This document shows, piece after piece, positions 1-32,234 of a stretch of DNA of 32,234 nucleotides. The position numbers and the translations under genes were made by a program. The notes beneath the pieces are model-generated. The model did not search any database. It saw only the letters and a list, made by a program, of their open reading frames with translations, and was not told the origin of the DNA. This DNA is from Myxococcales bacterium. Its GTDB lineage: Bacteria > Myxococcota > Myxococcia > Myxococcales > JAJYLH01. The stretch is from positions 1 through 32,234 of the forward strand of contig JAJYLH010000060.1 in the NCBI GenBank assembly GCA_021787845.1. The letters run 5' to 3'. Each line of letters opens with the position of its first letter. The first letter of the stretch is position 1.

Positions 1-1
1 C

Positions 2-586
2 GTCGGGCCCTCGTGCAACGTTCCTGAGACCTTCAGCTACCGATGGAACTTCGTCAGCCTGCCGGCCGGCAGCAACCCGCAGCACGGCTCGTTCACCGCG
101 GAGAATTTCTGGTTCACGCCGGACGTCACTGGTACCTACGTGCTCGCGATGACGCCAACCGACTCCAGCGGCACGGTGGGCCAGACGGCAAGCATCGTTG
201 TGATGGTCAGCGCGTGCGGTGGGTTCGCGCCGGTGGCAACCATCCAGGCATCTGACTCCGGCGGGCCAATCTCCAGCCCGGCCACGGTCAACCCGGGCAC
301 CAACATCCAGTTCAATCCCTTCGACTACGATGCCAGCGGCAATCTGACGACGGGCGCGAGCTACGACGCAGATATTACCACCTGTGGCCTCGACGAGCAG
401 CTCTCCACCCAGTGGCAGCTCTTCACGGTGCCCAACGGAAGCATGGCAACGTTGCAGCCGTCAGACACCGCCTCCACCCCATGGTTCACACCCGACGTGG
501 CCGGCACCTACGTGGTGCGGCTCAAGGTGACTGACTCGACCGGGCTGTCGAGCGATTGGGTGCAGTTCACGGTGGTCTCGAACTGA
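2..586 (+). CDS. PKD/Ig-like repeat surface protein, C-terminal part (5' end outside window)
   Basis: The frame is open from the first bases and stops at 584-586, leaving 194 residues of the C-terminus. Two successive beta-sandwich-like modules are visible, each ending in a near-identical strand: FTPDVTGTYVLAMTPTDSSG near residues 38-57, and FTPDVAGTYVVRLKVTDSTG about 130 residues later. The pattern W-x-F/L ... F-T-P-D-V-x-G-T-Y-V-x-x-x-x-x-T-D is typical of PKD or related Ig-like domains of exported bacterial proteins. Composition is rich in Ser, Thr, Gly and Asp and poor in Lys, which fits an extracellular protein. Cysteines occur singly and could pair. No catalytic domain or C-terminal sorting signal is seen. 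The N-terminus, any signal peptide and other domains are missing, so the role (adhesion, or a spacer in a secreted enzyme) is unknown. Confidence 0.75.
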   Translation, partial: VGPSCNVPETFSYRWNFVSLPAGSNPQHGSFTAENFWFTPDVTGTYVLAMTPTDSSGTVGQTASIVVMVSACGGFAPVATIQASDSGGPISSPATVNPGTNIQFNPFDYDASGNLTTGASYDADITTCGLDEQLSTQWQLFTVPNGSMATLQPSDTASTPWFTPDVAGTYVVRLKVTDSTGLSSDWVQFTVVSN

Positions 587-1117
587 CGGTCGACCCGAGC
601 TGTCGTAATCCCCCAAGGAGCAACGGTCGCGGCGCGGGCGCACCGAAGACCGCTTGTTTCCGCGCGGAAACGAGGCGACCTGGTTCACCTGCTTCCGCTG
701 GTCTCCCGTCCAACGCCAGGTTTCATTCGAGCGCGATCTGGTCGCGGTCGATCCGGCGTTTGGCGGTCGACGAGCCGCGAGAAATGCAACCGCACGCTGC
801 GCGTCGGCGGCGCTCAGGTGGATGGCCTCCCGCCGCTGCGCCGCCACGATCGTGAGCGTGCGGCCGGTCATCGACAGGCTCGCGTCGGCGAGCCCAACGA
901 CGAGGGAGCCGTCGATTTGCCCTGCGAGCTTCTCGACCCACTGCTCGATCTCGCCGGCAGGCTCGGACGAGGCCACCACGGCCTCGACGGCGCGCGCGAT
1001 CTCCGGTCGGACAAAGCCGCCGACCCGGATGGCTCGCGTCGGTCCGATGACCAGGGGACCGTATGCCGACCCGCCGCTGCGCATGCGCGCCGCGACGAAG
1101 ACGTCCGCCCGCGCCAT
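461..1117 (-). CDS. hypothetical protein, boundaries doubtful
   Basis: A reverse-strand frame from ATG at 1117 would give 218 residues. Only the first 110 or so look like protein. They begin MARADVFVAARM and include amphipathic stretches such as EIEQWVEKLAGQIDGSLVVG and LSAADAQRAVAFLAARRP, with the alanine-rich, G/C-third-position character of the neighbours. After about residue 115 the translation becomes Arg/Ser-rich and overlaps the PKD-like gene on the other strand by 126 bp. The true end is therefore probably lost to a frameshift or degradation; an alternative frame ends at 723. No convincing ribosome binding site precedes the ATG. The 52-bp repeat at 1120-1171 ends three bases upstream of the start, as if the gene had been joined to foreign DNA there. 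No family recognised. Confidence 0.35.
   Translation of the reverse strand: MARADVFVAARMRSGGSAYGPLVIGPTRAIRVGGFVRPEIARAVEAVVASSEPAGEIEQWVEKLAGQIDGSLVVGLADASLSMTGRTLTIVAAQRREAIHLSAADAQRAVAFLAARRPPNAGSTATRSRSNETWRWTGDQRKQVNQVASFPRGNKRSSVRPRRDRCSLGDYDSSGRPSVRDHRELHPIARQPGRVSHLEPHHVGAGHVGCEPWGGGGV
656..671. repeat. 16-bp perfect palindrome
   Basis: GTTTCCGCGCGGAAAC reads identically on both strands. It lies 70 bp after the stop of the PKD-like gene. It could be an operator for a dimeric regulator or part of a weak terminator, but no T-tract follows. It also falls inside the doubtful reverse-strand frame 461-1117. Confidence 0.4.
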
Positions 1118-1119
1118 TG

Positions 1120-1171
1120 GGCGGCTGCCCGGCCTTGTCGGTCGTCGGCGCGGGCGCCGGGGGCGGCTCGG
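1120..1171. repeat. 52-bp direct repeat, copy 1
   Basis: This stretch is identical base for base to 4605-4656, in the same orientation and 3,485 bp away. On the reverse strand both copies can be read as a Pro/Ala-rich segment (EPPPAPAPTTDKAGQPP). Only copy 2 lies in a convincing gene. The two copies bracket the restriction-modification gene at 1335-4346. Confidence 0.85.
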
Positions 1172-1334
1172 TGGGCATCCCCAACAGGCTCGCACCCATG
1201 GGCCTCGAGGTGGCCCTCCGGTGGTGCCGCGAGGCGGCGATCCGCGGCCGTGTCCGATGCCTGTGGTAGAAGCTCGGGTGCGGGGCCGCGGAAAGACCTG
1301 GGTCGCGAGCCGCCGCCGGCAGAAGGCAGGAACC

Positions 1335-4300
1335 ATGTCGTCACCGCTCCAGGAGATCGTGGCCCGGCTCGCACGCCGGGACGACCCACGCACTGAAGCC
1401 GACGTCCAGGCTGATGTGCGCCAGCTTCTCCTCACCGCGCCGCTCGATCTTACGGACAAGGTGCTCCTCGAGACGCAGGTCGGCGGTCGCCGCCGCATCG
1501 ACGTCGAGGTCGGCTCGACCGTCATCGAGGTGAAGAAGGATCTCCGGAAAGGGAACGTCCGGACCGAAGCGGTCGGGCAGCTCGCCGGCTACGTCGCCGC
1601 GCGCGCGAAGAAGCTCGGAGCGCGCTACGTCGGCGTCCTGACCGACGGAGCCGAGTGGCTGGCATTCCACCTCGACGGGACGGATCTCCGGGAGGTCACC
1701 GCCCATTCGGTCGTTCCGGCGCGGCCTGACGTCGAGGGGCTGCTGCGATGGCTGGAAGGCGTGCTCGCGACCACGCATGACATCGCGCCGAGCCCGGAGG
1801 AAATTCGCAGCCGCCTCGGTGCGGGGAGCAGCGCGCACCTCCTCGACCGGGCGAGCCTCGCCTCCCTTTTCAAAGCCCATGCGAATTCGCCCGCCGTGCT
1901 GACGCGGCGGCGTCTTTGGGCGCGTCTTCTCGAAACGGCTCTCGGGACGCAGTTCGAGGACCGCGACGATCTCTTCCTGAACCACACGCTCCTCGTGAAC
2001 ACGGCCGACATCATCGCTCACGCGGTGCTCGGTCTCGCGCCCGAGTCGCTCCCGCCGCGTTCGATCCTGTCGGGCGAGGCGTTCGACGCAGCCGACATCC
2101 ATGGCGTCGTCGAGGCCGATTTCTTCGACTGGGTCACGGAAGTTCCGGGCGGAGACGCCTTCATCCGGACGCTGGCGCGCCGCCTGATGCGATTCGACTG
2201 GAGCGCGATCCAGCACGATGTCCTGAAGGTGCTCTACGAATCCATCATCACGGCGGACGTGCGCAAGCACCTGGGCGAGTACTACACGCCGGATTGGCTG
2301 GCGCAGAAGGTTGTCGAAGAGACCGTGCCGAAACCGCTCGAGACCCGTGTCCTCGACGCGGCCTGCGGTTCGGGAACCTTCCTCTTCCACGCGGTTCGGC
2401 GCTACGTCGAGGCGGCCATCGCGGAGAAGACGCCGGTTTCGCGGGTCGTCGAAGGTGTCACCCAGAGCGTCGTCGGCATGGATCTGCACCCGGTCGCGGT
2501 CGGGCTCGCGCGCATCACGTATCTCCTGGCATTCGGAACGGAGCTGCTTCGGCATCCCGAGCGCGGCCGCATCCGGGTTCCCGTTTTCCTGGGCGACTCT
2601 CTGCAGTGGCGTGACAGCGACGACCTCTTCACTCCCAAGGAGCTGGCTGTTCCCATCAGCGACTCGGGTCAGCTCTTCACGACGGAGAAGTCGAGCTTCC
2701 GTTTTCCCAACAGCCTCCTGGAGGACGCGCAGCGGTTCGACGCCCTCGTCACCGAGCTGAGCGATCTCGCGACCGACCGGCCCCCGGGCAGCATTCCTCC
2801 ATCCATCGCCGGGCTTCTCAAGCGCCACACGATGTCCAAGCAGGCCCAAGGGATCGTCGAGACGACCTACCAGACGTTGTGCGGGCTGCACGACGATGGG
2901 CGCGACCACATCTGGAGCTATTTCATCCGCAACCTGGTTCGGCCCTCGTGGCTGACCCGCTCTGAGAACAAGGTCGATGCGCTGGTCGGCAACCCCCCTT
3001 GGCTCGCCTACCGCTTCATGCCGGGCCCGATGCAGGAGGTGTTCAAGAAGCTCAGTGAGACCCGGGGGTTGTGGCAGGGCGCCAAGGTGGCGACGCAACA
3101 GGACCTGTCCGTCCTCTTCGTCGTCCGAATCGTCGAGCGGTATCTGCGGGAGGGCGGGCGCTTCGGGTTCGTGCTCCCGAGCGCCGTGCTGGACCGCCAG
3201 CAGTACGCGGGATTTCGGAAAGGCACGTTCGGCACGTTCCCCGCGGCCGTGCGGCTCGCCTTCGACCCGCCGTGGGATCTGCGCCGGCTCCGGCCGCACT
3301 TCTTCCCCATCGCGGCGAGCGTCGCATTCGGTCGTGTGGCCCACCGCGCGAACGCGATGCCGCAGGCCGGCGAGGTCTGGCTCGGACGACTCCCCGAGCG
3401 CAACGCGTCCTGGGCGGAGATCGAGTCGATCGTCGAGCGAAAGCAACCGCCGAAGCGGGCGGCCGGGGCCGAGGCATCCGAATATTCGGAACGGTTCCGC
3501 AACGGGGCCACCATCGTGCCCAGGGTTCTCTTCCTCGTGAACCAGCTCGACCCGGGGCCGCTCGGCCTGTCGGCGGGAAACGCCCGGATCGCCTCGGCCC
3601 GCAGCGCGAACGAGAAGAAGCCGTGGAAGGACCTCCCCCCGCTGGAGGGCGTGATCGAACGGGAGTTCCTGTTCCGCGTCCATCTCGGCGAAACCGTGCT
3701 CCCCTACCGGACGCTCACGCCTCGAACGGCGGTGCTTCCGATCACTCGCAAGGGTAAGTTCTATCCGGGGGACCCTCGCATCCTGGAGTACCCGAGGCTC
3801 GCGAAGTGGTGGGCGAAAGCGGAGGCCATCTGGCTCGAAAACCGTTCGAGCGATCGTCTCTCGCTCCTGGAGCAGCTCGACTACCACGGCAAGCTCAAGT
3901 TTCAGTTTCCGCTCCTGCAGAACCGGATCGTCTACTCGAAGTCCGGAATGCACCTCGCGGCGGCGCGCATCGACGATCTGCGGGCGGTCATCGATCACAA
4001 GCTGTACTGGGGGTCGGTCGCTTCGGTGGCCGAGGCGCACTTCCTTTGCGCCATCTTGAACTCCGCCGTCGTCACCGCTCGGGTGCGACCCTTGATGTCC
4101 TACGGCAAGGACGAGAGGGACATCGACAAGTACGTCTGGCAGCTTCCGATTCCGATGTTCAACCGGGAGGTCAAGGCCCACGCGCGGCTCTCGGAGCTCG
4201 GCCGGCAGGCGGAGGCGGCCATCGCCGACCTCGATCTGCCGGACAACGTCCATTTCAGCGCCGTCCGGCGCCGGGTCCGCGAGTGGCTGGAGCAGAGCGA

Positions 4301-4346
4301 CATCGGTCAGGAGATTGAGGCGACCGTCGCGAAGCTGCTGGGGTGA
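1335..4346 (+). CDS. single-chain restriction-modification enzyme (type IIG-like: nuclease plus N6-adenine methyltransferase)
   Basis: Predicted to methylate adenine in a specific DNA site and to cut unmethylated DNA with the same 1003-residue chain. Near the N-terminus RRRIDVEV...VIEVKKD gives a PD-(D/E)xK nuclease motif (D56, E65, K67). The central part holds a HsdM-type methylase: GEYYTP at 314-319, the SAM-binding motif DAACGSGTFL at 341-350 and the catalytic NPPW at 553-556. The C-terminal 350 or so residues would be the target-recognition domain. The frame is open upstream to 654, but ATG 1335 is chosen because AAGGCAGGA lies just before it and the upstream translation is Arg-rich non-protein. 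No separate specificity, helicase or methylase gene is adjacent, which fits a stand-alone type IIG enzyme rather than type I. A BREX PglX-like or orphan methylase role is less likely given the intact nuclease motif. The gene sits between two copies of a 52-bp direct repeat, suggesting acquisition by transfer. Confidence 0.85.
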   Translation: MSSPLQEIVARLARRDDPRTEADVQADVRQLLLTAPLDLTDKVLLETQVGGRRRIDVEVGSTVIEVKKDLRKGNVRTEAVGQLAGYVAARAKKLGARYVGVLTDGAEWLAFHLDGTDLREVTAHSVVPARPDVEGLLRWLEGVLATTHDIAPSPEEIRSRLGAGSSAHLLDRASLASLFKAHANSPAVLTRRRLWARLLETALGTQFEDRDDLFLNHTLLVNTADIIAHAVLGLAPESLPPRSILSGEAFDAADIHGVVEADFFDWVTEVPGGDAFIRTLARRLMRFDWSAIQHDVLKVLYESIITADVRKHLGEYYTPDWLAQKVVEETVPKPLETRVLDAACGSGTFLFHAVRRYVEAAIAEKTPVSRVVEGVTQSVVGMDLHPVAVGLARITYLLAFGTELLRHPERGRIRVPVFLGDSLQWRDSDDLFTPKELAVPISDSGQLFTTEKSSFRFPNSLLEDAQRFDALVTELSDLATDRPPGSIPPSIAGLLKRHTMSKQAQGIVETTYQTLCGLHDDGRDHIWSYFIRNLVRPSWLTRSENKVDALVGNPPWLAYRFMPGPMQEVFKKLSETRGLWQGAKVATQQDLSVLFVVRIVERYLREGGRFGFVLPSAVLDRQQYAGFRKGTFGTFPAAVRLAFDPPWDLRRLRPHFFPIAASVAFGRVAHRANAMPQAGEVWLGRLPERNASWAEIESIVERKQPPKRAAGAEASEYSERFRNGATIVPRVLFLVNQLDPGPLGLSAGNARIASARSANEKKPWKDLPPLEGVIEREFLFRVHLGETVLPYRTLTPRTAVLPITRKGKFYPGDPRILEYPRLAKWWAKAEAIWLENRSSDRLSLLEQLDYHGKLKFQFPLLQNRIVYSKSGMHLAAARIDDLRAVIDHKLYWGSVASVAEAHFLCAILNSAVVTARVRPLMSYGKDERDIDKYVWQLPIPMFNREVKAHARLSELGRQAEAAIADLDLPDNVHFSAVRRRVREWLEQSDIGQEIEATVAKLLG

Positions 4347-4355
4347 GTGCCTTCT

Positions 4356-4386
4356 CTTGGTGCGGCGCTTGCGCCCGCAATCCAAG
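4356..4386. terminator. imperfect hairpin between convergent genes
   Basis: CTTGG-TGCGG-CGC at 4356-4368 pairs with GCG-CCGCA-CCAAG at 4371-4386 across a TT loop, with small bulges. It lies 9 bp after the restriction gene stop and 16 bp before the end of the reverse-strand gene. The position fits a bidirectional terminator, though there is no T-tract. Confidence 0.4.
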
Positions 4387-4402
4387 CTCAGCGGCCGAAT
4401 GG

Positions 4403-5527
4403 CTATCGCCGCCGGGTGGATTTCTTCGCGCGGCCGCCGGCTCTCGCATTGCGGGTCTTCACCGGCGCCCGGGTCTGCGAGCGATTCTCGGCGGGCTTCG
4501 TCTGCGGTTTCGCCGGGGTGGAGGCCTTCGGCTGGGCAGGAGCGCTATTCGTCGCGGGCGTTTGGGGCTTGGGAGCGCTCCCGCTCTCCGGCTTGCCGGC
4601 CTCCGGCGGCTGCCCGGCCTTGTCGGTCGTCGGCGCGGGCGCCGGGGGCGGCTCGGGCACCGGCGGCGGATTGTCGGGAGGCGGCTCGTTCGGTGTCGTC
4701 GTCGTCTGGTCGCTCTTGCGGCGCGGGGTGATGATGCTCTTGAGCTTCCCGAGCTCCTTCGCATCGGCGCGCGAGCTCGCGCCCTTGAGGAGCCTGTCGA
4801 GCGCGACGTCGACGGTGAGCACGGCGCTGAGCGCGGCGCGCGAGTAGAGGACGCTGGTCGTCGCGATGCGGCCGCGATCGCCGAACACCGCCTGGCTCAC
4901 GGCGTCGAGCGCCGTCTGGAGCAGCGGCAACATCTCCGACAGCTCGGTCGGGCAGGAGTCGAGTCCGCCGATGGCGCTCTTGATCAGCTCGAGCTCGGTC
5001 TTCCAGTCGTCGCGGGCGCTGGGCCGCGGGCGGTTCCCGAAGACGAGGGTGCGCAGCGCGATGGCCGCCGGCGCGTTGGGGTTCTTCCCGTCGATGGCGG
5101 TGTGCGTCCGGCTGTAGGCGTCGTTCGCGAGCGCGAGCGCGTCGGCGAGCGTCGAGACGACGTGGTGGACCAGGCGCTTCGCGTCTGGCATGCCGATGGC
5201 GGCGTAAGCGAGCTTGAGCAGGACTTCGAGAATCGAGATCCAGAACGCGTCGACGAAGCCGGAGACCAGGAGGATGGTGGGGAGCGGCGGGGTCGGCGTC
5301 GGACGATCCTGCTCGATCATCTTCTGGTGCTCGGACTCGACCTCCTCGAGCTCGCGTTTGGCGCGTTCGCCCTTGCGCAGCACCTCCGCCGGATCCTTCT
5401 CCGTCAAGAGGGTGGAGGGTTCGAGATACGGCGGGTCCTTCCCCGCCGGCAGTTGCGCCTTCGCCGCGGCCTGGAACTGCACGACCGCCTGGTCGTTGGG
5501 GTTTTCGAGCTTCTTCTCGCGGGACAT
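4403..5527 (-). CDS. hypothetical protein with Pro/Lys-rich basic tail
   Basis: 374 residues from ATG 5527, which is preceded by GGAG at good spacing; the frame continues upstream to 5641 but the extra residues are Arg-rich noise. Residues 1-75 are charged and helical. A hydrophobic stretch at 82-112 could be one or two membrane-associated helices. Residues 115-265 are helical and Leu/Ala-rich (for example a LSEMLPLLQTALDAV segment). From 275 to 374 the chain is low-complexity Pro/Thr/Ala and then strongly basic, ending AGGRAKKSTRRR, like histone H1-type or nucleic-acid-binding tails. Residues 292-308 are encoded by copy 2 of the 52-bp repeat. The family is not recognised. The basic tail suggests binding to DNA, RNA or acidic polymers, which is only inference. 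It converges with the restriction gene and shows no operon partner. Confidence 0.75.
   Translation of the reverse strand: MSREKKLENPNDQAVVQFQAAAKAQLPAGKDPPYLEPSTLLTEKDPAEVLRKGERAKRELEEVESEHQKMIEQDRPTPTPPLPTILLVSGFVDAFWISILEVLLKLAYAAIGMPDAKRLVHHVVSTLADALALANDAYSRTHTAIDGKNPNAPAAIALRTLVFGNRPRPSARDDWKTELELIKSAIGGLDSCPTELSEMLPLLQTALDAVSQAVFGDRGRIATTSVLYSRAALSAVLTVDVALDRLLKGASSRADAKELGKLKSIITPRRKSDQTTTTPNEPPPDNPPPVPEPPPAPAPTTDKAGQPPEAGKPESGSAPKPQTPATNSAPAQPKASTPAKPQTKPAENRSQTRAPVKTRNARAGGRAKKSTRRR
4605..4656. repeat. 52-bp direct repeat, copy 2
   Basis: Exact copy of 1120-1171, here in frame inside the Pro-rich tail of the hypothetical gene 4403-5527. It is probably the source copy, because it is coding here. 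Confidence 0.85.
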
Positions 5528-5680
5528 GGTTGTTCTCCGCGGCTTTCGTAGCGGCGCCCTGCGCGTCGTTCGAGCCGTATGAGGACCTGCGGTACCACAT
5601 CGCGCAGCTGAGCGCAAGCCCCCGGTTTTCGGCGGGCGCAAGAACCCGTTTGCGGCGCGCCACGCTCGGCCGGGCGACGT

Positions 5681-5724
5681 CCGATCGGACCGATCGGTCG
5701 GATCCGACTGATCGGTCCGATCGG
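5681..5724. repeat. GATCGG-rich palindrome, copy A
   Basis: A 20-base arm starting CCGATCGGACCGATC pairs with its complement at 5705-5724 around a GATC loop, with one G-T wobble. Related palindromes occur at 11389-11434 and 15240-15274. Unlike those two, this copy lies between divergent genes, so a terminator role does not explain it. Confidence 0.75.
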
Positions 5725-5938
5725 ATGGGTCACGGCGCGGGAAAGCGGCGGAATCGGGTCACCAACGCCCGCTTTCGGCGTCCGTCCGGGCGCGGCATGG
5801 CCGCCGTGTGACGTTCCTGTCGCCGCGCGCAGGGCCTCGAAGCGAGAACGCCCCACCCTCGCCGGCCTTCGCGGCGCGGCGCGCTCCTCCTGGCGGAAAG
5901 TCGCTGGCACGTCGGTTGCTTGGTGCGGTCGCGCGCCA

Positions 5939-5958
5939 CCGATGGCGTGTGCCATCGG
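5939..5958 (+). promoter_or_regulatory. leader hairpin upstream of the Met-rich secreted protein
   Basis: CCGATGGC and GCCATCGG form a perfect 8-bp stem with a GTGT loop. It ends 15 bp before the AGGAG ribosome binding site of the gene starting at 5986. It could affect mRNA stability or be a regulator site; chance is possible in such GC-rich DNA. Confidence 0.3.
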
Positions 5959-5985
5959 CGACTCGAGCCACCCAGGAGAAACCTG

Positions 5986-7110
5986 ATGCGAAACCTCGTC
6001 ACGCTCGCGGCCCTCGCGGCCATCGCTCTCGCCTCGACCGCGAAAGCGGTGGAGCTCAACTACAAGTGGAAGGTGGGCGACGTCCATCGCTTCCACTACG
6101 CGGACGACACCACGTTCCAGATGGCGATGGGGGGCATGCCCGGGATGGGCATGATGCCGGGGATGTCGGGCGGCGCCGGGATGCGGGTCCAGTTCAGCAG
6201 CGACTTCTCGGAAAAAGTCCTCGACCTGCTGCCGAACGGCTCCGCGGGCGTGGAGCTGACCATCGACAAGCTCGCGCTCGTCGAGGGCGGCCGGAGCATT
6301 CCTCTGCTCGGGAAGATTCCGCCGGCCGACCGGCACCTGCGCGCGGTGATCGACCGCAAGGGCCACGCCCGGTTCGAGCGGATGGTCACGCTCTACATGA
6401 AGGACAACCGGGTGCTCGTCGGCGTGAGCGCGCAGGCGAACGGCACGGGGATGCAGGCGACCGGGAGCGCCGGCGGCGAGACCGTCCAGGTGGTCGCGTC
6501 GGTCGATCCGAAGACCGGCAGGGTCACGGCGTCGGCGAACGTCCGCCGGGCGCGCGCCAAGGCGCAGGAGACGGCGGTGGAGGTGAAGAGCGACGACCCC
6601 GGCGAAGAGGTCGTCCCGCGCCGGATCTTGAAAATGATGGAGCTGCCGGATGGCGACATCGCTCCCGGGACCACCGCGCGGATGACGAGCCCCATGGGGA
6701 CCATCACCTTTGCGCTGTCGAAGATGGACGGTGCGGTCGCGCCCTTCGAGGCGAAGCTCGCGGGCAACAAGATTCAGGCGAACGACCAGGGCGTGACGAG
6801 CACGGATGCGAGCGGCCAAAACACCCTCGTCGGTTTCGGCAACATGCAAGGCATGGGTTCGATGGGCGGCGGCATGCAGGCGGGCGGCATGGGCCAGCCG
6901 AGCGGCGGGATGCCGATGGGCGGTGGCATGCAGCAGGGTGGCATGGGCCAGGCGGGCGCCGGGATGCAGATGGACTGCGACATCAAAGGTCGCTTCGACA
7001 CCGGCCGCGGCGAGCTGCTCGGGCTTTCGGGGTCGATGCACTCCGACATGTCCATGGGCGGCATGGGCGACGTGAAGGTGAAGTCGAAGTTCCAGCTCCA
7101 CCAGCTCTGA
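5986..7110 (+). CDS. exported Met/Gly-rich protein (possibly DUF6263-like)
   Basis: 374 residues from ATG 5986, which has AGGAG seven bases upstream. Residues 1-21 form a clear Sec signal peptide ending STAKA, followed by mature VELNYKWKVGD, so the protein is exported. Two methionine/glycine clusters stand out: residues 46-66 (many GM and MPGM steps) and 286-329 (repeated GGMxx). Between them lie ordinary beta-rich sequences. The opening pattern L-x-Y-K-(W/F)-K-x-G-D resembles DUF6263-type secreted proteins as I remember them; this is not verified. Met-rich runs in periplasmic proteins often bind copper, which is a reasonable but untested inference. It probably forms its own transcription unit; a repeat element follows the stop. 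No catalytic motif is visible. Confidence 0.8.
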   Translation: MRNLVTLAALAAIALASTAKAVELNYKWKVGDVHRFHYADDTTFQMAMGGMPGMGMMPGMSGGAGMRVQFSSDFSEKVLDLLPNGSAGVELTIDKLALVEGGRSIPLLGKIPPADRHLRAVIDRKGHARFERMVTLYMKDNRVLVGVSAQANGTGMQATGSAGGETVQVVASVDPKTGRVTASANVRRARAKAQETAVEVKSDDPGEEVVPRRILKMMELPDGDIAPGTTARMTSPMGTITFALSKMDGAVAPFEAKLAGNKIQANDQGVTSTDASGQNTLVGFGNMQGMGSMGGGMQAGGMGQPSGGMPMGGGMQQGGMGQAGAGMQMDCDIKGRFDTGRGELLGLSGSMHSDMSMGGMGDVKVKSKFQLHQL

Positions 7111-7144
7111 TTCAGGCCGATCCGGTTGACGCGCTCGCCCCGAC

Positions 7145-7340
7145 GTTGGAGCCGGACACGTCAGTGTCCGGGTACAGGCAGAGCCTTCGCGATGAGGATG
7201 GTAGGGCGGGGCTTGTCCCCCGCCGCGGCGACGTCGGCACGCAGACGGCGGGGACAAGCCCCCGCCCTACATCTTCGGACGGACGATGTCCAAACCGATG
7301 GCCATGCCTGCACCCGGACACTGACGTGTCCGGCTCCAAC
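7145..7340. repeat. 196-bp nested inverted-repeat element (MITE/REP-like)
   Basis: Outer arms 7145-7180 and 7305-7340 are inverted copies, 35 of 36 bases matching. Each arm itself contains a small hairpin built on CCGGACAC and GTGTCCGG. Inside, 7197-7225 and 7246-7273 are a second inverted pair built on GTAGGGCGGGGCTTGTCC, with single-base length differences. No coding capacity and no obvious target-site duplication at the edges. The architecture fits a non-autonomous mobile palindrome or a dispersed intergenic repeat that folds into a long stem. Confidence 0.8.
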
Positions 7341-7442
7341 TCTGGCGGAGGTTTCAGCGGACCACGAAGGCACTGCCCGCTCTGCGCCGTCCACACCGGC
7401 CAGCCTAGAACCGGATTCCCGGGCGCACTTCGCGCGCGTCGC

Positions 7443-7471
7443 TTGACTCCCGCGGGAGGCAGATCTAGGCT
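7443..7471 (+). promoter_or_regulatory. possible sigma-70-type promoter
   Basis: TTGACT at 7443-7448 and TAGGCT at 7466-7471 are separated by exactly 17 bases, upstream of the gene at 7567. The -35 box is good; the -10 box is weak (TA...T only). Confidence 0.35.
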
Positions 7472-7482
7472 CGCGCGCTCGA

Positions 7483-7504
7483 CGAACGCTCAGGGGAGCG
7501 TTCG
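7483..7504 (+). promoter_or_regulatory. perfect 9-bp hairpin in the presumed 5' leader
   Basis: CGAACGCTC and GAGCGTTCG pair perfectly around an AGGG loop. It starts 12 bp after the candidate -10 box and lies 62 bp before the ATG at 7567. The position suits an mRNA-stabilising or regulatory leader structure. Confidence 0.4.
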
Positions 7505-7566
7505 CAGGCCGTTCGACCGTGAGCTGAGCGTTTCGTCCCCTCGGGGGCCATTAGGGAGGTAACAGC

Positions 7567-9834
7567 ATGATGACGCGGATTCGGCAGGGACTGCTCTTCG
7601 GGATGGTGCTCGTCGCGGCGACGGCGTGGGCCGACCCGGCGCCTTTCGTGCCCGAGGAGATCACCCAGCAGGGGCGCCTGCTCGACCCGAGCGACCAGCC
7701 GGTCAACGGGGCGGTCGAGATGACCTTCAGCCTCTTCAATCAGGCGACGGGCGGCAGCTCGTTCTGGAGCGAGGACACCAACGTCCAGGTCGAGAACGGC
7801 TATTACGCGGTGGTTCTCGGGGACACTTCGGTCCAGGGCGTGAAGCCGATCACCAGCGACCTGCTCACCCCGCCGGTCTACCTGGAGGTCAGCGTCGATC
7901 AGCACGCGATGTCGCCGCGGTTGCAGTTGGGCTCGGTGCCCTACGCGATGCTGGCGGACCGCGCCAACTCCATCGACGGCGGCACCATCACGAACGCCAC
8001 CATCACCGGCAGCAGCGTCGACGCGACCTCGGTCTCGATCGGCGGCCACCCGGTCATCGACTCGAACGGCAACCTCGTGAACCTCGCGCAGCAGCTCCAG
8101 GGCGCGGGCATGGTGGCGTCGGATTCGAGCGAGCTCGGCGGCAAGCCGGCGTCGGACTACGTGACGACCGGCGACCTGACCCAGAACTACGCGACCGCGA
8201 GCGACCTCGCGAGCCAGCAGTACGACAACATGCTGGTGAACGGCTCCTTCGAGATCGCGGCGGCCGCGCAGGTGCCGGTGGCGGCCTGGGTGTCGAGCAC
8301 CACGGTCCAAGGGACGAGCGGTAGCTTCACCCAGTCGACCACCGCGAAGTTCGGAGCGAAGGCGCTCGACATCGCCGACAAGGATCCCAATGTCGAGGTG
8401 GCGGTGAAGCAGGTGGCGATCGCCGCGGGCGACATCGCCGGCTACGTGGGCGACACGTTCACCGCGTCGGTCTACGCCAACCGGGTGAACGGGACGACCC
8501 AGGGTCGCATCTGCATCATCGAGGCCGACGGCAGCGGCGCGGGCGCGATGGATTGCACGCCGTTGACCACGGACAACCAGTACGAGCGGGCGGTGGTGAG
8601 CCACGTGGTGACGAGCTCGGCGCAGTACCTGACCGTTCTTCTCGACACCGGGAGCGTCATCAACGACGAGAACGAGTACCTCTTCGACGGGGCGATGCTG
8701 ACGGAGGGCAATCTCGCGCCGGCGTTCGCCGGGAACGTCTCCGAAGAAATTCCCGCCGGGAGCATCGGTTCCTCCAAGCTCATCATGGGACCGGGCTCGG
8801 GGCTGAACGCCGACCTCCTCGACGGGATGGATTCCAGCGCCTTCGTGCAGCTCGCGAGCACCCAGACCATCACCGGCACCAAGATGTTCTCCGCGGCGCC
8901 GGCCTTCACCGGCTCGGGGGCGCCGTTCACGGTCACGAGCGGCACCGAGGTGACGAACCTCAACGCGGCCATGCTGGGCGGGATGGATTCGAACGCCTTC
9001 GTCCAGCTCGCGAACACCCAGACCATCACCGGCACCAAGACGTTCTCCGCGGCGCCGGCCTTCACCGGCTCGGGGGCGCCGTTCACGGTCACGAGCGGCA
9101 CCGAGGTGACGAATCTCAACGCGGACAAGCTCGACGGCCTCCAAGGGACCCAGTTCATGCGCGCCGACGCGGATACTTCCACGACCGGGAACCTGAACGT
9201 CGGCGGCAACATCACGATGGGCGGCACCACCCTGACGATCCACGGAGGCCAGGCGCTGACCGAAGCCCAGCCCGGCGGCGCAGCCGGCCCCGAGCTGCTG
9301 TTGAACGGGGGCGGCACGTTCACCGGCGGCATCTGGGCGACCGGCACGTTGCACACGAACGGCGATGTCGTCGTGCGGGGCAACATCACCGCGAGCCAGA
9401 ACATCGGCGCGGTCGGCAACATGCACGCGAGCGGCATCGTCAGCGCGAGCGCCGACGTCACCGCCGGCGGCAACGTCAGCGCCACCGGCAACATCACCGC
9501 CGGCGGAAAGATCGGCATCGGCGTCCACACGATCGAGGCGTCGGTGCCCGGGCTGCCTAAGGGAACGAGCCCGGGCGCTTGCTACTTGAACGGCGCGTTC
9601 TTCGCCGACTGCTACTGCCCCAGCGGGGAGGTCGCCATCTCCGGCGGCGGCTACGGCACCGGGAACACCACCATCCTCTATGAGAGCCGGGCGTTGGTCA
9701 CCAACGGGGTGCCGGTCGGTTGGCGCACGACGTGTACACAGATGTCTTGCCCCAGCGGCTTTATTAACACCTGCTACCTGATGCCTGCCCCCTGCGCTTA
9801 CGCCCAGGTCACCTGCGTCAGCCACGCGAACTGA
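7567..9834 (+). CDS. large exported protein with tail-fibre-like repeats and Cys-rich C-terminus
   Basis: 755 residues from ATG 7567, preceded by a strong AGGGAGG at 7-base spacing. A signal peptide ends ATAWA at residue 22. Residues 30-130 (QGRLLDPSDQPVNGAVEMTF and following) resemble an N-terminal beta domain seen in many secreted proteins of this style. Residues 215-385 look like a carbohydrate-binding-type jelly roll (starts NMLVNGSFE). Residues 420-523 are two near-identical 52-residue repeats of the kind LDGMDSSAFVQLA...TITGTKTFSAAPAF, as in phage tail fibres and PilV-type adhesins. Residues 535-650 carry many GNI/GNV steps of a beta-roll. The last 80 or so residues hold about nine cysteines, likely disulphide-bonded tip. 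The probable role is a cell-surface adhesin or fibre; receptor unknown. The gene stands alone, with its own candidate promoter and leader hairpin. Confidence 0.8.
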   Translation: MMTRIRQGLLFGMVLVAATAWADPAPFVPEEITQQGRLLDPSDQPVNGAVEMTFSLFNQATGGSSFWSEDTNVQVENGYYAVVLGDTSVQGVKPITSDLLTPPVYLEVSVDQHAMSPRLQLGSVPYAMLADRANSIDGGTITNATITGSSVDATSVSIGGHPVIDSNGNLVNLAQQLQGAGMVASDSSELGGKPASDYVTTGDLTQNYATASDLASQQYDNMLVNGSFEIAAAAQVPVAAWVSSTTVQGTSGSFTQSTTAKFGAKALDIADKDPNVEVAVKQVAIAAGDIAGYVGDTFTASVYANRVNGTTQGRICIIEADGSGAGAMDCTPLTTDNQYERAVVSHVVTSSAQYLTVLLDTGSVINDENEYLFDGAMLTEGNLAPAFAGNVSEEIPAGSIGSSKLIMGPGSGLNADLLDGMDSSAFVQLASTQTITGTKMFSAAPAFTGSGAPFTVTSGTEVTNLNAAMLGGMDSNAFVQLANTQTITGTKTFSAAPAFTGSGAPFTVTSGTEVTNLNADKLDGLQGTQFMRADADTSTTGNLNVGGNITMGGTTLTIHGGQALTEAQPGGAAGPELLLNGGGTFTGGIWATGTLHTNGDVVVRGNITASQNIGAVGNMHASGIVSASADVTAGGNVSATGNITAGGKIGIGVHTIEASVPGLPKGTSPGACYLNGAFFADCYCPSGEVAISGGGYGTGNTTILYESRALVTNGVPVGWRTTCTQMSCPSGFINTCYLMPAPCAYAQVTCVSHAN
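8824..9135 (+). repeat. two tandem 156-bp coding repeats
   Basis: Copies 8824-8979 and 8980-9135 encode 52 residues each. Over the central 100 bases only two differences are seen (ATG/ACG and AACCTC/AATCTC); the ends diverge more. This indicates recent in-frame duplication or conversion within the fibre-like gene. Confidence 0.8.
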
Positions 9835-9871
9835 CCGTCAGGCGCACTCGACGCTGGGCTAGGCTCGCCTC

Positions 9872-11380
9872 ATGCACGACATCGTGGTCTTGAGCGATCT
9901 CCACATCGGCCGCGGGAAGAACCCGGAGACCGGGCGCTTTCACAACCTGGAGACGTTCTTCTACGACGACGACCTGCGCGAGTTCCTGCGCTGGGCGGTC
10001 AACGACGCGCGCGGGCGCGGGACGCGCATCCGGCTGGTCTTCAACGGCGACACCTTCGACCTCTTGCGCACGGAGGCGACGCCGGAGCGCGAGGCGAGCT
10101 GGCGCGAGCAGCATTTCGGCGCCGACCCGACCCCGCCCGTCGCCGCGCAGCTCGTCGCGGCCATCCTCGCCGGGCATCCCGTGTTCGTCGAGGCGGTGAC
10201 CGACGTCCTCGCGCATGGGAGCAAGGTCGTCTTCCTGCCCGGCAACCACGACATCGAGGTCCAGTGGAAGCCGGTGCAGGACGCCATCCGCCAGGCGGTG
10301 CGGGAGCGGCTGTTGGCGCGCCGGGCGGACGTCGACGAGGCGCTCTCGCGGCTCACGTTCGAATCCTGGTTCGTCTTCGAGCCCGGCCGCATCTGGATCG
10401 AGCACGGCTGCCAGTACGACTCGGAGAACGCGTTCCGCCATTTCCTCCGGGGGCGCCTCGCGGAGGAGAAGTTCGACGCGGGCCTCCTGGAGCTGGACCT
10501 CCCGCTCGGCAATTTTTTCCAGCGCTACCTCTACAACGCCTTCGGGCCGCTCACGTTCATGGTCCCCTCGACCCGGGCCAACGCCCGCTACTCGCGATGG
10601 CTCCTGCTCCACGAGCCGCGCCTGTTGTTCCGGGTGATCTGGAGCCATCTGCCGTTCATCTGGCAGCTCATCCGCCGCCTCGCGCGAAAGCGCAGCCGCG
10701 AACGGATGATTCTCGCCGACGCCCACCGCGCCGAGCTGCGGGACCTGTCGAAATCGAGCGGGCTCGGGAAGACCCTGGAGCACATCGAACGGCTGAAGAT
10801 GGTGCGCGGAGACCTCCTCCAGGCGGCGCGCGAGTACAGCTTGCAAGCGCTGCGGGCGCTGTCGATTGCCGGGGCCATCGCGCTCGCCGGCGCGGGCCTG
10901 TGGTTCACCGGCTTCTACGCGATCAACGCGATCCACTTCGGGTTCGGGGCGAAAGCGCTCCTGTTCCTCGCGCTGAACGTGCTGCTGCTCGCGGCCTTCG
11001 GCGCGGCGATGGCCTGGGCGCTCGTGCGTCCGAGCCCGCCGATGTCACCGCGGCCGCAACGCCGGGCGGCGCAGGAAATCGTCAAGCTTCTCGACGTGCC
11101 GGCGGTGACGTTCGGACACACCCACGAGGAAGCGCTCTGGCGCCTCGACCGGCCGTGGGGCGGCAAGGCCTGGCTCTTCAACACCGGCACCTGGGTCGCC
11201 GTCTTCACCCAGGACGAGTTCCTTCCGCGCGAGCGGGTGCAGCTCACCTTCCTGCGGATGATCGGACATGAGGCGGAGCTGCTCTACTGGAGCCCCGGAC
11301 GAGGAGAGCCGCTGCCCGTGATTCTCCTGGACGAGATGGACAGCGAGAGCGTCGCCGCGGTCGCCGAGCCGAGCGGGTAG
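9872..11380 (+). CDS. membrane-linked metallophosphoesterase
   Basis: 502 residues. Calcineurin-like phosphoesterase motifs appear in order: D9-L-H11 (SDLHIG), N58-G-D60 (NGDTFD), G124-N-H-D127, E177-H178-G and G415-H-T-H418. These bind two metal ions for phosphoester hydrolysis. Unusually, between the EHG and GHTH motifs the chain carries a long helical insert with two hydrophobic segments near residues 328-350 and 362-385. The two halves of the active site would thus be tethered to the membrane by a hairpin of helices. The total is about twice the length of simple family members. The substrate is unknown; a phospholipid or nucleotide is possible, and it is not obviously LpxH given the size. 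ATG 9872 has only a weak ribosome binding site, 37 bp after the previous stop, so it might be cotranscribed with the fibre-like gene. Confidence 0.85.
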   Translation: MHDIVVLSDLHIGRGKNPETGRFHNLETFFYDDDLREFLRWAVNDARGRGTRIRLVFNGDTFDLLRTEATPEREASWREQHFGADPTPPVAAQLVAAILAGHPVFVEAVTDVLAHGSKVVFLPGNHDIEVQWKPVQDAIRQAVRERLLARRADVDEALSRLTFESWFVFEPGRIWIEHGCQYDSENAFRHFLRGRLAEEKFDAGLLELDLPLGNFFQRYLYNAFGPLTFMVPSTRANARYSRWLLLHEPRLLFRVIWSHLPFIWQLIRRLARKRSRERMILADAHRAELRDLSKSSGLGKTLEHIERLKMVRGDLLQAAREYSLQALRALSIAGAIALAGAGLWFTGFYAINAIHFGFGAKALLFLALNVLLLAAFGAAMAWALVRPSPPMSPRPQRRAAQEIVKLLDVPAVTFGHTHEEALWRLDRPWGGKAWLFNTGTWVAVFTQDEFLPRERVQLTFLRMIGHEAELLYWSPGRGEPLPVILLDEMDSESVAAVAEPSG

Positions 11381-11388
11381 AGGCGACG

Positions 11389-11434
11389 GCCGATCGGACC
11401 GATCAGTCGGATCGGACCGATCGGTCCGATCGGC
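11389..11434. terminator. GATCGG-rich palindrome, copy B, between convergent genes
   Basis: CCGATCGGACCGATC at 11390-11404 pairs perfectly with 11419-11433, and one further G-C pair closes outside. The 14-base loop holds more of the same motif. It fills most of the 65-bp gap between two convergent stops, which fits a bidirectional terminator. Confidence 0.6.
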
Positions 11435-11445
11435 GAGCGGGCGTT

Positions 11446-11973
11446 TCACTCGTCGAACAGCTTGAGCTGTCTGGCGCCGCCGCCGGAAGGCAGGAGCTGC
11501 CGGGCGAGGCTCGACTCCCGGCGGAAGAATCCTTCGGTGTGGAAGGTGTCGGTCAGGTCGAAGAGCTCGAAATCCAGGTGGTGGCAGAGCTCGTGAAGGA
11601 GCGTCCGGGTGAACGTGCGCAGCGCGACCGGCTGTTCGTGGGCGGCGGTGCGCATCCAGACCTGGACGAGAGGGGTCTTGCCCTCCTCGCGGGTGTAGAG
11701 CCCGTGCAGCTCGGCGTTCTCGCTTGACGGCCGCCGCGCGAGCACCTGCGTGCGCACTTGCGGCACCCGGAGCATCGAAAGCATCGTCGCCGCGAACGAC
11801 CGCACCGCCCGCCCGACCGCCGTTCGGTCGTCCGCCTCGAGCCCGACGCGAATCGCGTCCAAGCTCGGCAGGAGCGCCGCCGGCTCGGGCAGCGCGACGG
11901 AGGTGATCGCGTCGCTCTTGCGATAGGTCGCCTTCTGCGCGCGGTTCAGGTGCTCGTAGTAGCCGAACGGCAT
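11446..11973 (-). CDS. SprT-like zinc metallopeptidase domain protein
   Basis: 175 residues with no signal peptide, so probably cytoplasmic. The zinc-protease signature H127-E-L-C-H131 sits in LLHELCHHLDFELFDLTD, followed by H145-T-E-G-F-F; H145 or E148 may supply the third zinc ligand. The length and a single C-terminal HExxH resemble SprT/WSS1-type or small minigluzincin-like proteins, but the flanking sequence is not clearly any named family. It follows the GYPxCC protein by 36 bp on the same strand, so the two are probably cotranscribed. That pair is divergent from a radical SAM gene, so a role in processing a product of that system is conceivable but is inference. The ATG is preceded by GAAGG with almost no spacing, so the start is less sure. 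Confidence 0.7.
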   Translation of the reverse strand: MPFGYYEHLNRAQKATYRKSDAITSVALPEPAALLPSLDAIRVGLEADDRTAVGRAVRSFAATMLSMLRVPQVRTQVLARRPSSENAELHGLYTREEGKTPLVQVWMRTAAHEQPVALRTFTRTLLHELCHHLDFELFDLTDTFHTEGFFRRESSLARQLLPSGGGARQLKLFDE

Positions 11974-12009
11974 CCTTCGCCAAGGCTAACCCACCCGGGC
12001 AAGGCAGCC

Positions 12010-12912
12010 TCACGGACCCGGCGCGACGAAGCGCAAGGCGACCGGGGGGAAGCGCTCCCGCTTGCCGCGCTCGACCGTTCCGTCCGCGAGCACCCGCGCG
12101 CCCACGCAGCTCTGAGCGAGGGCCACGTCGCCTTCCACCGGCGCCAGGCTCCCCTCGGGGTGCTCCGGCCCGTGCGCCTCGACGATGCGGTCGCCTTCCA
12201 GCTCGACGATCGCGCGTGCGTGATCGGCGGCGGCCACGACGGTGACCGCGAGCTGCTGGAGGAGCCCCGCACCGGCGCCCGGCTCGACGCGGTCCAGCTC
12301 CGCCAGCAGCAGGTCCGCCTGGGCGAGCGCGGCCGGGCAGTCGTAGCGGCAGGGCGTGTACGACAGGAGCTTGACGCCCGCGCGAAAGAGCAGGTGGTTC
12401 AGCCGCGCGTCCGCCCGGGGCGTCCAGTTCTCGCGCGCGACCACATAGTCGTCCGAATTCTCCGTCGGACGGCGCCGCAGGCGGCAGCCGAGAGAGCCCC
12501 GAAAGCGGCGGCTCGGCGCGCCCCGGAGCCGTTCGGCGAACGCTTCGACGCAGCAATCGGGGTAGCCGAGCCCGCGACCGATGGCGATCGCTTCCTCGGC
12601 GTGCACGCTCGGTTTCGGGTGCGGGCCGCGACGAATCAGCTTGCGCTCGAGCTCGGCGAGCGCTTGGGCCTCCTGGGGGCTATGCGCGACGAAGAGCGCG
12701 CCACCCCGCGCGGTGCGCTCCCGGAATACCCGCGGGCTCGGCCGTCTCGGATTGCCCCCCCGCTCTTCGGGCAGCTCGACGAACGCCAGATGGCCGCCGA
12801 CCGCCAGGTAATGCGCGCCGGCCGCCGCGAGGTCGGCGCCGGAGACGGTCAAGCGCACCGCCGGCTTCAGCCCGGCTCGGAACGCGAGGTACTCGAGATC
12901 CCGCCCGGGCAC
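12010..12912 (-). CDS. GYPxCC-motif protein (DUF483-like), partner of radical SAM gene
   Basis: About 300 residues from GTG 12912; no upstream ATG or good ribosome binding site exists, so the start is tentative. A conserved-looking cysteine motif L-G-Y-P-D-C120-C121-V-E-A-F is followed about 65 residues later by Y-T-P-C188-R-Y-D-C192. From memory, GYPxCC followed by a PCxxxC motif is characteristic of DUF483 and related proteins of unknown function; this was not checked. The four cysteines could bind a metal or iron-sulphur cluster. The C-terminal third (residues 220-300) looks like an antiparallel beta domain. The gene is divergent from the radical SAM enzyme across 123 bp and is followed closely by the HELCH metallopeptidase. 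The long frame continuing upstream to 14703 is antisense to the radical SAM gene and is not coding. Confidence 0.7.
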   Translation of the reverse strand: MPGRDLEYLAFRAGLKPAVRLTVSGADLAAAGAHYLAVGGHLAFVELPEERGGNPRRPSPRVFRERTARGGALFVAHSPQEAQALAELERKLIRRGPHPKPSVHAEEAIAIGRGLGYPDCCVEAFAERLRGAPSRRFRGSLGCRLRRRPTENSDDYVVARENWTPRADARLNHLLFRAGVKLLSYTPCRYDCPAALAQADLLLAELDRVEPGAGAGLLQQLAVTVVAAADHARAIVELEGDRIVEAHGPEHPEGSLAPVEGDVALAQSCVGARVLADGTVERGKRERFPPVALRFVAPGP

Positions 12913-13035
12913 GCTGCTGTCGATAGCACGGCGTCTTCTGGCCCGCACCGCCGGTCCTCGTCGATTCGCCGCGGGGCAGGAGGGCGGCAGCGCTCGACCT
13001 CGCCGGAAAGCCCGGCCGATGTTACGGTCGCGCTC

Positions 13036-14679
13036 GTGCCGGATTCCGCCGAGACGCGGGCATTCACCTTGCTCCTGGAGATGCGCTGCAACAACTACTG
13101 CATCTTCTGCGGCCAGCGCGAGGTCGACGAGGCGCTCGTCAAGAGCCGGCAGCGGCTCGGCCTTTCCGTGCCGCGCACCAGCTTCGGCGACCGGCGCGGC
13201 CGCTACACGCTCCAGTCGGCGACCGAGACGCTCACCCGGGCGCGCGCCGAAGGCTTCACGTTCCTGCGCATCCAGGGCGGTGAGCCGACCCTCTTCCCGC
13301 AGCTCGCCGAGGTCGTCGCCGTCGCCCGCGAGCTGGGGTTCACGTTCGTCAACGTCGTCACCAACGGCCGCAAGCTCAAAGAGCCCGCGTTCACCCGGGC
13401 GCTCATCGCGTCGGGCCTGGACAGCATCAGCTTCTCGATGGTGGGCGCCGACGCCGAAACGCACGACGCGCTCTGCGGCGTGGCGGGCGCGTTCGACGAT
13501 CTGCTCGCGGGGATGCGTCAGGCGGCGGCCGCCGCCAGCGAGCTCGGGCGCCAGGTTCACCTCGATGCGAACGTCATCACCTCGGCGAACAACGTCGAAC
13601 GTCTGTTCGAGCAGGTGCGGCTGCTCGCGAGCCTCGGCGTCGAGGCGGCCATCGTCCACCTCGTCGATTTCTCGGGGCTCGCCGACGACCCGAAAGTGCG
13701 CGAGAAGCTCGAGTTCGACATCCGGCGCATCACGCCCGCCCTCGCGCGGGCCCAAGAAGATGCGAACCGGCTCGGGTTGCGGCTGCACGCGGACAGCGTG
13801 CCGCTGTGTCTGAGGCCGCGATTGCAAGCGAGCGACGTCGAGAGAATCGGCCTTCTCACCGCGGTCGCGCCGCGCCGGTTCGAGGCGGCGGCCTTCACCT
13901 ACGTCCCTGGAAAGGAGCGGCCGCGCCTCGCGTGCTGCGAGCCGTGCCTCCTGCGCAACGCCTGCCGCCGCGTGCCGCCCGAGTACTGGCCCGACGACCC
14001 CGCGCTGGCGTTCCGGCCGATCAACGCGCGCACCGTCGGCGAGGATGTCGACTGCGTTCTGGCCGAGGTCAATCCCGCGGCGCCGAAGACGGTGGATGAG
14101 CTGCTCGATCTCGAGCGTGCTCTCGACCTCCTGCGACGTTCCTTCGGCGTGGCCAACGAGCTCGCGCCTTCGATCGACCGGCTGCGAGGCGCGTACGCCG
14201 ACCTCCTTTTGCTCGCGATTTCCCGCCACGACGCGAAGTTCGCCGGCGCCGCCTTCGCCGCCCACGTCGGGCTCGGTCCCGTCGACCGCTTCGAGATCGG
14301 TCACGCCGTCCAGCCGATGTTGGAGATGAACGCCGCCGAGCTCGCGCGGAAGACGGGAGCGGTCCCGGCAAGCTTCGCGCCGGGCGCGTGGCGCTTGCGC
14401 TTCGACCACGGCTTCGAGCTGGCGGTGGACGGCGAGCGCGCGCCTTCCGGCGAGCTGCGGGTTCGCGCTCTGACCCCGATTCTGGCGCCGGTCCAGAGCC
14501 CCGTCGCTCGCGTCACCCGCGCGCTCTTTCTCGGGTTCGTCGCCGGCCGCCTGCGGGACGTGCGCCGGCTCCTGCTGGCGCCGGAAGCTCTCGACGGCGA
14601 CCACGGCCGCGGTTTCGTGCGCCTGTTCGTGCCGCTGCGCGAGGGCGCCGTCCGACTCGAGCACGCCGCCGGCCAGTAG
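13036..14679 (+). CDS. radical SAM enzyme with auxiliary cysteine cluster
   Basis: 547 residues from GTG 13036, the last start codon before the catalytic motif. C18-N-N-Y-C22-I-F-C25 is the CxxxCxxC site that binds the [4Fe-4S] cluster and SAM, and G81-G-E-P84 is the SAM amino-group motif. The barrel runs to about residue 240 (features such as NVVTNGR and DSISFSMVGAD). A second set, C258 in PLCLRPR and then C300-C301-xx-C304-x5-C310, looks like a SPASM/twitch-type auxiliary cluster. Such clusters are common in enzymes that modify peptides or proteins. The 230-residue C-terminal part, helical and then beta-rich, is not recognised. No obvious precursor peptide is adjacent. The divergent GYPxCC protein and the metallopeptidase are its likely functional neighbours. 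The exact reaction is unknown. Confidence 0.85.
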   Translation: MPDSAETRAFTLLLEMRCNNYCIFCGQREVDEALVKSRQRLGLSVPRTSFGDRRGRYTLQSATETLTRARAEGFTFLRIQGGEPTLFPQLAEVVAVARELGFTFVNVVTNGRKLKEPAFTRALIASGLDSISFSMVGADAETHDALCGVAGAFDDLLAGMRQAAAAASELGRQVHLDANVITSANNVERLFEQVRLLASLGVEAAIVHLVDFSGLADDPKVREKLEFDIRRITPALARAQEDANRLGLRLHADSVPLCLRPRLQASDVERIGLLTAVAPRRFEAAAFTYVPGKERPRLACCEPCLLRNACRRVPPEYWPDDPALAFRPINARTVGEDVDCVLAEVNPAAPKTVDELLDLERALDLLRRSFGVANELAPSIDRLRGAYADLLLLAISRHDAKFAGAAFAAHVGLGPVDRFEIGHAVQPMLEMNAAELARKTGAVPASFAPGAWRLRFDHGFELAVDGERAPSGELRVRALTPILAPVQSPVARVTRALFLGFVAGRLRDVRRLLLAPEALDGDHGRGFVRLFVPLREGAVRLEHAAGQ

Positions 14680-14818
14680 CGCTCGCCTCGAGCGGCAGAG
14701 CACTCGACCTCTCGCGTCGAAGCGTGGCGGCGTCCCCTCGTTCCTTCGCGTTCCGTCATCGAGCGCTTAGGGTTTTCCCGGGGCCGCCTGTGTCGTCCTG
14801 GCCCCGACGGGGGATGCG

Positions 14819-15163
14819 ATGAAGGGCTTCACGAAGGGACTGCTCGCAGCAGGGCTGCTCGCTCTTTCGGCTCCGGCCATGGCGGCCATGCCGAACAGCA
14901 ACATGAAGCCGGAGATGAACCAGCAGACCAGCGCGTACCCGGGCACCATCAAGAGCGTGAACGCGTCCAAGGACACGGTGACCCTCGAGGTGCCGCTGGC
15001 GCCGGGCGCCACCATCCTGAAGAACGGGCAGAACGTGTCGCTCAAGCAGATCAAGCAGGGCGACGAGGTGCGCGCGAGCTTCGACCCGATGACGCACGAG
15101 ATCATGAAGCTCGACGTGCACTCGAAGGGCATGAAGGGCACCAAGAGCAGCTCGGGCTACTAG
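14819..15163 (+). CDS. small exported beta-barrel-like protein
   Basis: 114 residues from ATG 14819, preceded by GGGGGA. Residues 1-22 are a signal peptide (LLALSAPAMA then AMPNS). The mature protein has a Met/Asn/Gln-rich start, then a compact beta-rich domain: GTIKSVNASKDTVTLEV, an NGQNVSLKQIKQGDEVRASF segment and EIMKLDVHS. It resembles the small OB-like barrels of CusF, DUF1344 or DUF5666 proteins (GxIxSVD...TVTL...IKxGDxV), which suggests ligand or metal binding in the periplasm. A Ser/Gly/Lys tail ends the chain. It is monocistronic, with an intrinsic terminator 22 bp downstream. Confidence 0.8.
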   Translation: MKGFTKGLLAAGLLALSAPAMAAMPNSNMKPEMNQQTSAYPGTIKSVNASKDTVTLEVPLAPGATILKNGQNVSLKQIKQGDEVRASFDPMTHEIMKLDVHSKGMKGTKSSSGY

Positions 15164-15185
15164 CCCGCGGCGCCGATTGACGATC

Positions 15186-15224
15186 GCCCGCGGCGGGAAA
15201 GCGAGACGCCGCGGGCGTTCGTTT
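15186..15224 (+). terminator. intrinsic terminator
   Basis: GCCCGCGGCG at 15186-15195 pairs perfectly with 15207-15216 around an 11-base loop, followed by GTTCGTTT. It lies 22 bp after the stop of the small exported protein. The strongest terminator in the window. Confidence 0.75.
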
Positions 15225-15239
15225 GCGTCGCGCCGACGA

Positions 15240-15274
15240 CCGATCAGACCGATCGGTCGGATCGGTCCGATCGG
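15240..15274. terminator. GATCGG-rich palindrome, copy C, between convergent genes
   Basis: CCGATCAGACCGATC at 15240-15254 pairs with GATCGGTCCGATCGG at 15260-15274 with one mismatch and a 5-base loop. It lies 15 bp before the end of the reverse-strand glycosyltransferase gene, where it would terminate that gene. Confidence 0.6.
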
Positions 15275-15289
15275 ACGGATCGGCTTTTC

Positions 15290-16492
15290 TCAAGCGCGCA
15301 GCGGCCGGTGGCGCGGCCCGGCGAGGACAGCGTCGCGGCCGAGAGAATAGCGGCGCCCGCGCCAGTCGACGTGGCGCGCGAACAGGGTGGAGAGCGACAC
15401 GACCATGCCGGTTAGCGGCAGCACTGCCGCCACCCAGAGGTGCCGGAGCGGCACCGGACCACCCCCCCGGAGGCGGTGCAGCTCGACTTCGCTCCAGACG
15501 AACGCGGCGAGGGCGAAGAGCGGCGCCATCGTGCCCAATGCCGTGCCACCGAGGAGCGAGACCGCCGCCGTCGCGAGCGCCGCCGCGTACGTCGCGCCCC
15601 TCCACCATTGCGGGCGCAGGAAAGCCGCCGGCAGGCCGCCCTCCGAAAACAACAGCCAGCGCCGAAACGTCGCCGCGAACTCGAAAAGGCGCATGCCGCC
15701 GACGATCACCGGCAGCGGGGTGCGGATTTGGAGGTTCAGGAGCCCCGCGCGCGCGACGCACCGGCCGAGCCACAGGTCATCGACCAGGTGCCCGTCCGCG
15801 CAGGCGAGCCCGCCGATGGCCTCGAGCGCGTCTCGCGTGAAGACCATCGCCTGGCCCATGATGAACGGGAGGGCTCCCGTTCCCTTTTCGGCCATCAACG
15901 CCGCCGGCCCGTACCAGCCGTTCAGGAGCAGCGCGTAGCCGACGTCGCCCGCGCTCATCTGCCGGTCGCTCACCGCGACCACCGGCGCGAACGCCGAGCC
16001 GGCGCCCGGATGCTGGAGCAAGGCGTCGACCAGGTGCCGCCAGAGGTCCCGCGGCGGGCGGGTGTCCGAGTCGTTGAAGGCGACAAAATCGCCTCGCGCG
16101 TGGGAGAGCCCGACCATCATCGCGTGGAGCTTGCCCGTCCGGCCCGGCGGCGGCGCTCCCGCGAGGAAGAGCTCGGTGCGGATTCCTCGCTCGCGATGGA
16201 GCGCGACCATTTCGCGGGCGAGCGGGAACGCCGCGTCGCGGGCGTCGTCGAGCACCAGGAGGATTTCGAGCTCGCCCGGATAGTCCGCCGTGTACAGCGC
16301 CTCCAGGTTCCAGACCGCGCCGACGTCGAGCCCTTTGATCGGCCGGACGATCGTCAGCGACGCCCAGCTCGGGCGTGGCGGAGCGACCGGTGCCGGCGAC
16401 TCGAGCGCGCGCGCGAGCGCCCGATGGCTCCGGAGCACGATCGCGGCGAGCGTGCCACCGAGAACGGTGCAGGCGAGCGAGAGCGCTGTCAT
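15290..16492 (-). CDS. family 2/21-type membrane glycosyltransferase (ceramide glucosyltransferase or HpnI-like)
   Basis: 400 residues from ATG 16492, overlapping the upstream MMPL stop by ATGA (translational coupling). A membrane anchor lies at residues 4-22. The GT-A domain contains TIVRPIKGLD at 47-56, D82-D83 (LVLDDARD), the DxD-like FN-D141-S-D143-TRP, and the catalytic region HLV-D238-D239-LWLG. RRW at 277-279 stands where the QxxRW motif is found in the family. Two to three C-terminal membrane helices follow. The layout matches glycosyltransferase family 21 proteins that add a sugar to ceramide or, as HpnI, to hopanoid lipids. The lipid acceptor here is not determined. Coupling to an exporter suggests the product is moved across the inner membrane. 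No other hopanoid or sphingolipid gene is in the window. Confidence 0.8.
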   Translation of the reverse strand: MTALSLACTVLGGTLAAIVLRSHRALARALESPAPVAPPRPSWASLTIVRPIKGLDVGAVWNLEALYTADYPGELEILLVLDDARDAAFPLAREMVALHRERGIRTELFLAGAPPPGRTGKLHAMMVGLSHARGDFVAFNDSDTRPPRDLWRHLVDALLQHPGAGSAFAPVVAVSDRQMSAGDVGYALLLNGWYGPAALMAEKGTGALPFIMGQAMVFTRDALEAIGGLACADGHLVDDLWLGRCVARAGLLNLQIRTPLPVIVGGMRLFEFAATFRRWLLFSEGGLPAAFLRPQWWRGATYAAALATAAVSLLGGTALGTMAPLFALAAFVWSEVELHRLRGGGPVPLRHLWVAAVLPLTGMVVSLSTLFARHVDWRGRRYSLGRDAVLAGPRHRPLRA

Positions 16493-18723
16493 CGGCCGTG
16501 CGCCGCCGCGTGGCGCAGGCGGACTGCCGCGAGCCAACGCGCCACCGGCTTGGGCGCCCACCAGTTCCAGTCGCCGACGAGCCGCATCGTCGCCGGCACC
16601 ACCAGAACCCGCACCAGCGTCGCGTCGAGCAGCACCGCTAATGCCAGGCCGATGCCCATCGCCTTGACCATCACCACCCGCGCGAGGCCGAAGGCGGCGA
16701 AGACGACCACCATAATCGCGGCGGCGCTGGTGATGATCCCGGCGGTATCGGAGAGCCCTTGCGCCACCGCCCGCGTGTTGTCGCGAAAGGCGCGGTAGTC
16801 CTCCTGGATGCGGGTCAAGAGAAGCACTTCGTAGTCCATCGAGAGGCCGAAGACCAGGCAGAAGAGCAGCACCGGTAGCGCTGGCTCCAGCGGCCGCGGC
16901 GAGAAGCCCAAGAGGTGCGCTCCGTGGCCTTCCTGGAAGATCCAGACCATCGCTCCGAACGAGCCGCTGATGGACAACAGGTTCATCACGATGGCCTTGA
17001 GCGGCAGCACCACCGAGCCCAAGAGCCCGAAGAGGACGACGCACGTCATGCACAGGACCCACGCCACCGCTGCCGGGGTGCGCTCGCGCATGAAGGCCGC
17101 GTCGTCGAGGTCGCTGGCCGTGCCGCCGCCGACGAGCAGGTGCCCGTCGCCGACCGCCCGGTGGCGGCGCAATTCGGCGACGACACGCCGGGCGGGAGCG
17201 CTGTCGGAGGAACCTCGGATCTCCAGCCGGAGCACGGCGACGTTGCCGCCGACGAGCTCGCGCGCCCCCAGGCGAAACGCGGGCGGGCGCGCGCGGGGGG
17301 GAAGCGCCGCCAGACGTTGGTAAGCCGCCCGGTCGAGGCCCGGGCCGAGGTCGACCACGCTCTCGACCCGCTCGACCCCTGGGAGGCGCGCGACCCGGCG
17401 GCTGAAGTCGTAGAGCGCGCCGATCCGCGCCGGCGTCAGCGCTGACCCGGACGGGAATTCGACCACCGCGAGGACCCGGTTCGCGGCCTCCTCGGGAAAC
17501 TCCCGGGCCAGCGCCTGGTATCCGAGCCGAGCGGGGGCGTTCTCGGGTAGCACCGAGACGTCGGCCGCCGCCACCTTCAGCCGGAAGAACGGCACGCCGA
17601 GGAGGAACAGCACCGCCAGGGTAGGAATCAGCACCGCCACCGGCCGGCGCATCACCCACAGCGCCAGGTGCTTCCACACCGCGCCGTGCCCGGCGTGGCG
17701 GCCGCGCAGCCGTCCGCGGTTGACGTTCGGCCCCAGAATCGAGAGCAGCGCCGGGAGAAACGTCAAGGCGAAGAGCACCGCGAACGCCACCACGATGGCG
17801 CCGGCGATGCCCATCGACTCGAGGTAGGAGCCGTGGAAGAAGAGCAGGCCGGTCAGGCCGACCCCGACCGCGACCCCGCTGAAGGCGACCGCCCGGCCCG
17901 CGGTGGACAGCGCCCGCGCCAGCGCCTCCTCCACGGGAGCGCCACCGCCCAGCGCGTCGCGGAAGCGGCTGACGATGAAGAGGGAATAGTCGATGGCGAC
18001 GCCCAGGCCGACCAGGGAGACGACGTTGAGCGTGTACTGCGCCATGCCGACATGCCAGGAGAGCGCGAGCACCGCCGCGACGCCGCCGACCACCGCGAGA
18101 CCGCCGACGCCAATCGGCAGCGCTGCCGCCACCAGGCTCCCGAACACCCAGGCGAGCACGATCAAGGCGAGCGGCAGCGACACCAGCTCGGCCAGGTGCA
18201 GGTCCGACTCCAGCGTCTGGTCGAGGTCGTTCATGAAGGCGAGTTGGCCGGCGGTGAGGACGTGGAAGGGGCCCGGCCGCACCTCAGCGCGAACCGAGCG
18301 GTAGGCCTGCTGGGCATCTCTTGCGGCACCGGATAGCGACACCGTCGCCAGGACCGCGTGGCCGTCGGCAGAGGTCATCCCCGCCGCTAGCGCGGGTGGC
18401 AGGCTCAACGGTGATTCGATCCGCGCGACCCGCGAATCGCGCTCGAGCGGTGCGAGCGCCCGCCGAAGCGCCGCCCGGAATCGCGGCTCGTTCGCCGTCC
18501 AGGTGCGGTGCTGGAAGACGAGCGTGAACGACTGCTCACCCGGAGCCCCGAGCCGGCGCTTGACCAGGCGATCAGCGCGCGCTGCCTCGGTCGCCCCGAC
18601 GGTGCCGGCGGTCAGCCGCCCGCCCCGCATCAGCCCCGCGAGCGACAAGCCGAGGACGAGAGCGCTGGCGCCTAGCAGGAGCCAACGATGCCGATGGACG
18701 AAGCGCCCCCATGCGGCGAACAT
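16489..18723 (-). CDS. MMPL/RND-family lipid transporter
   Basis: 744 residues. A first membrane helix at 13-31 is followed by a periplasmic domain to about 175. A five-helix block then carries GLGVAIDYSLFIVSRFRD (D245-Y246). A second periplasmic domain covers about 380-550, followed by a final helix block with FGLSMDYEVLLLTRIQEDY (D630-Y631). The paired Asp-Tyr motifs in helices 4 and 10 are the proton-relay signature of MMPL transporters. The size and short loops match the YdfJ-like branch rather than mycobacterial MmpL3 or the two-fold larger AcrB type. It probably exports a lipid. It is the first gene of a two-gene operon, overlapping the glycosyltransferase start by 4 bp. Two ATGs occur 12 bases apart; the first is used. 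Confidence 0.85.
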   Translation of the reverse strand: MFAAWGRFVHRHRWLLLGASALVLGLSLAGLMRGGRLTAGTVGATEAARADRLVKRRLGAPGEQSFTLVFQHRTWTANEPRFRAALRRALAPLERDSRVARIESPLSLPPALAAGMTSADGHAVLATVSLSGAARDAQQAYRSVRAEVRPGPFHVLTAGQLAFMNDLDQTLESDLHLAELVSLPLALIVLAWVFGSLVAAALPIGVGGLAVVGGVAAVLALSWHVGMAQYTLNVVSLVGLGVAIDYSLFIVSRFRDALGGGAPVEEALARALSTAGRAVAFSGVAVGVGLTGLLFFHGSYLESMGIAGAIVVAFAVLFALTFLPALLSILGPNVNRGRLRGRHAGHGAVWKHLALWVMRRPVAVLIPTLAVLFLLGVPFFRLKVAAADVSVLPENAPARLGYQALAREFPEEAANRVLAVVEFPSGSALTPARIGALYDFSRRVARLPGVERVESVVDLGPGLDRAAYQRLAALPPRARPPAFRLGARELVGGNVAVLRLEIRGSSDSAPARRVVAELRRHRAVGDGHLLVGGGTASDLDDAAFMRERTPAAVAWVLCMTCVVLFGLLGSVVLPLKAIVMNLLSISGSFGAMVWIFQEGHGAHLLGFSPRPLEPALPVLLFCLVFGLSMDYEVLLLTRIQEDYRAFRDNTRAVAQGLSDTAGIITSAAAIMVVVFAAFGLARVVMVKAMGIGLALAVLLDATLVRVLVVPATMRLVGDWNWWAPKPVARWLAAVRLRHAAAHGR

Positions 18724-19050
18724 ACATTCGCAAGCTCGTCACTCGATGGCCCTTGCGCAACGCAGCCGGCGCATCGAGAGAACCGTCCGTCGCCCCCTTT
18801 CCTCGATCGCGATCGGCTTCCCCGCGAGCCGTGCCAATCGGAAGCTACTGCTGGTCCGGATGACCGCCCAGCGGTTCGCCAACTCGGTGGTCGTGGGCCG
18901 CCGGCCCGCGAGATGAGGACAAAGGTGCATTTCTGTCGGGCCAGCAGCCCGCCACCGCCGACTGTGGAGACACGCTCTCGCCGAGGTGGGGTCAACCGGA
19001 TTTGCGGTTCGGAAGCTTGTCGAGAGCTTGCTCGTCCCCCAAGGCGCTCG
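18724..19050. other. 327-bp region without a recognisable gene
   Basis: Lies between two reverse-strand genes. It should hold the promoter of the MMPL operon and the terminator of the coiled-coil gene. A short open frame at 18739-18930 (63 residues) has no ribosome binding site and no recognisable features. No strong hairpin or repeat seen. Confidence 0.4.
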
Positions 19051-20166
19051 TCACTCGCGCACGCCGCTCGGAGCGTCGGTCGCCGGCGTCTCGTCGAACG
19101 TCACCGGTCCGGTCGCGCCGACGAGCTGCTCGCTCGCGCGGCCGGTGTCCTCCAGCGCGTCCGCCAGCGCGCCGACTTCCGCGCGCAGCTTGTCGAGGCT
19201 CGCCTTGAGCCCCTCGCCCGCGTCGGTCGCGCCCGCGGTCTTCATTCGCAGCACCTGCGCGTAGAGGCCCTCCAGCGTGTACGACAGGCGGGTGTTCTCC
19301 GCGTCCAGCCGCGACGCCTGCCGCCGGATCTCGTCGGTCTGGTGCCGCCGCTCGTCGAGCGCCGCCAGCGCCTTCTGCAGCCGGTCCCGGGTCACCGCGT
19401 CGGTCTCCGCCGCGATGCGCTGGGTCAACCCGTCGCGCTCGGTCGCGAGCCGCGCTTCGTCTTCCGGGCTCGCCAGCGCGCGCAGCGCCGCCTCGCGCGA
19501 GAGCAGCTCGTGAGCGGTCTTGCGTAGCGCCTCGACCGTCTGTTCCGGCTGGCTCAAGAACTCACGCACGCTCTTCGGCGCATCCTTCAGCGCGCCGACC
19601 AGCTTGTCGCAGGTCTCGTCGACCCGTGCGAGGCGCGGGTCGCGCGATTTCAACTCCTCTTCGTGCGACTCGATCTCTTGCCGCTGGGCGTCGAGATCCG
19701 CCTGCGCCGTCGCCTGCCCCTGGTAGCCGAAAATCCGGGCGGCACGCAGGCCGAGACCGAGGCCGATGAAGACCACCCACCAGTACTGAGGCTGCACGGC
19801 AGCGAAGCCGAGGAACAGCACCGCCAAGGCGGCAAGCACGACCGCTTCCGCCCGGCTCGTCGAACCATAGCGGCGCTCCCGCTTGGCCTGACGGCGCGCC
19901 AAGTGGCGCTCGCGGTGTCGCTGGTGCCGGGCGAGCTTGCGCTCGAGCTTCGATTCCCACCGCCGCTGGAAGCGCTCCGCGTGCTTCTGGTGGTCCTCCT
20001 CCATCTTCGCGAGCACGTGGGCGGAGATGCCGCGGGCGAGCTCGACGCCGATGCGACCGAGGTCGCGCACCAACTCGTCGCCCGTGTCGCGCCGCTCGCG
20101 CCGCTCGTCGAGCGTGCGGTTGTCTCGGTGTCCCGGTCGGTCGTCGTAACCGTTCGGACGATCCAC
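19051..20166 (-). CDS. two-helix membrane protein with long coiled coils
   Basis: 371 residues from GTG 20166, chosen because GGGAGG lies at ideal spacing; the frame is open to 20574 but the extra part is Arg/Ser noise. Residues 1-105 are highly charged, with a strongly basic helix (ERFQRRWESKLERKLARH) ending at the membrane. Two hydrophobic helices at 107-124 and 128-143 form a hairpin. Residues 150-350 are mostly coiled coil (runs such as DLDAQRQEIESHEEELKSRD). The tail is Thr/Asp-rich. The architecture suggests a cytoplasmic coiled-coil anchored in the inner membrane, possibly a scaffold or envelope-stress protein. No named family is recognised. It is divergent from the hypothetical gene at 20348. 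Confidence 0.75.
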   Translation of the reverse strand: MDRPNGYDDRPGHRDNRTLDERRERRDTGDELVRDLGRIGVELARGISAHVLAKMEEDHQKHAERFQRRWESKLERKLARHQRHRERHLARRQAKRERRYGSTSRAEAVVLAALAVLFLGFAAVQPQYWWVVFIGLGLGLRAARIFGYQGQATAQADLDAQRQEIESHEEELKSRDPRLARVDETCDKLVGALKDAPKSVREFLSQPEQTVEALRKTAHELLSREAALRALASPEDEARLATERDGLTQRIAAETDAVTRDRLQKALAALDERRHQTDEIRRQASRLDAENTRLSYTLEGLYAQVLRMKTAGATDAGEGLKASLDKLRAEVGALADALEDTGRASEQLVGATGPVTFDETPATDAPSGVRE

Positions 20167-20347
20167 GCGCCCTCCCACGCATCGAAAGCGGCCAACCACC
20201 GTCACGCCAACGGCCGCCTCGCGGATGGCTACTCGCGCGGCCGTTCGCCCCCGCGGAAAGACCTCGAATGGGTAGCACGTTCGCGGCGGGCGCGCTTGCG
20301 CTTCGGCCGAGAGCCGTGCGATGCGAGCGGCGGAGGTTCTCTTTAGG

Positions 20348-21301
20348 GTGAGCGCGACGACGGTGCTCGTTCCCGTGGCCGAGCCGGAGGCCGAGTCCCT
20401 TCTCGCTGGGCAGGAGCCCTCCGAGATAGCGGCGCGCGCGCGGCTCTTGCGGCCGCGGGTCGGTCGAGTCGACGCCGTCCGCGAAGAGCTGCACGAGCTG
20501 TTGTTCCCGCGCTGGACGGGCGCCCGGGGGAGGGCGCCAAACCCGGTCGAGCGCATCGCCACCCTCTTTCGCAAGCGTCAGGCAGCACCGCCGTCGCTAG
20601 GCTACGACCCGTTCGTGCAGATCTTCGGCCGCTCGCTGCCGTTCGAGGGAGCGCCGGGCACGATGGTCGCGACGCTCAATCGGGCGCTCGCGGCGGACGA
20701 GGCGGCGTTCCAGGACCTCGTCGCGGCGAGCCTGCACTCGTTCGATCCTCGGGCGGAAAGGATTTTCCGCGAGGCGCCGGCCCCCGCGCCGCCCATTGAT
20801 CTGGACGTGGCGATCGACGCCGAGTCAGCGGCGATCAAGACCGCTCTTGCCGAGCAACCGCCCGATCTCGCGCGGGCGCTCGACGCCATCGCGCGCCTCT
20901 CGGCCTGGTCGTGGCCGGTCTGGCGGCTCGACGGCGAGATGCTTCCGGGCCTGCTCTCGACGCTGGGTATCGAGGTCGTCGCCTCGCGGGCGACCGGGCT
21001 CTTCGAGGAGCTCGCCGAGGTTCGACCGGAGATCCGCGATTTCTTCCCTCGCCTGCCGGACCGGCTTCCCGATTTCGCCCGGGCGGGCTCGTTTTTGACC
21101 TCGGCCGAAGTACGTCTGGTCGCGGGCGCGCTCCGGCTTCGGCGCGGGCAGATTGCGAAGAACGTCGCCGATACCGACGAGGCGACCGCGATTCTGATGC
21201 GCCACGCGCGGCTCCTGGAGGAGGCGGCGGGCTTCTGCGAATCGCAGTCGCTGGCGCTGCTGGAGGCCGCCGGTGTCGAATGGCACGAGCGCTCCCGGTA
21301 G
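20348..21301 (+). CDS. hypothetical protein
   Basis: 317 residues from GTG 20348. That start is preferred because CGGAGG lies 11 bases upstream and the protein then opens with the compact strand SATTVLVPVAEPEAE. ATG 20321 would add nine residues. Most of the chain is predicted helical and Leu/Ala-rich: a 60-residue charged segment, a PSLGYDPFVQIFGRSLPFEG segment near 85-105, then helical stretches to the end. One cysteine, no signal peptide, no membrane segment, no catalytic motif. Likely cytoplasmic. The opening strand loosely recalls 2'-5' RNA ligase-like proteins, but the HxT motifs of that fold are absent, so no function is given. Confidence 0.7.
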   Translation: MSATTVLVPVAEPEAESLLAGQEPSEIAARARLLRPRVGRVDAVREELHELLFPRWTGARGRAPNPVERIATLFRKRQAAPPSLGYDPFVQIFGRSLPFEGAPGTMVATLNRALAADEAAFQDLVAASLHSFDPRAERIFREAPAPAPPIDLDVAIDAESAAIKTALAEQPPDLARALDAIARLSAWSWPVWRLDGEMLPGLLSTLGIEVVASRATGLFEELAEVRPEIRDFFPRLPDRLPDFARAGSFLTSAEVRLVAGALRLRRGQIAKNVADTDEATAILMRHARLLEEAAGFCESQSLALLEAAGVEWHERSR

Positions 21302-21309
21302 GCACCTGC

Positions 21310-21355
21310 GGTCTCCCTGGCCTTCATGCGGACGGGGAGGCCCTCAGGGAGGACC
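21310..21355. terminator. bulged hairpin between convergent genes
   Basis: GGTC-TCCCTG-GCCT at 21310-21323 pairs with AGGC-CAGGGA-GACC elements within 21338-21355, leaving small bulges. It lies in the 77-bp gap between two convergent stops. No T-tract. Confidence 0.35.
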
Positions 21356-21378
21356 GCGCGCCAGCCCGCGCGAGCGCT

Positions 21379-22425
21379 TCACGCGAAGAACACCCGCGCG
21401 ACGTCGTAGATCTCGTCGACCGTCTTGATCTTTCCCGCCACGACGGAGAGCGGCACCGGTTCTATGTTCCGGCCACGCAGGGCGCACATCTTGCCAAAGT
21501 GGTCGAGGTGGACGAAATCCGCCGCGGCGACGCCAAAGCGCGTGGCGAGGACCCGGTCGAACGCGGTGGGTGTCCCGCCCCTCTGGACGTAGCCCAGCAC
21601 CGAGACGCGGGTCTGGATTCTCAGCCGCCGTTCGATCTCCCGCGCGAGCACCTCGCCGATGCCGCCGAGCTGCGGCCGCCCGAAATCGTCCACGCCCCTC
21701 GAGACCAGTTCCGCTTCCCTGGAGCCATCCACCTGGATACGAGCGCCCTCGGCCACCACGACGATGGAGAAGTGTGACTTCGCGTGCCGGCGGGCCAGGG
21801 AAGCGCACAAGGCGTCCATGTCGATGGGATACTCGGGCACCAACACCAGGTCAGCGCCGCCCGCGATGCCGCAGTAGGTCGCGATCCAGCCGGCGTGGCG
21901 GCCCATCACCTCGACGATCATCGCCCGGCTGTGAGCTTCCGCCGTCGAGTGGAGCCGGTCGATCGCCTCGGTCGCGATGCTGACCGCGGTGTCGAACCCG
22001 AAGGTCAGGTCGGTCCCGGGAATGTCGTTGTCGATGGTCTTCGGCACCCCGACGATTTTCACCCCCAGCTCGGAGAGCTTGTAGGCGACGTTCAGCGTCC
22101 CCTCGCCGCCGATGGCGACGAGCGCCTCCACGTGGAGCCGGTCGATGTTGCGCAGGAGCTGTTCGACGCGGTCCTTGCCGTCCGGCCCTTTCTGAAACGG
22201 CGTGTCGCGCGAGGTGCCGAGAATGGTCCCGCCCAGGTGGAGGATGCCGCGCACGCGCTCGCGGGTGAGCCGGTCGTGGTTCGGCGGGTCGAGCAGCCCG
22301 CGCCAGCCCTCGCGCACGCCCATCACTTCGTAGCCGTACTCGTCCGCGCGCCGCACCACCGCGCGCACCACCGCGTTGAGGCCGGGACAGTCGCCGCCGC
22401 CGGTGAGCACGCCGATTTTCGCCAT
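21379..22425 (-). CDS. pfkA: 6-phosphofructokinase, group III ATP-type
   Basis: 348 residues. It phosphorylates fructose 6-phosphate to the 1,6-bisphosphate in glycolysis, in the cytoplasm. Motifs: [10 protein letters not shown] at 8-17, GG-E108-G109-T at 106-110, P-K129-TIDND with catalytic D132, and MGRHAGW for substrate binding. The phosphoryl donor can be judged from two positions. Glycine at the position that is Asp in pyrophosphate enzymes (GGEG rather than GGED) indicates ATP, while Lys in PKTIDND is shared with pyrophosphate enzymes. That Gly/Lys combination is typical of actinobacterial-like group III ATP enzymes. The start ATG 22425 has AGAGG upstream; the frame runs on to 22887 only as an antisense shadow of fumarase. 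It is divergent from fumC across 148 bp. Confidence 0.93.
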
Positions 22426-22573
22426 CGCCTCTGTCGCCCGAACGCTCCGGGCTCCTCTCGCGCCCGATTCTTCCCGCGCTCGTCCGCGGGGGCAAGAAGT
22501 TGTCGCCCGCCGGCCGCCGTCGTCTCTCGATGGGTGTTTGCGGTGTCGGCCGCCGCGCGCCATCGTTTGTTCG

Positions 22574-23968
22574 ATGACCCGCATCGAGCGCGACAGCCTT
22601 GGAACGATCGAGGTCCCGGCCGAACGCCTGTGGGGCGCGCAGACGGAGCGATCGCTCCGCCACTTCCGGATCTCGACCGAGAAGATGCCACCGGAGCTCG
22701 TCAGCGCTCTCGTTGAGATTAAGCGCTGCTGCATGGCAGTGTTGGCGGAGCGCGGCGCGATCGATCGCGCGAAGGCCGGCGCCATCATCGCCGCCGCGGA
22801 CGAGGTGCTGGGCGGCCGCTGGCCGGAGGAGTTTCCGCTCTCGGTGTGGCAGACGGGCAGCGGGACCCAGACCAACATGAACGTCAACGAGGTGCTGGCG
22901 AACCGCGCGAGCGAGCTCTTGGGCGGGCCCCGAGGTGAGGGCCGGCTCGTTCACCCGAACGACGACGTCAACCGGGGACAGTCGTCGAACGACGTGGTGC
23001 CGACGGCGATGCACGTCGCGGCGCTGGAAGGCCTCGTGCGCCGGCTGATTCCCGCGGTGACCGCTCTGCGCGACGCGCTCGCCGAGAAGAGCCGCGCCTT
23101 CCGGTCGATCGTGAAGATCGGCCGGACGCACCTGATGGACGCGACGCCGCTGACGCTGGGCCAGGAGTTCTCTGGCTACGTGTCGCAGCTCGACCATGCG
23201 CTCGCGCACCTGCGCGATTCGCTCCCGCACCTGTGCGAGCTGGCGCTGGGCGGCACCGCTGTCGGGACCGGATTGAACGCGCCGCCGGGCTTCGGCGCTG
23301 CCGTGGCTCAGGAGCTCTCCCGCCGAACGGGGCATCCGTTCGTGACCGCGCCGAACAAGTTCGACACGCTCGCCTCGCACGACGCGCTGGTCGCGGCGCA
23401 CGGCGCGCTCAAGACCCTCGCCGCCGCGCTGATGAAGATCGCGAACGACCTGCGCTGGCTGGCGAGCGGGCCGCGCTCGGGCCTGGGCGAGCTGGAGCTG
23501 CCGGCGAACGAGCCCGGCTCGTCGATCATGCCGGGCAAGGTGAACCCGACCCAGTGCGAGGCGCTGGTGATGGTCGCGACGCAGGTGCTGGCGAACGACG
23601 TCGCGGTGGGCCTCGGCGGCGCTTCAGGGAACTTCGAGCTCAACGTGATGAAGCCGCTCATCGCCCACGCGTTCTTGCAAAGCGTCCGGCTGCTCGCGGA
23701 TGGCGCGGACAGCTTCCGCCGCCTCGCGGTGGAGGGACTGCGCCCCAACGAGCCGCGGATTCGCGAGCTGCTCGAGCGCTCGCTGATGCTCGTCACCGCG
23801 CTCAGCCCGCACCTCGGCTACGACGCAGCGGCGAGAATTGCCAAGCACGCGCACGAGAATGGGCTGTCGCTCAGGGAGAGCGCTCTCGCCCTGGGCCTCG
23901 TCACCGCCGAAGAGTTCGACGCCTGGGTGCGGCCGGAAGACATGGTGGGCGAGAGCGGTAGCGGATAG
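22574..23968 (+). CDS. fumC: class II fumarate hydratase
   Basis: 464 residues, the usual length for the iron-independent class II enzyme. It interconverts fumarate and malate in the TCA cycle as a cytoplasmic homotetramer. The superfamily signature [11 protein letters not shown] is at 315-325 and holds the mobile catalytic serine. H186 in [16 protein letters not shown] is the conserved catalytic-region histidine. [12 protein letters not shown] and the [14 protein letters not shown] stretch are the other substrate-binding segments, and they distinguish fumarase from aspartase and argininosuccinate lyase better than the signature alone. ATG 22574 starts the familiar [13 protein letters not shown] opening, so the start is secure although the ribosome binding site is weak. 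It converges with the AddA-like gene, with only 30 bp between stops. Confidence 0.95.
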
Positions 23969-23998
23969 CGCGGGAGACTTTCGCTGGCGGCGTAGGTT

Positions 23999-26900
23999 CT
24001 ACGCAGCCGCCTCCTGCGCCACCGACCCCACCTCGTAGACGAGACCAAGCACCGGGAAATGGATGGCGGTCGCCAGGACCGGCCGACCGGTCGCGGTCCG
24101 AATCGCGTCTGCATAGGCCCGAAGCTGCCCCGCGTAACCCGCCGCGCGTTCCTCCGCCTTGGACTCGTCACCGGCGAAGGTCTTGTGGTCGATGACGACG
24201 AAGCCGTCCGCGGTTTCGAGAACGAGATCCGCCGTGCCGGCGATTAGCGTGCCGTCGGGACGGCGCACCGCGACCGGCCACTCGCGATGCCAAGTTGCGC
24301 CGGGCCAGGACCTTGCGACGAAGGCACGCAGATGGTCGGAGAATTCGAGCAAGTCCTTCGGGGACGGCGCACCAGTAACTTCGCCACCGCGTTGTGGCTC
24401 GCCGGAGAATTCGAGCGGGTCCTTCGGGGACGGCGCACCAGTAACGCCCTGAGCCTCGAGCTGGCGTTTCGCCAAGGCCAATCGCTCGGCATCGGTCAGC
24501 CCCGGGAGATCCGCCGCGAGGAAGTTGTGAACGGCGGTGCCAAACGCGTCCATTCTATCCAAGTCATAACGCAGTTTAGGACGCTGGTCGAACGAGTGGA
24601 GCTTCGTGGATTGTCCTTGCTCTTCAATCGCCGACGGCAAGACTTTCGCCGGAGGATGCTGCCGCTCGCCAACCGGATTGGTCCCCGTGCCGGCAACGGG
24701 ATCTTGCGGCGGGCCCTCAACGATTATCGTGTTCGAGTCGCGGAGATTCGCCTCGACCGGACGACCGGCCCAAGTCATGACCGGCGCCGGCGGCTCCAGT
24801 ACCGCAGTTCCATCGGCGCTGCGCAAGACGGAGAGGCTGCCTTCGAGAAATTTGTCGTTTGGGGCGGCGAGCACCAGCCGGTCGCGCGCGCGGGTCCACC
24901 CGACGTAGAGCAAGCGCAGGCGCTCGTAGGCTTGGCGCTTGAAGGCGTTCTGCACATCCGGCGCGTTCTTCGCTCTGTCATCGAGCGGCGCGTTAGCGTT
25001 CGATGCATACGGCCAAGGCCAGAAGCGAATCCAGCGCCCGGCAAGGGGCTTCGCCAGGTCGAACTCCGCAGCGCTTTCGATGCCGACGCCCCATGCCTGG
25101 TCGCCATGCGGCTCGCCACCGACGTAGAGCACGGTAATCGGCCATTCGAGTCCTTTGGCGGAATGCCAGGTCGAAACGGTCACGGCGTCGTCGACGTCCG
25201 CGCTCTGCGCATCGCCGGTCCCCGCGATGGCATCGAAATGGACGACCAGTCCCTCCACCGTTGCCGGTTGGCCCGCCTGTGCGCACGCGTCCACCCACGC
25301 GACCGTCAGCGCGCGCAGGGCGTCGAGGTTCGAAAGGCGCTGCCGGCCGCCCCAACCGAGGCAGAGCTCGCGAAGGTTCATCGACTCCAAGCAGTGCCCG
25401 ACCGCTTCCACCGCTCCCGCCGTCGGGTGCTGATGGCGTCGCTCGAGGAGATTCGTGATCAGCCTGTGGGCAAGACCGTCTGGCGCCTCCGGTGACGGGA
25501 CTTCCTTCGATTGTGAGCCATCCGGAGGAGGCACCGACGTACGCCTGATGAGATCGGCGAACCATCCGTCCTCGCCTTCCGCGCCATCGAGCATACGCGA
25601 CAGCTCGGCACGGGCGAGGCGGTCTCGCGACGAAATCCAGACGCGCAGAGCCGCGACCAGTATCCGCCCCTCGAGCGTTTCGAGCAGACCCGCGCGCGGA
25701 AGGACCGACCGAATGCCGCGTGCTTCCAGGGCGCCCGCGACGGCTGCACAGTAGTCGTTGGAGCGCAACAGCACGGCGATATCACCAGGCTCCACCGCGC
25801 GGGGTCGATTTGACGAGCGGTCTCGCACAAGCACCGTGTTGTCCTCGAGCAGGCGCTTTACGCAGGACGCGAGTGAGGCGAAGAACTCCTCGTTCTTCCT
25901 CTTGCCGTCCAGTTGCCATAGTTCGACGATGGAGCCGAGGCCAGGCGGCTCGTCAGGTTTGCCCGGCTCGATGCGGACCAGCGACTCTGGCAACGACGGC
26001 GCGAACGCCTTGACGAAGACATCAGACGTCAGTCGCACGAGCTCCGGCCGGCTGCGCCAAGACTTCGTGAGCGGTTCTGTGCCGGCGGCGGAGCTCGGAT
26101 TGGAGTCGTCAGCATGCGGTGATGCAATGGCATCGAGGGCTGCTCCCATGAGCGCCGGGTCGGTGCCGCGAAAAGCGAAGATCGCTTGCTTCTGATCGCC
26201 CACCCAGACCGTCCGCTTCGCGAGGCAAGCGAGCTTGAGGAAGATCGCAAGCTGCAACGGGCTCGTGTCTTGAAACTCGTCCACGAGAACGAGATCCAGC
26301 TCGTCTCTCAGTTGCTCTTGAACGGGCGGAAGCCCGAGGAGCTTCAGCGCGTACCGCTCCTGGTCGGTGAAGTCGATGACGCCAAGGGCTTTCTTTCGCT
26401 CCTCGTAGGAGCTCAGAGCACTCCGCGCAAGCCGGAACGCGAGGCGAATCCACTCTTCCAGGTCGTGACGAAACCGCGGGTGTTCGAGGTCTCGTCGAGC
26501 CGCCTCGACCACCGCGTTGGCGAGCTGTGCCGCCTCGGGATTCGTATTCGGGCTGCCGACCTTCAGCTTCTGAAGGTTCAGCCATTGCGACCACGACAGA
26601 CTCTTCTTGCCGCCCAGCGCGTTGAGAGCCGTCTGGACCTTTTCGTATGAACCTTGTCCTTCCTTCGTTGTCTTGGGCAACGTTGGAAAGACTCTTGCGA
26701 AATTCTCAAGGGCCTCGCGGAGCATGGCCTCGACGGCATCCTCGCTTCCAGCTTCCGGCAGAAGAGACATGAGGCTCGCAACGCTCCGCTCTTCGCTATG
26801 TTGGAGGGCCGCTGTATCGAGCCCGTTCGACTGAGCGAGCGTCACGATCTGCTGAACCGCCTCTTGCCACGGCTTTCCTCGGCCCGATTTCTTCGTCTCG

Positions 26901-27340
26901 CTGTCGTCGGCTACCTGTAGCGGTTCGAGCCGGCTCGCCAGATCCTGCAGGGTCCGTTCTTCAGGCCCCAGCCCTTCCGAAATCGCCTCGCGGAGCAGCC
27001 GCTCGGCAACGTTCTCATCGACGACCCGGAGGTCTGGCGACAGTCCCAGCTCGAGCGCGTAGTCCTGCACCAGCGCGCCGCAAACAGAGTTCACGGTGCC
27101 GATGCGCGCGCCGCCGAGTTGATGGGCGTCGTCTACGCGACCGCTTTCGATGAGTGCCGCGCGCGCCCGCTCTTGGAGCTCCGCCGCGGCCTTGCGCGTG
27201 AACGTCGTCGCCAGCACTGCCTCGGGTCGAGCCGAGCCGCTCACGAGAGCGTCACAGAGCTCGTTCGCGAGGCGCGTCGTCTTGCCAGCTCCCGCGGAGG
27301 CCGAGATGATCCTGATGCGACTCGTGTCGATGCCACTCAT
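23999..27340 (-). CDS. addA: AddA-like UvrD/Rep helicase with C-terminal RecB-type nuclease
   Basis: 1113 residues. It unwinds and degrades DNA from double-strand ends for recombination repair, with the AddB-like partner. Helicase motifs: Walker A SASAGAGKTT with K20, motif II V-D354-E-F-Q-D358, motif III WVGDQKQAIFAFRG, and the later TVSTWHSAKGLEWP. The C-terminus carries the PD-(D/E)xK nuclease: GTA-D1038, then VVI-D1051-H-K1053, and YAGQ1072LRAY, as in RecB/AddA. ATG 27340 has GGAGA upstream and overlaps the AddB-like stop by ATGA, so the two are coupled. A 22-residue duplication (VTGAPSPKD...) precedes the nuclease (24338-24445). Third-position G/C bias looks weaker than in the flanking metabolic genes, which could mean transfer. 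A phage-defence or accessory RecBCD-like role cannot be excluded. Confidence 0.88.
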   Translation of the reverse strand: MSGIDTSRIRIISASAGAGKTTRLANELCDALVSGSARPEAVLATTFTRKAAAELQERARAALIESGRVDDAHQLGGARIGTVNSVCGALVQDYALELGLSPDLRVVDENVAERLLREAISEGLGPEERTLQDLASRLEPLQVADDSETKKSGRGKPWQEAVQQIVTLAQSNGLDTAALQHSEERSVASLMSLLPEAGSEDAVEAMLREALENFARVFPTLPKTTKEGQGSYEKVQTALNALGGKKSLSWSQWLNLQKLKVGSPNTNPEAAQLANAVVEAARRDLEHPRFRHDLEEWIRLAFRLARSALSSYEERKKALGVIDFTDQERYALKLLGLPPVQEQLRDELDLVLVDEFQDTSPLQLAIFLKLACLAKRTVWVGDQKQAIFAFRGTDPALMGAALDAIASPHADDSNPSSAAGTEPLTKSWRSRPELVRLTSDVFVKAFAPSLPESLVRIEPGKPDEPPGLGSIVELWQLDGKRKNEEFFASLASCVKRLLEDNTVLVRDRSSNRPRAVEPGDIAVLLRSNDYCAAVAGALEARGIRSVLPRAGLLETLEGRILVAALRVWISSRDRLARAELSRMLDGAEGEDGWFADLIRRTSVPPPDGSQSKEVPSPEAPDGLAHRLITNLLERRHQHPTAGAVEAVGHCLESMNLRELCLGWGGRQRLSNLDALRALTVAWVDACAQAGQPATVEGLVVHFDAIAGTGDAQSADVDDAVTVSTWHSAKGLEWPITVLYVGGEPHGDQAWGVGIESAAEFDLAKPLAGRWIRFWPWPYASNANAPLDDRAKNAPDVQNAFKRQAYERLRLLYVGWTRARDRLVLAAPNDKFLEGSLSVLRSADGTAVLEPPAPVMTWAGRPVEANLRDSNTIIVEGPPQDPVAGTGTNPVGERQHPPAKVLPSAIEEQGQSTKLHSFDQRPKLRYDLDRMDAFGTAVHNFLAADLPGLTDAERLALAKRQLEAQGVTGAPSPKDPLEFSGEPQRGGEVTGAPSPKDLLEFSDHLRAFVARSWPGATWHREWPVAVRRPDGTLIAGTADLVLETADGFVVIDHKTFAGDESKAEERAAGYAGQLRAYADAIRTATGRPVLATAIHFPVLGLVYEVGSVAQEAAA
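24338..24445 (-). repeat. 66-bp in-frame duplication within addA
   Basis: Two 42-bp near-identical blocks (24338-24379 and 24404-24445, two mismatches) are spaced at a 66-bp period. They encode VTGAPSPKD(P/L)LEFS twice, in the linker before the nuclease domain. Confidence 0.8.
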
Positions 27341-30087
27341 TTCGACTCTCCGAAGGCGCGTCCACACAGCGCGTCGAACTGGCAGTACTGGCACGGAGCC
27401 TCGAGATGGATTTCGCCGTCGTCGAGCTTTGACCGCGACGTCTCGTAGCTTGCCGCCGGAGCATCGAGCGAGCCGCCACGAAGCTCCTTCCACCGCTGCT
27501 CGATTGCGGCTCGAAAGGCGTTCCAAGTGTTCTGGGGGCTCGCACCATCGACACGAAGAGCGCCTTTGCCCAGCCGATCCGCTTCCGTCGAGTACAGCGA
27601 CTGATCTTTGACGATGAAGTACGCCACCGGCGGCCAAGGCGGTGCGCCGTTTCCGAGAAGATAGGCATAGGTCGCAAGCTGGGTCGCGGTACCGTTCTCC
27701 AACGCCTTGCGCTTGCGGGTGCGACCGCCGAACTTGAGATCGATGACCGCCGGCGGGTCGAGTTGGACGTCCAGCCGTCCGCTGATGATCCACCCTCCGG
27801 CATCTCGCCCAAGCTTTTCCTCGACGCCTTTGACCGCATGTCCACTCTCCAGAACGAAGCGCGCTAGGCCCGCGGCCGCGGCGCAAATCACACGCTTGGC
27901 CTCGGTGCGTTGCAGGTCGTGCCCCGCCTGAAAGAGCTGCGCGACGAGCCGCGGTCCCATCTCGTCGAAGTAGGTAGCCGCCTTCTCACGGGCAGCCTCT
28001 AGAGTCGGAGGAAGATCTTTGAGCACGTGCTCGATCACGTCGTGCGCGAGGTTTCCGAGAACGCGCGCATCGATCTTGATGCCGCTCGTTGGGTGCTCGT
28101 AAAGCGCCGCCGCGTACTGCGCGGCCCACTTGAAGGAACAAGCGACGAGTGATTCGAGACTGGACGGACTTTCTCCCTTCTCAGCCTTGCGAGGTCCGAG
28201 GGCCTGACCGACGATCTCCCATTTCTTGTGCGGCTTGGGCGTCGCTCGAAGTGTGCGCTGCGTCCTTTGAACCGGCTCTGGCGCCTGGTTACAAACGAGC
28301 TTCGCGACGTGAGCTGAATGATCTGTCCTGCTGATCGACGCTTCGATTTCATCCCATAGCGCGTGAACCGCCTGACTCTCACCGACCTCGTCGTGCCGAG
28401 GACAACAGAGAATGAGCCGCTTCGCCGCGGACACGAGCGGTCGATGCCAGGCGTTCGCGGCTTCGATGGCGCGTTCGCCGGCCGACGGCAGCTCGACGCC
28501 AACCTTCTCTAGTGCTTCGCGCTCGGCTTTCGTCAGGGTGAGCACGCGCACTGGCGGCGAATGGTCGCGGTCGAAGTTCCACCAGACGACGGTGTCCGCG
28601 GGCCCGGCGATGGCACCCGGCGCACTGACGACGTCGATTCCTGCCTGCGCCGGTCGGCGTCCGGGCACCGCGAGGCCGTCGGTCGCGAGCTCGAGGAGCT
28701 TGCGCAATCGCACGCGGTCGATGGGCCGGTCCCCATGGACCTTAAGAAGCGAGCGCATCCGCTCGATCTGCGTCAGCGCGACGCTCCAGTCCGTACCTGG
28801 TTCGAAGGGTTCTTCTTTCGAGACCGCATGCTCTTCCGAAGAACCGCTCATCCCCTGCGACGCTCTTTCACTCGTCCCGAGCGATTCGCCTCCGCTCATC
28901 CCGAGCGCAGTCGAGGGACGAGCGTCTCTTGGCGCCTCGAACGACATGCCGTCTTTCGCGACGTTCAACAGCCCTCGCACCCAGCGGCCGAGCGCGTCGA
29001 GGTGCTCAAGCACCTTCGCAATCGGTACCTTGTCTTGACCCTTTTCGGCGGCGGCAGGAGTGAGAAGTAGTGAAGCGCGTTCGATCCCCCGTTCGCGCCG
29101 CTTTTCGTCTTTCTCCAGCTTTGGCAGGTCGTCAAGCCACTCACCATACGTCTTGTCCCACTCCAAGCTACCGACCGCGGGCCAGCGTTCGAGAGCACCC
29201 TGGAGTCGCCCGCGCAAGGAAGAAGGAATCGGCGAGAGCGGCAGGCTGAGAAGTTGATGGACGGCCGCCGGATCGGGTGGGTTCCACAGCAGCTCGAGCA
29301 CGAGCGGCAGGAGGTGCAATGCGGTCGAGTCGAGAGGCCGCTCCGGCGCGCCGGTCGTGGGTAGCCCATGCCGGGCCAGTGCTCCGTCGAGAACCGTGTC
29401 GGGCGTGATGACCACCGTCGTGCCACGGTCGAGGGACGCGAGATACGCCGCGACTTCGTCCGCGGTTTCGAGCGGCCCCGTGCCGCGCAAGAGCAGAAGC
29501 GAGCCGTCTCCCTCGGGACTGAAATCCCTCTTGCCCGCGTGGAGCAGATCTCCTGATGGCGCCGCTTTCTTTGGCTCCTCGTAGTGCACTTGCGTTCCCC
29601 GAGCGCGCAGCGCCTCGAAGAGCCGTCGCCACAAGAGAGGCCACGCGCTCTCGGGCTCGACGAGCGCAACACTCTCGATGTCGGCCCGCCGTCGCGCGAG
29701 GGCTTCGATGGCGTTGTGCAAGCGGTCGGGAAGACCAGGCTTCATCTGTCTCGACAGCGATGCCAACTCGGCGAGCCGCGGCGAAATCGGCTGCAGAGCC
29801 CACCCGGAAAACAGAAGCTCGTCTCGGTCCGACAGCAGGCGCCGGGCAGTGGCGAACGCATCGACCTTCGCCGACGCCGAGTAGTAGCAGCTCGTCATCG
29901 TTTCGATGATCGGCACCAGCGCGGCGAGCCGGTCCAGTTGCGACAGCTCGGGCTCAGAAAGTCCGAGCGCCGTCTCGACGCGACGAAGCAACCCGTTCGG
30001 CCCCTCCACCGCCTCGCCCGCCGCGGCCTCGCCCGCGAGCGGCGGCCATGCGCCACCGTCGAAATCGAGTCCGATCGTCAGTCGCAT
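27337..30087 (-). CDS. addB: AddB-like subunit with PD-(D/E)xK nuclease and 4Fe-4S cysteines
   Basis: 916 residues from ATG 30087, preceded by AAGGAAGGAA. The N-terminal two-thirds is a degenerate helicase-like body, with no usable Walker A site (start LTIGLDFDGGAWPP). The C-terminus has the nuclease motif D773...D783-L-K785, followed by QLATYAY. Cysteines C650 (VACSFKW) and C899-xx-C902-x5-C908 (CQYCQFDALCG) match the split four-cysteine iron-sulphur staple of AddB. With the AddA-like protein it would form a dual-nuclease helicase for end resection. Lack of Walker A means it may act as the recognition subunit, as AddB does when reading Chi. An unusual low-complexity insert, PSTALGMSGGESLGTS and following, lies near residues 390-415 and is encoded by 24-bp repeats. 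It is coupled to addA by a 4-bp overlap. Confidence 0.82.
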   Translation of the reverse strand: MRLTIGLDFDGGAWPPLAGEAAAGEAVEGPNGLLRRVETALGLSEPELSQLDRLAALVPIIETMTSCYYSASAKVDAFATARRLLSDRDELLFSGWALQPISPRLAELASLSRQMKPGLPDRLHNAIEALARRRADIESVALVEPESAWPLLWRRLFEALRARGTQVHYEEPKKAAPSGDLLHAGKRDFSPEGDGSLLLLRGTGPLETADEVAAYLASLDRGTTVVITPDTVLDGALARHGLPTTGAPERPLDSTALHLLPLVLELLWNPPDPAAVHQLLSLPLSPIPSSLRGRLQGALERWPAVGSLEWDKTYGEWLDDLPKLEKDEKRRERGIERASLLLTPAAAEKGQDKVPIAKVLEHLDALGRWVRGLLNVAKDGMSFEAPRDARPSTALGMSGGESLGTSERASQGMSGSSEEHAVSKEEPFEPGTDWSVALTQIERMRSLLKVHGDRPIDRVRLRKLLELATDGLAVPGRRPAQAGIDVVSAPGAIAGPADTVVWWNFDRDHSPPVRVLTLTKAEREALEKVGVELPSAGERAIEAANAWHRPLVSAAKRLILCCPRHDEVGESQAVHALWDEIEASISRTDHSAHVAKLVCNQAPEPVQRTQRTLRATPKPHKKWEIVGQALGPRKAEKGESPSSLESLVACSFKWAAQYAAALYEHPTSGIKIDARVLGNLAHDVIEHVLKDLPPTLEAAREKAATYFDEMGPRLVAQLFQAGHDLQRTEAKRVICAAAAGLARFVLESGHAVKGVEEKLGRDAGGWIISGRLDVQLDPPAVIDLKFGGRTRKRKALENGTATQLATYAYLLGNGAPPWPPVAYFIVKDQSLYSTEADRLGKGALRVDGASPQNTWNAFRAAIEQRWKELRGGSLDAPAASYETSRSKLDDGEIHLEAPCQYCQFDALCGRAFGESK
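28847..28918 (-). repeat. three 24-bp imperfect repeats inside addB
   Basis: Units 28847-28870, 28871-28894 and 28895-28918 each begin CTC(A/G)TCCC. On the coding strand they encode PSTALGMS, GGESLGTS and ERASQGMS. The CTCATCCCGAGCGCAGTCGA type of sequence recalls dispersed repeats of many high-GC genomes (from memory). Here it is in frame and tolerated within the protein. Confidence 0.75.
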
Positions 30088-30159
30088 CTGGCGTTCCTTC
30101 CTTTCGACGAGCCAGCGCGGACCACCATCGTCGAGCCGCGCCGCGGACGAGCGCGCATC

Positions 30160-30816
30160 CTACACCTCGCGCTCGATGCCGGCATCGCCGGTCAGGAGCG
30201 CCCACGCGCGCATCGAGAGCCGCGCGTCGAGGCCGAGGAGCGTGTCGGGCCCGGCGTCGCCGCTCGGCTCGGCGAGCACGATGAGCCCGTCCCGCCGCAG
30301 CGGCGCGTCCTTGCGAAAGAGGCGCCGCACCGTGAGCCAGTCGCCGACGTTCTGAGGCTCGAGCAACGCGCAGAGGTCCGCGATCGAGAGCGCGCCGTAG
30401 AAGGTGACGTCGGCGAAGACCTGCTCCGCGACGCGCTGGCTGACGCCGGGGACCGACGCGGCGATGAGCACCAGCCGCTCTTCCTTGGACAGGCGAGCCT
30501 CTTCGCAAATCCGATCGAGGCCGAGCTTCGGCCGCATGGCGTCCGCGCGATGCACCATCAGCCGCGCGTCGAGCTGCGCGCGCAACCGCTCCTCCTGCCG
30601 TTCCAGGTCGACGGCCCGCAGATGCGCCTCGCGGCTGGACGCCCGCACTTCCCGCCGGGCGTGGGCATCGCTCGTGTCTTCCGCGGTCCGGTTCAGGACC
30701 TCCTCGTGCGTCGCCGCCAGACGATGCGACCGCGCCCGCAGCACGGCGAACTCGGCATCGAGATACTCCGCGTCCGACGCGAAGGGAAGGGTGTTTTCGG
30801 GCAACGCCGCCAGCAT
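30160..30816 (-). CDS. winged-helix-like protein resembling the N-terminal part of AAA+ proteins
   Basis: 218 residues from ATG 30816 with GAGGAG upstream. Residues 15-90 are helical and charged. Residues 98-210 follow a pattern I associate with the winged-helix domain that precedes an AAA+ ATPase in many bacterial proteins: LDRICEEARLSKEERLVLIA, then a second helical block, LRRDGLIVL and LDARLSMRAWALLTGD. In those proteins an ATPase of some 350 residues follows; here the chain stops, so the ATPase part is missing. Either it is a stand-alone regulator or adaptor, or a truncated remnant. It lies 72 bp upstream of the AddB-like gene on the same strand, suggesting cotranscription with the repair genes. 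No Walker motif is present. Family assignment is from pattern memory and moderate. Confidence 0.65.
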   Translation of the reverse strand: MLAALPENTLPFASDAEYLDAEFAVLRARSHRLAATHEEVLNRTAEDTSDAHARREVRASSREAHLRAVDLERQEERLRAQLDARLMVHRADAMRPKLGLDRICEEARLSKEERLVLIAASVPGVSQRVAEQVFADVTFYGALSIADLCALLEPQNVGDWLTVRRLFRKDAPLRRDGLIVLAEPSGDAGPDTLLGLDARLSMRAWALLTGDAGIEREV

Positions 30817-30890
30817 CGGTCATCTCCTCGTCAGCGGGGGATTCCGCTACCCCTATCTACTCTTCAGACGCAGAAGATGATCGTGGGCCG

Positions 30891-31121
30891 TCAGCTTTCG
30901 TCGGTGAGCATGGTCACCCGAAGGGCGTGGCCGTTCAGGTCGCGCTCACCGTCCCGGAGCAACTGGGTCATGACGTCGCTTTCCTTAAGCGCCCCAACCG
31001 AGATACGACCACGCAAGAACTCCGCAACAAGTCGGCGAAACGAGTTGTCGCTGGTAAGCAGGTGACGCACGTCCTCGTTTAGTGTGTCGCTCTTCTTAAG
31101 GTTGACTGGGTATCCAACCAT
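30891..31121 (-). CDS. small orphan protein abutting an insertion sequence
   Basis: 76 residues from ATG 31121, opening MVGYPVNLKKSDTLNEDVRH and ending TMLTDES. Base composition is less GC-rich than the surroundings. The start codon lies immediately outside the insertion-sequence terminal repeat, and the frame continues back into the element to 31196. This may therefore be the 3' remnant of a longer gene cut by the insertion. Predicted helical and charged, no signal peptide or known motif. Function unknown; a small antitoxin-like or plasmid-type protein is conceivable but not supported. Confidence 0.5.
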   Translation of the reverse strand: MVGYPVNLKKSDTLNEDVRHLLTSDNSFRRLVAEFLRGRISVGALKESDVMTQLLRDGERDLNGHALRVTMLTDES

Positions 31122-32111
31122 CTCAGGTGGCCCCCACCTGTAGGGGCTGCCGCCCGACGAGCTCGGCGTAGGTGGGTGGCCGGGAGCAGATGGCATCGAA
31201 CACCCGGTCGAACAGGTGGTAACGGTTGCGCGAAGTCCTGCGGTTGAAGCGGAAGACGAACTCGTCGAGGTAGCGCTTGAGGTGCGTGACGTCGCAAGCG
31301 CCTTGGTAGGTGCCGAGCAGGAGCCGGTGCAGGAGCGAGATGACGAGATGGACGTGCCGCAACAGCTTGGACGCGTTCTTCTTCGACTTGCCGATGACGC
31401 GGCGATCGTGCTTGAAGCCGCCCTTTTTCGCGATCGTCTGGTACGGCTGGAGCCCGTCGGTCACCAGGGTGGACCCCTTCTCGACGTTGCGCTCGACGAC
31501 CGGCTCAAGCTCGGCGACGCCGGTGCCGCCCGTGAACTCGATGCGGGCGCGACCGCAGCGGGCCCCTTTCGTCTCCACCGCGACGACCACGGGCGTCTTC
31601 TTCCCTGTCACGCACCGCCCCTTGTGCGCGGCGTCGTCCTCGCCACCTTCGAACGTCTCGTCCACCTCGACGCGGCCGGACAACTTCGGCGCGCCGACGC
31701 GGTCCATCGTGCTGCGCACCTTGTGCAGCCAGGTCCACGAGGTCTGGTACGAAAGGCCGTGCTGCCGATGGATGTCCATCGCCGAGCACCCGCTCTTGGC
31801 CAGCACGAACTGGGCGATCACCCGGAACCACACCACCAGCGGCTTCTGCGTGTTCTCGAAGATCGTCCCGGCCGTCAGCGACACTTGATGATGGCAGCTC
31901 GCGCACTCATCCAGCGCCCGCGCCTTGAGCTTCCACGACCGCCTGCCGCCGCAGCGTGGGCAGACAAAGCCTTCCGGCCAGCGCTTGCGCCGCAGGTACT
32001 CCTCGCACTGCACCTCGGTCCCGAACTTCGCCTCGAACTCGCTCACCGTCTTCGGCAGATCCTCCAGCATCCCGGCCTCCGCGCGGCGTCATGCCGCTGG
32101 AGCCACCTTAG
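31122..32111. mobile_element. IS1595-family insertion sequence, apparently complete
   Basis: A 990-bp element with 13-bp imperfect terminal inverted repeats: CTCAGGTGGCCCC at 31122-31134, and GGAGCCACCTTAG at 32099-32111 (11 of 13 matching). It contains one transposase gene. No 8-bp target duplication is visible at these edges (CCAACCAT versus GCGGCGTA), so an end may be misplaced or the flanks have rearranged. It lies directly beside the remnant of a second element. Confidence 0.75.
31123..32070 (-). CDS. IS1595-family transposase
   Basis: 315 residues, full length for the family. An N-terminal zinc ribbon (C37-PR-C40 ... C56-AS-C59) binds DNA. It is followed by TAGTIFENTQKPL, characteristic of IS1595 transposases. 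The DDE catalytic core is D137 (VEVDETFEGG), D205 (VTDGLQPYQ) and E270 (YLDEFVFRFNRR), all intact, so the enzyme may be active. The RFNRR ending of the core matches the ISSod11-like branch. The stop codon overlaps the terminal repeat at 31122-31134. No frameshift is seen. Confidence 0.92.
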   Translation of the reverse strand: MLEDLPKTVSEFEAKFGTEVQCEEYLRRKRWPEGFVCPRCGGRRSWKLKARALDECASCHHQVSLTAGTIFENTQKPLVVWFRVIAQFVLAKSGCSAMDIHRQHGLSYQTSWTWLHKVRSTMDRVGAPKLSGRVEVDETFEGGEDDAAHKGRCVTGKKTPVVVAVETKGARCGRARIEFTGGTGVAELEPVVERNVEKGSTLVTDGLQPYQTIAKKGGFKHDRRVIGKSKKNASKLLRHVHLVISLLHRLLLGTYQGACDVTHLKRYLDEFVFRFNRRTSRNRYHLFDRVFDAICSRPPTYAELVGRQPLQVGAT

Positions 32112-32133
32112 GCGGCGTAAATAAATAAAGGTA

Positions 32134-32234
32134 TCATTTGGGTGTGGCTGGTCTTGGGCGGATCGTGTAGTTCCATTCTCCGTGGAACTTGTCTCGTTCA
32201 AGGTTGATGCTCTGCATCTCGGCGTCTGTCACCT
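32134..32234 (-). CDS. ISAzo13-type transposase, C-terminal fragment (5' part outside window)
   Basis: The last 32 codons before a TGA read VTDAEMQSINLERDKFHGEW and then NYTIRPRPATPK. The pattern V-(T/S)-D-x-E-M-x-x-(I/L)-N-L...F-H-G-x-W-N-Y-T-I-x-P-R is the characteristic end of ISAzo13-family transposases as I know them. The gene continues past the window edge, so whether it is intact cannot be told. The IS1595 element ends 22 bp downstream of its stop. Confidence 0.75.
   Translation of the reverse strand, partial: VTDAEMQSINLERDKFHGEWNYTIRPRPATPK

Follow-up and report, generated by a model that had tools for sequence, protein, structure and literature searches.

The window analysed here is a 32,234-nucleotide stretch of DNA from a Myxococcales bacterium, with a GC content of about 70%. 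Between positions 11446 and 14679 it holds three genes: one encoding a radical SAM (rSAM) enzyme, one encoding a protein with GYPDCC and PCRYDC motifs (hereafter the GYPxCC protein) that faces the rSAM gene divergently, and one encoding a putative zincin with the motif HELCH, which lies 36 bp behind the GYPxCC stop on the same strand (Table 1). Although long spurious frames overlap these genes, each of the three is backed by homologues. An earlier sequence-only reading of this DNA had given the same genes, motifs and spacing, and our coordinates agree with it throughout. The divergent rSAM/GYPxCC gene order recurs in two other loci that we collected (L020 and L028). Directly downstream of the rSAM gene, and on the same strand, is a gene for a 114-residue secreted-looking protein (14819-15163) with weak CusF-like similarity, which may be a substrate of the enzyme.

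Table 1. Features of the locus, in window coordinates
Feature	Position	Strand	Remarks
HELCH putative zincin	11446-11973	-	175 aa; probably a bystander
GYPxCC protein	12010-12912	-	300 aa, GTG start; DUF483-like rSAM partner
PCRYDC motif, residues 187-192	12337-12354	-	C188 and C192 identical in 20/20 family members
GYPDCC motif, residues 116-121	12550-12567	-	G116, P118, C120 and C121 identical in 20/20 family members
Intergenic region between GYPxCC and rSAM starts	12913-13035		123 bp, divergent (from the coordinates)
rSAM protein	13036-14679	+	547 aa, GTG start
CX3CX2C motif, SAM-binding [4Fe-4S] cluster (C18, C22, C25)	13087-13110	+	From sequence; aligned in relatives from L020 and L033
C258, likely first ligand of an auxiliary cluster	13807-13809	+	Conserved in L020 and L033
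CCxxCxxxxxC (C300, C301, C304, C310)	13933-13965	+	C301, C304 and C310 conserved in alignment, C300 not

The rSAM protein belongs to the radical SAM superfamily, matching PF04055 at 50.9 bits (E=2.7e-13), above the cut-off of 29.5. With residues counted from the GTG start at 13036, the three cysteines of the SAM-binding motif lie where the sequence-only reading had placed them. The second set of five cysteines in that reading is also present, but C300 is not conserved in the relatives from L020 and L033. The other four are kept in these two proteins, the two relatives aligned, and their conservation fits a single predicted auxiliary cluster; a Twitch-type enzyme would be expected to have four conserved cysteine ligands after the barrel. 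The top-scoring NCBIfam profiles were HxsC4 (77 bits) and HxsC (TIGR03977; 61.6 bits against a curated cut-off of 267.9), both below cut-off, and a Pfam search at E up to 1 gave no match to SPASM (PF13186). We describe the enzyme as HxsC/Twitch-like. For its C-terminal extension, some 235 residues long, we found no match and, among the collected loci, no relative.

In a phylogenetic tree the window enzyme clusters with an rSAM protein encoded beside an HxsA gene elsewhere in its own genome (L033:9598-11307, contig C104) and with proteins from L034 and L020 (support 0.988). The gene for the L020 protein also faces a GYPxCC gene divergently. The window enzyme has local similarity to two profiles, MoaA and BlsE, and to the structure of the latter protein, as might be expected if it made a small-molecule cofactor or metabolite and had no role in peptide modification. 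However, the MoaA and BlsE profile scores are far below their cut-offs and its three nearest neighbours in the tree include one encoded beside HxsA and one beside GYPxCC, and we regard a small-molecule product as unlikely. Among 195 Myxococcota genomes, its own apart, we detected no close orthologue of the rSAM protein (E up to 1e-40). We therefore assessed conservation through the GYPxCC protein.

The window GYPxCC protein scored 20.7 bits against PF04467 (DUF483), below the 25-bit gathering cut-off, and had no match in NCBIfam. Relatives that align with it do pass the PF04467 cut-off (L007, L024, L027, L077, L084 and the viral L135). In a 20-member family alignment the four cysteines of the CC and CxxxC elements (C120, C121, C188 and C192) are invariant. 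We found the family in 14/195 surveyed Myxococcota genomes, at 13 loci from a scan of 84,980 species genomes and at six loci in viral contigs, the viral loci being reached only when the family alignment was used as the query; a tblastn search of phage records with the window protein gave no match. The window's own genome has three further copies.

Structure prediction gave a confident model of the GYPxCC protein (AlphaFold2, pLDDT 84.6, pTM 0.84). Foldseek returned no match to this model at E up to 0.001, its best E-value being 0.024. A second structure aligner placed residues 1-130 on PG1857 (2guk; Z 10.6, 105 of 111 residues, rmsd 2.8), and the family profile pairs LGYPxC collinearly with LGYDIC of PG1857, with an E-value of only 0.12; the resemblance to PG1857 thus comes from the second aligner and one collinear motif. 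A resemblance of the model to NleE (Z 7.8) was set aside as within the range of common arrangements. The C-terminal half folded alone had no PDB match above Z 2.1, which is not proof of a new fold. Radical SAM enzymes commonly take electrons from flavodoxin-like donors. The PG1857 gene lies in an operon with a flavodoxin and is induced under iron limitation (PMC10434189). A redox role for the GYPxCC protein is therefore attractive, and our guess is that it could act as a redox or metal-site partner.

We examined whether the pairing of rSAM and GYPxCC genes extends beyond the window, using a locally built profile to call rSAM domains. Of 34 other GYPxCC loci, from myxobacteria, other bacteria and the six viral contigs, 25 have an rSAM gene no more than about 5.4 kb away. 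The pairing is found at 8/13 loci from the species-genome scan, 11/13 from the Myxococcota survey and 6/6 viral loci, although four of the viral loci form two near-identical pairs, leaving four independent cases. By the same profile 9 of the 34 loci, some of them on short contigs, had no rSAM gene. These include two loci with other GYPxCC copies of the window's own genome, although a neighbour in L006 has a sub-threshold match to PF04055. As a background, 19 stretches totalling 352 kb, all from GYPxCC-bearing genomes, contained no rSAM domain. One protein, in L027, is a natural fusion that carries both PF04055 and PF04467. Thus, as the sequence-only reading had anticipated, the two proteins belong together, and the pairing is conserved across bacteria of several phyla and also in viruses. 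The enzyme and its DUF483-like partner form a real, conserved module, and its two genes adjoin each other in the window. At two loci the rSAM-like protein beside or fused to GYPxCC departs from CX3CX2C in having its first cluster cysteine about 27 residues before CxxC (L006:5277-7103 and L020:10848-13436).

The same pairing has been published for the Thermus phages Cumys and phiMa, with fusions noted, and DNA modification was suggested for the phage locus; prophage versions, and cyanobacterial loci in a deazapurine context, were also described (PMC11437467). The module could accordingly modify DNA or a nucleotide, its nearness to peptide systems reflecting reuse of a general rSAM partner. Besides that proposal and the cyanobacterial context, a nucleic-acid substrate is favoured by the finding of GYPxCC proteins on viral contigs, including a protein whose C-terminal part resembles a methyltransferase. 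However, the viral partner rSAM proteins score best against profiles of peptide or protein maturases, all below cut-off, and the myxobacterial relatives sit with His-Xaa-Ser (HXS) genes, aKG-HExxH beta-hydroxylases and short precursors. We therefore consider a DNA or nucleotide target improbable. The viral protein with the methyltransferase-like part (L140:7590-8981) agrees with a published note of such fusions.

A different possibility is that the rSAM enzyme acts on the GYPxCC protein itself, cross-linking or oxidizing its invariant cysteines by analogy with quinohemoprotein subunits that are modified by their rSAM enzyme. Such a role would explain why a protein that otherwise varies widely, and whose gene mostly lies beside an rSAM gene, keeps four cysteines unchanged. 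It is harder to reconcile with the fusion of the protein to an rSAM domain, with the presence of several copies per genome and with the precursors encoded beside GYPxCC in relatives, and we think it has little chance of being correct.

The sequence-only reading had proposed the HELCH metallopeptidase as a third component, which would process the product of the rSAM/GYPxCC pair, and the position of its gene directly behind the GYPxCC gene on the same strand would suit that role. However, HELCH homologues are present in 53/189 Myxococcota genomes (the best with about 50% identity), whereas GYPxCC occurs in only 14/195. The neighbours vary across the nine HELCH loci that we inspected, including, from our reading of the sequences, an M1-type aminopeptidase and an SRP protein, and no rSAM or GYPxCC gene was seen in the short flanks of these nine homologues. 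Conversely, no HELCH homologue was found in the 15 other GYPxCC loci that were compared first. The HELCH protein is below threshold for both SprT-like (PF10263; 14.0 versus 25.6 bits) and WLM (PF08325; 15.4 versus 26 bits) families. Its sole NCBIfam match is TIGR04338, with 19.1 bits against 90, and it does not match TIGR04267, the family of the aKG-HExxH beta-hydroxylases found in some GYPxCC operons. Because its homologues are widespread with differing neighbours, and because the HExxH proteins of GYPxCC operons are of another family, the HELCH gene is probably an unrelated bystander. We rejected a three-gene system because of the independent distribution and unrelated neighbours of HELCH, and rate it as very improbable; a local functional link to the pair may exist in this genome.

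The distribution of GYPxCC points instead to HXS systems. With an E-value limit of 1e-60, HxsB was called in 41/195 Myxococcota genomes, and in 31 of these it exceeds the cut-off. It is present in 13/14 genomes with GYPxCC and in 28/181 without (Fisher p=3.4e-9), and the same co-occurrence holds when counted by genus (10/11 versus 9/79; p=1.6e-7). HxsD is likewise found in 10/14 GYPxCC genomes (p=1.7e-6). The association could partly reflect genomes that are rich in rSAM enzymes. The genes are also physically close: GYPxCC lies within 15 kb of HxsB in eight genomes, comprising seven survey genomes, in which the distance is 1.6-14 kb and the nearby HxsB is below cut-off in four (G053, G115, G125 and G127), and that of L030, where two GYPxCC genes occur together with an HxsB (520 bits) and a 16-repeat HxsA. 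In L025 a GYPxCC gene adjoins an HxsA of 14 repeats. Some other GYPxCC loci, such as L031 and L032, have many rSAM genes and no HXS markers that we recognised. The rSAM and DUF483-like module is probably linked to HXS systems in myxobacteria.

The window itself contains no HXS gene and no HxS repeat, and it therefore does not belong to an HXS cassette, in which HxsA, HxsB and HxsD lie beside an HxsC-type rSAM gene. Such genes are found elsewhere in the same genome, with two HxsA genes and HxsD on contig C104 and HxsB on contig C58; no HxsB or HxsD hit is on contig C37. The two HxsA-type genes (L033:11351-12097 and 12197-12745 (-)) encode proteins with His-Xaa-Ser in uninterrupted runs of 59 and 35 copies, almost always as HGS and ending in HGSW, and lie inside an rSAM-rich island.

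A survey of small ORFs gave no convincing precursor peptide in the window, as the sequence-only reading had noted; some GYPxCC relatives, by comparison, sit inside peptide-modification clusters with precursor peptides, and the window's own genome has the HxsA genes described above. In L029 and L086 the GYPxCC operon includes a gene for an aKG-HExxH peptide beta-hydroxylase (TIGR04267). Short ORFs of 63-69 residues ending in HSS(H/Y)xDGDG(W/F)I (L085:9144-9353, L086:12576-12767 and L088:12659-12850) lie near a conserved set of an HxsB-like rSAM enzyme, a second rSAM enzyme, an aKG-HExxH beta-hydroxylase and GYPxCC. They are candidate RiPP precursors, unplaced as to group. A 60-residue ORF near HxsB and two GYPxCC genes (L079:3678-3860) ends in HASHASGSKHNSITH and is a candidate short precursor of the His-Xaa-Ser type.

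A small recurring domain was also seen near these loci (L033:7778-8551, L020:9324-9836, L025:4287-4691 and L028:11073-11384), in some cases with TAT-like or lipoprotein-like N-termini. It is also C-terminal in the GYPxCC proteins of L081, L082 and L084, weakly so in L081 and L084, and had no Pfam match in the instances tested, from L020, L030 and L033.

Given the conserved pairing and the precursors in relatives, the earlier idea of a peptide- or protein-modification system is reasonable for the rSAM and GYPxCC proteins, but does not extend to the peptidase. We somewhat favour a two-protein maturation module that is most likely a satellite of HXS peptide- or protein-modification systems. The rSAM enzyme, with its SAM-binding cluster and one auxiliary cluster, would alter residues in a ribosomal peptide or protein. 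Its GYPxCC partner would hold a metal or Fe-S centre through C120, C121, C188 and C192 and assist the enzyme either in redox chemistry or by presenting the substrate. That substrate would be encoded away from the pair, the first candidates being the (HGS)n HxsA precursors on C104, and the HELCH protein would stand outside the module. A broader version, to which we give appreciably less credence while ranking it above the other alternatives, is that GYPxCC/DUF483 proteins are general metal-carrying redox partners needed by many rSAM maturases, including those of HXS systems, and that a flavodoxin-type donor docks through the PG1857-like domain.

On that broader reading, GYPxCC/DUF483 proteins would be a component of rSAM peptide modification that has so far been missed. 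HXS systems were named from genome comparison, and our literature search found no paper on their chemistry and no published link of GYPxCC/DUF483 to them. A DUF483-like family tied to HXS and other rSAM clusters would provide a concrete missing component for reconstituting such systems, and would set a testable hypothesis against the DNA modification suggested for the phage module.

Comparison with known systems places the locus between several of them. It shares with the Thermus phage module (PMC11437467) an rSAM gene that adjoins a gene for a DUF483-type protein, with fusions and with prophage and cyanobacterial versions reported there, but the window pair is chromosomal in Myxococcota, divergently arranged and HXS-associated in relatives, whereas the phage study suggests DNA modification. 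The pairing itself is thus already known; what is added here is its association with HXS systems, the finding of precursors in relatives, and the exclusion of HELCH from the module. The HXS system (HxsA/B/C/D; TIGR03976, TIGR03977, TIGR03978) resembles the locus in that HxsC4 and HxsC are the best profiles of the window enzyme, HxsB tends to be found in the same genomes as GYPxCC and close to it, and the window's genome has HxsA, HxsB and HxsD; it differs in that the window is without HxsA, HxsB and HxsD and its enzyme is below the HxsC cut-off. The TIGR04267 beta-hydroxylase operons likewise bring together rSAM, GYPxCC and HExxH proteins (L029 and L085/L086/L088), but their HExxH protein is of a family that the HELCH protein does not match. 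Finally, DUF2023/PG1857 appears to share the fold of the N-terminal domain (Z 10.6), and has the collinear LGYxxC motif in common with the GYPxCC protein, but at 120 residues it is without the second half that bears PCRYDC, and its gene is operonic with flavodoxin and not with an rSAM enzyme.
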